A stretch of DNA of 38,207 nt from Alphaproteobacteria bacterium (lineage in GTDB: Bacteria > Pseudomonadota > Alphaproteobacteria > Bin65): contig JAJFFJ010000064.1 of NCBI GenBank assembly GCA_021776685.1, forward strand, positions 1 through 38,207, written 5' to 3'. The notes beneath the pieces are model-generated. The model ran no database searches. It was not told where the DNA came from and saw only the letters and a program-made list of their open reading frames with translations. Of this stretch, positions 1 to 38,207 are shown in pieces; within the stretch, counting starts at the first letter, position 1, and the number at the start of each line of letters is the position of its first letter. The position numbers and the translations under genes were made by a program.

Positions 1-379
1 CAAGGCCGAGCGGGAGATGATCGTGGTCGCCACGTCCGGCGCAAACAGTTGCCAGTATTGCGTTGTCGCCCACGGCGCCATTTTGCGTATCCGTGCCAAA
101 AACCCGCTGATTGCCGACCAGTTGGCGACCAACTACCGCAAGGCGGACATCACACCCCGGCAGAGGGCGATGCTCGACTTTGCGATGAAGGTGTGCGACG
201 CAGCGGAAGAGATCAGCGACGACGACTTTGCAAGCCTGAAAGAGCACGGCTTCACCGACGACGACATCTGGGATATCGCGGGGATCACGTCCTTTTTTGG
301 CCTGTCGAACCGCATGGCCAACTTTCTCTCCATGCGGCCCAACGATCAGTTCTACATGATGGGCCGGGAGGCTGGCTGA
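1..379 (+). CDS. AhpD-like / carboxymuconolactone decarboxylase family protein (5' truncated by window edge)
   Basis: The frame is open from base 2, so the gene begins before the window; the ATG at 17 is internal. The visible part reads through a CxxCxxxH motif (CQYCVVAH) preceded twelve residues earlier by a glutamate (codon 14-16). The same E/C/C/H spacing forms the proton-relay and peroxidatic site of AhpD alkylhydroperoxidases. The C-terminal half is the helical region typical of uncharacterised peroxidase-related enzymes of this family. The likely role is a thiol-based peroxidase or carboxymuconolactone-decarboxylase-like activity in the cytoplasm; the substrate cannot be told. It converges with the RidA gene, with a single base between the two stop codons. 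A second family member lies at 3391-3936. Confidence 0.85.
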   Translation, partial: KAEREMIVVATSGANSCQYCVVAHGAILRIRAKNPLIADQLATNYRKADITPRQRAMLDFAMKVCDAAEEISDDDFASLKEHGFTDDDIWDIAGITSFFGLSNRMANFLSMRPNDQFYMMGREAG

Positions 380-380
380 C

Positions 381-785
381 CTAGCGGGGCAGGGACGCCA
401 CGGCGGAGATCTCGATCAGCAGTTCTGGCAGCGCCAGCGCGCCGACTTCGACGATGGCTGACGCCGGGCCGTCCTTGGGGAAATAGCTTTCTCGAATATC
501 GGAGATGCTGCTGAAGGCTGTTATGTCGGTGACATAGACCGTTACCTGCACGATGTCCGCCATCGAGCCGCCATTCGCCTCAACAACTTTGCGGATATTT
601 TCCAGCGTCTGGGTCGCCTGGGCGCGGATATCGCCCTCGCCGACAATGTTGCCGTCAGCGTCCATTGATATCAGACCGGAAATGAACAGCAGCGGGCCAG
701 CTTCGGTCCGGATGCTGTTCGAATAGTGAGGCTTTAGGGGCGCCGGTACGTCTGCTGGTGTGGCGCCGACCGAATGGTTGCTCAT
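381..785 (-). CDS. RidA/YjgF/YER057c family protein lacking the canonical substrate arginine
   Basis: A 134-residue protein of typical Rid length, with the family core GPLLFISGLISMDADG, the helix LENIRKVVEANGG, the strand VTVYVTD and the end LPELLIEISAVA. RidA proteins form trimers whose intersubunit cleft hydrolyses reactive enamine/imine intermediates. The archetype uses an arginine in PxR-S-x-VEV to hold the substrate carboxylate. Here that segment reads PASAIVEV, with serine 109 where the arginine is expected, so this is probably a divergent Rid subgroup and not a true 2-iminobutanoate deaminase. The ATG at 785 follows a good AGGGAGA ribosome site. The gene stands alone on the minus strand. 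Family membership is sure; the activity is not. Confidence 0.9.
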   Translation of the reverse strand: MSNHSVGATPADVPAPLKPHYSNSIRTEAGPLLFISGLISMDADGNIVGEGDIRAQATQTLENIRKVVEANGGSMADIVQVTVYVTDITAFSSISDIRESYFPKDGPASAIVEVGALALPELLIEISAVASLPR

Positions 786-906
786 CTACCTGTCTCCCTG
801 GTTGTTTGAAGGCAGAGCATAGACGCGGGAAGTCGCGTGAGACAGAGAAACGGCGTCAGCCGCCAGCATGTCCCTGTCAGTACAGATGCTCGGTACGGTG
901 CGCCCA

Positions 907-933
907 ACAAAAAGGGCGGCCGAGAGGCCGCCC
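907..933 (-). terminator. Rho-independent terminator after the DUF6356 gene
   Basis: On the minus strand, a perfect 8-bp stem GGGCGGCC/GGCCGCCC with a 4-base loop (914-933) is followed by a run of five T (complement of 909-913). It lies 24 bases beyond the stop of the DUF6356 gene and is oriented to end its transcript. The stem alone could also pause plus-strand transcription, but the T-run is only on the minus side. Confidence 0.8.
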
Positions 934-957
934 GATACGCGCTGGAAGAAGACACCC

Positions 958-1209
958 CTATCGTTGGGCTTCCGCCGTCTGCGTGGCTTCTTTTGCCGGA
1001 GTCAGATTGTGGCGGTTGGTGACCATGCGGTCATGCAGCACAGTGATTGTGTTGCTGCCGGTTTTGACGAACAGGAAGGGCAGAACTGCATGAACAAGAC
1101 AGGCCAGACCCGAAAACACCATGCGGACACCAAAGCCGCCGGCATGGTTGAAATGCTGCGTATAGGTTTCGCCGACGGTGGCCGGATGGTCGGTAAACAG
1201 CTTTTTCAT
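958..1209 (-). CDS. DUF6356 family small membrane protein
   Basis: An 83-residue protein that begins MKKLFTDHPATVGETYTQHF and continues with a glycine-containing hydrophobic segment (about residues 24-48, through LACLVHAVLPFLF) and a motif ending LHDRMVTNR. This pattern is the hallmark of the uncharacterised family DUF6356, common in alphaproteobacteria; it is probably an inner-membrane protein. The reading frame is open further upstream (to 1299), but the ATG at 1209 has an AGAAGG ribosome site at the right distance and matches the family's usual N-terminus. The gene is divergent from the Lrp/AsnC regulator and shares its control region. The function is unknown. Confidence 0.85.
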   Translation of the reverse strand: MKKLFTDHPATVGETYTQHFNHAGGFGVRMVFSGLACLVHAVLPFLFVKTGSNTITVLHDRMVTNRHNLTPAKEATQTAEAQR

Positions 1210-1303
1210 GGCTATGGGCCTTCTTCGCTTCATGTTTGCGGACGGGACAATGCCACAGACCGGCTGAAATAGGTTTTCAAAGGTTTCCTTATTCTCCACA
1301 GAT

Positions 1304-1322
1304 ATTAGAATATAATTCTAAT
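1304..1322. promoter_or_regulatory. Palindromic operator resembling the Lrp consensus
   Basis: A perfect inverted repeat, ATTAGAAT-ATA-ATTCTAAT, sits between the divergent DUF6356 and Lrp/AsnC genes. The central 15 bases (1306-1320) fit the published E. coli Lrp consensus YAGHAWATTWTDCTR at 14 of 15 positions. Placement 29 bases before the regulator's start suggests autoregulation and control of the DUF6356 gene. Binding is inferred from sequence only. Confidence 0.7.
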
Positions 1323-1350
1323 TATTGTCTGTGATGGTGCACACAAGGCC

Positions 1351-1812
1351 ATGGATGAGATAGATCGGAAAATTTTGACCCTGCTGCAGCACGACGCGAG
1401 CCTGTCGGTTGCCGAGATCGCCGACAAGGTCGGCCTGTCGACAACCCCCTGCTGGCGGCGCATTCATCTGTTGGAAGAGCAGGGGGTGATCGAGCGGCGG
1501 GTGGTGCTTGTGAACCCGGACAAGGTCAGTCTGGGCATCACCGTATTTGTCCGTCTGCGCACTGCGCTGCACAATCCGGAATGGCTGGAAAAGTTTGCCC
1601 GTGGCGTGGAAGCGATCCCCGAGATCGTCGAGATCTACCGCATGAGCGGTGACGTGGACTATCTGCTGCGCGTGGTGGTGCCCGACATCGCCGGCTATGA
1701 CGCCGTCTACAAGCGCCTCATCGAGGTCGCCGACTTCGCCGACGTCAGTTCAAACTTCGCCATGGAGCGGATCAAATATACCACCGCCCTGCCGCTGGAC
1801 CACGCGGGCTAA
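1351..1812 (+). CDS. Lrp/AsnC family transcriptional regulator
   Basis: A 153-residue protein with the two-part Lrp architecture: an N-terminal winged helix-turn-helix (residues 1-60; DRKILTLLQHDASLSVAEIADKVGLS then the recognition region STTPCWRRIHLLEEQGVI) and a C-terminal RAM/AsnC effector domain (about 65-150), with the GDVDYLLRVVVPD strand typical of amino-acid-binding oligomers. Lrp-type proteins form dimers to octamers and sense amino acids. The specific ligand is unknown. The ATG at 1351 has AAGG a few bases upstream. It converges with the LigB gene, the two stops being 3 bases apart. Its divergent partner (DUF6356) and the palindrome at 1304-1322 are the likely targets. Confidence 0.93.
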   Translation: MDEIDRKILTLLQHDASLSVAEIADKVGLSTTPCWRRIHLLEEQGVIERRVVLVNPDKVSLGITVFVRLRTALHNPEWLEKFARGVEAIPEIVEIYRMSGDVDYLLRVVVPDIAGYDAVYKRLIEVADFADVSSNFAMERIKYTTALPLDHAG

Positions 1813-1815
1813 AGG

Positions 1816-2649
1816 TTAGCCTGGGTTCCCCGGCCACGACGCAAAGCCACAGCCCACATAGACCTCCGGCACTGGCAAATAGTCCACCAGGTCGAAGCCG
1901 GATTCGCCGGCCGCTCCGTGGGCCACCAGCCAGTTGCGCACTTCATGGGTGCCGTTGCCGGCGGCGTCGGCATTGTCGGTCACGTGGGCGGTCAGCGGCC
2001 CTGCCGCGCCGGCCTGGAACAGGTCGATACAGGTGCGGTCGAAGGGTTCGTCAATCGCGCCCATGGTCGGCTCGCCGATGGAGTGGCTGAGCCCGCCTGT
2101 GGCGAGGATGGCAACGCGGATGTCCTCGGGATAGCTCTCGATTGCCTCCCGCAACAATGCCCCCCATTGCAGGCATCGGTTTGGGCTTGGCATCGGCGGC
2201 TCCAGGTCGTTGACGAACAGGGGAAGCAGGGCCGGCATGTGTGGCAACTCCATCCGCCAGAGCGGAATGCAGATACCGTGGTCCAGGGTCACCCTGTGAG
2301 ATGCCGACGGATCAAAGTCCCGAAGAAGTGCGGTCTCAAGCAGGTGTTTCCCGAACTCCGGCGCACCTGCCAGGGTCTTGTGGGGGAAATCTTTGAGGAA
2401 AGGCTCGGGCGGTCCGTCATGTTCCGCGCCCATGGCGATGCAGACGGTTGGCAGATTGTCGATGAAGAAGTTGATCCAGTGATCGGGCGAGACAACAATC
2501 AGGACGTCAGGATTACAGGCGGTCAGCCGGCGGCCAAGCTCCTGAAATGCGTTGGTCAGACGTGTCTTGTGGTCGGGTTCAACTTTGTCCCAGTCGCGGA
2601 CGATCAGCGGGCCGTGGCTGGCGGCGAAGGCGCCGGCGAATATGGCCAT
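1816..2649 (-). CDS. Class III extradiol ring-cleavage dioxygenase, catalytic (LigB-type) subunit
   Basis: A 277-residue protein of the LigB superfamily, which opens catechol-type rings next to the hydroxyl pair with Fe(II) and O2. Key residues are in place: His12 (AASHGP) and His57 (SPDHW) as iron ligands, a DHGICIPL histidine, the GGLSHSIGEP histidine equivalent to the LigB acid-base residue, and a late glutamate (NGTHEVRNW) as the third ligand. The frame is open to 2763, but the ATG at 2649 has an ideal GAGGAGG site that overlaps the stop of the small-subunit gene, and it puts His12 at the same number as in protocatechuate 4,5-dioxygenase. It forms an obvious pair with the LigA-like gene just upstream. 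Protocatechuate, gallate or a related catechol could be the substrate; the sequence does not decide. Confidence 0.92.
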   Translation of the reverse strand: MAIFAGAFAASHGPLIVRDWDKVEPDHKTRLTNAFQELGRRLTACNPDVLIVVSPDHWINFFIDNLPTVCIAMGAEHDGPPEPFLKDFPHKTLAGAPEFGKHLLETALLRDFDPSASHRVTLDHGICIPLWRMELPHMPALLPLFVNDLEPPMPSPNRCLQWGALLREAIESYPEDIRVAILATGGLSHSIGEPTMGAIDEPFDRTCIDLFQAGAAGPLTAHVTDNADAAGNGTHEVRNWLVAHGAAGESGFDLVDYLPVPEVYVGCGFASWPGNPG

Positions 2650-2659
2650 CGGGGCCTCC

Positions 2660-2914
2660 TCAGGTTTCGGCGGTTGCCCGCAGCCGCTTGATGAATTCCG
2701 CGTCCGGCATGCCCGTGGCGGCGAAATAGAAGCGCAGCAGATAGGCGTTGGTATTTGAGGCAAGCGCCGCTACGTCGTCGTCGCGCAAGCTGGCCAGCAC
2801 CTCATCGGATAGTTGGTAGTCGCGGAACACGCTCTCCCGGTCTTCGCGCAGCCGGGCTGAGATTGCGGGTTTCTGGCTATCGAAGAACAGCTTGCTCAGC
2901 CAAAAGTCCGTCAT
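2660..2914 (-). CDS. Extradiol dioxygenase small (LigA-type) subunit
   Basis: An 84-residue protein matching the LigA fold that caps the active site of LigB in protocatechuate 4,5-dioxygenase-like enzymes: LSKLFFDSQKP at the start, then DDDVAALASNTNAYLLRFYF and GMPDAEFIKRL at the end. The N-A-Y-LLRFYF segment and PDAEF are family signatures. It lies 10 bases before the LigB gene, whose ribosome site overlaps this gene's stop, so translation is probably coupled. It starts 9 bases after queF ends, which makes it part of the same transcript. Confidence 0.88.
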   Translation of the reverse strand: MTDFWLSKLFFDSQKPAISARLREDRESVFRDYQLSDEVLASLRDDDVAALASNTNAYLLRFYFAATGMPDAEFIKRLRATAET

Positions 2915-2923
2915 GACGTGCCG

Positions 2924-3385
2924 CTACCCTCGCCCGCGATAGGGCTGGACGCCGGGCTCCGGCACCCACATCCCTTCAGGCGGCGTACCGCTTTGCCAGA
3001 AAACGTCGATCGGCATGCCGCCACGCGGATACCAGTATCCTCCGATACGCAGCCATTTGGGGACGATTGCGGCCTCGATCTTCTTCGCAATGTCCAGTGT
3101 GCAGCCTTCGTGAAAGGCGCCGTGGTTGCGAAAGCTGGTCAGATAGACCTTGAGGGATTTGCTCTCCACCAGCCGCCCGTCCGGGGCATAGTCGATCACC
3201 AGGTGGGCGAAATCCGGTTGGCCGGTCACCGGGCAGAGCGACGTGAATTCCGGTGCGGTAAAGCGGACCAGATAGTCACGGTCCGGGTGTGGATTGGCCA
3301 CCGTCTCCAGAACCGCAGCCTCAGGTGACTCCGGGATTGCGCCCGAGCCGCCTAACTGGGTCAGGTCATCAAAATCGTTTGTCAT
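2924..3385 (-). CDS. queF: NADPH-dependent preQ0 reductase QueF (type I)
   Basis: A 153-residue unimodular QueF, which reduces 7-cyano-7-deazaguanine (preQ0) to preQ1 in queuosine tRNA modification. It has the nucleophile Cys51 in [12 protein letters not shown], Asp58 seven residues on, and Glu93 in FRNHGAFHE. These three match the spacing of Cys55/Asp62/Glu97 in the B. subtilis enzyme. The NADPH-binding QueF motif ESKSLK is at 74-79. The ATG at 3385 follows a GAGG site placed over the end of the AhpD-like gene, 5 bases before it. No other queuosine gene is in the window; here queF sits between an AhpD-like gene and ligAB, an unusual setting. Confidence 0.95.
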
Positions 3386-3390
3386 ATGCC

Positions 3391-3936
3391 TCAGCCACCC
3401 AACGCCTGGTACTGGTCGTCATAGCCTTCGTCCACGTGCTTCTGGCCCCGAGCCATGAAGGTTTCCGGGAATGCCTGGATGCCGTGGGCCAGTGTCAGGC
3501 GGTTCATGAAAGCAAAGACGCTGGCGATACAGATGGCGTCGTGCAGCGCCCGTTCATCCCAGCCGGCGGCAAAGACCGCGTCGGCATCCGCCTGCATGAT
3601 CTTCCAGGGCTCGGCGGCAATCTTCTGAACATATCGCAGCAGGGGCCGCATCTCGTCCTCCACTGCCGCCGTCGCGATGTCCTCGCTCAGCTGGTCGAAG
3701 ATGTCTTCCGGATAACCAAGGATGGTGGACGCCGCCGCGTGGCCGCCATGGCAATAGGGGCAGTTGCCGACCTTGCTTGCCCAGGCGGCGATCAACTCTC
3801 GTTGGGGCACGCTGAGTGCGCTGTCGCCACGCATCAGATGCTGGGTCATGCCCACCCAGGGTTCGAAATAGGCAGGGTTGTAGTCGAAGATTGTCCGCAC
3901 ATTGGCGGTGTCCGGGAAAGAGGGCAGAAAGGGCAT
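3391..3936 (-). CDS. Peroxidase-related AhpD-like / carboxymuconolactone decarboxylase family protein
   Basis: A 181-residue all-helical protein with the complete AhpD relay: Glu47, Cys59, Cys62 and His66 ([21 protein letters not shown]). The spacing of 12, 3 and 4 residues is the same as in mycobacterial AhpD. It is therefore likely to be redox-active, as a thiol peroxidase or an uncharacterised peroxidase-related enzyme, not a lyase. The frame is open to 4005; I prefer the ATG at 3936 because the conserved part starts there, though neither start has a strong ribosome site. It is the first gene of a minus-strand run with queF and ligAB (gaps of 5, 9 and 10 bases). It could protect the oxygen-sensitive Fe(II) dioxygenase or act in the same catabolic route; this is inference. 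Confidence 0.88.
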
Positions 3937-4092
3937 TCGGGAACTCGCAGTCGCATGGGGGACGGAACAATGAGTCTGCCCGTACAGGACCCCACGTGCA
4001 ATCATTGGCGATGCCGGTGCAACGGTTCATCTGGGCATCAAACTCACTTAAAATGACCCTAAATGCCCAATAGCTGAGAGGAGAAATGCGCG

Positions 4093-4752
4093 ATGGCTTA
4101 TGCCGACTGGAAGATCAAAACCAAGCGCCTTGTGGCATGTAACTGCGACCTGGGTTGCCCCTGTGAATTCATGGGTAAACCCACCCACGGCCACTGCGAA
4201 GGCGTTGAGGCGCTGGAGATTGTCGAGGGCCATTTCGAGGACGTGCGCCTGGACGGCCTGCGTGTCGCCGGCGTCTACCGGTGGCCTGGTCCGGTGCATG
4301 AGGGGAAAGGCACCTATCTGCCGGTCGTCGACCCGCGCGCCACAGAGGAACAGCAGGAAGCGCTGTTCAAGATTCTGGGCGGCGAGGAGCAGGAGCCGAC
4401 CACCATCTTCAATATCTACGGCTCCACCATCGAGACTGAGCTCGACCCGGTCTACACAGACATCATCTTCGACTGGGACATTGAAAAGCGCCAGGGACGC
4501 ACTGCGGTTGATGGTGTGCTCGACTGTACCATGGAGCCCATCCGCAACCCCGTCACCGGCGAGGACTTCAGGGCGCTGATCCGACTACCCGGCGGCTTTG
4601 AATTCCGCGATGCGGAAATGGTCAGCAGCAGCTTCAAGACAGAAGGCCCGCTGGAGATGGATGTTGAGGGCCGCTATGGCGCCATTTTTCTGGTCACCTA
4701 TGGCCCATACGGCATTGTCGAGGAGGAAACCTATCCCAACGTGGCGGCCTGA
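4093..4752 (+). CDS. DUF1326 domain-containing protein
   Basis: A 219-residue protein with the DUF1326 signature near the N-terminus, a cysteine cluster ACNCDLGCPCEF followed by PTHGHCEG (residues about 14-36), then a mainly beta C-terminal region. The cluster looks like a metal- or redox-binding site, but no member that I know of has a settled function. The ATG at 4093 follows GAGAGGAGA. In many genomes DUF1326 genes neighbour a DUF2182 membrane protein; none is present here. It is divergent from the AhpD-like/queF operon (156 bases between starts), so it may share regulation with it. Confidence 0.88.
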   Translation: MAYADWKIKTKRLVACNCDLGCPCEFMGKPTHGHCEGVEALEIVEGHFEDVRLDGLRVAGVYRWPGPVHEGKGTYLPVVDPRATEEQQEALFKILGGEEQEPTTIFNIYGSTIETELDPVYTDIIFDWDIEKRQGRTAVDGVLDCTMEPIRNPVTGEDFRALIRLPGGFEFRDAEMVSSSFKTEGPLEMDVEGRYGAIFLVTYGPYGIVEEETYPNVAA

Positions 4753-4761
4753 GAGACGCGG

Positions 4762-5115
4762 TCAGCAGCGGCGGTAGATCCCACCGCGCAGCAGACGGAA
4801 GCTGGGCCCTAGCGGTCGCATGTTGAGAAGATGCAGCTGCGTCGCGCGGCCGTCAGCGGCGGTGCCGTGCAGGGTGACGCGGTTCAGGCCGAAGGTGAAA
4901 TGCAAGATCGGCATCTGAGTTTTGCGGCCATCGGTGTACCGGGTCATGCGCACGTGCCGCCGGTCGATCACATAGGCGTCGGTCGCGCTGCACCAGCGGC
5001 CCAGTATGTCGTGGTGGTTGAGACGCGCCTGCGCGAGTTGGGGCTGGCCAAAGGCGGACGCGGCCAGCCACGGGGCAGCCACGAGTATAGGCAACAGGAA
5101 TATCCGCCAGATCAT
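4762..5115 (-). CDS. Small exported protein, unrecognised
   Basis: A 117-residue protein. Residues 1-23 (MIWRIFLLPILVAAPWLAASAFG) look like a signal peptide with a cut after SAFG or nearby. The mature part is small, basic and beta-rich (DAYVIDRRHVRMTRYTDG, LHFTFGLNRVTLHG) with two cysteines, one near its start (GRWCS) and one as the last residue (YRRC), which could form a disulphide in the periplasm. The frame is open to 5214, but the ATG at 5115 gives the signal peptide directly. No strong ribosome site is visible. It is divergent from the Fpg gene. I recognise no family. Confidence 0.65.
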   Translation of the reverse strand: MIWRIFLLPILVAAPWLAASAFGQPQLAQARLNHHDILGRWCSATDAYVIDRRHVRMTRYTDGRKTQMPILHFTFGLNRVTLHGTAADGRATQLHLLNMRPLGPSFRLLRGGIYRRC

Positions 5116-5191
5116 GGCCCGAATATAGCACAGCGCCCTGCCGGCGCCGAACCGGTTGCGAAGGGCGCCGCCCAGGTGCAAGCTTTCGGCC

Positions 5192-6112
5192 ATGCCTGAA
5201 TTGCCGGACATCACGGTCTATATCGAGGCGCTTGAGCGGCGGATTGTTGGCCAGCCACTGGAAAGGGTGCGCCTGGCGAGTCCGTTCCTGCTCCGCTCTG
5301 TCGATCCGCCCCTCGTTGCGGTGGAGGGCAAGGCGGTCACCCATTTGCGCCGGCTGGGAAAGCGCATCGTGGTTGGTCTGGAAGACGATCTCTTCCTGGT
5401 CCTGCACCTGATGATCGCCGGGCGGTTGTGGTGGAAAGACCCAGGCGCGCCAATCCCCGGTGGCAAGCGCGGCCTGGCGGCGTTCGATTTTGCCGACGGC
5501 GCCTTGATCCTGACCGAGGCGGGCACAAAAAAGCGCGCCTCGCTCCACGTCGTCGCGGGGGAAGCGGGCGTTGCTGCCCACGACCCCGGCGGGGCGGACA
5601 TCGCGGAGATCGACGAAACGGAATTTGCCGTACGCCTGCGGCAGGCCAACCACACTCTCAAGCGCGTCCTGACCGACCCGCGGGTCTATAGCGGCATCGG
5701 CAATGCCTATTCGGATGAGATCCTTCACCGCGCGCGCTTGTCGCCCATCGCAATGAGCCAAAGTCTGAGCGACGAAGAAGCCACGCGGTTATTCGACGCG
5801 ACCCAGGCCAGCATGGCTGAATGGTGCAATCGGCTCCGCGCCGATGTGGGCGATGGATGGCCGGAGAAAGTGACTGCCTTTCGCGCCGACATGGCCATGC
5901 ACGGTAAGTTTGGTGAGCCCTGCCCCGACTGCAGCACCGCGGTCCAGCGTATCCGCTACGCCAGCAACGAAACGAACTATTGCCCCCACTGCCAGACCGG
6001 CGGCAAGGTGCTCGCCGACCGCTCCCTCTCCCGCCTTCTGAAGAAGGACTGGCCGCGAAGCGTGGAAGAACTGGAAAACATGGCCCTACGGAACCGTGAC
6101 GCTGCCTTATGA
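5192..6112 (+). CDS. mutM: Fpg/Nei family DNA glycosylase (formamidopyrimidine-DNA glycosylase type)
   Basis: A 306-residue bifunctional glycosylase/AP-lyase for oxidised purines. The ATG at 5192 gives the N-terminal MPELPD, so that Pro2 (Schiff-base nucleophile) and Glu3 follow the removed Met. Other canonical residues are Lys57 (RLGKRI), the helix-two-turn-helix [11 protein letters not shown] with Asn171, and a C-terminal zinc finger of Cys244/Cys247 and Cys264/Cys267. The variant [10 protein letters not shown] and the long basic loop around residues 110-117 place it in a subgroup seen in proteobacteria beside classical MutM (MPELPEVE), so it may not be the only Fpg of the genome. Its stop overlaps the next start (ATGA). 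The symbol is therefore given with reserve. Confidence 0.85.
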
Positions 6113-7425
6113 CCGACATTGCAACACTCCAGCAGGACGCCAACGCCCATTTCGACGCCGGTCGGCTCGACGAGGCGTCGGCGGCGTGCCGGCAAATTCT
6201 GGAGCAGGCGCCCGAGCGGCCGGATGTGCAGGCCTTTGCCGGCTTGATCGCCATGCAGCGGGGCGACTGGCCCGGCGCGGTGCATCATTATGAAGTGGCC
6301 GCAAAGCTGAAGCCCGATTTCGCCGAGGCGCTCAACAATCTGGGCCGGGCGCACCAGCGCCAGGGAGACCTGCCGGCGGCGCTGACGGCGCTGCAGCGGG
6401 CAGCTGAGATCAACCCGAACATGGCCGCGATCCACCAGAATCTCGGCGCGGTGCAGCAGTCGGCAGGCGATCTCGAGGCTGCCGTGGAGTCCTACCAGCG
6501 GGTACTGGCGCTCGATCCTGAATCAGCCGAGGCGCACCGCAACATCGGGCTGGTGCGCCAGAAGCAGGACGATGCAGCGGCGGCGGAGAAGTCCTACAAG
6601 ACAGCGCTGGCATTGCGGCCCGACTGGCCCGTGCCTTTCAGCAATCTGTCATTGCTGATGCTCGACCAGCGCCGTGCGGACGAGGCATTGAAATACTGCC
6701 AGGCCTGGATGCGCCTGGCGCCCGCCAGCATTGAGGCGATGGCGGTCATGTCCGTGGCCCGCAACGACGTCGGCGATGAAGCGGGTATGCAGGATCTGAT
6801 GGACTTCGACCGGCTGGTGCGTGTGCTGCCAGAAATCGAAACCCCAGCCGGCTATGACTCGCTGGCCACGTTCAACAAGGCGTTGGTGGACCATGTGCTG
6901 GCCCACCCGACCCTCAAGGTACCGCCGAAGGATGATCCGACCTATCACCACCCAAAATTGAACATCACCGAAGACCTGTTCGAGGGCGATCTGGGACCGA
7001 TGGCGGATTTTCGTGAAGTTGTGCTGAGGGCGATGGATGGATATCGCCAGCAGGTCACCAACCAGCCGCCTCATCCCTTCCTGGGCAACTGGCCGCGGGA
7101 CTGGAAGCTGGTCTGCTGGGCGGTGGTGCTGGATGGGCAGGGCACGCTGGCGCCACATGTGCATCTGGATGGTTATCTGGGCGGTGTCTACTACCCACTT
7201 CTGCCGGACTGCGTGAACCCCGATGCGGCCGACCAGGCGGGCTGGTTCGAAATCGGCCACCCGCCCGAGGATCTGCCCCATGCACGGGACCTGCCCACCC
7301 GGGCGATTCCACCGGAGGAGGGGCTTATGCTGTTGTTCCCCTCATACATGTATCACCGGACGTTGCCATTCCAGTCAGACACGGTACGGATCTCCGTCGC
7401 CTTTGACATGAAACCGATCGACTGA
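6109..7425 (+). CDS. TPR-repeat protein with C-terminal 2OG-Fe(II) oxygenase-like domain
   Basis: A 438-residue cytoplasmic protein. Residues 1-220 are about six tetratricopeptide repeats (signatures such as [17 protein letters not shown] and [17 protein letters not shown]). The C-terminal third (about 330-437) resembles the putative 2OG-Fe(II) oxygenase family often fused to TPRs: [15 protein letters not shown] with His350, His352 and Asp354, then [11 protein letters not shown] (His416) and VRISVAFD (Arg427, the expected 2-oxoglutarate anchor). It is probably a hydroxylase acting on a protein or small substrate presented by the TPRs. Translation is coupled to the DNA glycosylase (ATGA overlap), and the acyl-CoA ligase follows 13 bases on. 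The substrate is unknown. Confidence 0.8.
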
Positions 7426-7438
7426 GAGAGGCGAAGCT

Positions 7439-9058
7439 GTGCCAGGTCTGAAAGAAGGCGCTGCCTATCCGCAAGCCGTTGTAGATCGGTATATTGCTGA
7501 AGGGCACTGGAACGACGAAACGCCCCAGCAATGGCTCGCGGACTGGGCCGACCGCCAGCCGGAAGCGCCGGCGATCATCGCGCCGGGGCGGCAGCTTTCC
7601 TACGGAGAGTTATATGAGCAGGCCGGGCGCGTTGCCGCCGGGCTCGTCGATCTCGGCCTGCGCCGTGGAGATGCCATCGGCATCCAATTGCCCAACATTC
7701 CGGAGTTTCTGATCGCCTATCACGGTGTGCAAATGATGGGCGGGGTCCTGACCCTTCTGCATATGCCCTACCGCGCCGGCGAGCTGGCGCCGCTGCTCAA
7801 TCACGGTGGCGTCAAGGCTGTGATCTGTCATGCCGCGTCGCCCAACTATGACGCGCCGACGACCATGGTTGGCCTTCGGAACCAGGTGCCACCATTAGAC
7901 CAGATCATCGTTTGCGGTGATGGACCCGCGGACACCTATTCGTTTGCGTCCTTCGAAGACTTCCGTGCCCACGAAATAGAGGGGCCCGCTGCCTCGGATC
8001 CGGCGGTACTCGCCTTCACGTCCGGCACCTCGTCTGCACCAAAGGCAGTGGTTCATCCTTATTGGACGATGGCCTGCAACCACCGAATCTACGCCGAAGA
8101 GTTTGGCATTCGCCGCGATGACGTGGTGCTTTCCGCCCCGCCATTCAGCCACATCTATGGGCTTTGCGTCGCTAACATCATTCTTCGTGCGGGCGCCGCC
8201 AACGCGTTGATGGCGGCCTACACGCCGGATGCGTTTGCCGATGCGATCGGCGACGCAAGGGTCAGCATGGCGTTTTGCGGTCCGGCCCATATGCTTGCGG
8301 CGATCAAGGGCGGGCAGATGACGGCAGAAGTTGCAACGTCGGTTCGCACTTTCATCTTCGCCGGCTCAGCCTGCCCGCCGGGGCTGGTCGAGGAGACCGA
8401 GGGTATTTGTACCAACGCCGTCGGCCACCAGATGTTCGGCATGACCGAGACATTGATGCAGACGGCGACGCCGCTGGATGCACCGGCGGATGTGCGGCAC
8501 CGCTCGATCGGCGTTGCCAACAGCGCCCACGAAATGAGGGTCGTCGGGGAAGACGGTGAACCATTGCCGCCGGGCGAAGAGGGCGAGCTCCAATTTCGCG
8601 GTCCAACGGTTTTATCAGGCTACTTCAACAATCCTGAAGCGACGGAGGAGGTATTGCAGCCAGACGGCTGGCTCCACACGGGGGATCTGGCGGAAATTGA
8701 CGAAGCGGGAAATGTGGTGATGACCGGCAGGGTGAAGGACATCATCAACCGGGGCGGCATCAAGATTAACCCGATTGATGTTGAGGCGCTGGTCGACGCT
8801 CATCCGTCTGTCCTGCTCTCCGCCATCGCACCCATGCACGACGACATTTTGGGGGAGAAAGCCTGCCTGTTTGTGCAATTGCAGCCGGACCAGTCACTGA
8901 CCCTGAATGATGTCCTTGTCTGGCTGGCGGATCATGATGTGGCCAAGCTGAAATGGCCCGAGCGATTGGAGCTCGTCGCCGACATGCCAATGACGCCAAC
9001 GCGGAAGATAATGAAGGGCGTCCTTGTCGCCGAGCTTCATGCGCGCGACGGGCTCTAG
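7439..9058 (+). CDS. AMP-dependent acyl-CoA synthetase/ligase
   Basis: A 539-residue member of the ANL superfamily, which adenylates a carboxylic acid with ATP and transfers it to CoA. Motifs in order: the phosphate loop FTSGTSSAPKAV (193-203), somewhat changed from the common TSGTTGxPKG; the aromatic-substrate loop PPFSHIYGL; GMTE; HTGDLAEID; the hinge GRVKDIINRGG; and the C-terminal lysine in PTRKIMKG. The start is GTG at 7439, supported by GAGAGG just upstream and the tight spacing to the TPR gene. Similarity in layout is to medium-chain, cyclohexanecarboxylate or aryl acid CoA ligases; the acid used cannot be stated. It ends the plus-strand run that begins with the Fpg gene. Confidence 0.9.
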   Translation: MPGLKEGAAYPQAVVDRYIAEGHWNDETPQQWLADWADRQPEAPAIIAPGRQLSYGELYEQAGRVAAGLVDLGLRRGDAIGIQLPNIPEFLIAYHGVQMMGGVLTLLHMPYRAGELAPLLNHGGVKAVICHAASPNYDAPTTMVGLRNQVPPLDQIIVCGDGPADTYSFASFEDFRAHEIEGPAASDPAVLAFTSGTSSAPKAVVHPYWTMACNHRIYAEEFGIRRDDVVLSAPPFSHIYGLCVANIILRAGAANALMAAYTPDAFADAIGDARVSMAFCGPAHMLAAIKGGQMTAEVATSVRTFIFAGSACPPGLVEETEGICTNAVGHQMFGMTETLMQTATPLDAPADVRHRSIGVANSAHEMRVVGEDGEPLPPGEEGELQFRGPTVLSGYFNNPEATEEVLQPDGWLHTGDLAEIDEAGNVVMTGRVKDIINRGGIKINPIDVEALVDAHPSVLLSAIAPMHDDILGEKACLFVQLQPDQSLTLNDVLVWLADHDVAKLKWPERLELVADMPMTPTRKIMKGVLVAELHARDGL

Positions 9059-9311
9059 CTCCACGACCGGGCCGGTGCCATGGCAGGCCCACCGGTCTGT
9101 TTCTGCGCTCGAATGCGTGAATCTGATTTAGCTGCCCCAATCTGAAACGCAGCCTGCGGTTTCAACTGTCAGGGGTCTCCGAATTCGCCGCGACACGCTT
9201 TACCCACAACCATTGATTTTATTCGTTTACGACGCCTCCTGATTGTTTGGTAATGGCAGATCAAGCGAGCTGATGCCCAGGAACACAACCGGCGTAGTCA
9301 GGAACGCTGAC

Positions 9312-11804
9312 ATGAAGAACAACATGCCGTCAGACGAAATATCCAGTCTGACGATGGATTGTAGTTCTGCCGAGCTGCTGACGCGGGCGCTGCGCATTTT
9401 GTCCAGCGAGATGGCTGGCCTGATGGGCCAGGAGCTTTTCGAGGCGGTTTGCCTTTTCCTCACGAATGAACTGGATGTTGACTACGCCTTCGTTGGCTTG
9501 AGCGAGGACGACAGATCTGCGACCACCCTGGCCATGGCGCATCGCGGGAAAATCGTCGCCAACGTTACCTATAATCTGGCTGGCACGCCCTGCGCCGACG
9601 TCTCAGACCAGACTTTTTGCATTATCGAAGACGGTGTCGCAGGCATCTATCCGCAGGACCTGTTGCTGGCGAAGATGGGTGTCAAAGGTTACGCAGGGGT
9701 CCGCCTCAGTTCGTTGGAGGACGAGCCTATCGGCATGCTGTCAGTCATGTCGACGGCGCCCTTTGATATCCAGACTGATCTGGTCGAGGGACTACTGCGT
9801 TTGATGGGCCTCCGCGTCCAGACAGAGGTCGACCGGGTGAATTTCAGCCGGACCGAACGGTCGCTTCGCGTATCACACGAGCAGTTAGAAAATGTCGTGG
9901 CGGAGCGGACTCGCGAGCTGCGCGCCAGTGAACAACGCATCAGGGATTTCGCGGAATCGTCGTCAGACTGGTTCTGGGCTATGGGCCCCGATCTTCGCTT
10001 CACTTTCTTTTCACCGCGGGTTGAACAGGTCGTTGGTGCGCCGCCGAGCTTCCACATCGGCAAAACCCGCGAGGAACTTGCAGGCGAAAGCTCGATCACG
10101 CCGAAGTGGCGGAAACATTTGCAGGATCTGAAAGATCGCAAACCATTTCGCGATTTTCGCTATGTGCGGGAGGGGCCTGAAGGGCAACTCAACTATCTGT
10201 CCACGAGCGGCAAGCCGATTTTCGACGATGATGGCGAGTTTGCCGGCTATGTCGGCACGGGGTCCGATCTGACCAATCGGGTGCAAGCTGAAAATGAGGC
10301 GCAACTTGCCAACGAACGTATGGCAGCAGCGGTTGACGCCTTTCCTGCGCCGATTTCCCTTTGGGATCCAGATGACCGGCTTGTCATCGCGAACCGGATC
10401 TTCAAGGAACATTTTGGGCCCAATGTTGGACTGATACAGCCAGGTACTGAATATCGGGAATTTATTGGCGGCATGGTGCAACGCGGAATGATTCGGGAAG
10501 CCATAGGCCGCGAGGAAGAGTGGCTGGAGCAACGTTGCGCGCGTCATGCCAACCCAGGTCGCGATTTCGAGCAAATGTTCCAGGATGATATCTGGTTCAT
10601 AATCCGCGAGCATCGGCTGCCGGACGGGGGGATGCTCACGATCAGCACCGATATCACGCGGCTTAAGCGGGCTGAAGCACAGATGCGCCTCAGCCAGAGG
10701 CGCCTGGAGGACTTCGGCTCAGTGGCTGCGGACTGGTTCTGGGAGCAGGATCAAGATCTGCGGTTCACATATGTCTCGCAGGAAATACCTAGCGTTATCG
10801 GCATGGATACATCGGATACGCTTGGCAAGACCCGGGAAGAAATTGCTGGCCGGGAAGGCAATGCCGACAGGTTCGCCGAGCTTCAAAAGGTATTGCTGCA
10901 ACGGCTGCCTTTCAACGATGTCCGTTTTGAGCAGGTGCGACCGGACGGATCGCTGGCGCAATTGAGCATCAGCGGAAAACCATTGTTTGCCCCTGATGGC
11001 AAATTTCAGGGCTATCGCGGCGCTGGACGAGACATTACCCACTTCGTCGAAGCGGAAGAAGCGCTTGTGATCGAGCGCGACCGGGCCGAAGCCGCCAATC
11101 GGGCGAAATCGGAATTTCTGGCGCAAATGAGCCACGATTTTCGAACGCCACTCAACGCGATTCTTGGTTTCTCCCAAATGATTGCCGAGGGCGCCCTGGG
11201 ACCGGTCGGAAACCCGCGCTATCAGGAATATGCTGGCGACATCTTTCGTAGCGGCCAGCTCCTCCTCGATTTCGCCAACAATTTGCTGGATATCTCAAGG
11301 ATTGAGGCGGGCGAGCTGACCGTTGTGAAGAAGCAAATCGATATCTGCGGCATGGTTTCCGAAGTCAGTCAACTAATGGCGCCCCGCTTCAAGGAAAAAT
11401 CTCTGAGCTTCGTCATGGATGTGCACCCCGACGCCACAACCGTTCAGGCTGACCGGCTGGCGCTGTGGCATATGTTGACCAACCTGTTCTCCAACGCGGT
11501 GAAGTTCACACCTGAAAACGGCAAGGTCACGCTTCTGGCCCGGCAGAAAAACGGAGAAATCACCATTACTGTGACGGACACCGGTATTGGGTTTGATCCG
11601 CAGGAGAGGAAGTTTGTTTTGACGCCGTTTGGGCGCGGGCAAAATGCGCGTGAGGCGAATATCGAGGGTGTCGGTCTGGGCCTGCCCATCGTCAAAGCGA
11701 TGGTCGAGGCGCATGACGGCCGGTTTGAACTTTCCAGCCGGCTTGGATGCGGGACCGAAGCATCGCTCATCTTTCCATTGGTGTGCGAATCAGCGGCGGC
11801 TTGA
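9312..11804 (+). CDS. Soluble hybrid-sensor histidine kinase (GAF-like, three PAS, HisKA, HATPase)
   Basis: An 830-residue sensor kinase without a membrane segment. Order: a GAF-like domain (about 20-175); a coiled coil (ERTRELRASEQRI); PAS1 with SSDWFW; PAS2 (AFPAPISLWD); PAS3 with AADWFW; a second coiled coil; the H-box MSHDFRTPLNA with phospho-acceptor His608; the N-box NLFSNAVKF; G1 DTGIGF; G2 GVGLGLPIV. PAS1 and PAS3 share the WFW-DLRFT-S-GKTREE pattern, a sign of internal duplication. The core resembles PleC/DivJ-type kinases. The frame is open to a TTG at 9243, with ATGs at 9273, 9312 and 9324; I chose 9312 for its AGGA site. No response regulator is nearby, so it is an orphan. Note that it has no receiver domain. 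Confidence 0.9.
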   Translation: MKNNMPSDEISSLTMDCSSAELLTRALRILSSEMAGLMGQELFEAVCLFLTNELDVDYAFVGLSEDDRSATTLAMAHRGKIVANVTYNLAGTPCADVSDQTFCIIEDGVAGIYPQDLLLAKMGVKGYAGVRLSSLEDEPIGMLSVMSTAPFDIQTDLVEGLLRLMGLRVQTEVDRVNFSRTERSLRVSHEQLENVVAERTRELRASEQRIRDFAESSSDWFWAMGPDLRFTFFSPRVEQVVGAPPSFHIGKTREELAGESSITPKWRKHLQDLKDRKPFRDFRYVREGPEGQLNYLSTSGKPIFDDDGEFAGYVGTGSDLTNRVQAENEAQLANERMAAAVDAFPAPISLWDPDDRLVIANRIFKEHFGPNVGLIQPGTEYREFIGGMVQRGMIREAIGREEEWLEQRCARHANPGRDFEQMFQDDIWFIIREHRLPDGGMLTISTDITRLKRAEAQMRLSQRRLEDFGSVAADWFWEQDQDLRFTYVSQEIPSVIGMDTSDTLGKTREEIAGREGNADRFAELQKVLLQRLPFNDVRFEQVRPDGSLAQLSISGKPLFAPDGKFQGYRGAGRDITHFVEAEEALVIERDRAEAANRAKSEFLAQMSHDFRTPLNAILGFSQMIAEGALGPVGNPRYQEYAGDIFRSGQLLLDFANNLLDISRIEAGELTVVKKQIDICGMVSEVSQLMAPRFKEKSLSFVMDVHPDATTVQADRLALWHMLTNLFSNAVKFTPENGKVTLLARQKNGEITITVTDTGIGFDPQERKFVLTPFGRGQNAREANIEGVGLGLPIVKAMVEAHDGRFELSSRLGCGTEASLIFPLVCESAAA

Positions 11805-11901
11805 TAGCCCTCAGTTCCGTACCGCTATGAAAGGATCAGGCGCTGCGCTGATTGCCGACGCGGCATGGCGGCGGTGATGCGAAGGCGCAGGGGTAGCCGT
11901 C

Positions 11902-12915
11902 CTACGCAGGCTTCCTTCCGACAATCAGTTTGGTCATGCCAGGAATCAATTCGCTGACCTCAATGCCGGTGAAGCCTGCAGCTTCCATGTGCGGCACGAT
12001 CTCACTGGGCGTCAGTGACATGGCGCCGGGTGTAAAGACCAGATGCTGCAATTGCCAGAGAGCGGTGAGGTACGGGCCGTCCCGTTCGTCATCCATGATG
12101 AAGTCGTGAACCATCAGAACCCCGCCACCGGCAAGCACCCGGAAGGCGCCTGAAACAAGTTCCTCGATCCGGTCGCCGCCGACGCCGGCCAGCAGGTAAG
12201 ACATCAGCACGGCGCCCTGATTTTCCGGCCATGTTTCCTCGAGTGCGTTGCCGCCCTGAAAGGTCACTCTGTCCGTCAGGCCCGCACCATCGATAAACCG
12301 CTGAGCCGTAGACGCAACGTTCGGGAAATCGAGGACCGTTGCCGAGAGATTTGGATTTTCCTGGCACAGCGTAATTGCGAATGCGCCGCTGCCGCCGCCT
12401 ACATCCAGCAGGGTCTTTGCCGCCGAAAGGTCCACCCTGCGGTTCAGCGTCCGTGCGGGGCCGGTTGACCCGGCATGCTGTGAATCGCTGAACAATTTGG
12501 CTTCTTCTTCATCGCCCATCAGGCCTTCGTAGTCGGCGAAGAATTCGCGGTCATACTCCCCGTCCAGCACATCGTTCAGATGCTCCATTACCGGAAACAT
12601 CTGCCGGTCGATCTGGTAGCGCAGATAATCGCCGAAATAGTGGGGCTGGTCGGACACCAGAAAAATGTCCGCGGCTGGAACATTTGCGTAGGTGTTGTCT
12701 TCAAACGTCACCAGCCCGGAGACCGAGAGCGCCGTGAGGAGCGTTCGCAGCGCTTCCACCCGGGTGCCTGTGTCGGCGGCAAGCTCTTCTGCAGTCTTGG
12801 GATTGTCCTTGAGCCGCCCGAAGAGATCCAGATGAAGCGCCGAGAAGAGTGCCTTTGAAGCCATGTAGCCAAACGCAAGCCGGGAAATATCCTCGGCGGT
12901 ATCAATAGTCGACAA
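11902..12915 (-). CDS. SAM-dependent O-methyltransferase family protein (TTG start)
   Basis: A 337-residue class I methyltransferase of the plant-type O-methyltransferase layout: an N-terminal winged-helix dimerisation domain (about 1-110, with MASKALFSALHLDLFGRL) and a Rossmann domain with SAM motif I LLDVGGGSGAFA, a second-strand acidic region ATVLDFPNV, and the GGVLMVHDFIMDDER strand. The open frame reaches 13044, but its first ATG falls inside the conserved part. A TTG at 12915 has a perfect AAAGGAG site six bases upstream and gives the usual family length, so I take that start. Relatives methylate hydroxylated aromatic or pigment molecules; the substrate is unknown. It lies downstream of the ScfR-like gene on the same strand, separated by 248 bases that include the tandem repeat. 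Confidence 0.85.
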   Translation of the reverse strand: MSTIDTAEDISRLAFGYMASKALFSALHLDLFGRLKDNPKTAEELAADTGTRVEALRTLLTALSVSGLVTFEDNTYANVPAADIFLVSDQPHYFGDYLRYQIDRQMFPVMEHLNDVLDGEYDREFFADYEGLMGDEEEAKLFSDSQHAGSTGPARTLNRRVDLSAAKTLLDVGGGSGAFAITLCQENPNLSATVLDFPNVASTAQRFIDGAGLTDRVTFQGGNALEETWPENQGAVLMSYLLAGVGGDRIEELVSGAFRVLAGGGVLMVHDFIMDDERDGPYLTALWQLQHLVFTPGAMSLTPSEIVPHMEAAGFTGIEVSELIPGMTKLIVGRKPA

Positions 12916-13078
12916 AATGGCTCCTTTGTCCGCTCCCGCGGATCGGATTGAGGCAATAGGGGATTGGGACAGCGTTGCAGCGCAGAGTACGCGACCACTG
13001 TCGATGAGAAGGGCCGCTATATAGGGCGACCGGCGTGTAGCCAAATTCGCCCCTGAACAACGGCCAATTTTTGCGATT

Positions 13079-13175
13079 CCTAGCCCTGGGCCCTAGTCCT
13101 AGCCCTGGGCCCTAGTTCCGGGCCCTAGTTCCGGGCCCGAGTCCCAGGCCCTAGTCCCGGGCCCTAGTCCCGGGC
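13079..13175. repeat. 13-bp tandem repeat overlapping a stop codon
   Basis: Seven 13-base units plus one 6-base fragment in 97 bases. Read on the minus strand from 13175 the units are GCCCGGGACTAGG (twice), GCCTGGGACTCGG, GCCCGGAACTAGG (twice), GCCCAGGGCTAGG, the fragment ACTAGG (13092-13097) and GCCCAGGGCTAGG. The first unit holds the last codons and the stop (TAG) of the ScfR-like gene; all others are downstream of it. All but one full unit contain the CTAG tetranucleotide, which is rare in most bacterial genomes. The graded differences suggest repeated duplication from the gene end outward. It has no T-run, so it is not a standard terminator. Confidence 0.95.
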
Positions 13176-14627
13176 AAAGGCGAAGGGGGACAGGCCACGC
13201 TGGTATTCGCTGACCGACAGGCGGCGGTTCAGGGGCGGCAGGGCGCGCTGGTTGCAATCTTCCCGTTCGCAGAGACGGCAGTTGGCGCCGATGGGCGTGG
13301 CCACATTCGGGCTGTCGAGGTCGATGCCATCTGCATAGACCAGCCGACGGGCATGCTTGATCTCGCAGCCGATCGCCACCGTATAGACCTGCCTTTGCGT
13401 GTTGTGGCTGGCACGGGCGCCGGACACTGTGCGTGAAATGGAGAAATAAGTGTCGCCATCCGGCATCTCCACCACCTGGGTGACAATGCGTCCAGGCGCA
13501 TAGAAAGCGTCGTGAATGTTCCAGCGCGGGCACGTGCCGCCGAATTGCGCAAAAGGAAAGCCCGCACCTGCAAAACGCTTCGAGATATTGCCCGCCCTGT
13601 CGACCCGCAAAAAGAACAGCGGCACGCCGCGGCTGCCGGCCCGCTGAAGGGTCGTCACCCGGTGGCAGACCTGCTCGAAGCTGGCGCCAAACCGCTGCGC
13701 CAGCGTTTCCAGGTCATAGCGCAGTTCCTTCGCCGCTGTGTGAAATCGCTCGTAGGGCATGACCACCGCGGCGGCCAGATAGTTGCCGAGGGAGATGCGG
13801 CAGAGCCGTTCGGCCTCGTCGCCCTGCATGCCGGCACGCTTGGCGATACTGTCGATCAGTTCCCGGTTGGCCAGCATCCCCGCCTGAAACGCGAGCTGAA
13901 AGGCGCGCGCCGGGGTCTCGAGCATTTCTGACAGGAACAGCCGCCTTGAATGCCGGTCGAAGCGGCGCAGCATGCCCGGCATCACCGATTGGGGCACCAC
14001 ACGGAGGGAGACGCCGTGGGCGGCGGCCAGATGATCGCGCAGGCCGGCGGCGGTGTCTTCCGTGTCGCGCAACGTGTCTTCCCACAAGGCTTCTGCTGCA
14101 TTCTCCAGCTCGGGAAAGTGGTTGGCTTCCGCCTGCAGGAAATCCCGCACCTGCTCAACAGGGAGACGCAGGCTCTCCAGACTGACCGGATCATCCCGTT
14201 CGCTCAGCCGCCCTGCCAGGGTGTTGGCATTGCCGGAGACCTCCTGATAGGCGCGATAGAGTCGAATGACCGCGTCCACTGCCATGGGGCTGGTGGCGGC
14301 AAAGTCGGTGAGTTCCTGGTTGCCGGGAGCCGTTCCATCGAACAAGGGATCGCTGAACACTTCCTTGAGCGAAGCGGCGGCGCGGACTTCGTCGTCGCCT
14401 GACAGAGACCGCAGGTCCATATCGTAGACCTCCGCCAGGCGCAGCAACAGCTGTGCGGAGAGGGGCCGCTGATTGCGTTCGATCAGATTCAGATAACTGG
14501 CAGAGATGCTCAATTCGTCGGCCATGCGCGCCTGTGTCAGGCCCATGTCGCGGCGCACCCGCTTGATGCGCGGTCCTGCGAATACCTTGCCTTCGGCCTT
14601 GCGTTCGACCGTGCGGTTGTCAGCCAT
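13164..14627 (-). CDS. ScfR/RamB-type XRE family regulator of acetate or short-chain fatty acid metabolism
   Basis: A 487-residue regulator. Residues about 18-75 form an XRE helix-turn-helix (IKRVRRDMGLTQARMADELS and SYLNLIERNQRPLS). The middle is the ImmA/IrrE-like plus DUF2083 region with VVMPYERFHTAA, and the C-terminus has the cysteine set FGGTCPRW and NCRLCEREDC seen in the RamB/ScfR group. Relatives control glyoxylate-bypass and propionate or acetate genes (RamB of Corynebacterium acts on aceA/aceB). Here it is divergent from aceA, the expected target. The ATG at 14627 follows an AGGAG site. It probably also controls itself, since the ATTTACA repeats overlap its likely promoter. Its stop codon is inside the 13-bp tandem repeat. 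Confidence 0.9.
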   Translation of the reverse strand: MADNRTVERKAEGKVFAGPRIKRVRRDMGLTQARMADELSISASYLNLIERNQRPLSAQLLLRLAEVYDMDLRSLSGDDEVRAAASLKEVFSDPLFDGTAPGNQELTDFAATSPMAVDAVIRLYRAYQEVSGNANTLAGRLSERDDPVSLESLRLPVEQVRDFLQAEANHFPELENAAEALWEDTLRDTEDTAAGLRDHLAAAHGVSLRVVPQSVMPGMLRRFDRHSRRLFLSEMLETPARAFQLAFQAGMLANRELIDSIAKRAGMQGDEAERLCRISLGNYLAAAVVMPYERFHTAAKELRYDLETLAQRFGASFEQVCHRVTTLQRAGSRGVPLFFLRVDRAGNISKRFAGAGFPFAQFGGTCPRWNIHDAFYAPGRIVTQVVEMPDGDTYFSISRTVSGARASHNTQRQVYTVAIGCEIKHARRLVYADGIDLDSPNVATPIGANCRLCEREDCNQRALPPLNRRLSVSEYQRGLSPFAFARD

Positions 14628-14662
14628 TAAATGGACTCCTGCGGTCAGCGGTGGAAGGTCGA

Positions 14663-14746
14663 AATTATTTACACAATTTACAACATGACAATATTTACAA
14701 GTGTCGCACCTACCAACTTGACACCCTTATTCTTGCGGGATGTACG
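14663..14746. promoter_or_regulatory. Divergent scfR-like/aceA control region with three ATTTACA repeats
   Basis: The heptamer ATTTACA occurs three times in direct orientation, at 14667-14673, 14676-14682 and 14693-14699, in an AT-rich patch that stands out from the GC-rich surroundings. On the minus strand a TTGTCA (14691-14686) and an AATAAT (14669-14664), 16 bases apart, form a plausible sigma-70 promoter for the regulator; the repeats overlap it. On the plus strand a TTGACA at 14718-14723 could be the -35 of aceA, with a weak -10 (TGTACG, 14741-14746). The repeats are candidate sites for the ScfR-like protein. The promoter assignments are less sure than the repeats. Confidence 0.5.
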
Positions 14747-14825
14747 AGCATCGGCAAATCTATGTGAAGATAGTAACAAATTCTGGCGACAATGGTTGCC
14801 TGCATCCGAAAGAGGAATGTACATC

Positions 14826-16139
14826 ATGGCCGACATCAGCTTCCAAGGACTGGTTCCTGGCGCGTCTGACGGGCGCTACGAGGGCATCAAGCGCAATTAC
14901 ACGCCGGATGACGTGCTGCGCCTGCGCGGCTCGCTGCCGATCCAGTACTCGCTGGCGGAGCACGGCGCCAAGCGGCTGTGGGACCTGCTGCAGACCGAGG
15001 ATTACATCAACTCTCTCGGCGCCATGACCGGCAATCAGGCCATGCAGATGGTTCGGGCCGGGTTGAAGGCGATCTACCTGTCCGGCTGGCAGGTTGCGGC
15101 AGACAGCAACACCGCGTCAGCCATGTATCCGGATCAAAGCCTCTATCCGGCGAATGCCGGCCCGGAGCTGTGCCGCCGCATCAACCGCACCCTCCAGCGC
15201 GCCGACCAGATCGAGCATGCTGAGGGCGAGAACAGCGTCGACACCTGGTTCGTGCCGATTGTCGCCGACGCCGAGGCCGGTTTCGGCGGTCCGCTGAACG
15301 CTTTCGAGATCATGAAGGCCTACATCGAGGCAGGCGCCGCGGGTGTGCATTTCGAGGACCAGCTCGCCTCCGAGAAAAAGTGCGGCCATCTGGGCGGCAA
15401 GGTTCTGATCCCGACTCAGGCGCATATCCGCAACCTGAATGCCGCGCGCCTCGCGGCCGATGTGATGGGCGTGCCGACATTGATTGTCGCGCGGACCGAT
15501 GCGGAGAGCGCCAAGCTGCTGACCAGCGACGTCGATGAACGTGACCGCGAATTCATCGAAAGCGACGACCGAACGGCAGAGGGCTTCTACCGGGTCCGTG
15601 GTGGTGTCGAAGCTTGTATCGCCCGCAGCCTCAGCTACGCGCCCTATGCGGACCTGCTGTGGTGGGAAACCTCGAAGCCCGACCTGGATCTCGCCCGTCA
15701 GTTCGCCGAGGCAGTGCACAAGGAGCACCCGGGCAAAATGCTCGCCTATAACTGCTCGCCGTCCTTCAACTGGGAAGCCAATCTCGACCGCGACACCATC
15801 GCGAAGTTCCAGCGCGAGCTGGGCGCCATGGGCTACAAATATCAGTTCGTGACGCTGGCCGGCTTCCATCAGCTCAACCATGGCATGTTCGAACTGGCCA
15901 CCGGCTACCGCGACCGTGGCATGGCGGCCTATTCCGAACTGCAGCAGGCGGAGTTTGACGCAGAGGCGCAGGGCTACACGGCAACCCGCCATCAGCGCGA
16001 GGTGGGCACCGGCTATTTCGACGCCGTCGCCCTGGCCATCTCCGGCGGCGAATCGTCGACAACTGCGATGAGCGAGTCGACCGAGACCGACCAGTTCACG
16101 GAAGAGACTGAAGTTCTGACCCAGCAGGCGGCGGAGTAG
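14826..16139 (+). CDS. aceA: Isocitrate lyase
   Basis: A 437-residue isocitrate lyase (E. coli AceA is 434), which splits isocitrate to glyoxylate and succinate so that cells can grow on acetate or fatty acids. It has the catalytic signature [11 protein letters not shown] with Cys186 as the base, the Mg-binding region [10 protein letters not shown], and the closing NCSPSFNW motif. The frame is open to 14631, and ATGs exist at 14817 and 14826. The second has AGAGGA nine bases upstream, while the first overlaps that site, so 14826 is taken. The C-terminal tail after SGGES is acidic and rich in Ser/Thr/Glu. No malate synthase is in the window. Control by the divergent ScfR-like protein is likely. 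Confidence 0.97.
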
Positions 16140-16163
16140 CTAGCCCAAACAGGAGCAAGACCC

Positions 16164-16394
16164 ATGACCAACAACGTTGTCGGATTCCAGGAATCGCCCG
16201 CGCGGGCCGAGACCAGCCTGTCAGACGCACAGGAAAGCTCAATCCGCCGTGTGGCCAACGATCTGCACCGCCTGAATGAAGCAATTCAGAAGGCAGTGGA
16301 GAATGGGGTGACGGTGGAACTCATGCGCGCCTCCCGCTTCCATGGCGAGAATGGCGCTTATGGCGACCAGATGATCCCCATCATTACGCGCTGA
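16164..16394 (+). CDS. Small conserved-looking protein co-transcribed with aceA
   Basis: A 76-residue protein 24 bases after aceA with a good AGGAG site, before a strong terminator, so it shares the aceA transcript. No signal peptide or membrane segment. The middle is an amphipathic helix (SSIRRVANDLHRLNEAIQKAVENGVTVEL), and the end (RFHGENGAYGDQMIPIITR) is rich in Gly, Tyr and His. I do not recognise a named family. The placement suggests a role linked to isocitrate lyase or growth on acetate, for example as a small binding partner, but this is only inference from position. Confidence 0.75.
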   Translation: MTNNVVGFQESPARAETSLSDAQESSIRRVANDLHRLNEAIQKAVENGVTVELMRASRFHGENGAYGDQMIPIITR

Positions 16395-16449
16395 CGCCGG
16401 CGCCCGGGGGTTTTCTCCGGGAGCTGAGGTGTCAACGTCCTTCCTCCTT

Positions 16450-16481
16450 AATGGCGGCTTTTCCAAGCTGCCATTTTTTTT
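16450..16481 (+). terminator. Rho-independent terminator of the aceA operon
   Basis: An 11-bp stem AATGGCGGCTT/AAGCTGCCATT (one G-T pair) with a TTCC loop (16461-16464), followed by T from 16474 to 16481. It is 55 bases after the stop of the 76-residue gene and should end the aceA transcript. Confidence 0.9.
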
Positions 16482-16568
16482 GGCAGGGTTTCGCAGTGTT
16501 TCCGGGCTTACGGACGCCTTAACTCTGTGAAAAGCAATTCCTGATACACCAAGGGCAGAATTCCCCGG

Positions 16569-16594
16569 GCCGCCCCCCACTGTGGCGGCTTTTT
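16569..16594 (+). terminator. Second terminator-like hairpin just before the next gene
   Basis: The stem GCCGCC/GGCGGC (16569-16574 and 16584-16589), with a 9-base loop, is followed by TTTTT (16590-16594). The next ribosome site begins only a few bases later and the ATG is at 16610. Since the aceA operon is already closed at 16481, this hairpin either ends a short RNA made from about 16482-16594 or works as an attenuator in the leader of the downstream two-gene unit. The sequence does not decide between these. Confidence 0.6.
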
Positions 16595-16609
16595 CTTGGG
16601 AGAAGCGCC

Positions 16610-17005
16610 ATGACAAATCAGGTTTCGATTCCGGCAGATACCGCACCATCTGCTGTGACAGAAGACGAGAGTGACCAGGTATCCGCCGCGGCGGACAGCC
16701 TTTTAAAGCGCATGTCGACAGAGATGTGCGACAGCTTCTCCCCGGCACAACGTCAGGCTGTGGGCAAGGCGGTAATCGAGGCAAAGACCCGGGATTTCCT
16801 GGTCAATCTGCGCCTGACCCTGTTTGGCGCCTTTTTCAACATCATCATCGGCCGTGAAAACCGCAATCCCGTACGCCAGGCCCACGAACGGCGAAGGCAC
16901 CCGCTGGCGACGCCGGGCAATCTGTTCGTTTTGGCGCTGATCGCAATCTTCGGCGTGACGCTCGGCTGGATTTCCTACCAGTTAGTCGCCCACGGGGGCC
17001 TCTAG
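16610..17005 (+). CDS. Unrecognised membrane protein paired with Flp pilin
   Basis: A 131-residue protein. Residues 1-60 are hydrophilic and acidic, with a helical stretch SFSPAQRQAVGKAVIEAKTR. About residues 65-82 (LRLTLFGAFFNIIIG) are mildly hydrophobic, followed by a very basic stretch (RENRNPVRQAHERRRH) and one clear membrane helix near the end (about 103-125, LFVLALIAIFGVTLGWISYQLV). The likely topology is an inner-membrane protein with most of it in the cytoplasm. The start has GGGAGAAG upstream. Its stop is one base from the pilin start, so the two are co-translated. No known family is recognised; a helper for the pilin is possible. Confidence 0.7.
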   Translation: MTNQVSIPADTAPSAVTEDESDQVSAAADSLLKRMSTEMCDSFSPAQRQAVGKAVIEAKTRDFLVNLRLTLFGAFFNIIIGRENRNPVRQAHERRRHPLATPGNLFVLALIAIFGVTLGWISYQLVAHGGL

Positions 17006-17006
17006 C

Positions 17007-17210
17007 ATGTATATCCGGCCCTATCGGGAAATGGCCCGGGACGAGGGCGGCGCAACGATGATCGAGTACGGCTTCATCGTCCTGCTCGTCTCAATCGCCA
17101 TTGGCGTTGGCGGCGGCGCCCTGGGTGATCTTCTGACCTCTGTGTCCCAGAAGGTGTCCCAGAAGGTTCAGGTGGGCGATCGCCCCTGCACACCGCGCTG
17201 CTCGCAATAG
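17007..17210 (+). CDS. Flp/Fap-type IVb pilin, orphan, with cysteine tail
   Basis: A 67-residue prepilin. Residues 12-35 read DEGGATMIEYGFIVLLVSIAIG. The prepilin peptidase cut falls after Gly15, leaving mature A-T-M-I-E-Y with Glu at position 5, as in Flp pilins of the Tad system. The hydrophobic stretch forms the pilus core helix. The leader is 15 residues, a normal length. Unusual is the C-terminal end, VGDRPCTPRCSQ, with two cysteines, which Flp pilins usually lack. A near-duplicated SQKVSQKV precedes it. No tad/cpa genes or prepilin peptidase are in the window, so assembly machinery must be encoded elsewhere, if used at all. Confidence 0.85.
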   Translation: MYIRPYREMARDEGGATMIEYGFIVLLVSIAIGVGGGALGDLLTSVSQKVSQKVQVGDRPCTPRCSQ

Positions 17211-17225
17211 GCGGCGCACTTCCCC

Positions 17226-18113
17226 TTACTGGTTGAACAGGATCAGACAGGCAGTGGGCAGCTCCGGCGGCGGCCGCCGTTTTGGCTTGGTCCCTGATTT
17301 AAGACGCTTCCGCCACGCTGGTAAAATCTTCACGAACCAGCGCCTTACCCGCCAGCCGCAGCCGGTGCCCTTGGGCAGCTTCAGCTGTTTGATGCATTGC
17401 GGACTGTCGGCGGGGCAGGTCATGCGCACATGCATATGGGCGTGATGGCCAAACCAGGGCACCACCTTGCGCAACCAGCCACGGTCGCCCTTCACCTGCC
17501 GGCATAGTGCGCGCTTGATCACTGGATTGACAAAGATCCGGTCGACCCCCGGATAGCGGGCGGCATACCGCAGCATTGCGATCTGCTTGCCAGACCACCG
17601 GGCGGCGTCGATCCGCTTTTTGTTTTCGGTGAGCATGGATATTTCCGGAGGCCGCGCGCGGTAGGCCCGGGATAGTCCGCCCGAACGCTTGAGCACAAAG
17701 CGGATATCAGCATCCAGGCCGACTTCATGGCTGGCATGGCCGCTGATCGGTCCGCCGCGGGGGGCGCTCAGGTCTGCGACCAACGCCACACGCCCGTAAC
17801 GGCGGTCCACCCATCGGCCAAAGTCGGTCACGAAACGGACGAGCTTCGGGTGGCCCCAATTGCGGTTTCGCTGCAGGCGAATGGCGGTGTAGCCCCGACC
17901 CGAAGGCGGCAATCGGCGGGCGCCCGCGATGCAGCCATTGGCATAGATGCCGATGACACGTGATGGGCCGCGGCTCGCCCGCTTGGCATCGTCACCGCTG
18001 ATAGTTTGCGCACTGGCGGGCACCGAGAGAACGGCCAGCAGGATGAGGCCAATTGCGCCAGCGGCCGGGCGGAGGCCGTTTTGTCGGGGCCGGATCGTGA
18101 AGTGGTTTCGCAT
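17226..18113 (-). CDS. mepA: Penicillin-insensitive murein endopeptidase MepA
   Basis: A 295-residue periplasmic zinc peptidase of the LAS group, which cuts D-Ala-meso-DAP cross-links in peptidoglycan. An N-terminal signal peptide is seen (basic start, then GAIGLILLAVLSVPASAQ, cut near residue 35). The zinc-binding motif GHASHEVGLDAD has His129 and Asp136 at the seven-residue spacing of the E. coli enzyme, and the later HHAHMHVRM supplies the catalytic and third metal histidines. The C-terminal tail is basic and proline-rich. The frame is open to 18158; the ATG at 18113 gives the signal peptide directly. It stands alone and converges with the Flp pilin gene. Confidence 0.93.
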   Translation of the reverse strand: MRNHFTIRPRQNGLRPAAGAIGLILLAVLSVPASAQTISGDDAKRASRGPSRVIGIYANGCIAGARRLPPSGRGYTAIRLQRNRNWGHPKLVRFVTDFGRWVDRRYGRVALVADLSAPRGGPISGHASHEVGLDADIRFVLKRSGGLSRAYRARPPEISMLTENKKRIDAARWSGKQIAMLRYAARYPGVDRIFVNPVIKRALCRQVKGDRGWLRKVVPWFGHHAHMHVRMTCPADSPQCIKQLKLPKGTGCGWRVRRWFVKILPAWRKRLKSGTKPKRRPPPELPTACLILFNQ

Positions 18114-18370
18114 GCCTAATCTACGCACGGCAGGGGCTGGATGGCACCGGTGTATCAAAGAAAAGTCGCGCCACCCGAGGATGCTGTGTCCATCCCCGTT
18201 TTGGTCTGTTCACCGTGGGGGGCGCCTAAGCCGATACGGGATTCGGGACAGGGCGACGTCGCGCCAGACCACCTAATGGGGCAATGATTTCACCATCAAT
18301 TCCGTGGAATTGTCACATGCCGGCGCCTAGTCTGGCTTGCTCGTACCTTGGTCCGCTTCGGAGCCTTTCC

Positions 18371-18913
18371 ATGTCTGCACCTCTGCCTGCCCGACCTCCG
18401 GTCCAGGGTGTCCACCACGCCGCCTATCGTTGCCGCGACGCCGAGGAGACCCGGGAATTTTATGAAGGCCTTCTAGGATTTCCGCTGACAATGGCGCTGG
18501 AGATCGACGAGCAACCCACCACCGGCGAACCGGTCAAATATATGCATCTCTTCTTCGATATCGGTGGCCACGACCCGTCCGAGCCTGGTTGCGTTGCCTT
18601 TTTCGAGTTGCCGGATCACCCCACCGACCCTGCCATGTTCGAACGAAAATGGGGCTTCGACGTTCATTTGGCGATGCGGGTCCCCGATCATGAGACGCTT
18701 GCGGCCTGGCATGGGCGGCTGAAAGCGGTGGGCGTCGAGGTGGACGGGCCGGTAGCCCACGGCATCTGCACGTCGATCTATTTCTGGGATCCGAATGGCT
18801 ATCGTCTGGAATTTACGGCCGAGAACACCGCCGAGAAGAGCGAAGTCGCCGCCCACGCCAGCCACGCGCACGCAAACCTGGAAAGATGGAAGGCCTGGAA
18901 GGCGGCCCGCTAG
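18371..18913 (+). CDS. VOC family (glyoxalase/dioxygenase fold) protein
   Basis: A 180-residue single-module vicinal oxygen chelate protein: VQGVHHAAYRCRDAEETREFYEGLLGF (first beta-alpha module with the metal-site His in VHHAAY), the FDVHLAMRVPDHETL strand with the next His, and the ending DPNGYRLEFT with the metal-binding Glu. Such proteins are dioxygenases, lyases, isomerases or resistance proteins; the substrate cannot be told. The frame is open to 18284, but the ATG at 18371 has GGAG eight bases upstream. The C-terminal extension is rich in His and Ala. It converges with the sterol-desaturase-like gene, 3 bases between stops. Confidence 0.87.
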   Translation: MSAPLPARPPVQGVHHAAYRCRDAEETREFYEGLLGFPLTMALEIDEQPTTGEPVKYMHLFFDIGGHDPSEPGCVAFFELPDHPTDPAMFERKWGFDVHLAMRVPDHETLAAWHGRLKAVGVEVDGPVAHGICTSIYFWDPNGYRLEFTAENTAEKSEVAAHASHAHANLERWKAWKAAR

Positions 18914-18916
18914 CGC

Positions 18917-19717
18917 CTAGGCCGCCCGGCGGAACGGATACAGCATCTGCCCAATCAAGCCGTCCGGTACCGGCTCGTCGACACCAAACTTCTCGGGCGC
19001 GCGTTTCGGGAAAAAGTAGGTCCCAAACAGCCGGTCCCAGATGACCAGCAGGCCGCCATAGTTGCAGTCGCGCCCCTCGGCCTCGCCGGTGTGATGCCAG
19101 CGGTGGAACGCCGGGCTGACGATAACGCCGCGCAAAGGGCCATAGTCCCAGCGAACATTGGCGTGGGCGTAGAGCCCCAGGAAGGCGAAGACCGGCACCA
19201 GCGCCGCCACAGCCGCCGGGGCGAACCCAAGCGCCAGAAGCGGCGTCGCGCGGATTATGCTCGCGACAATGTCATTCACGGGATGGACGCGCACGGCCAT
19301 CAGCCAATCCACCTGCTCCGGCGCATGGTGGATGGTGTGAAATTTCCACAGGCGGGTTGTGTGGTGCAGCCGATGCGCCCAATAGCCCATGAAATCGGCC
19401 AGCAGGACGATCAAGACAGCTTGCAGACCCCACGGCAATTCGCCCACGGGACCCCAACCATATTTCAATTGCTCAAGTGTCAGCGATGAGCCGAGCACGG
19501 CCAGCGCCGCCATGATCAGAAGGGCCAGTATCACGCGGGTCAGGGTCCGCGTGACCACGGGCGTGATGACCCAGTAAAGAAGGTCGGTGCGAAATCCGGG
19601 GCGAAACAGCCGCCAGCCGCGATTGGCCGGCCATAGCCGCTCGAGCGTCACAAAGATTGCGGCAATCACCCCAAAGACGATAACAAAGCCAATAAACTGC
19701 TGCGCGATAGCGGCCAT
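18917..19717 (-). CDS. Sterol desaturase / fatty acid hydroxylase family membrane protein
   Basis: A 266-residue integral membrane protein with several hydrophobic helices and the di-iron histidine motifs of the family: HRLHH, HTIHH, a further single H in VRVHPVND, and HRWHH. These enzymes use O2 to hydroxylate or desaturate sterols, carotenoids or fatty acids in the membrane. The frame is open to a TTG at 19747; I prefer the ATG at 19717, which has a weak GGGGT site. The actual lipid substrate is not evident; hopanoid or fatty acid modification would both fit. Confidence 0.9.
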   Translation of the reverse strand: MAAIAQQFIGFVIVFGVIAAIFVTLERLWPANRGWRLFRPGFRTDLLYWVITPVVTRTLTRVILALLIMAALAVLGSSLTLEQLKYGWGPVGELPWGLQAVLIVLLADFMGYWAHRLHHTTRLWKFHTIHHAPEQVDWLMAVRVHPVNDIVASIIRATPLLALGFAPAAVAALVPVFAFLGLYAHANVRWDYGPLRGVIVSPAFHRWHHTGEAEGRDCNYGGLLVIWDRLFGTYFFPKRAPEKFGVDEPVPDGLIGQMLYPFRRAA

Positions 19718-19784
19718 AAGAACCCCGACAACTGATGCGTCTCCCAATTTACATACGGAGACGTGACCGCGTATGTGGCCGCAG

Positions 19785-19820
19785 GAGTAGCCGGGGGAGT
19801 AGCCGGGGGAGTAGCCGGGG
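19785..19820. repeat. 12-bp tandem repeat after the CmcJ-like gene
   Basis: Three exact copies of GAGTAGCCGGGG lie end to end, then a decayed partial copy AGTTAG up to 19826. The stop of the CmcJ-like gene (minus strand, 19827-19829) follows at once; its last codon plus stop is GAGTAG on the minus strand, so the gene end is an inverted match of the repeat's first six bases. There is no T-run. The array is short enough to have arisen by slippage. Confidence 0.95.
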
Positions 19821-19826
19821 AGTTAG

Positions 19827-20717
19827 CTACTCGATGATCACCAGGGTGCGGATCTCAATGCTTTCCCGCGGCGGCGCATTCGCCGGCGTGTCCGGATGAT
19901 TGAACGCACCATGGGGCGTGAAGATGGCCCGGCCGTCATCCAGGGTGTCCCAACCTTTGATCAGAATGATCTCGTCGGCCGTCATTTCCGGTGCGTAATA
20001 CCAGCGCTGCGCGTCGCCGTGGGCAACCTGATAGATTTCGCCCACACGGTCGGGGAAGACCTGATCGGTCGCCACCAGTTCCTCCGTCGCGATGCTGCGC
20101 GCGTCGGCCAGCGCCAGCGGTGAGCGCACTACCGGGCCATGGAGCGGCCGCCATACATTGACCTGTAGGACCCGCGCGCCTGAGGCGAACAGGCGCTCCG
20201 CCTCATCGTCGCCCAAGACATCGCGCACCCGTTGCGGGCCGCTCGTGACCGTATAGTCCACATGAACCCGGGCGGCGGGGCCGCGTGGCCCATCCGGATT
20301 GTCCGCGCCATCCTTGCTATCGGCGCGCCGGGTAGCGTCAAAGACCACGACGCGGCTGGCGTCGAAGCGTTCGGTCAGCAGCGCCTCGACCTCGGCGTAG
20401 TAATCTGTGGTGACGGCGTCGTCGTCATGCAGGTCGGGAACGCCGGTCGGGATGTACCACAACTCGAACCCTTCGCGGTCGACCGACAGGTCGTCCGCAA
20501 TCTCGCGCATGTCTTGGATTGCGACGGGTATGTCCTCGGTTTCGAAGAACACCTTGGGTTCACCGCCGGTCAGCGCCGCAGCATGAAACGCAGGCTTGGT
20601 GTCTTGGGGTACGATGAACCGCAACGGCGCGGTGACCGCGGCGCGCATCGGCGCTGTCGAGATCTCGTCGATCACATCGGAGGTTGAGCCTACATTATCC
20701 ATCGGATGATCCGTCAT
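19827..20717 (-). CDS. CmcJ/NvfI-family non-haem oxygenase-like protein
   Basis: A 296-residue protein with the layout of the CmcJ/NvfI oxidoreductase family (CmcJ of cephamycin C formation and fungal relatives): a RVHVDYT motif with His152 and Asp154, SGPQRVRD, NVWRPLHGPVVRSPLALADARS, WYYAPEMTADEIILIKGWD, a histidine in PHGAFNHPD, and the closing PRESIEIRTLVI. The HxD...H set would hold Fe(II) in a 2-oxoglutarate-type site. Members act on varied small molecules, and the bacterial ones outside cephamycin clusters have no fixed role. The ATG at 20717 has no strong ribosome site; one at 20702 is an alternative. No other biosynthetic genes are adjacent. Confidence 0.8.
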   Translation of the reverse strand: MTDHPMDNVGSTSDVIDEISTAPMRAAVTAPLRFIVPQDTKPAFHAAALTGGEPKVFFETEDIPVAIQDMREIADDLSVDREGFELWYIPTGVPDLHDDDAVTTDYYAEVEALLTERFDASRVVVFDATRRADSKDGADNPDGPRGPAARVHVDYTVTSGPQRVRDVLGDDEAERLFASGARVLQVNVWRPLHGPVVRSPLALADARSIATEELVATDQVFPDRVGEIYQVAHGDAQRWYYAPEMTADEIILIKGWDTLDDGRAIFTPHGAFNHPDTPANAPPRESIEIRTLVIIE

Positions 20718-20823
20718 GTTGCTGGATGCCGGTTGTGGGATCGGCGAATCTGGTACTGGTCAAAGATGGGGCGGACGGACGCTGCCGTCGAGCGAAATGA
20801 TTTCATCTATACATGAGCTGAAT

Positions 20824-22419
20824 TCAAGAGATTTCGTGGGATGGGGCATCGTTTTCGGCGAGTGCCAGCAGCATATCCAGCGCTTCAGCCTCGGCCGCGG
20901 GCTTGTCCCAGCGGATACGGCTGATACGGGGAAATCGCATGGCGATGCCGGATTTGTGCCGGCTGCTCATGTGAATGCTGTCGAATGCGACCTCGAAGAC
21001 CAGGGCTTTCTCGACTTCACGCACGGGGCCGAAACGGTTGAGGGTGTGCTCACGCACCCATTTATCCAGGGCACGAAGCTCCTCATCGGTGAAGCCAAAA
21101 TAGGCCTTACCCACCGGAACCAGCTCCTGACCGGTCTCACCGTCCCGCCAGGCGCCGAAGGTGAAGTCAGAATAATAGGATGAACGCTTTCCGTGGCCGC
21201 GTTGGGCGTACAGCAGCACACAGTCAGCGGTCAGTGGATCACGTTTCCATTTGTACCACAGCCCCTTCACCCTGCCGGCCTCATAGGCGCTGTCCCTGCG
21301 CTTGAGCATCAGGCCTTCCCGCCCCAGACGGCGCGCCTCGGCCTGCAACGCTTCCACCTCGGCCCATTCGCTGACGGTGATAGATTCAGAGAGGTCGAGG
21401 TCCGGATGGTCCAGCCGCTCGATGAATGCCGCCAGCCGGGTGCGTCGCGCGGTGAGCGGTTGATCGCGGAGATCACTCCCTGCTTCCATCAAGAGGTCAT
21501 AGGCGCGGACGAATGCGGGGCGTTCGGCCAGCATCTTCTTGCTGACGGTCTTCCGGTTGAGTCGCTGCTGCAGGTCGTTGAAGGGCGCCTCTCCTGTCGG
21601 CCCCCGCACCAGCAACTCGCCATCGACCACGCCGTCGAAATTCATCATCTCCAGAACGTCGGGGAAGGTGGCGCTGATATCGTCGCCGGAGCGGGAATAG
21701 ATGCGCCGCTCGCCGCCGCGGCTGACCAGCTGCACCCGCACGCCGTCCCACTTCCACTCCACCAACCATGCCGACGGTTCCAGTTCCACGCCATCCGCCA
21801 ACGGGTGGGCCAGCATGAAAGGGCGGAAAACCGGCAATGCACCAGGATCAGGTTTTTCCGCCTGTCCCTCAAGCCACGCGAAGAGGGCCGAATAGGGCGG
21901 CGCCAGTCCGTGCCAGACTTCCTCGATTTCCTCAACAGGCGTGTCAAAGGCCTCCGACAATGCCACCCGCGCCAGTCGGGCGGAGACGCCGACACGCAGG
22001 CCGCCAGTGATCAGCTTCAGGAGAGCCCAGCGCTCCGTCACATCCATGTGCCCCAGCCAGCTGGCAAGCAGTCCCGGTGTTTCCGCGCGGCCAGCGCCGT
22101 GCAACCGAGCCACAATCTCGCCAAGCGTCGGCGGGTCGGCGGTGCCGGTCTCCTGCCACAACAAGGCGCAAGTCTCCGCCAGGTCACCCACATAGTCGTA
22201 AGACAAGCGGAACAATTCCTCCCCGGCCTGCTCCATGGCGAGGCCGCGGATGGCGCCCGCCTTGGCGTGGGGAAAGTCGATGCCGCCGGCCAGCGCCGTC
22301 AGAGCCCAGCCCCGGTCGGGATCCGGCGCCCGGCGGAAATAATCGCCCATCAGCCGCAGCTTGGCGTTGCGTCCCGGCGTGTAGACCAGCCGGTCAAGGA
22401 GGGCCGCGAACGCTTTCAT
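20824..22419 (-). CDS. ATP-dependent DNA ligase of the ligase-associated DNA damage response cluster
   Basis: A 531-residue ATP-dependent ligase that seals nicks via a lysine-AMP intermediate. An N-terminal DNA-binding domain (1-200) precedes the nucleotidyltransferase core: motif I EWKWDGVR with Lys223, motif III FDGVVDGELL, motif IV REGLMLKR, motif V WYKWKRD, then an OB domain (about 420-525). It is the type found beside an MBL exonuclease, an Lhr-like helicase and a PdeM phosphoesterase, often annotated as cisplatin damage response ligase; all three partners are nearby. It starts 15 bases after the exonuclease gene ends, in the same orientation, so it is probably the second gene of that transcript. 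Confidence 0.93.
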   Translation of the reverse strand: MKAFAALLDRLVYTPGRNAKLRLMGDYFRRAPDPDRGWALTALAGGIDFPHAKAGAIRGLAMEQAGEELFRLSYDYVGDLAETCALLWQETGTADPPTLGEIVARLHGAGRAETPGLLASWLGHMDVTERWALLKLITGGLRVGVSARLARVALSEAFDTPVEEIEEVWHGLAPPYSALFAWLEGQAEKPDPGALPVFRPFMLAHPLADGVELEPSAWLVEWKWDGVRVQLVSRGGERRIYSRSGDDISATFPDVLEMMNFDGVVDGELLVRGPTGEAPFNDLQQRLNRKTVSKKMLAERPAFVRAYDLLMEAGSDLRDQPLTARRTRLAAFIERLDHPDLDLSESITVSEWAEVEALQAEARRLGREGLMLKRRDSAYEAGRVKGLWYKWKRDPLTADCVLLYAQRGHGKRSSYYSDFTFGAWRDGETGQELVPVGKAYFGFTDEELRALDKWVREHTLNRFGPVREVEKALVFEVAFDSIHMSSRHKSGIAMRFPRISRIRWDKPAAEAEALDMLLALAENDAPSHEIS

Positions 22420-22434
22420 TGTCGGGGCTCGGCC

Positions 22435-23460
22435 CTAGTCATCCTCATCCTCCCGGCCGATGAGGGACAGGGCGCGGGCACGGATGCCGTTGCTCTCGGC
22501 CCAGTGGACCAGCGCTTCCTCACGGCCATGGGTGACCCAGATTTCCGGTGCGCCCACATCCTTGAGGGTCTGGGTCAGTTCATCCCAGTCGGCATGGTCG
22601 GAAATCACCAGAGGCAGCTCGACGCCGCGCTGTCGGGCGCGGGCGCGCACCCGCATCCAGCCGCTTGCCATGGCTGTCAATGGGTCGGGCAGGCGTCGCG
22701 ACCACCGGTCGTTGAGCGCGCCGGGCGGAGCCAGGATGATCTCTCCGGCCAGCGCATTCTTGTCTGTCTCTGCCACGTCCCGAAGCTCGCCGAGGTCCAC
22801 CCCCAGACGTTGGTAGAGGTCACAAAGGTTACGCTGGGCGCCGTGCAGCCAGATGGGCCGGTCGTACCCTGCCTGGCGCAGCAGCGCGATCACGCGCTGG
22901 CATTTGCCCAAACCATACGCACCCACCAGCACGGCCCGCTCAGGGAACAGCGCCTGGGCGGCTAAAACTTTGGCAATCTCTGTTGCCGCATCGGCATGCC
23001 GGAAAACCGGCAAGGCAAAGGTGGCCTCCGTGATGAAGACATCGCAGGCGATTGGCTCAAAAGGGGGGCAGGTGGGGTCCGGCGCGCGTTTATAGTCCCC
23101 TGAAACCACGACCCGCTGGCCGGCATGCTCAATCACAACCTGAGCCGAGCCGAGAACATGTCCCGCCGGCACGAACCTCAGGGCAACATCATCGAGGCTG
23201 ACCGTGCTGCCATAGCTGTGGTCCTGCAGATCCCGCCCGGCATCCTCGCCGAACCGCGTTTTCATGATCTCGATGGTTTCAGGTGTGGCCAGGACCCGTT
23301 TGTTTCCGGGTCGGGCATGGTCGCCGTGGCCGTGGGTGATGACCGCTCTGTCCACCCGGCGCACGGGATCCACATAGAAATCTCCCGGCGCGCAGTAGAG
23401 ACCCGCCGGCGTGACCTTCAGCCAGTCTTCAGGTTTCAAACCTTTTGCCATCGCACCCAT
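22435..23460 (-). CDS. Ligase-associated DNA exonuclease (MBL fold, beta-CASP)
   Basis: A 341-residue metallo-beta-lactamase-fold nuclease. Motif 2 HGHGDHA (His43, His45, Asp47, His48) and PAGHVLGSAQV (motif 3) and SGDYKRAPDP (motif 4) build the two-metal site; the later VISDHADWDEL and WVTHGREE are beta-CASP motifs. Family members in this cluster are metal-dependent DNA exonucleases that act with the ligase. It immediately precedes the ligase gene. An ATG nine bases inside (23451) is an alternative start. The C-terminus is acidic (EDEDD). Confidence 0.92.
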   Translation of the reverse strand: MGAMAKGLKPEDWLKVTPAGLYCAPGDFYVDPVRRVDRAVITHGHGDHARPGNKRVLATPETIEIMKTRFGEDAGRDLQDHSYGSTVSLDDVALRFVPAGHVLGSAQVVIEHAGQRVVVSGDYKRAPDPTCPPFEPIACDVFITEATFALPVFRHADAATEIAKVLAAQALFPERAVLVGAYGLGKCQRVIALLRQAGYDRPIWLHGAQRNLCDLYQRLGVDLGELRDVAETDKNALAGEIILAPPGALNDRWSRRLPDPLTAMASGWMRVRARARQRGVELPLVISDHADWDELTQTLKDVGAPEIWVTHGREEALVHWAESNGIRARALSLIGREDEDD

Positions 23461-23512
23461 ATGGCTTGCCGATGGTCATGGGTCCAGTTTCCCGTCAGGA
23501 AGTGGGCAGGAC

Positions 23513-24196
23513 CTATTTGGCTTTGACCAACGGCTCCCGCAATTTCTCCATGTTTATCGGCTTTCTGGAGAACCGTTTGACCATGATTTTGACAACCTGT
23601 TCGTCCGTGATGCCGCCTTTCTTCATGCGTGCTTCCATCAACGGTTCAAATTTCTTGACGATTTGGGCGTAGTCGAGCTTCCAGGCGCCGCTCTCGCGGA
23701 AAAACTGAAATGAAGGTGTCGTGGCGGGGTCGCCCTTGCCGATGTGGCCGGTAGCGCGATCCTTGTCGATTGTGATCTTGGACAAAGGTACCCGCCGCTT
23801 GCCGCTGGCGGCTGTCATGCCTTGGTCGATCGTCCACGCGAGGAAGGTTCGGGGCGTCATGGCGGTCAGTTGGGGCGCGGTCATGAGATGGCGCAGCATA
23901 TAGATCGTAAGCCGGGTCAGGATGCCCTTGCTGGCGACTTCCTTCCGTGTGCCGGTCAGGATCGCCTGGCGCACGTTGGCGTAATATTTGATGGTCGGCG
24001 CGGCGAGCAGCTTAACCGCCTCCGTGCCTTTTCGAATGACGATCAGATCCTGATAGCGATTCCAAACCGATAGGATAGCGGCCTTGTCCTTCGCTGCGTC
24101 TGCGGCCACGGGCGCAGCGCCGGCGGATACGGCCAGGCCAGCCACCAGGACCAACATTGCGGGCCGGAATTTCTTGAGAGCGGGAAGCAGGTTCAT
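23513..24196 (-). CDS. Exported protein of unknown function with NTF2-like C-terminal part
   Basis: A 227-residue protein with a signal peptide (MNLLPALKKFRPAMLVLVAGLAVSAGAAPVAA would be the leader region, cut near residue 29-33). The mature part is lysine-rich and helical at first (KDKAAILSVWNRYQDLI, then long helices to about 120), and then has ITIDKDRATGHI and PSFQFFRESGAWKLDYAQIVKKFEPL, which recalls the last strands of NTF2-like domains (F-x-x-E-x-G-x-W-K-L-D). I considered MlaC (Ttg2D) but the key pattern is not convincing. It precedes the exonuclease gene by 52 bases on the same strand, so it may be in the repair transcript even though its product leaves the cytoplasm. Confidence 0.75.
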   Translation of the reverse strand: MNLLPALKKFRPAMLVLVAGLAVSAGAAPVAADAAKDKAAILSVWNRYQDLIVIRKGTEAVKLLAAPTIKYYANVRQAILTGTRKEVASKGILTRLTIYMLRHLMTAPQLTAMTPRTFLAWTIDQGMTAASGKRRVPLSKITIDKDRATGHIGKGDPATTPSFQFFRESGAWKLDYAQIVKKFEPLMEARMKKGGITDEQVVKIMVKRFSRKPINMEKLREPLVKAK

Positions 24197-24442
24197 TGGG
24201 TCACCATTTCATTTGCCGCGATACGCCACCGTTTGCCGGTGGTCGGCGATGCGGGGTTTCCATCGAAAAGTCAGACTTGATACGGCCAGACAGTGAGATT
24301 TGTTGATCGGGCGCGGACAGGCTTGATCTGTTCTGGTTTATTCACTTATTGTTCCCGCCCGCTGCACTGCCAGTCTGACGTCAATATCTGATAGTGTAGC
24401 AACCGTTGGTTCACCCGGAAACCTGCCCCGGAATCCCGATAT

Positions 24443-26896
24443 ATGGCGCCATTGGATGCCCCGAAAGTTCTGCCTGCAGCCTTCGCCACATGGTTTGACG
24501 GGCGCGGCTGGGCGCCCCACGCACACCAACTGGGCATGCTGGCGGCGGCGCGCGCGGGGTCCCATGCACTGCTGATCGCACCGACCGGTGGCGGCAAGAC
24601 CCTGGCAGGCTTTTTGCCGACTTTGATTGATCTTGCAGAGACGCCCCGGCGCGGCCTGCACACCCTTTACGTGTCGCCCCTGAAAGCACTGGCGGTGGAC
24701 ATCGCCCGTAACCTTGAAGCGCCGATCAGCGAGATGGCGCTGGACATATCCTGCGAGACCCGTACGGGCGACACCCCCAACCACAAGCGTCAGCGCCAGC
24801 GGCAGAAACCGCCAAACATCCTGATGACGACGCCGGAGTCCCTCTCGCTTTTGCTGTCCTTTGCGGACGCACCGCGTCTGTTCCGTAATCTGAAGTGCGT
24901 CGTCATCGACGAGTTGCACAGTTTTGCACCGACAAAGCGGGGAGATCTGCTGGCGCTCGCTCTGGGGCGGCTGCAGACGCTCGCGCCGGGGTGCCGGCGG
25001 GTCGGCTTGTCGGCCACAATCCATGACGAGCCTGGGTTCACGCGCTGGCTGGCGCCGGCGGACGATCCGGTGACATTGGTTCATGGCGCGCCGGCGCCCG
25101 ACCCCGTGATCCAGGTGCGTGCACCAAACGCCCGTATTCCCTGGTCTGGTCACATGGCCCTGCACAACCTGCCGGAGGTCTATCGCGCAATCACGGAGCA
25201 CGAGACCACCATCGTCTTCGTGAACACCCGCGCCCAGGCGGAGCTGGTTTTCCGCGGCCTGTGGCGGCTGAACGAGACAGCCATCCCCATCGGCGTCCAC
25301 CACGGCTCGCTGGTCAAGGAACAGCGTCGCAAGGTGGAGGCGGCGATGTCCAGGGGCGAGTTGCGCGCCGTTGTGGCGACATCCTCCCTCGACCTGGGCA
25401 TCGACTGGGGCAATGTGGATCTGGTGATTCAGATGGGCGCGCCCAAGGGCGCCAGCCGCCTGCTGCAGCGTATTGGCCGTGCCAATCACCGCTATGATGA
25501 ACCCAGCAAAGCCATGCTTTTTCCGGGTAACCGGTTCGAGTTTCTGGAAAGCTGGGCGGCCAAGGACGCCGTCGAAGCGGTGGATCTGGATGGGGAGCCG
25601 TTACAGCTCGGCGCGCTCGATGTTCTGGCGCAGCACCTTCTCGGCACCTGCTGCAGCGACGGTTTCCTGGCCGACGAACTCTTTGCCCAGGTCACGACGG
25701 CCGGCCCCTATCGCGATCTCGACCGCAAGGTCTTCAACAACGTGCTGGATTTCGTCGCCACCGGCGGCTACGCGCTCGGCAGCTATGAGCGTTACAAGCG
25801 TCTGGCCGAGGATCCTGACGGGCGCTACCGCGTCGCGAACGGGCGGGTCGCGCGTCAGTATCGCATGAACAGCGGCGTCATTGTCGACGCGGAGCAGCTC
25901 GCGGTGCGCCTGGGCCGCGGCCGCAAGCTCGGCCATGTGGAAGAGTATTTCGCGATGGGCCTGGAGCCCGGCGACACCTTCATCTTTGCCGGCCAATTGC
26001 TTGAATTTCAGCACATCCACGAAATGTCGATTATCACCAGACGCGCGAAGGGCGGCGGTGACCCCAAGGTGCCGGCCTATGGCGGCGCGCGCATGCCCCT
26101 GACAACGCGTCTGTCGGACCGCGTGCGGGCTGCGCTGGCGGCGGAGCGGGACTGGAAAAAATACCCGACCGAGGTGCGCGAGTGGCTGGAGAAACAAAAG
26201 GAAGTCTCGGAGTTGCCGGGCCCTGATGGCCTGCTGGTGGAAAGCTTTCCCCAGGGCAGCGGCACCGGCGTGCGCCATTTCACGGTTGCCTACAGCTTTG
26301 AAGGCCGCAATGCGCATCAGACCCTGGGCATGCTGCTGACCCGGCGCATGCTGCGCGCGGGGCTTCATCCGCTGGGGTTCGTTGCGACCGACTATGTCAT
26401 CGCGGTTTGGTCGCTCAATCCGGTCACGGATGTGGATTCGCTGTTCGATCAGGACATGCTGGGCGACGATCTGGAAAGCTGGATGGCGGAAAGCTCAATG
26501 CTCCGCCGCCATTTCCGGAACGTGGCAATCATCACCGGCATCATCGAACGGCGCTATCCCGGCGTGGAGAAAACCGGTCGGCAGATCACCTTCAACAGCG
26601 ACCTGATTTATGACGTGCTGCGCAAGCACGAGCCTGGTCATATTCTGTTGCAGGCGACTCGCGCGGACGCGGCGACCGGCCTGACTGACATTCGCCGCCT
26701 GGGCGAGATGCTGACCCGTGTTCAAGGCAAGATCCGCCACCGCGTGCTCGACCGGATTTCACCGCTGGCTGTGCCTGTGTTGTTGGAGATTGGCCGCGAA
26801 AGCGTGATGAACGCCAGCGTCGACGAACTGCTGGCGCGGGAAGAAGAACTTGTGGCGGAAGCAGGCTTCGGGCCGAGGGAGCCGGCCGATGCCTGA
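24443..26896 (+). CDS. lhr: Ligase-associated DNA damage response DEXH helicase (Lhr-like core)
   Basis: An 817-residue superfamily 2 helicase. Walker A APTGGGKT (Lys52), motif Ia VSPLKAL, the DELH box in VVIDELHSF, motif III GLSATI, and motif VI QRIGRANHR in the second RecA domain are all present; a winged-helix/Lhr-specific region follows to the end. The length fits the short, core-only Lhr found in the repair cluster rather than the 1500-residue full Lhr. These move 3' to 5' on ssDNA and unwind RNA:DNA hybrids. It is divergent from the exported-protein gene by 246 bases and overlaps PdeM by eight bases. I found no LexA box in that gap. Confidence 0.95.
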   Translation: MAPLDAPKVLPAAFATWFDGRGWAPHAHQLGMLAAARAGSHALLIAPTGGGKTLAGFLPTLIDLAETPRRGLHTLYVSPLKALAVDIARNLEAPISEMALDISCETRTGDTPNHKRQRQRQKPPNILMTTPESLSLLLSFADAPRLFRNLKCVVIDELHSFAPTKRGDLLALALGRLQTLAPGCRRVGLSATIHDEPGFTRWLAPADDPVTLVHGAPAPDPVIQVRAPNARIPWSGHMALHNLPEVYRAITEHETTIVFVNTRAQAELVFRGLWRLNETAIPIGVHHGSLVKEQRRKVEAAMSRGELRAVVATSSLDLGIDWGNVDLVIQMGAPKGASRLLQRIGRANHRYDEPSKAMLFPGNRFEFLESWAAKDAVEAVDLDGEPLQLGALDVLAQHLLGTCCSDGFLADELFAQVTTAGPYRDLDRKVFNNVLDFVATGGYALGSYERYKRLAEDPDGRYRVANGRVARQYRMNSGVIVDAEQLAVRLGRGRKLGHVEEYFAMGLEPGDTFIFAGQLLEFQHIHEMSIITRRAKGGGDPKVPAYGGARMPLTTRLSDRVRAALAAERDWKKYPTEVREWLEKQKEVSELPGPDGLLVESFPQGSGTGVRHFTVAYSFEGRNAHQTLGMLLTRRMLRAGLHPLGFVATDYVIAVWSLNPVTDVDSLFDQDMLGDDLESWMAESSMLRRHFRNVAIITGIIERRYPGVEKTGRQITFNSDLIYDVLRKHEPGHILLQATRADAATGLTDIRRLGEMLTRVQGKIRHRVLDRISPLAVPVLLEIGRESVMNASVDELLAREEELVAEAGFGPREPADA

Positions 26897-27635
26897 GCAG
26901 GCGATCCCGGTGCGGCTGGGTGATGCGGAATTGATGGCTGATATCTCGGGCGCCCTCTGGTGGCCAGGGGAAAAGACCTTGGTGTTCGCTGACCTGCATT
27001 TTGAAAAAGGCTCGTCCTTCGCGGTGCGCGGAAAACTGGTGCCGCCCTATGATACGCGGGCGACGTTGAGCCGGATGCTGGGCGTGATAATGCGCTACCG
27101 CCCGGCCCGGGTGATCTGCCTGGGTGACAGCTTTCACGATCTCGAGGCGGCGGAACGCATGGGCGCGGCCGATACCCGTCAGCTGAAAGCAGCCATCAGG
27201 ACGGTCCAGTGGATCTGGGTGGCTGGCAACCACGACCCGGAACCGCCGGAAGAACTGGGCGGCGAAGTGGTGCAGAAGGTACAGGCAGGTGATGTTGTTT
27301 TCCGGCACGAAGCAATTGTTGCGGAACCGGCGGCGCAAGGCGACCTGCTGCACAACGATCCGGCACGGCTCGACCGGGCCAATGGCAAAAGCGAGATCTC
27401 CGGTCACTTCCACCCCAAGGCGACTGTGCGTGCCCAGGGGCGGCGTGTCACCCGGCCCTGCTTCGTCACTGACGGTACCCGGTTGATCCTGCCCGCCTTC
27501 GGCGCCTTCACCGGTGGGCTACGGGTGACCGACCCCGCCATCCGGGGCCTGTTCCCGGCGGGCTTTACCGTGCATATGCTGGGTCGCGCGGGGGTGTTCA
27601 GTTTCCCCTCCGACAGCCCCGCATTTGGGGGATAG
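26889..27635 (+). CDS. pdeM: Ligase-associated DNA damage response phosphoesterase PdeM
   Basis: A 248-residue calcineurin-type metallophosphoesterase. Metal-site motifs in order: ADLHFEKGSSF (Asp35, His37), LGDSFHD (Asp80), GNHD (Asn114, His115) and SGHFHP. The protein belongs to the fourth member of the ligase/exonuclease/Lhr quartet. The ATG at 26889 gives MPEQAIPV, with an 8-base overlap of the helicase stop; the frame is open to 26850 but that lies wholly inside the helicase. The two are translationally coupled. It ends 10 bases from the convergent NTF2-like gene. Confidence 0.92.
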   Translation: MPEQAIPVRLGDAELMADISGALWWPGEKTLVFADLHFEKGSSFAVRGKLVPPYDTRATLSRMLGVIMRYRPARVICLGDSFHDLEAAERMGAADTRQLKAAIRTVQWIWVAGNHDPEPPEELGGEVVQKVQAGDVVFRHEAIVAEPAAQGDLLHNDPARLDRANGKSEISGHFHPKATVRAQGRRVTRPCFVTDGTRLILPAFGAFTGGLRVTDPAIRGLFPAGFTVHMLGRAGVFSFPSDSPAFGG

Positions 27636-27645
27636 CGGGCTTTGC

Positions 27646-28065
27646 CTAGCCCTCACCCCAGAAGGCCTGGTCATCGGCAATGTTGGCGGCGTGGAACCAG
27701 GCCGCGGTGATCTGGCCGTCATGCACTTCGTAAATCGCCATTTCCTGACCCTGGATGCGCTGGCCGTTCTTGTCCGCGGACCAGTCGATGAGCGCCGACA
27801 CATGCGAAGCCGTCTCGACAGTTTTTGCGACGTTCAACTCAAAACTGCCGCCTGTTGCGGCGAGCGCCCGGCCGATCATGTCCAGCACGGCGCCGCGGCC
27901 CTCCAGATCGCCCATATGGTCGCCCACCTGGGGCTCCGTCCATCGAACGTCGGGCGCGATAAAAGTGGCTAGCGCGGTCATATCGCCGGTGCGGCTGGCA
28001 ATGCGCCGCGCGTCGTAGAAGGCGCGGATAAAGGCGTCCAGTGATCCGGCATGAGAGGTTGTCAT
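27646..28065 (-). CDS. NTF2-like / SnoaL-fold protein
   Basis: A 139-residue alpha+beta protein of the nuclear transport factor 2-like superfamily: FIRAFYDARRIASRTGDMTALATFIAPDVRWTEP (helices then the first strand), DLEGRGAVLDMIGRAL, and the last strands AIYEVHDGQITAAWFH. Such proteins are either small-molecule isomerases/hydrolases or ligand-binding domains; nothing here points to one. The ATG at 28065 lacks a clear ribosome site. It stands alone and converges with pdeM. Confidence 0.82.
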   Translation of the reverse strand: MTTSHAGSLDAFIRAFYDARRIASRTGDMTALATFIAPDVRWTEPQVGDHMGDLEGRGAVLDMIGRALAATGGSFELNVAKTVETASHVSALIDWSADKNGQRIQGQEMAIYEVHDGQITAAWFHAANIADDQAFWGEG

Positions 28066-28206
28066 TGGTTCGGTCTTTTTTCGGGATTGGACGCGCGGTT
28101 ATCACTTAACCTTCTCTTAGGCACAACGGTTAAACGGGCGGAAGCTGGGTTGGTTCATTCTCTTTTTCGCACAGTTACCGGAGCCAGGTCTCCCGTCGGG
28201 GAATTC

Positions 28207-28632
28207 GTGAGACACGCCTATCCCATCACTTTGATGATCATCGGGCTGCTGACAATGGTCGGCGGGGCAGCGATCGTATTCGCAGGGTCGGCCTTTCCGG
28301 GTCTCTGGACCGTTGTCGCCATTACCATCGGCGTCGGCTTTGTGACGGCGAACTTCGGCCGGGTGGGTTTGGTGGTTGAATCCCGTAGTGACGAGATGCT
28401 GCGCAATGCGGTCTGTGCGGTGGTGCATCTATCCTTCAGCCTGCTGCTGGTGTTCTTTATCGGCGGCATGGCCCGCGCGGGCGGCGATGCAGCTGGAGTT
28501 GTGGGTCTGATACTGCCCTTGTCGCTGTTTTGTGTGGTGGTGAGCCTAGGTCGATTCGGCGTCATTTATCGACGCGAGGCGGCACAGCAAAAGGCTGCCA
28601 GCGTGCACCCTGTCTCCGCAGCGCGGGGCTAA
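28207..28632 (+). CDS. Four-helix membrane protein, unrecognised (GTG start)
   Basis: A 141-residue protein with about four membrane helices (YPITLMIIGLLTMVGGAAIVFAG; LWTVVAITIGVGFVTANFG; VVHLSFSLLLVFFIGGMA; GVVGLILPLSLFCVVVSLG) and a short basic tail. The frame is open to 28051, but the GTG at 28207 follows GGGGA at the correct distance and sits at the first hydrophobic segment; a TTG at 28150 is a second option. I do not recognise a family. It is upstream of groESL but has its own frame end well before the heat-shock promoter. Confidence 0.65.
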   Translation: MRHAYPITLMIIGLLTMVGGAAIVFAGSAFPGLWTVVAITIGVGFVTANFGRVGLVVESRSDEMLRNAVCAVVHLSFSLLLVFFIGGMARAGGDAAGVVGLILPLSLFCVVVSLGRFGVIYRREAAQQKAASVHPVSAARG

Positions 28633-28708
28633 ACCCCCAATTTTCGGCCCCATTTGGTCGCATCGGGCGGGTTTTTTCGCAAAATCCCGTATTTTTTAAC
28701 GCCTGGCG

Positions 28709-28740
28709 CTTGAATAGCGTCCTGTTTCCATTACATATCT
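28709..28740 (+). promoter_or_regulatory. Probable heat-shock promoter of groESL
   Basis: CTTGAA at 28709-28714 fits the -35 of an RpoH (sigma-32) promoter, and CATATCT at 28734-28740 fits an alphaproteobacterial -10 with suitable spacing. TTGAAT/ACATAT would also serve as a sigma-70 promoter. It ends eight bases before the CIRCE element, so that HrcA would block the start region. Confidence 0.55.
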
Positions 28741-28747
28741 CCCCGAC

Positions 28748-28774
28748 TTAGCACTCAACACAATCGAGTGCTAA
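28748..28774. promoter_or_regulatory. CIRCE operator (HrcA binding site)
   Basis: A perfect TTAGCACTC-N9-GAGTGCTAA inverted repeat, the universal CIRCE consensus, sits 52 bases before groES. The heat-labile HrcA repressor binds it; hrcA itself is not in the window. Confidence 0.97.
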
Positions 28775-28825
28775 CAACTCATCATATTCCAAGTGGAACC
28801 AACGCTTTCTAGAGGAGATAGAGGA

Positions 28826-29140
28826 ATGGCGTTCAGGCCCCTGCACGACCGGGTGGTCGTCCGTCGCGTCGAGAGCGACGAAAAGACAACCGGTGGCATC
28901 ATCATCCCCGACACCGCTCAGGAAAAGCCGCAAGAAGGCGAAATCGTTGCCGTCGGCAACGGTGTGGTGAATGACAAGGGCGAGGTGACCCCGCTCGACG
29001 TCAAGGCCGGCGACCGCGTGCTGTTCGGCAAGTGGTCCGGCAACGAAGTGAAGATCGACGGCGAAGAGCTGTTGATCATGAAAGAATCCGACATTTTGGG
29101 TGTGATCGAAGGCGCTGCAAATATGCAGCAGGCCGCGTGA
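28826..29140 (+). CDS. groES: Co-chaperonin GroES
   Basis: A 104-residue co-chaperonin, [14 protein letters not shown] at the start, the mobile loop region [13 protein letters not shown] that docks on GroEL, and [14 protein letters not shown]. It caps GroEL as a heptameric ring. The true start is the ATG at 28826 after AGAGGAGATAGAGGA; the upstream in-frame extension to 28793 overlaps the leader. It is slightly longer than the common 95-97 residues by a C-terminal tail (AANMQQAA). groEL follows after 36 bases. Confidence 0.98.
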
Positions 29141-29170
29141 TCGGACATCCTGAACAGCAATAGGGAGTAA

Positions 29171-30814
<1,644 letters not shown>

Positions 30815-30840
30815 TTCATTCCGCACACAAAAATCGGAAA

Positions 30841-30867
30841 GGCCCGCGCTTCGGCGCGGGCCTTTTT
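30841..30867 (+). terminator. Rho-independent terminator of groESL
   Basis: A perfect 9-bp stem GGCCCGCGC/GCGCGGGCC with a TTCG tetraloop (30850-30853), followed by TTTTT (30863-30867), 26 bases after the groEL stop. A textbook stable hairpin. Confidence 0.96.
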
Positions 30868-30953
30868 CGTTCGGGGGCGGTTGGGCTTTACCAAAAGCTG
30901 GGCTATTGTCTCGTATCAACCTGTAGGGGGTGCAGGCTGGGACTGGATACGAC

Positions 30954-31601
30954 ATGCAGAAATCAATTCGAATTTGGGTGTCCCTGATCGCCGTGGTTGC
31001 CGTGGCAGGGGTGTCTCCTGCCAGCGCTCAGGGCGCTGACGACCTGGACAAGATTCTGGACCCGCAGAAGGGTGGCAAGAAGGCGCCGCCTGGGAAGAGC
31101 CCGGCCAAGACGCCGGTCAAGGCGCCCCAGCCAACCCCAAGCGGCGCGACCGGCCTGACCAAGCCCGGCGCCAAGCCACAAGCCAAACCCCGCGCCAAAC
31201 CCCGCGCCAAGCCACGAGCCAAGCCCCGGGCCAAATCAACCCGCAAGTCCGCGCCGCGGCCTCGGGGCGGGATCTGGGTGTCGGGCCGGCGCTACCGGTC
31301 CCTGGACCACTACCTGTATGGGGTCTGGAGCTGGCGCAATCCGCAAAGGCAGGTGCTGCACATCCACTTGTATCGCAATAATGGTTTCCTGGCCTTCAAC
31401 ACCGTCACCCAGGTCCGGGTTTATGGCCGCTTCTGGACTGCCGCCAACCGGCACATGCACATCAGCATCTCGCGCGTCTGCCGGTTCAAAAACTGCCGAC
31501 CGCCGCCGCGCCAGCTTGGCCGGTCGTTCCCCACCTATCCGCGTTCAACCAATGTGGTGCAGAACGGCAACGAGCGCTGGACGCGTATACGCAGATATTA
31601 G
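30954..31601 (+). CDS. Exported basic protein with Lys-Pro-Arg-Ala repeats, unrecognised
   Basis: A 215-residue protein with a signal peptide (residues 1-26, ending SPASAQ). A low-complexity linker follows: GKSPAKTPVKAPQPTP, then the KPxA repeats, then a folded-looking part (about 105-215) rich in Arg and aromatic residues (GGIWVSGRRYRSLDHYLYGVWSW, HIHLYRNNGFLAFNTV, VYGRFWTAANRHMHISISRVCRF). Two cysteines lie in VCRFKNCRP. The strong positive charge suggests that it binds peptidoglycan, LPS or nucleic acid in the periplasm. Its stop overlaps the convergent stop of the TRIC gene by 3 bases. The ATG at 30954 is chosen over 30930 because it starts the signal peptide. Confidence 0.75.
   Translation: MQKSIRIWVSLIAVVAVAGVSPASAQGADDLDKILDPQKGGKKAPPGKSPAKTPVKAPQPTPSGATGLTKPGAKPQAKPRAKPRAKPRAKPRAKSTRKSAPRPRGGIWVSGRRYRSLDHYLYGVWSWRNPQRQVLHIHLYRNNGFLAFNTVTQVRVYGRFWTAANRHMHISISRVCRFKNCRPPPRQLGRSFPTYPRSTNVVQNGNERWTRIRRY
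31161..31235 (+). repeat. 12-bp in-frame repeat coding for KPRA units
   Basis: Inside the exported basic protein, about six 12-base units encode KPGA, KPQA and four KPRA, of the type AARCCNCGNGCC. Because the unit is a multiple of three, gain or loss of copies keeps the frame and only changes the length of the basic linker. Confidence 0.9.
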
Positions 31602-32224
31602 GTTGGCGGCCGTGGCCCATAGGTCGGCAGCTTCAGGTTAAACGCGATGGCCGCGCCGCGGACGGCAAAGGCCAGGCATATTCCACCAATCGCGGCGGCG
31701 TCGCGCCCCACATCCAGCCCCAGCAGGCCCAGATAGGCAGCAGCGCCCACAAGCGCTGCGGTTGCATAGATTTCGGGCTTCAGCAGCAGCGGAAATTCGC
31801 CGCACAGGATATCCCGCAGAATTCCGCCAAACGTGGCGGTCAGCATCGCCATGACGACGATGATGACGGCATTGTCGGTCACCGCCCGGGCGGCTTCCGC
31901 GCCAATGATGCAGAAAACCGACAGGCCCACGGCATCCGCCCAGGTCAGCCAGCGCATCCGGGATGCCACAAACCGCGCGAAAAAATAGGTCAGCGCGGAT
32001 GCGCCGATGGTGATCAGCACATAGGCCGGCTGCTTGACCCAAAAGACCGGTGTTGCGCCCAGCAGCAGGTCGCGCAAAGTGCCGCCGCCGATGCCGGTGA
32101 CCGTGCCGATCAGCATGAAGCCGACGATGTCCATCTCCTTGCGCGCGGCCACAAGCGCGCCAGACACCGCGAAAACCGCAATGCCGAGCATGTCGAGTAC
32201 GCTGATGACACTGTCGAGGTTCAT
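31598..32224 (-). CDS. TRIC-type (UPF0126/YicG) cation channel family protein
   Basis: A 208-residue integral membrane protein with seven predicted hydrophobic segments arranged as two similar halves, each with a glycine-rich motif: GIGGGTLRDLLLG and FGGILRDILCGEFP. This is the signature of the UPF0126 family, prokaryotic relatives of TRIC trimeric cation channels. It may pass K+ or other monovalent ions, but a physiological role in bacteria is not settled. The ATG at 32224 starts a hydrophobic N-terminus. It converges with the KPRA-protein gene with overlapping stops. Confidence 0.92.
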   Translation of the reverse strand: MNLDSVISVLDMLGIAVFAVSGALVAARKEMDIVGFMLIGTVTGIGGGTLRDLLLGATPVFWVKQPAYVLITIGASALTYFFARFVASRMRWLTWADAVGLSVFCIIGAEAARAVTDNAVIIVVMAMLTATFGGILRDILCGEFPLLLKPEIYATAALVGAAAYLGLLGLDVGRDAAAIGGICLAFAVRGAAIAFNLKLPTYGPRPPT

Positions 32225-32258
32225 GGCCGCCCCACCGCTTTGACTGCCGCTAACGTGA

Positions 32259-33818
32259 TCAGCGCAGGCCTTTGAGGCTCAGTTTGTCGATCTTGCCGGG
32301 TCCTGTCTTGGGCAGCGCGTCGAAGAATTCGATCACGGTCGGGCGCTTATACTTGACCAGATGCTCCTCGCAATAGGCCGCCAGGTCGCCTTCGCTCACG
32401 GATGCGCCAGGGTTCAGCGCAACACACAGCTTGACCGTCTCACCCCGGAAATCGTCCGGCACACCCACTGCGGCGGCTTCCATCACTGCGGGATGAGCGG
32501 AGACCAGTTCGTCGATCTCCCGCGGATAGACGTTATAGCCGCCGACCAGGATCATCTCCTTCTTGCGATCCACCAGCCAGATATAGCCGTCCTCGTCGAA
32601 ATAGCCGATGTCGCCGGTATAGAACCAGCCGTCACGGAAGGCGATCGCGGTTTCGTCTGGCCGGTTGCGATAGCGCCGTGAGAATTGCGGGCCCTGCAGG
32701 CGAATTTCACCGCGTTCGCCCACGCCCAGCACCTTTGATCCGGTATCCACATCGACAATATCGATGACTGTTTCAGGGCAGGTGGGACCGCAAGAGCCGG
32801 CTTTACGTGGACCGTGGGTAGGATTGAGATTGATGGGTGCGCCCTCTGACATGCCCCACCCTTCGATCAGCGGCGCACCGGTTTCCGCCTCCCAGCCTTC
32901 CACCAGCTCGACGGCGCAAGCCGAGCCGCCGGCAAAACAATAACGAAGCTGACTGAGATCGGTGCCTTTGTAGTCGGGATGCGCCCGCAGCCCCACATAC
33001 ATTGCCGCCGGTCCGCCGAAGAAGACGGTGATGCCTTTCTGCTCGAACTCGGACAGCACGATGTCGGGCTTGAAGGCCGGTAAAATATCGACGCTGCCGC
33101 GTAGGAAGGCCGGTGTGATTGTCGACTTGACGAAACCCCACACGTGGAACTGAGGCGCCACATTCAGCATGCGCTCGGTATCGAAGTCGAGCTGCCAGAG
33201 GGTCAGGGTCGCGTAGAGGTAGGCCATCATATCGCGGTGCACATGGTCCGCGGCCTTGGGAACGCCGGTGGTGCCGCCCGTGAAAAACATGCAGGAAGGA
33301 TCATCCGGGTCGGGGAGGGGGTGGACCAAGCTGTCGCCGCCGTCCGAGGCCAGGCGATCGATCGCCTCCTCACCTTCTCCCATCACCAATACCTGCTGGA
33401 TACCGGCCTTGGCGGCAATATCGCGGATTTTGTCGGCGAAGGCCCTATCCGTCAGCACCACAGCGGGATCGGCGTCCTGCATCATCGGCACCAGTTCATG
33501 CTCGGTATACATGGGGTTGAGGGGCGCCACCTGTGCACCGGCGGCCATGCCGGACATCAGCGCGACGGTGTTCTCGATCCCACTGGTCATGGCAGTGGCG
33601 ACACGTCCACCCCTGACGCCCAGGCTCACCAGCCGGTCGGAGAGAGTTGCCACGGCACGATGGTAATGCCGGTAGATCAGTTCCTGATCCAGGCTCTGTA
33701 ACGCGATCCGGTCAGGCGCGGCTTTGGCCGCCGCGACGAAGGCATGCATCACGGTTGGATAGTGGGGAATGCGCGGGTTATAGGGCAGCGTCGCCCGGCC
33801 GATAGCCACTTCAGTCAT
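32259..33818 (-). CDS. AMP-dependent acyl-CoA synthetase/ligase (second)
   Basis: A 519-residue ANL enzyme. Motifs: phosphate loop FFTGGTTGVPKAA, GWGMSEG, YTGDIGYFDEDGYIWLVDRKKEMI, and the C-terminal catalytic lysine in KTGPGKIDKL. The change of S to G in the loop (TGGTTG) is common. The open frame runs to 33914; the ATG at 33818 has an ideal GGGGAGG site and a natural N-terminus. It is only loosely similar to the first ligase (7439-9058) and probably uses a different acid, in the range of medium- to long-chain fatty or aryl acids. Confidence 0.92.
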   Translation of the reverse strand: MTEVAIGRATLPYNPRIPHYPTVMHAFVAAAKAAPDRIALQSLDQELIYRHYHRAVATLSDRLVSLGVRGGRVATAMTSGIENTVALMSGMAAGAQVAPLNPMYTEHELVPMMQDADPAVVLTDRAFADKIRDIAAKAGIQQVLVMGEGEEAIDRLASDGGDSLVHPLPDPDDPSCMFFTGGTTGVPKAADHVHRDMMAYLYATLTLWQLDFDTERMLNVAPQFHVWGFVKSTITPAFLRGSVDILPAFKPDIVLSEFEQKGITVFFGGPAAMYVGLRAHPDYKGTDLSQLRYCFAGGSACAVELVEGWEAETGAPLIEGWGMSEGAPINLNPTHGPRKAGSCGPTCPETVIDIVDVDTGSKVLGVGERGEIRLQGPQFSRRYRNRPDETAIAFRDGWFYTGDIGYFDEDGYIWLVDRKKEMILVGGYNVYPREIDELVSAHPAVMEAAAVGVPDDFRGETVKLCVALNPGASVSEGDLAAYCEEHLVKYKRPTVIEFFDALPKTGPGKIDKLSLKGLR

Positions 33819-34038
33819 TTTTGCCTCCCCTGTGCCCTGCCGTTGGGCCGAATTTAGCATGGGCGGCCGGAGGGTGTAGAGCCCGATTGCCTGGCGGTCC
33901 ATGAAGGTGCCCATGTGGTATTCCTTAAGGCGGGCCGCTGGGTGGTATTGCCGTGGCGCGGTGTTCCGCCGGTGCGTATGGTGCCCACGGCTTGGGCGAC
34001 GGGGCTACAGGCTGGAACGCGATTGCGGAGGGGTATTC

Positions 34039-34440
34039 ATGCGCATTGCGGCGGCTGTTTCCGGGATCATTGTTCATCTGGTGTGTTGGGGACTGCTGCT
34101 GCTGATCCTCTACGCGCTGTCCATGGCGTCCTTCATGGTGCTGGGCACGGTGATAAAAGGCGAGTCGATCTTTGGCTGGGCGATTGGCTGGACTATCGGA
34201 TTCGTGATCGCGCTGTTGTCTGCAATCCAGATGCTGAGGCGCAAAGGCGCCGGCGCGGCGGTGCCTGCAGTATTTCTGCTGCTGTGCAGCGTCGCCGGCA
34301 TCCTGGCGGCCATCTATCTGTCTCTCTCGGCAGGCGACTTCAAGCCTCATCCCCTGTCGATCTTCTACGTGTTGGCCTTCGCGGTTCAAGGCATGCTCAC
34401 GATAATGTTTCTTGCCCGAAACAACAGAGACGCCAGCTAA
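34039..34440 (+). CDS. Small four-helix membrane protein, unrecognised
   Basis: A 133-residue very hydrophobic protein, with helices about 4-31, 34-60 (with an internal break), 72-93 and 104-125. The ATG at 34039 follows GGAGGGG; the longer open frame (to 33901) overlaps the control region of the divergent acyl-CoA ligase and has a different, Arg- and Cys-rich composition. It ends 43 bases before the glutamate-synthase-like gene on the same strand, so the two may be co-transcribed. No family is recognised. Confidence 0.65.
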   Translation: MRIAAAVSGIIVHLVCWGLLLLILYALSMASFMVLGTVIKGESIFGWAIGWTIGFVIALLSAIQMLRRKGAGAAVPAVFLLLCSVAGILAAIYLSLSAGDFKPHPLSIFYVLAFAVQGMLTIMFLARNNRDAS

Positions 34441-34483
34441 TCGGCAGCAACGATTCGTTGCCGGAACTGGTTGAGGGGCGCAT

Positions 34484-35968
34484 ATGAGTTGGATCGGGGA
34501 AATACTGAATCACTTGGCCACGCTGTTTATTTTCGTGGTCGGTACGGGGCTGCTGCTCCTGGTGGTGGTCTTCCTGTTCGATATCAGCCAGAGGCGCGAC
34601 GCCATCCGGCGGAATTTCCCGGTCATCGGCCATTTGCGGCCTTTCTTCATCCATCTTGGCACGTTCTTTCGCCAGTATTTCTTCGCCATGGACCGGGAAG
34701 AGATGCCGTTCAACCGCGCCCAGCGGGATTGGGTCGGGCGGGCGTCGAAGAACAAGGACAATACAATCCCCTTTGGCTCCACCCGTGACCTGCGGCCGGA
34801 GGGGACCATCAGTTTTGCCAATGCCGCCTATCCCGACCTGCACAGGGACACCAGCGAGGCGGGGCCACTGGTCATCGGACCCATGACCTCCCATCCCTAC
34901 GCCGCGCCCAGTTTTTTCAATATTTCGGCGATGAGCTATGGCTCACTGTCCGAGCCAGCGGTGCAGGCGCTCTCTCGCGGTGCAAAGCTGGCGGGGTGCT
35001 GGCTGAACACCGGAGAGGGCGGGTGTTCGCCCTGGCACCTGGAGGGTGGCTCGGACGTGGTCTACCAGATCGGCACGGCCAAATACGGCGTGCGCGACGC
35101 GGAGGGAAATCTCAGCGACGAAAAACTGAAGGCCTTCGCCGCCCGGCGGGAAATCCGCATGTTCGAACTCAAGCTTGCCCAGGGCGCCAAACCGGGCAAA
35201 GGCGGCATTCTGCCTGGCGAAAAGGTCTCGCGCGAGGTGGCGGAAATACGGGGCATCCCGGAGGGTCAGGATTCGATCAGCCCCAACCGTCATCCGGACA
35301 TCCGTAACGACCGCGAACTGGTGGACATGATCAACCGGGTCCGCGACGTCTCGGGCAAGCCGGTGGGCATCAAAACAGTGATCGGCGACCCGGCCTGGCT
35401 GGATTCATTCTGCGAAGAAATCAACCGCCGGGGCATTGGCACCGCACCGGATTTCATCACCATCGACAGCGCCGACGGTGGCACAGGCGCCGCGCCGATG
35501 CCGTTGATGGACTATGTGGGGATGCCCATCCAGGAAAGTCTGCCGATCGTTGTCGACAAGTTGATCGAGTACGGCCTGCGCGAGCGGATCAGGGTGATCG
35601 CTTCGGGCAAGCTCATCACGCCGGGGCCGGTCGCCTGGGCGCTTGCGGCAGGAGCGGACTTCGTCAACAACGGGCGCGGCTTCATGTTCGCCCTAGGCTG
35701 CATTCAGGCGCTGCAGTGCAACCGCAACACCTGTCCCACCGGCATCACCACCCACAATCGCCGCCTCCAGAAAGGGCTGAACCCGGAGGACAAAGCCGTC
35801 CGGGTTGCCAGCTATGTCGAGAATCTCGTCAAGGAGGTTGGCCTGATCGCCCATTCCTGCGGTGTGCACGACCCCCGGCAACTGCGGCGCGAACACTGCC
35901 GGGTGATGGTCAACGGCCGCACCATGGGATTCCACGAAATGTTCCCCCCGGCCCGGCCTGCCGCCTGA
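34484..35968 (+). CDS. FMN-binding glutamate synthase family protein, membrane-anchored
   Basis: A 494-residue protein. Residues 1-35 hold one membrane helix (LATLFIFVVGTGLLLLVVVFLF), and the rest is the glutamate-synthase FMN/iron-sulphur domain (ALDH-type barrel): SAMSYGSLSEPAVQALSRGAKLAG, NTGEGGCSPWH, ELKLAQGAKPGKGG, ISPNRHPDI, TIDSADGGTGAAP and the 3Fe-4S site CIQALQCNRNTCPTGI. It lacks the amidotransferase domain, so it is not a full GltB; relatives are called glutamate synthase-related and may be flavin oxidoreductases of unknown substrate. The ATG at 34484 follows GAGGGG. Confidence 0.9.
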   Translation: MSWIGEILNHLATLFIFVVGTGLLLLVVVFLFDISQRRDAIRRNFPVIGHLRPFFIHLGTFFRQYFFAMDREEMPFNRAQRDWVGRASKNKDNTIPFGSTRDLRPEGTISFANAAYPDLHRDTSEAGPLVIGPMTSHPYAAPSFFNISAMSYGSLSEPAVQALSRGAKLAGCWLNTGEGGCSPWHLEGGSDVVYQIGTAKYGVRDAEGNLSDEKLKAFAARREIRMFELKLAQGAKPGKGGILPGEKVSREVAEIRGIPEGQDSISPNRHPDIRNDRELVDMINRVRDVSGKPVGIKTVIGDPAWLDSFCEEINRRGIGTAPDFITIDSADGGTGAAPMPLMDYVGMPIQESLPIVVDKLIEYGLRERIRVIASGKLITPGPVAWALAAGADFVNNGRGFMFALGCIQALQCNRNTCPTGITTHNRRLQKGLNPEDKAVRVASYVENLVKEVGLIAHSCGVHDPRQLRREHCRVMVNGRTMGFHEMFPPARPAA

Positions 35969-35979
35969 CTGGACGGCGC

Positions 35980-37209
35980 TTACTCCGCTGGCGCAGCAGC
36001 CGGTGAAGCCCGGCGCGCCGCGAGGTTGGCGACCCAGCTTGCCGCCAGCGCCACCATCATCAGGATGCCGATGGTATAGAAGACCCACTCGTGCATGCCG
36101 TAGTCGATGAACAGGCCGAACAGTAGCGGCATCGACGCACCGCCGATATCAAGGCCTGTCGACACGAAGCCGAAGACCTGACCGCTTTTTCCCTCCGGCG
36201 CAAGCGAGCGGACGATCAGATCGCGGGACGGGGCAATCATGCCAAACATGAAACCAGCCACGGCGAACATCGCCATATAGCCGGACAGGGGCATCAAGAC
36301 GAAGCCGACCATTGTCAGCAGGACGCCCGTACCGATCAACCCGATGGTCGGCATCACTTCGCGGCTTTTCAACTTGTCCGCCAGCACACCCCCGGCCAGG
36401 ACGCCCAAGGCACCTGCTATAATATAGACATAGCCAATCCAGGTGCCCTCATCCCGGGTAAATCCCTGATCCAGCATCAGCGTCGGCAGGAACAACGTCA
36501 GGCCGTTCGTAGCCGCCGCCGTCACGATGAAAAACAGCAGCATGCAGAGGATGGGCAGGGAAAAGACCAGGCGCAGGCCGCTCCGGCTGTCGGTGGAAGG
36601 CGACTTCGCTATTGATTGCGCGGGTGCCGCCATCATGGGCCGGCACATATAGAGGAAGCCGGCGTAGATCAGCCCCAGCGTGCCGAGGCTGAGCAATGCC
36701 ACGCGCCAGCCCCACAGATTGTCCAGAACCAGTGCCGCCATCAGTGCTGCGGCCCAGCCGACCCATCCGGAAAATGTATGCACGGCAAAGGCCCGGCCCA
36801 TGCGTTTTTCTGAAACCCGCTGGCTGAGGATGGTGTAGTCGGCGGGATGGAAGACGCTATTGCCAACCCCTGCGATCGCTGCCAGGGGCAAGAGCATCCA
36901 ATATGCCGGCACCAAACCCATCAGGCCGAAGCCGCCCGCCAACAACACCAAGCCGACAATCAGCAGGATCGCGGCGCCGAAGCGGTCCACTGCCCGGCCC
37001 ATAAAATACTGACAGATCCCGGAGGCGAAATTGTAGGTGGTGATGATCGCGCCCAGTTCGACCGCGCTGACACCGAATTCCGCGCGCATCACCGGGAACA
37101 GCGGCGCCAGCAAAAACATGTAGAAATGGCTGAACAGGTGCGCGCCAGAGACGACACTGATTACCGCCACATCGCGGCGCGGACCTGAGGACAGTGCGGC
37201 GGCGGTCAT
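35980..37209 (-). CDS. MFS transporter
   Basis: A 409-residue 12-helix major facilitator. The loop 2-3 motif (GRAVDRFGAA) and the matching GVLADKLKSRE in the second half are seen; a hydrophilic middle loop lies near 190-210. The N-terminal half has the SHFYMFLLAPLFPVMRAEFG pattern of sugar-phosphate/organic anion or fosmidomycin-resistance-like transporters. The substrate cannot be assigned. The ATG at 37209 has only a weak site (TGAG). It converges with the glutamate-synthase-like gene (11 bases) and diverges from the luciferase-like gene. Confidence 0.9.
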   Translation of the reverse strand: MTAAALSSGPRRDVAVISVVSGAHLFSHFYMFLLAPLFPVMRAEFGVSAVELGAIITTYNFASGICQYFMGRAVDRFGAAILLIVGLVLLAGGFGLMGLVPAYWMLLPLAAIAGVGNSVFHPADYTILSQRVSEKRMGRAFAVHTFSGWVGWAAALMAALVLDNLWGWRVALLSLGTLGLIYAGFLYMCRPMMAAPAQSIAKSPSTDSRSGLRLVFSLPILCMLLFFIVTAAATNGLTLFLPTLMLDQGFTRDEGTWIGYVYIIAGALGVLAGGVLADKLKSREVMPTIGLIGTGVLLTMVGFVLMPLSGYMAMFAVAGFMFGMIAPSRDLIVRSLAPEGKSGQVFGFVSTGLDIGGASMPLLFGLFIDYGMHEWVFYTIGILMMVALAASWVANLAARRASPAAAPAE

Positions 37210-37416
37210 GGCGGCTCATCGGATTCCGGGAACAGAGCGCGGCATCATAGGGGCGGCGGTCTACACGGTCCATGCGATGATTGCATGGCAGTGCGGCGTG
37301 TCATGACGGAGCGGCTCTGCGCCGGGTGATTTGCTGTTGGGAGCAAGTGATCGGGACCGTAGATTGGCTTCAATCGGCCAAGGATTAATGTCCCGCTGCC
37401 TCGAGGAGATTGCTGC

Positions 37417-38207
37417 ATGACCGTGCGTTTCGGCATTTTTGATCAGATGGACCGCAACAGCCTTGCGTTGGCGGACTTCTATGACGAACGGCTGCGCCTC
37501 GCCGCGCTCTATGACGAACTAGGGTTCGACGGACTGTTCGTTTCCGAGCATCACTCGACCCCACTGGGGATGGCGCCCTCGCCAGGACTCTTTTTCTCGG
37601 CCGTAGCCACCCGGACCCGGCGTCTCCGTTTCGGCCCGCTGGTATATTTGCTGCCGCTCTATGAGCCGCTCAGGCTGATTGAAGAAATCTGCATGCTTGA
37701 CCATCTCTCCCGCGGGCGGCTTGAGGTCGGCGTCGGTAAGGGGATATCGCCCTACGAGGTTGGCTATTTCAATGTCGACCACGGCGAAGCGCTCGATAGA
37801 TATATCGAGGCCTTCGATGTCATCCGTCAGGGACTGACGCAGCCGGTGTTGGACCATCAGGGGAAATATTACAGCTACAACGGCGTGCCGATGGAACTGG
37901 CGCCGCTGCAGCAGCCTCATCCGCCCTTCTGGTACGGGGTCGTCAATCCGGAGACGGCGAAGTGGGCCGCGGAGAATGCGATCAACATCGTCAGCTATCC
38001 GCCTGCGGAGAGCATGACCGGATTGGTTGATGCCTACCAGAACGCCTGGAATTCAGGCAGTGGCGGCGATCCCATGCCCGCTGTCGCCCTTGGCCGCCAC
38101 ATACATATCGCGGAGACCGCGGCCCAGGCGGAGCGTGAGGCGAAGGAAGCCTGGAAGGTCTGGTGGGACTCGCTTCAGCATCTATGGATCAGGCACGGCA
38201 CGCTCAG
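37417..38207 (+). CDS. LLM class flavin-dependent oxidoreductase (3' truncated by window edge)
   Basis: From an ATG with a GAGGAG site nine bases upstream, the frame is open to the end of the window (263 codons seen). The product starts MTVRFGIFDQMDR and goes on with LGFDGLFVSEHHSTPLG, RLRFGPLVYLLPLYEPLRLIEEICMLDHLSRGRLEVGVGKG, and PHPPFWYGVVNPETAKWAAENAINI: the TIM-barrel pattern of bacterial-luciferase-like monooxygenases. These use reduced FMN (or F420) and O2 on alkanes, alkanesulphonates or similar compounds. It diverges from the MFS gene. Confidence 0.93.
   Translation, partial: MTVRFGIFDQMDRNSLALADFYDERLRLAALYDELGFDGLFVSEHHSTPLGMAPSPGLFFSAVATRTRRLRFGPLVYLLPLYEPLRLIEEICMLDHLSRGRLEVGVGKGISPYEVGYFNVDHGEALDRYIEAFDVIRQGLTQPVLDHQGKYYSYNGVPMELAPLQQPHPPFWYGVVNPETAKWAAENAINIVSYPPAESMTGLVDAYQNAWNSGSGGDPMPAVALGRHIHIAETAAQAEREAKEAWKVWWDSLQHLWIRHGTL

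Follow-up and report, generated by a model that had tools for sequence, protein, structure and literature searches.

Analysis of a 38,207-nucleotide stretch of an alphaproteobacterial genome (the window, which is contig 119 of the assembly) revealed a gene pair in which the gene for a small membrane protein directly precedes the gene for an Flp prepilin (Table 1). The pair is best explained as a unit that supplies an accessory pilin to the ordinary Tad pilus of the cell, a reading to which we give a probability of roughly 60%. It is adopted because the pilin scores above the PF04964 cut-off, the lone assembly machine of the genome lies on contig 23 and six Flps are located outside that locus. 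Computation established the existence of both genes and their order, the assignment of the pilin to the Flp family, the presence of a tad locus on another contig and the recurrence of a partner gene followed by a prepilin gene. The accessory-unit reading is limited by the presence of the Flp pair in two genomes only, by a grouping of the partner proteins that is not firm and by the finding of the partner in none of ten genomes of the same family.

Table 1. Positions of the gene pair and of associated sequence features in the window.
Feature	Position	Strand	Basis and remarks
Terminator-like hairpin after the isocitrate lyase/SMc00767-family unit	16450..16475	+	11-pair stem, then T run
CtrA-like site TTAC-N7-TTAAC	16508..16523	+	87 nt upstream of the pair; motif scan
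Weak terminator-like hairpin in the leader, just 5' of the membrane-protein gene	16569..16586	+	5-pair stem; within shuffle range
Small membrane protein, 131 aa	16610..17005	+	Stop TAG at 17003-17005; ORF list and family profile
Flp (type IVb/IVc, Tad) prepilin, 67 aa	17007..17210	+	ATG at 17007; PF04964 36 bits
Predicted start of the mature pilin, ATMIEY	17052..17069	+	Prepilin peptidase cleavage G/A just before; Glu5; from sequence
C-terminal CTPRC, two cysteines at mature positions 46 and 50	17187..17201	+	From sequence

The pilin ORF is not a chance ORF, since it passes the cut-off of the Pfam family Flp_Fap (PF04964; cut-off 32.2, E 6e-9), and the membrane-protein ORF is coding too, since a paralog with 48% identity is encoded on contig 106 of the same genome and a family of relatives occurs in other genomes of the class. 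The sequence and the ORF list confirmed the observation of the earlier note that the membrane-protein gene ends one base before the pilin start (17005 against 17007). The pilin reads ...DEGG/ATMIEYGFIVLLVSIAIG...DRPCTPRCSQ, with glutamic acid at +5 and tyrosine at +6; this confirms the canonical prepilin motif that the note had recognized. This motif, GG/ATMIEY, is followed by a hydrophobic helix with a hydropathy maximum of 2.14 at residues 22-40. The TadE profile gave no match to the pilin at E up to 1, and the pilin motif is EY, not GxxxxEF. Sequence matches to the solved pilins 8u1k and 8u2b were weak (E 0.39 and 0.57). The two genes are probably co-transcribed and would then form a transcription unit of their own. 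Neither the window pilin, nor the window membrane protein, nor its relative in genome G157 had a match in a plasmid collection.

The C-terminal tail of the pilin was compared with 47 distinct Flp-like ORFs, a non-random set drawn from the best-scoring search loci together with loci of the source genome and of the membrane-protein family, and recovered by a home-made profile that included the window pilin. A cysteine was counted in the mature part of five of the 47 ORFs. Two C-terminal cysteines were found in four, namely the window pilin, one Flp in G122 and two in G273, with an additional, more internal cysteine in the second of these two. The fifth case was discarded, as its cysteine belongs to the leader and was counted through failure of the motif pattern. 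The cysteine pairs in G122 and G273 led us to reject the idea that the pair is unique to the window pilin. The tail CTPRCSQ, earlier called atypical of Flp, is therefore uncommon (4/47) but not unique, and it is missing from the recurring pair of G403, where the prepilin on contig 228 contains no cysteine. From its residues, a disulphide in the tail of the window pilin is possible. The two G273 Flps are tandem pilins (locus L067, 1138-1428 and 1435-1704, minus strand), each with its two C-terminal cysteines 17 residues apart.

The source genome (4.54 Mb, 158 contigs, rated 98.85% complete) encodes a single T2SSE-family ATPase at E of at most 0.001. It is located on contig 23, beside the only A24 prepilin peptidase over the cut-off in the genome, the enzyme that the earlier note had proposed to locate; a second A24 match on contig 25 was sub-threshold (18.1 bits against 26.5). 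The minus strand of contig 23 carries TadC-, TadB-, CpaF/TadA-, CpaE-, CpaD-, CpaC-, CpaB- and CpaA-like genes and an Flp gene, and two TadG-like genes diverge from this run. Apart from the ATPase, the peptidase and the Flp, these names are our assignments from gene order, recall and tblastn. The products of the genes so assigned, except the CpaD-like one, matched a similar cluster by tblastn in G157, G399 and partly in G334. Within the window, tblastn with ten proteins of the contig 23 tad locus (E at most 1e-5) detected no Tad gene, so that the absence of Tad machinery noted earlier applies to the window and not to the genome. The T2SSE and A24 searches found no second assembly machine for a lone Flp in the genome. 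As the lone A24 peptidase and T2SSE ATPase both lie in the contig 23 tad locus, processing and assembly of the pilin would need the Tad machine.

A total of seven Flp-like ORFs were identified in the source genome. Contig 38 holds two of them, and contigs 23, 31, 35, 116 and 119 hold one each. Five of the seven exceed the Pfam cut-off and six are located outside the tad locus; a lone Flp gene is therefore no oddity in this genome. An eighth match, on contig 112, was dropped as a chance match (E 1.5). The Flp pilin of contig 116 (G000, L014:442-1218, plus strand; 258 aa, over the cut-off) has a long tail rich in Gly/Ser and then in Ala/Lys, and a perfect CtrA-like site precedes its gene at a distance of 118 nt. 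A similar form of 226 aa, below the cut-off, is present on contig 31 (L016:4525-5205). Across the window's family the distribution of Tad looks patchy. Seven genomes of one genus (G002, G004 and G006-G010) lacked both an Flp match (E 0.01) and a CpaF match (E 1e-40); Flps were present in G001, G003 and G005, and CpaF in G001 and G003.

The 131-aa protein consists of an N-terminal domain, the core GRExR...R...ER..HPL.T.GN and a C-terminal transmembrane-like helix. Hydropathy analysis placed the C-terminal segment at residues 105-123, after a basic stretch, and revealed a weaker hydrophobic segment at residues 63-81. Alignment of the members gave a family core of the kind HPVxxRLSLP..GRExR..RR..ERxxHPLxTxGN. 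Nine fragmentary or weak members were set aside from the tree and hydropathy analyses; the remaining 39 of 48 all contained the transmembrane-like segment towards the C-terminus, usually preceded by basic residues. Owing to a weaker hydrophobic segment near residues 60-85, present in the window protein, the contig 106 paralog and the G403 member, single-pass topology is likely and not certain. AlphaFold2 applied to the 131-aa protein alone gave an all-helical model whose confidence was insufficient for further use (mean pLDDT 69.1, pTM 0.35).

Among 385 genomes sampled from the class, profile searches revealed this family in at least 37, the source genome included; the two class searches used nearly identical draws of 385 genomes, each counting its own centre genome. 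Because just 10-11 candidates were scored in most of the large genomes, the counts are lower bounds. The family profiles (alignments A1 and A5) were built with the window protein, and their support consists of the independent members recovered. The family is present in four of 17 genomes of another bacterial family (f16). Single-sequence search with the 131-aa protein found no relative in the ten same-family genomes, two of which are 74-75% complete. MepA synteny gave a match in two of these ten, and neither locus contained an ORF of the membrane-protein family. No Pfam family (nine members searched) or NCBIfam family (six members searched) scored over its cut-off; the sub-threshold names DUF7059, SepX/GlpR, GspB and DUF3175 obtained for the membrane proteins were dismissed. 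A genome-contig collection contained no relative when queried with the 131-aa protein alone and with the paralog, and word searches of the literature, as distinct from sequence searches, found no paper on the family. In L018 (G038) and L020 (G047) the neighbour of the family member is a divergent gene, which we take to resemble NAD-specific glutamate dehydrogenase.

A total of 48 member loci from 39 genomes were screened for prepilin-like ORFs by motif and hydropathy. A prepilin-type gene was found directly downstream in six loci (five genomes, two families), at a spacing between -76 and +18 nt. These genes are the Flp of the window, an Flp-like gene on contig 228 of G403, and TadE on contig 73 of G403 and in G157, G334 and G399. 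TadE was confirmed by Pfam in G157 and G403 and called by eye from like sequence in G399 and G334. In f16, a prepilin gene is coupled to each of the five family members that its four carriers contain. The other 42 loci showed no prepilin-like ORF in the stretch examined (mostly 1.5 to 2 kb per side, less at contig ends), and none was found within the 15 kb surrounding the contig 106 paralog. A downstream match in L124, a 441-aa ORF, was rejected as spurious (coding score -28). As a control, all 213 kb of these loci were found to contain seven prepilin-like ORFs shorter than 300 aa, that is, the six coupled genes and a second TadE behind one of them, and ten shuffles of the window contained none. 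At the gene level, a prepilin-like ORF followed five of 189 called genes, comprising four family members and one TadE; two coupled members were missed by the gene caller, a simple GC-position score that misses genes, including the window's own pair at the stricter setting.

The Flp pair recurred in one other genome, G403, which belongs to a different family. On its contig 228 a membrane-protein gene is followed by an Flp-like prepilin gene with an overlap of 22 nt, and the pair is flanked by ORFs that we take for a sugar kinase and an adenosylhomocysteinase. Identity to the window proteins is 39% over 96 residues for the membrane protein and 29% over 52 residues for the prepilin, and the latter had no Pfam match even at E 1. 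The tad queries gave no tblastn match in the first 6 kb of contig 228, and the CpaF of G403 is located apart from the pair, on contig 134. In the tree of 39 rows the two Flp-linked members grouped with the contig 106 paralog at a support of 90/89, which is below the tool's mark for a firm group, the G403 row lying on a long branch with unsure placement; the four TadE-linked members formed a separate group (99/96). The coupling of pilin and membrane protein suggested in the earlier note thus recurs in G403, with a grouping of the members that is not firm.

CpaF was present in all five genomes with a coupled member, a count that carries little weight. Both genomes in which the Flp pair was found are among these five; the comparison of genomes with and without tad that the earlier note had advised therefore placed the pair in CpaF-positive genomes only (2/2), which is the genomic half of what that note had named as evidence against a separate system. 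Among all carriers, CpaF was detected at E 1e-40 in 33 of 39 genomes and was absent from six, two of them 63% and 86% complete; an Flp match at E 0.01 was obtained in 33 of the 37 carriers searched and in four there was none. The uncoupled state of 42 of the 48 loci, together with the six carriers lacking CpaF and the four lacking Flp, indicates that the family has no general tie to pili.

The upstream neighbours of the pair, identified by Pfam and NCBIfam, are an ScfR-type regulator, isocitrate lyase and a 76-aa SMc00767-family acetate metabolism repressor (NCBIfam 99.4 bits, cut-off 95), and the downstream neighbour is a convergent murein endopeptidase of the M74 family. The repressor gene (16164-16394, plus strand) lies directly behind isocitrate lyase with the divergent ScfR-type regulator alongside, and the three apparently constitute an intact glyoxylate-shunt control unit. 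The 11-pair hairpin probably separates the gene pair from the isocitrate lyase/SMc00767-family unit, the hairpin evidence being suggestive: a scan of 1.2 kb found three such sites against 1.5 (sd 1.7) expected from shuffles.

Alternative explanations of the pair were weighed against these results. The earlier note had suggested that the pair may form a minimal system other than the usual Tad pilus. In that case the two proteins would form a self-standing surface or secretion system working without the Tad machine, for example an inner-membrane complex with the pilin helix as anchor and the disulphide tail as closure. No tad gene was detected near the pair, either in the window or in the 6 kb examined in G403, the upstream terminator-like hairpin suggests that the pair may be expressed alone, and the membrane-protein family occurs in six carriers without detected CpaF. 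However, the genome contains no T2SSE ATPase (E 0.001) and no A24 peptidase over cut-off other than those of the contig 23 tad locus, and CpaF is present in both Flp-pair genomes, so a separate system is unlikely. The two genes could also be chance neighbours or a decaying remnant, with a general membrane protein standing before a dispersed and rarely used Flp copy. The absence of the membrane protein from the ten same-family genomes is consistent with this, as are the best match of the pilin outside its own genome (only 36 bits in the search of 385 class genomes) and the 42 family loci that have no nearby prepilin gene. Yet both ORFs are intact, the gene order recurs in G403 and four times with TadE, and the only other prepilin-like ORF shorter than 300 aa in the 213 kb of loci is a tandem TadE; chance association thus appears unlikely.

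An improbable explanation is that the membrane protein is a regulator, such as a membrane-bound sensor or anti-activator, of the accessory pilin or of surface sensing, and that it is under CtrA control together with other Flp genes. The 38-kb window contains a single CtrA-like site with one mismatch or fewer, the one upstream of the pair, and such sites occur within 350 nt upstream of three of the six Flp units of the genome (perfect in the case of contig 116) against none of 32 other called window genes. The Caulobacter pilA gene is described as CtrA-controlled in PMC11264516. However, the scan was chosen post hoc, after the sequence had been seen, and chance alone would give 0.86 sites in the window. 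The count is raised by the AT-rich leader of the Flp gene on contig 35. Upstream of the major Flp of the contig 23 tad locus there are only sites with two mismatches, and no site at up to two mismatches was found in the 6 kb around the G403 pair. The site upstream of the pair is a regulatory lead only.

For the accessory-pilin unit, the following route is proposed. Export, cleavage and assembly of the pilin are predicted from its sequence: the Flp prepilin would enter the inner membrane, would be cleaved in trans at GG/ATMIEY by the single CpaA-type peptidase, and would then be incorporated, in a minor, adapter-like or alternative role, into the pilus of the single CpaF/TadA machine encoded on contig 23. 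The exposed tail CTPRC may close a small periplasmic disulphide loop. The 131-aa protein is probably oriented with its N-terminus inside and has one clear transmembrane helix near its C-terminus; made just ahead of the pilin, it is most likely an inner-membrane partner that would hold, deliver or meter the subunit. We extend this only tentatively, and with some doubt, to the family as a whole, whose members may be inner-membrane partners of Tad-type prepilins. In some lineages a dedicated member would then escort or meter one particular subunit into the pilus, Flp in the window and in G403 and TadE in the other family, and the subunit could be a specialised one, for example disulphide-tipped.

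Comparison with known systems revealed likenesses and differences. The window pilin resembles Flp/Fap pilins such as Caulobacter PilA in its Glu5-Tyr6 motif, short mature protein and hydrophobic helix; it differs in its location outside a tad locus, in the CTPRC cysteines and in having ahead of it a gene from an uncurated membrane-protein family. In the TadE pairs of G157, G399, G334 and G403 a member of this family likewise precedes a prepilin-type gene directly, but that gene is TadE (GxxxxEF) in place of Flp and, in G157 and G399, lies inside the tad locus. According to PMC10934763, the orphan Flp gene smc02446 of Sinorhizobium meliloti forms an operon with the transmembrane gene smc02447, of unknown function. 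The paper describes similar operons in S. fredii and A. fabrum and states that either of the two pilins of A. fabrum can replace the other. Likened by description only, smc02446/smc02447 shares with the window pair a lone Flp outside tad clusters and a transmembrane partner. Caulobacter CpaL, according to PMC12607857, is encoded by an orphan pilin-like gene outside the main cluster and affects Tad piliation; it is alike as a pilin-like Tad subunit and differs in its predicted large size and vWA domain. In Myxococcus, two small Flps, KilK and KilO, are reported to serve as adapter pilins for pilus tips (PMC12075869), KilO being encoded in a separate tip-gene cluster. They are alike as minor subunits of a Tad-type machine, but KilO adjoins tip-complex genes, of which none was detected in the window.

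The pilin itself is best read as an ordinary accessory Flp of a Tad-positive genome. What is new is that, in two bacterial families, some Flp or TadE genes are directly preceded by members of an uncurated membrane-protein family. Accessory Flps away from the tad locus are many in the source genome and have been published in a few bacteria. The membrane-protein family is a concrete candidate for the selection of subunits by a shared Tad machine. If the membrane protein has no part in this selection, the finding amounts to one more accessory pilin; if it does escort or meter its subunit, the genome could load specialised subunits onto a shared Tad machine.
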